From: Actinomycetales bacterium
GTDB lineage: Bacteria; Actinomycetota; Actinomycetes; Actinomycetales; Microbacteriaceae
Assembly (NCBI GenBank): GCA_015655255.1
Contig: JAATFJ010000391.1
Span: forward strand, 1 to 5,186
Length of the DNA: 5,186 nucleotides
Direction: 5' to 3'
The notes under the pieces were generated by a model. The model did not search any database. It was given only the letters and a program-made list of their open reading frames with translations, and was not told the origin of the DNA. A program made the position numbers and the translations under genes. Of the stretch, positions 1-5,186 are shown piece by piece. Within the stretch, counting starts at the first letter, position 1. The number at the start of each line of letters is the position of its first letter.

Positions 1-231
1 GCGCTCGACCCCTCCGTCCGGGAGCGGATCCTCGTTCTCCTGCAGCGACTGCAGGAGAGCCGCGGACTGACGATGCTCTTCGTCTCCCACGACATCGACG
101 TCATCGCGGCCGTAGCCGACGATGTCCTCGTCCTGCAGGAGGGGCGCATCGTCGAACAGGGCGCGCTCGCGCAGGTCTTCGCGGCACCGCAGCATCCGTT
201 CACGAAGGAGTTGCTCGCCGCCGCGCGCTGA
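1..231 (+). CDS. ABC transporter ATP-binding protein, oligopeptide/dipeptide (Opp/Dpp) type, C-terminal end
   Basis: Only the last 76 residues are in the window; the reading frame is open at the left edge. The fragment starts at the D-loop (Ala-Leu-Asp, residues 1-3), which directly follows Walker B in ABC ATPases. It continues to the switch-histidine motif VSHDIDV (His30) and then the usual LQEGRIVEQG strand. The ending HPFTKELLAAAR (residues 65-76) matches the HPYTxxLL tail typical of DppD/DppF and OppD/OppF ATPases. This family hydrolyses ATP on the cytoplasmic face to drive peptide or nickel import. The permease and binding-protein genes would lie to the left, outside the window, so the substrate cannot be read. 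The gene is convergent with the next one, with only 23 bp between the stop codons. A 6-bp GC hairpin (223-239) spans its stop codon but has no T-tract. The fold and family are secure; the exact subfamily is less so. Confidence 0.9.
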   Translation, partial: ALDPSVRERILVLLQRLQESRGLTMLFVSHDIDVIAAVADDVLVLQEGRIVEQGALAQVFAAPQHPFTKELLAAAR

Positions 232-254
232 GCGTGCGCAACCTTGCCCGGCTG

Positions 255-908
255 TCAGTCCTTCACCTGGATGCCCGCCGAGGTGGCGAAGGCGGGTGCG
301 AGAAGCTCCACCTGCCGCGGGCTCAGCGTCGTGCCGCGCAGGCTGTTCGTGTCCAGCACCGTCATGAGGTCGAGGCCGCGCAGATCAACATCGCTCGCAC
401 GAAGCCCGCGCGGATCGAGTTCCTCGCTTCGGCAGTCCTCGAAGCAGACCCGGCTGAGCACGGCCTGCGGCACGTCCAGCGCGCGGATCGTGCAGCCGTG
501 CACGAGGACATCGGTGGCCTGTGCCCCGCCGAGCGTGAGGTAGTCGATGCGCAGATCGCGCAGTTCCAGCTCGCCGATGCGGGTGGCGCTGAGATCAAGC
601 GTGCCGATCCGCCCGCCGGTGATCTGCACGCGGCGCAGCCCCGCATTGCGGAGGGTGAGCGAGGCGACGCGGACGTCCGAGAGGGCCACATCGAGGAGCG
701 TCGCCCCGGCGAGGTCGACGGTGTGCGCATCGAGTGCGAGCACGCATTGCTCCCAAGAGGAGTGCGCGAGGTCGGCATCGCCCGTGACCGTGACGCGCGC
801 GGCGAGGAGGTCGTCCCCGCGCCGGGGCAGGGGACGGGGATCGAGCACCGGGGGAAGATCGGGAGCGGAGACACGGGGAGCGGCGGGGGATTCGGTGCGA
901 CGAGCCAT
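255..908 (-). CDS. Pentapeptide-repeat protein
   Basis: This 217-residue protein has a polar, proline-rich N-terminus (residues 1-35) followed by about 150 residues with a five-residue rhythm and small or hydrophobic residues at the central position. Examples are [24 protein letters not shown] and VDLRGLDL, between about residues 45 and 185. This pattern is that of the right-handed quadrilateral beta-helix of pentapeptide-repeat proteins. The short tail (188-217, [14 protein letters not shown]) is probably a helical cap. No signal peptide or membrane segment is visible, so a cytoplasmic protein is expected. Some members of the family (MfpA, Qnr) mimic DNA and protect gyrase, but most have no known role, and nothing here points to gyrase. 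I chose the ATG at 908 because AGGG lies 8 nt upstream of it. An ATG at 1007 would run the gene through the divergent promoter and the RHH gene. The gene is divergent from the RHH-VOC operon across 67 bp. Confidence 0.82.
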
Positions 909-932
909 GATGTCGACCCTAGACGGAGGCGC

Positions 933-946
933 GGACATCCTTGTCC
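933..946. promoter_or_regulatory. Candidate operator palindrome in the divergent intergenic region
   Basis: GGACA (933-937) and TGTCC (942-946) form a perfect 5-bp inverted repeat with a 4-bp spacer. The right half is inside the -35 hexamer of the RHH promoter. A related direct repeat, GCGGACAT (931-938) and GCGGACGT (954-961), lies 23 bp apart across the promoter spacer. RHH proteins usually bind short half-sites of this size and often repress their own operon, so autoregulation is a reasonable inference. Five-bp dyads also occur by chance, so this is tentative. Confidence 0.35.
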
Positions 947-969
947 CCGAGAGGCGGACGTCGTATATT
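941..969 (+). promoter_or_regulatory. Sigma70-type promoter of the RHH-VOC operon, probably leaderless
   Basis: TTGTCC at 941-946 (4 of 6 matches to TTGACA) and TATATT at 964-969 (5 of 6 matches to TATAAT) are separated by exactly 17 bp. A start point 6-7 nt after the -10 box falls at 975-976, and base 976 is the A of the RHH start codon. There is no Shine-Dalgarno-like sequence in the bases before that ATG, which fits a leaderless transcript. Leaderless mRNAs are common in actinobacteria. Confidence 0.65.
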
Positions 970-975
970 GCTAGC

Positions 976-1125
976 ATGCAAGCCTCCGAGTCTAAAGCGC
1001 AGTTCAACGTCTACCTGCCCCCGGAACTCGTGCGCGCGGTGAAGCATCGCGCGATTGACGAGGGGATGAGTCTCTCCGCGCTCGTGGAGAAGGCGCTCAG
1101 TACGTATCTGGGCGGGGAATCATGA
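976..1125 (+). CDS. Small ribbon-helix-helix (CopG/Arc-type) DNA-binding protein
   Basis: The protein has 49 residues. A short polar N-terminus leads into the beta-strand QFNVYLPP (9-16), helix [15 protein letters not shown] (17-30), the turn MSLS (31-34) and helix [12 protein letters not shown] (35-45). This is the strand-helix-helix layout of CopG-family regulators, which dimerise and place the paired strands in the DNA major groove. The length is typical of a minimal RHH domain with nothing attached. The ATG at 976 is fixed by the strand it must include and by the promoter just upstream. Its stop codon overlaps the VOC start as ATGA (1122-1125), so the two are probably translationally coupled and act together. 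The likely role is a transcriptional regulator of its own operon or an antitoxin-like partner. The sequence does not decide between these, and the target DNA is inferred only from the palindrome at 933-946. Confidence 0.85.
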
Positions 1126-1811
1126 CCGTCGTCCAGCAGATCGTCTTCACAGGGCATCCGGAGCGTTGGCTGACGCTCGCCGAGGCGCTCGGGTTCGTGG
1201 CTCCCTATCCGCCGACGTCGGAATGGGGCGAGTTCCGTGCCGATGGCAGCCTCGCCGTGCGCCGCGCAACCGGGGGCCAGCCCGCGGGGTCCGTGGCACT
1301 GCAAGTGCTCGTCGAAGACTTGGGCGCCGCGCAGTCGGCGCTGAGCGGCTTCGTCGTGAAGCGGGAGTCGATAGAGGGCATCGGAGACGTCCTGACCGTG
1401 GATATCGGGCTGCGATTCTCCGTCTCCGAGGGTGACCTCGGCGCGCCGACCGGTGAGATCTCGGTCGCTCCGGTCCTGTTCCAGGACGATTTCACCGCGC
1501 CTCGTCGCGCGCTTACCGCGCTCGGGCTGCGCCCGGACCTCGCCTCGGACGGCGGAGGCTGGCTCGCGCTGCTCGCCGATGGCGGATCCGTCGGGGTGCA
1601 CGGCGGCACGCCCGCCCGCGTCGGCCTTTCCTTCGAGGCGCTCGGTGACCTCGATGCGCTCGCCGAGCGTCTGCGCGGAGCGGGTTTCGACGCGGCGATC
1701 GTGGATGAGGCCTACGCCCGCACCATCCGCATCCCCGATCCCGACGGCGGCGAGGAGATCTGGATCAACGGCGCTCAGGACGACCTGTACGGCTACCATC
1801 GCGAGGCCTGA
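1122..1811 (+). CDS. Two-module VOC (glyoxalase/bleomycin-resistance fold) family protein
   Basis: The protein has 229 residues. Two modules of about 110 residues can be made out, each starting with a short strand and a helix in the VOC manner: 1-108 ([12 protein letters not shown], helix TLAEALGF) and 111-229 ([12 protein letters not shown], helix [11 protein letters not shown]). The clearest family mark is near the C-terminus, [17 protein letters not shown] (203-218), equivalent to the DPDGNxIEL strand of glyoxalase-fold enzymes. Glu211 and Glu212 are candidate metal ligands. The usual first-strand histidine is not seen in module 1, so a metal site, if present, would lie in one half or between the halves. 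Known VOC proteins include isomerases, extradiol dioxygenases and drug-binding proteins; no substrate can be read here. The protein looks cytoplasmic. It follows the RHH gene with a 4-bp overlap. The preceding GGCGGGG is only a weak ribosome-binding site, which favours coupled translation. Confidence 0.75.
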
Positions 1812-2082
1812 GCACGGCCGCAGGCACCGCGCGCTCTGCCGCTGTCCGCTCCCTCTCCACAGCCGTGTCCCGCCGCTCGTGGCGTGTACTCCTCCGCAGG
1901 ACTTGTACGTTTCCGAAGGTCGAAATCCGGCAGAACGTCCTTCTGAGGTGCACAATTCCTGCGAAAGCGCACGGCGGGGCGGACACCCGACTCTTCCTGC
2001 ACATTCCGCGAGACGGGAGTTTTCGTCAACAGGAGCTTGTTTTTGCCGCGGTGGTCTGGACCGTTCCCGCACACTCTTCTTC
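1812..2082. other. Intergenic region holding repeat copy A, with no convincing gene
   Basis: This 271-bp stretch between the VOC stop and the nuclease start has no reading frame with credible protein features. It contains repeat copy A (1881-1980), described separately. The rest is unassigned. Around 2028-2045 there is AACA-GGAGCT-TGTT followed by TTTTG, a 4-bp stem with a short T-run that is too weak to call a terminator. Upstream of the start at 2083 no Shine-Dalgarno sequence is visible. CACACT at 2070-2075 is placed where a -10 element for a leaderless start would be, but it is a poor match. Confidence 0.6.
1881..1980 (+). repeat. Direct repeat copy A (100 bp), upstream of the nuclease gene
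   Basis: This block aligns without gaps to 2941-3040 (offset exactly 1060 bp) at 85 of 100 positions. The core 1891-1940 differs from 2951-3000 only at base 1908 (C here, T there). Similarity drops to background on both sides. Inverted-repeat arms inside the block are AGGACTTGT (1898-1906) and ACAATTCCT (1952-1960), which pair with one mismatch. GTGCAC (1948-1953) and GCGCAC (1967-1972) are 19 bp apart, as in copy B, but the further boxes of copy B are missing here. The block is non-coding by every sign, although its core is open in several frames. It looks like a dispersed, partly palindromic element; its copy number in the genome is unknown. Confidence 0.9.
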
Positions 2083-2922
2083 ATGGAACGTACGAGCCAC
2101 CTTGCCGAGTACGTCCACAGCCGTGGCGGGATGATCCGCACGGAGCCGCTGAGGGAACGGAGATTCGGGCGGAGGGCCATCGAGGAGGCGATCCGCGCGG
2201 GAGTCCTTGTGCGGCCGCGGCGGGGGTGGGTGGCGGTGCCGACGGCGGAGCCGATCCTGCTCTCCGCGGCGCGCGATGGCGTCGTGCTGACCTGCGTCAC
2301 GCAGGCGCGAAGAATGGGCTTATGGGTGCACGGAGACGACGGGCTGTTCCACGTCGCCTGCGCTCCTCATGTGCGGAAGCCTCCTTCTGCCGCACTCCAC
2401 GTGCACTGGGCACGACCTCTGGTGCCGCGCCCACCGGATACGCTCATCGATCCCATCGAGAATGTGCTCTCCCTCATCGCCGAGTGTGAGCCCCCTGAGC
2501 AGGCTCTCGCGACATGGGATTCCGCGCTCAACAAGGGACTTGTCACCATCGAATCGCTGTCGCGGCTCCCTCTGCGACCCGCGGCGCGACGGATCCTCGC
2601 CGACGCCACGCCGTATTCCGATGCGGGGACCGAGACCTATCTTCGGCAGCGGCTGCGTTGGCTGCACGTGCCCCTACGCATCCAGATCTGGATCGCGGGG
2701 CACCGCGTGGACGCGCTCCTCGGGAAGCGACTCATCCTGCAGATCGACGGCGGTCACCACGTGGGGGCGCAGCGCACGGAGGACAATCGCCATGACGCAC
2801 AGCTTCTGCTCATGGGGTACCACGTCATCCGCATCTCCTATGTCCAGATGATGCATGACTGGCCCGCAGTGCAGGAGCTGATCATGAGTGCGGTTGCTCA
2901 GGGGCTTCATGACGTGGCCTGA
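2083..2922 (+). CDS. AbiEi-like winged-helix / DUF559 (Vsr-like PD-(D/E)XK) nuclease-domain protein
   Basis: The protein has 279 residues. Residues 1-55 (LAEYVHSRGGMIRT, then FGRRAIEEAIRAGVLVRPRRGWVAVP) resemble the winged-helix N-terminus of AbiEi-type antitoxins. The middle (60-180) is a less conserved linker domain. Residues 182-275 match the DUF559/Vsr-like nuclease fold: Glu184 in GTETYLRQ, Asp210 in HRVDALLG, LILQIDGGHH (217-226), Arg236 with Asp238, and GYHVIRISY (245-253). Gln220 stands where many relatives have Glu, so catalytic activity is uncertain. Proteins of this build are common single genes in actinobacteria and are often annotated as type IV antitoxin-like, but no AbiEii toxin gene is adjacent here. 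The ATG at 2083 is chosen because the earlier open frame runs through the VOC gene and repeat A. The gene lies between two 100-bp direct repeats. Its codons include TTA (Leu80) and AGA (Arg77), unusual for a GC-rich genome, which hints at transfer. Its biological role is unknown. Confidence 0.75.
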   Translation: MERTSHLAEYVHSRGGMIRTEPLRERRFGRRAIEEAIRAGVLVRPRRGWVAVPTAEPILLSAARDGVVLTCVTQARRMGLWVHGDDGLFHVACAPHVRKPPSAALHVHWARPLVPRPPDTLIDPIENVLSLIAECEPPEQALATWDSALNKGLVTIESLSRLPLRPAARRILADATPYSDAGTETYLRQRLRWLHVPLRIQIWIAGHRVDALLGKRLILQIDGGHHVGAQRTEDNRHDAQLLLMGYHVIRISYVQMMHDWPAVQELIMSAVAQGLHDVA

Positions 2923-2940
2923 ACGCGAAATCTCGCTGTG

Positions 2941-3040
2941 GGCATGTGCACCTCCGCAGGACTTGTATGTTTCCGAAGGTCGAAATCCGGCAGAACGTCC
3001 GTCCGGGGTGCACAAGTCCTTCCGGAGCGCACGGCGGCCT
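2941..3040 (+). repeat. Direct repeat copy B (100 bp), downstream of the nuclease gene
   Basis: This is the partner of 1881-1980, in the same orientation, starting 18 bp after the nuclease stop codon. Its inverted-repeat arms are better kept: AGGACTTGT (2958-2966) pairs perfectly with ACAAGTCCT (3012-3020). The outer GTGC (2946-2949) and GCAC (3029-3032) extend the arms to 21 nt with 16 matches. The region between the arms (2967-3011) would form a large loop. The last part of the block is the first two units of the 19-bp array (3003-3078). It ends about 90 bp before the ileS -10 element. Confidence 0.9.
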
Positions 3041-3078
3041 CCGGGGCGCGCATCTCTTTCCGGGGTGCACGGCTGCGG
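3003..3078 (+). repeat. Phased array of four 19-bp units with GYGCRC boxes
   Basis: Four consecutive units of exactly 19 bp start at 3003, 3022, 3041 and 3060. Each begins CCGGRGYGCRC followed by 8 variable bases. The six-base boxes are GTGCAC (3008), GCGCAC (3027), GCGCGC (3046) and GTGCAC (3065), all spaced by 19, close to two helical turns. GTGCAC and GCGCGC are self-complementary. The first two units belong to repeat copy B and have counterparts in copy A; the last two are found only here. The array ends about 52 bp upstream of the ileS -10 element. It could be a set of phased protein-binding sites or a decayed tandem expansion of the dispersed repeat. Confidence 0.75.
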
Positions 3079-3129
3079 GAGAACCACTATGCGACCGCGG
3101 CAACGGCAGAAAACCGTGGCAGGGATGCG

Positions 3130-3135
3130 TACAAT
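3130..3135 (+). promoter_or_regulatory. -10 element of the ileS promoter
   Basis: TACAAT matches TATAAT at 5 of 6 positions and lies just upstream of the T-box leader. Transcription would start at about 3141-3143, leaving some 11-13 nt before Stem I. No good -35 hexamer is found 16-18 bp upstream, where the sequence is A-rich (around 3106-3113), so the promoter may depend on an activator or simply be weak in its -35. Confidence 0.6.
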
Positions 3136-3153
3136 AGACGCACACGCATCGAT

Positions 3154-3167
3154 CCGGCCATCACCGG
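3154..3167 (+). promoter_or_regulatory. T-box Stem I hairpin with Ile specifier AUC
   Basis: The stem is CCGG paired with CCGG and the loop is CCATCA. The specifier triplet ATC is at 3160-3162 in the terminal loop. That placement is the mark of the ultrashort Stem I class, unlike firmicute T-boxes, where the specifier sits in an internal loop of a long Stem I. Confidence 0.85.
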
Positions 3168-3264
3168 GGAGCACTCGGAAGAACAACCTTCGGGTCCAGT
3201 AGAACCGAGCGGGGCAGGCCCGTCATCGCCGCAGGGAGAGTGGTCGCCGCGCAAGCTGTGGCAC

Positions 3265-3301
3265 GCGGGGTGGTACCGCGGTCCGCAAGGATCGTCCTCG
3301 C
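3265..3301 (+). promoter_or_regulatory. T-box antisequestrator (tRNA acceptor-end sensor)
   Basis: Helix A1 pairs GCGGGG (3265-3270) with CCTCGC (3296-3301). The seven-base bulge TGGTACC (3271-3277) follows; its TGGT can pair with the ACCA end of uncharged tRNA-Ile. Helix A2 pairs GCGGTCC (3278-3284) with GGATCGT (3289-3295), closed by a GCAA tetraloop of the GNRA type. The fold is unusually complete and regular, with only G-T wobbles as imperfections. It leaves the translation start free. Confidence 0.88.
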
Positions 3302-3331
3302 AGAAGAGCACACCACCACGACGCTTGCGAG
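3297..3331 (+). promoter_or_regulatory. Sequestrator hairpin masking the ileS ribosome-binding region
   Basis: CTCGCA (3297-3302) is complementary to TGCGAG (3326-3331), and a G-T pair (3303, 3325) can extend the stem. The right strand contains the only purine-rich stretch before the start codon. The left strand is also the 3' strand of antisequestrator helix A1, so the two folds exclude each other. With charged tRNA-Ile this hairpin would form and limit translation. The pairing is seen in the sequence; the switching is inferred from known T-box behaviour. Confidence 0.7.
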
Positions 3332-3337
3332 ATGCGC

Positions 3338-5186
3338 ATGACCTATCCCAGACCCTCCGCCTTCGGCCCCGCAGCAGACGTGGCCCCAAGCCCGCGCTTC
3401 CCACAGATCGAGCAGGAAATTCTCGACTTCTGGAAGGTCGACGACACCTTCCGTGCCTCCATTGCGAACCGCGAGGGTGCCGACGAGTGGGTCTTCTACG
3501 ACGGCCCGCCCTTCGCCAACGGCCTGCCGCACTACGGTCACCTCCTCACGGGCTACGCGAAGGACCTCTTCCCGCGCTTCCAGACGATGCTCGGTAAGAA
3601 GGTCGATCGTGTCTTTGGCTGGGACACCCACGGCCTGCCTGCGGAGCTCGAGGCGATGAAGCAGCTCGGCATCACCGAGAAGAGCGAGATCGAGGACATG
3701 GGTATCGATGTCTTCAATGCGAAGGCGCGGGCGTCCGTGCTCACCTACACGCAGGAGTGGCGCGACTACGTCACGCGCCAGGCGCGGTGGGTGGACTTCG
3801 ACCGCGGCTACAAGACGCTCGATCTCGGCTTCATGGAGAGCGTGCTGTGGGCCTTTAAGACGCTCTACGACAAGGGCCTCGCCTACGAGGGCTACCGGGT
3901 GCTGCCCTACTGCTGGCGCGACGAGACCCCGCTCAGCTCGCACGAGCTGCGCATGGATGACGACGTCTACCAGGAGCGGCAGGACCCCTCGGTCACCGTG
4001 TCGTTCCCGCTCACGGGCGCGGAGGCCGCAGCGCGCGGCCTGGAAGGCGTCCGCGTCCTCGCCTGGACGACGACTCCGTGGACCCTTCCGACGAACATGG
4101 CGCTCGCCGTAGGACCCGCCATTGACTACGTCGTCGTCCCTGCCGGTCCCGACGGCGCCGCTGACGGCACCATGGGCTCCCGCTACCTCGTCGCGCGCGA
4201 TCTCCTCGCCGGCTATGCGAAGGACCTCGGCTACGAGGACGCCGCCGCGGCGTCGGCGGCGATCGAGAAGACCGTCACGGGCACCGAACTCGGCGGGCTC
4301 TCCTACGAACCCCTCTTCGACTACTACACGGACACCGAGACATGGGGCACGGAGAACGCGTGGCGCATCCTCGTCGACGACTACGTCACGACGACCGACG
4401 GCACGGGTATCGTGCACCAGGCCCCCGCCTACGGCGAGGACGATAAGCGCGTCGCCGATGCCGCGGGTGTCCCCACGATCCTCTCCCTCGACGACGGTGG
4501 CCGGTTCCTCCCGAACATCACCGAGGTCGCGGGCGAACTGTGGATGGACGCGAACACGCCCATCATCCGCCTCCTGCGCGGGAAGCAGCGCCTGCTCCGC
4601 GAACAGTCCTACCTGCACTCTTACCCGCACTGCTGGCGCTGCCGGAACCCCCTCATCTATAAGGCCGTGTCCAGCTGGTTCATCCGTGTCACGGACATCA
4701 AGGACAAGATGCTCCAGAACAACGAGCAGATCACCTGGGTACCCGAGAACGTCAAGTACAGGCAGTTCGGGAAATGGCTTGAGGGCGCGCGCGACTGGTC
4801 GATCAGCCGCAACCGCTACTGGGGCTCGCCCATCCCCATCTGGCAGAGCGACGATCCCACGTATCCCCGCGAGGACGCCTACGGCTCCCTGGAGGAGCTG
4901 GAGCGCGATTTCGGTGCGTTGCCGCGCAACCCCGAGGGGGAGGTGGATCTGCACCGTCCCTACATCGATCACCTCACCCGGCCCAACCCCGACGATCCCA
5001 CGGGCAAGAGCACGATGCGCCGCATCGAGGACGTCTTCGATGTGTGGTTCGACTCCGGGTCGATGCCCTATGCGCAGGTGCACTACCCCTTCGAGAATGA
5101 GGAATGGTTCGACACCCACGCTCCCGCGGACTTCATCGTCGAGTACATCGGGCAGACGCGCGGCTGGTTCTACGTCATGCACGTCC
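3338..5186 (+). CDS. ileS: Isoleucyl-tRNA synthetase, type 2 (eukaryote-like), N-terminal 616 residues
   Basis: The enzyme joins isoleucine to tRNA-Ile in the cytoplasm and edits valine. The catalytic signature [15 protein letters not shown] spans residues 54-68, with HYGH (65-68) as the class I HIGH motif. WDTHGLPAE (95-103) follows. The CP1 editing domain is marked by the Thr-rich [10 protein letters not shown] (244-253) and by [15 protein letters not shown] (355-369). CWRC (432-435) is a probable zinc-binding pair. WGSPIPIW (495-502), VWFDSGS (569-575) and [11 protein letters not shown] (602-612) return to the Rossmann core. The KMSKS loop and anticodon-binding domain lie beyond the right edge; full-length relatives have roughly 1,050-1,100 residues. 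The [15 protein letters not shown] form is that of IleRS2. I prefer the ATG at 3338 because GCGAG lies 6 nt before it; an in-frame ATG at 3332 abuts GCGAG. The T-box leader regulates it. Confidence 0.97.

Follow-up and report, generated by a model that had tools for sequence, protein, structure and literature searches.

Organization of the locus

The window, i.e., the entire 5,186-nucleotide stretch of DNA analyzed here, contains from left to right the end of an ABC-transporter-type gene (named from a weak match), a pentapeptide-repeat-like gene, a CopG/RHH gene, a VOC-like gene, repeat copy A, a DUF559 gene, repeat copy B, a T-box-like leader and ileS (Table 1). The leader is probably a divergent actinobacterial ileS T-box.

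Table 1. Features of the window, with positions counted from its first nucleotide
Feature	Positions	Strand	Remarks
Pentapeptide-repeat-like gene	258-911	-	
VOC-like gene	1122-1811	+	left of the cassette; without Pfam match, name from the first-pass annotation
Upstream element (copy A)	1886-1972	.	center ~154 bp 5' of the DUF559 start
Half-sites of copy A	W 1886-1903, W 1905-1922, W' 1936-1953, W' 1955-1972	+, +, -, -	
AbiEi-DUF559 gene	2083-2922	+	279 aa
Downstream element (copy B)	2946-3032	.	center ~66 bp 3' of the stop
Half-sites of copy B	2946-2963, 2965-2982 (weak), 2996-3013, 3015-3032	+, +, -, -	
Possible stray half-site pair	3053-3082	opposite strands	12/18 matches each; 3' of copy B
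T-box-like leader of ileS	3140-3302	+	27.1 bits, below the Rfam gathering score of 93

The gene between the two copies encodes, as first annotated, an AbiEi-like/DUF559 protein. Its DUF559 match of 27.5 bits is above the Pfam cut-off (20.6 bits), while its AbiEi_4 match of 18.7 bits is below the cut-off of that family (25 bits). Residues 2-179 are predicted to adopt an AbiEi-like fold, which is the top structural match of the protein, and residues 181-278 are predicted to form a nuclease domain similar to those of Vsr and I-Bth0305I. The window protein was aligned with 17 homologues and then used for retrieving 75 related loci; E184, D210, D222, H226, H237 and D238 are invariant in an alignment of 74 sequences. 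Every one of the 59 sampled Microbacterium genomes has a PF04480 (DUF559) match, as do 81 of 118 genomes of the class. To our knowledge, no function has been established for DUF559 proteins in these bacteria. One record titled Planococcus (L046) carries a Microbacterium-type DUF559 locus, with 53% identity to the window protein, and is likely to be mislabeled or contaminated.

Bracketing elements in the window

Copies A (1881-1980) and B (2941-3040) are identical at 85 of 100 positions without gaps, and the 50-bp core that had been described as nearly invariant (1891-1940) is identical to its partner in copy B at 49 positions; a repeat search lengthens the pair to 1874-1977 and 2934-3037 (104 nt, 86%). 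The flank-to-flank local score is 74, compared with 12.2 ± 2.1 (maximum 18) in 60 first-order Markov resamplings. Both copies lie outside the named genes, are imperfect palindromes and align best as direct repeats (score 74 vs. 20.5 when inverted), in agreement with the first-pass annotation, in which they were same-oriented, non-coding and partly palindromic. The relative orientation of the bracketing copies varies among the other loci, because each copy is itself palindromic.

Each copy consists of an 87-bp element with four half-sites of ~18 bp arranged as W-W-loop-W'-W', two forward and two reverse, which are spaced 19 bp apart within each arm. The second half-site of copy B was set by this 19-bp register, as it matches the query word, itself derived from copy B, at 10 of 18 positions, short of the 11 required for a match. 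Taken by itself, the half-site word gives a weak signal, with 35 matches of at least 11/18 in the window vs. 27.7 on shuffles, but all six matches of at least 13/18 are found inside copies A and B. The regular half-site geometry, not the word alone, is the distinctive feature of the elements. The additional pair of half-sites found 3' of copy B is possibly a decayed partial element and may be due to chance.

Bracketing in related loci

For the analysis of flanks, 67 of 76 loci (including the window) with gene lengths of 780-900 bp were kept. The nine left out for length are L010, L056, L062, L063, L064, L070, L071, L072 and L075, among which L010, L063 and L070 have strong flank pairs despite their exclusion. 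The upstream and downstream flanks of the same locus score above 28 in 43 of the 67 intact loci, compared with 121 of 4422 pairs (2.7%) that combine an upstream flank with the downstream flank of another locus and 2 of 183 same-size control windows. The cross-locus control is conservative because its top pairs are close relatives, such as L031/L041. For 36 of the 67 upstream flanks, the top match is their own downstream flank, while 24 loci score 28 or lower, including five that do not exceed the cross-locus median of 15. Two-sided bracketing of the DUF559 gene is a rule, not an accident. In the 45 loci selected by a flank score of at least 28, the upstream element is centered at a median distance of 150.5 bp from the start of the gene and the downstream element at 59 bp from its stop.

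Bracketing is also found with more distant proteins. Among 30 PF04480 loci from 30 Microbacterium genomes, which are best matches and 28-57% identical to the window protein over the matched part, 27 are beyond the cross-locus 95th percentile (16.7) and eight beyond the 99th (41.4, a value raised by a few look-alike pairs); in a rough earlier scoring of this paralogue set, 17 of 25 loci score above 28, with five of the 30 unreadable. The flank pairs of paralogue loci L187, L196, L199 and L208 are short or differently built. Of 29 class-wide loci, whose gene starts are rough, six are beyond the cross-locus 99th percentile and eight beyond the 95th. The paralogue and class-wide sets were scored slightly differently from the 67 loci. 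Together, the 43 of 67 loci and the 27 of 30 paralogues bear out the link between repeats and DUF559 genes raised in the first-pass annotation. Look-alike bracketing words are seen in different genomes (L019/L028, L182/L185 and L196/L199), and these pairs might reflect close relationship, transfer or convergence.

Constant layout and variable word

While the layout of the element is constant, the word W varies between species. Words were compared in 108 arms of 36 loci whose palindromes are clear. Agreement of the two words of an arm is 0.565 when they are shifted by 18/19 bp and 0.29-0.34 at the remaining shifts tested; word agreement is 0.534 with other arms of the same locus and 0.377 with arms of other loci. 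Both element copies of one locus change together.

Where the proteins of two loci are at least 0.8 identical, the elements score above 30 in all 6 pairs; the corresponding counts are 1 of 16 pairs at 0.7-0.8 and 7 of 54 pairs at 0.65-0.7, and therefore the element usually changes faster than the protein. Element similarity is correlated with the distance of the whole protein (rho -0.30; Mantel test of 45 loci, with species relatedness uncontrolled). As the wHTH, middle and nuclease parts each contribute to this correlation, and relatedness is uncontrolled, the correlation does not single out the part of the protein that reads the word.

Dispersed copies in the genomes of relatives

As the first-pass annotation anticipated, the repeats belong to families with members elsewhere. 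The element of L011 has 14 copies beyond its own locus in G001 (E < 1e-5), and G204 contains 11 element places besides its bracketing pair. Such additional places number at least two in G002, five in G003, three in G004, four in G005 and six in G043. Those in G002-G005 were found with a joined query of six elements, from which the element of G001 was absent; these four genomes answered mainly to their own elements, with weaker cross-matches of look-alike words, chiefly of L010 and L031 pieces in G001. The window element had no match in any of these five genomes (G001-G005) among the best 40 candidates of each. Its exact 21-mer core had no match in the genome contig and viral contig collections, and a distant BLAST search gave one chance-level match in plasmids and none in phages.

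When the G001 element was compared with 149 genomes of the genus, 13 matched at E 1e-7, with at least 12 rows each in G001, G063 and G204 and one to four in the others among the matches listed. In G204, the G001 word (391199-391285 and 392233-392322) brackets a DUF559 gene (391301-392122) that is 74% identical. G063 holds nine copies of this word and has three DUF559 matches (E 1e-30 or better), which are at most 56% identical and none of which is beside the nine copies. A scan of 24 element loci with the window proteins gave a DUF559 match only at the home locus, L076.

Among 46 dispersed loci, as judged with a rough gene caller and with some representing one site in two species, the neighboring genes are tandem in 18 cases, convergent in 13 and divergent in six, and the remaining nine loci are within predicted ORFs. 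At one site shared by two species (L150 in G004 and L158 in G043), the element is inside a long predicted ORF in both, and L150 has ~168 bp of extra sequence relative to L158. In G206, where two copies of the cognate element were found, the DUF559 match of L304 covers residues 95-277 only, in a frame of 212 residues; gene and element are perhaps a decaying pair.

Presence, absence and age of sites

In Microbacterium, a DUF559 match was sought within the retrieved 1.5 kb upstream of ileS, and among the best 30 of 58 ileS loci it is present in seven, including that of G001, and absent from 23; the match at L234 is partial only. L211 and L216 (the latter in G063) share the RHH-VOC-ileS order of the window; in both, the T-box leader comes next after the VOC stop, and the gene and both elements are absent. 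The first-pass annotation had suggested looking for an empty site with one remaining repeat between the VOC gene and the leader: the unit as a whole is indeed missing from these two relatives, but no solo element is left at either site, contrary to the proposal that recombination removes the gene and leaves one repeat. In addition, L219, L220 and L223, with the second common order (ABC gene, pentapeptide gene and ileS), are without DUF559 and show no obvious element by eye.

Between the close relatives G004 and G043, three element sites are common and three are occupied in G043 only. G004 is empty at the latter, except for a half-remnant at one of them, which indicates decay at that site. Another relative, G019, lacks the element at the L084 site. 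At L156, a short tandem repeat (~1455-1510) runs into the element, and this site is empty in G004. The alignments of empty sites, which are between species with ~79-93% flank identity, do not fix the exact ends.

Many of the dispersed copies examined are found at the same place across species. Of the seven loci each that were retrieved from G204 (of 11) and G063 (of nine), five and six, respectively, coincide with the 14 sites of G001. Among the retrieved loci, G206 shares one site with G001 and one with G204, and G204 and G063 share none. Consequently, copies of this kind persist at their sites over long periods instead of moving frequently. At 11 shared sites, copies and their flanking sequence are conserved to a similar degree (mean 0.85), and copies within a genome resemble each other less (0.76-0.79); no concerted evolution among dispersed copies is seen in this comparison. 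The similarity at shared sites speaks against a rapid spread of the elements. The mobility suggested in the first-pass annotation is thus upheld in part, by the three sites occupied in G043 and empty in G004 (one by decay), and opposed by the many copies that occupy the same sites in different species.

Proposed function and alternatives

The two-sided bracketing, the four-word layout and the locus-specific word are direct results of our computations, as are the dispersed copies in relatives, the absence of the whole cassette from two relatives and the predicted fold of the protein. Based on these results, we propose that the gene is the cognate partner of copies A and B, which would serve as its recognition elements. 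Within each element, the four half-sites of ~18 bp would be bound by the AbiEi-like part of the protein, and the Vsr/EDxHD-type nuclease fused to it would act on DNA at or beside the bound element. The gene and its two bracketing elements may be inherited, or gained and lost, as a single cassette, and the further, mostly intergenic copies in the genome would make this a REPIN-RAYT-like system in which an unrelated nuclease replaces the Y1 transposase. Cutting followed by repair may copy or maintain the elements. We consider this explanation as a whole to be probable, with appreciable room for doubt. The evidence for the gene-repeat link is good. Among the inferred steps, half-site binding by the AbiEi-like part has the best support, and cutting or nicking at the element, followed by repair that copies or maintains it, has the least.

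The main rival holds that the elements are regulatory only: the protein would repress its own gene through the upstream copy, other copies would serve as operators or decoys, and the nuclease would act elsewhere. Both AbiEi and Rv2827c bind to their own promoters at inverted repeats of 23 bp, of which rv2827c has four in its -1 to -131 region (PMC7319586). This precedent, the AbiEi-like fold as the top structural match and the location of the upstream element, which in many loci precedes the start by ~100-150 bp, all favor an operator. Such a model does not, however, predict a second copy right after the stop codon. Moreover, 13 of the 37 dispersed loci outside ORFs lie between convergent genes, compared with 18 between tandem and six between divergent genes, and therefore those 13 at least are not in promoters. 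Autoregulation via the upstream copy is compatible with the cognate-element explanation; as the sole function, it is in our judgment unlikely, though by no means negligible.

Alternatively, element, gene and element could move or be excised as one composite unit, with the elements as its ends and the dispersed copies as non-autonomous derivatives. The joint absence of the gene and both elements from the ileS sites of L211 and L216, the restriction of DUF559 to seven of the best 30 of 58 ileS loci and the three sites occupied in G043 and empty in G004 are consistent with such a unit, as is the placement of related DUF559 genes elsewhere in other loci, although these may be paralogues. Ordinary deletion accounts for the absences equally well, however, and the gene is immediately 5' of ileS (within 700 bp) in 29 of the 75 retrieved loci, which looks like inheritance. 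No solo element is present at either of the empty ileS sites in L211 and L216, and no target-site duplication was established from the alignments of empty sites. We regard a composite mobile unit as distinctly improbable. That common repeats landed on both sides of the gene by chance, with no link to the protein, is very hard to credit: dispersed copies do occur without a neighboring DUF559 gene, but bracketing recurs in related loci far above both the cross-locus and the control-window comparisons, which contradict chance as the sole explanation, and also in distant paralogues with different words.

Comparison with known systems

In REPIN-RAYT systems, as described in PMC2817692 and PMC3116915, the gene is bracketed by its own palindromic elements, extragenic copies are dispersed in the genome, and gene and element diverge together between species. 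The DUF559 gene likewise has a cognate palindromic repeat on either side, dispersed extragenic copies are found, here counted in the genomes of relatives and with nine of 46 in predicted ORFs, and the gene and element differ together between species. The resemblance to REP sequences with an unrelated protein that was pointed out in the first-pass annotation is therefore upheld by the bracketing, the dispersed copies and the non-Y1 protein. Unlike RAYTs, the DUF559 protein is not a Y1/HUH transposase: its only Pfam matches are DUF559 and a sub-threshold AbiEi_4, and its leading fold matches are AbiEi and Vsr/I-Bth0305I. The window element also differs in its four half-sites and 87-bp layout, its two copies are direct rather than inverted to each other, the copy number is low here and the hosts are Actinomycetes. 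With regard to mobilization of the repeats by the companion protein, differences in occupancy are seen at three sites. Similar in logic but built on a different enzyme, the DUF559 system is not a member of the REPIN-RAYT group.

The predicted AbiEi-like antitoxin fold is shared with AbiE type IV toxin-antitoxin systems. In contrast to the AbiEi and Rv2827c antitoxins, a nuclease domain is fused to the AbiEi-like part, and copies of the element are found 3' of the gene and, in relatives, genome-wide; unlike in AbiE, the next gene is ileS, and no DUF1814/AbiEii toxin is present among the six window proteins scanned. The protein also differs from Vsr/EDxHD nucleases, such as the homing endonuclease I-Bth0305I and VsrA of Caulobacter, by its fused AbiEi-like DNA-binding part; neither an intron nor a disrupted host gene was seen in the window, nor a methyltransferase among the genes scanned. 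Sites free of the element, into which a homing endonuclease would spread by cutting, exist in relatives (G004, L211 and L216). No link between DUF559 and repeats was found in the open-access literature surveyed, including passages of PMC8049555 and PMC12907096. Because the defining enzyme of REPIN-RAYT is absent and no such link was found, we regard the system as new.

Implications for the DUF559 family

More broadly, the AbiEi-DUF559 nucleases of Actinomycetes may each own a private family of four-half-site palindromes that flanks the gene, occupies further places in the genome and is maintained or spread by cutting and repair, with word and protein changing together. This would be a second, independently evolved partnership beside REPIN-RAYT, a generalization to which we give an even chance. 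If each DUF559 protein does own private elements, its target is written beside its gene, and a large uncharacterized nuclease family therefore becomes testable by binding and cutting assays. If true, it would also provide an independent second case for the question of why bacterial genomes tolerate populations of nuclease-linked repeats.
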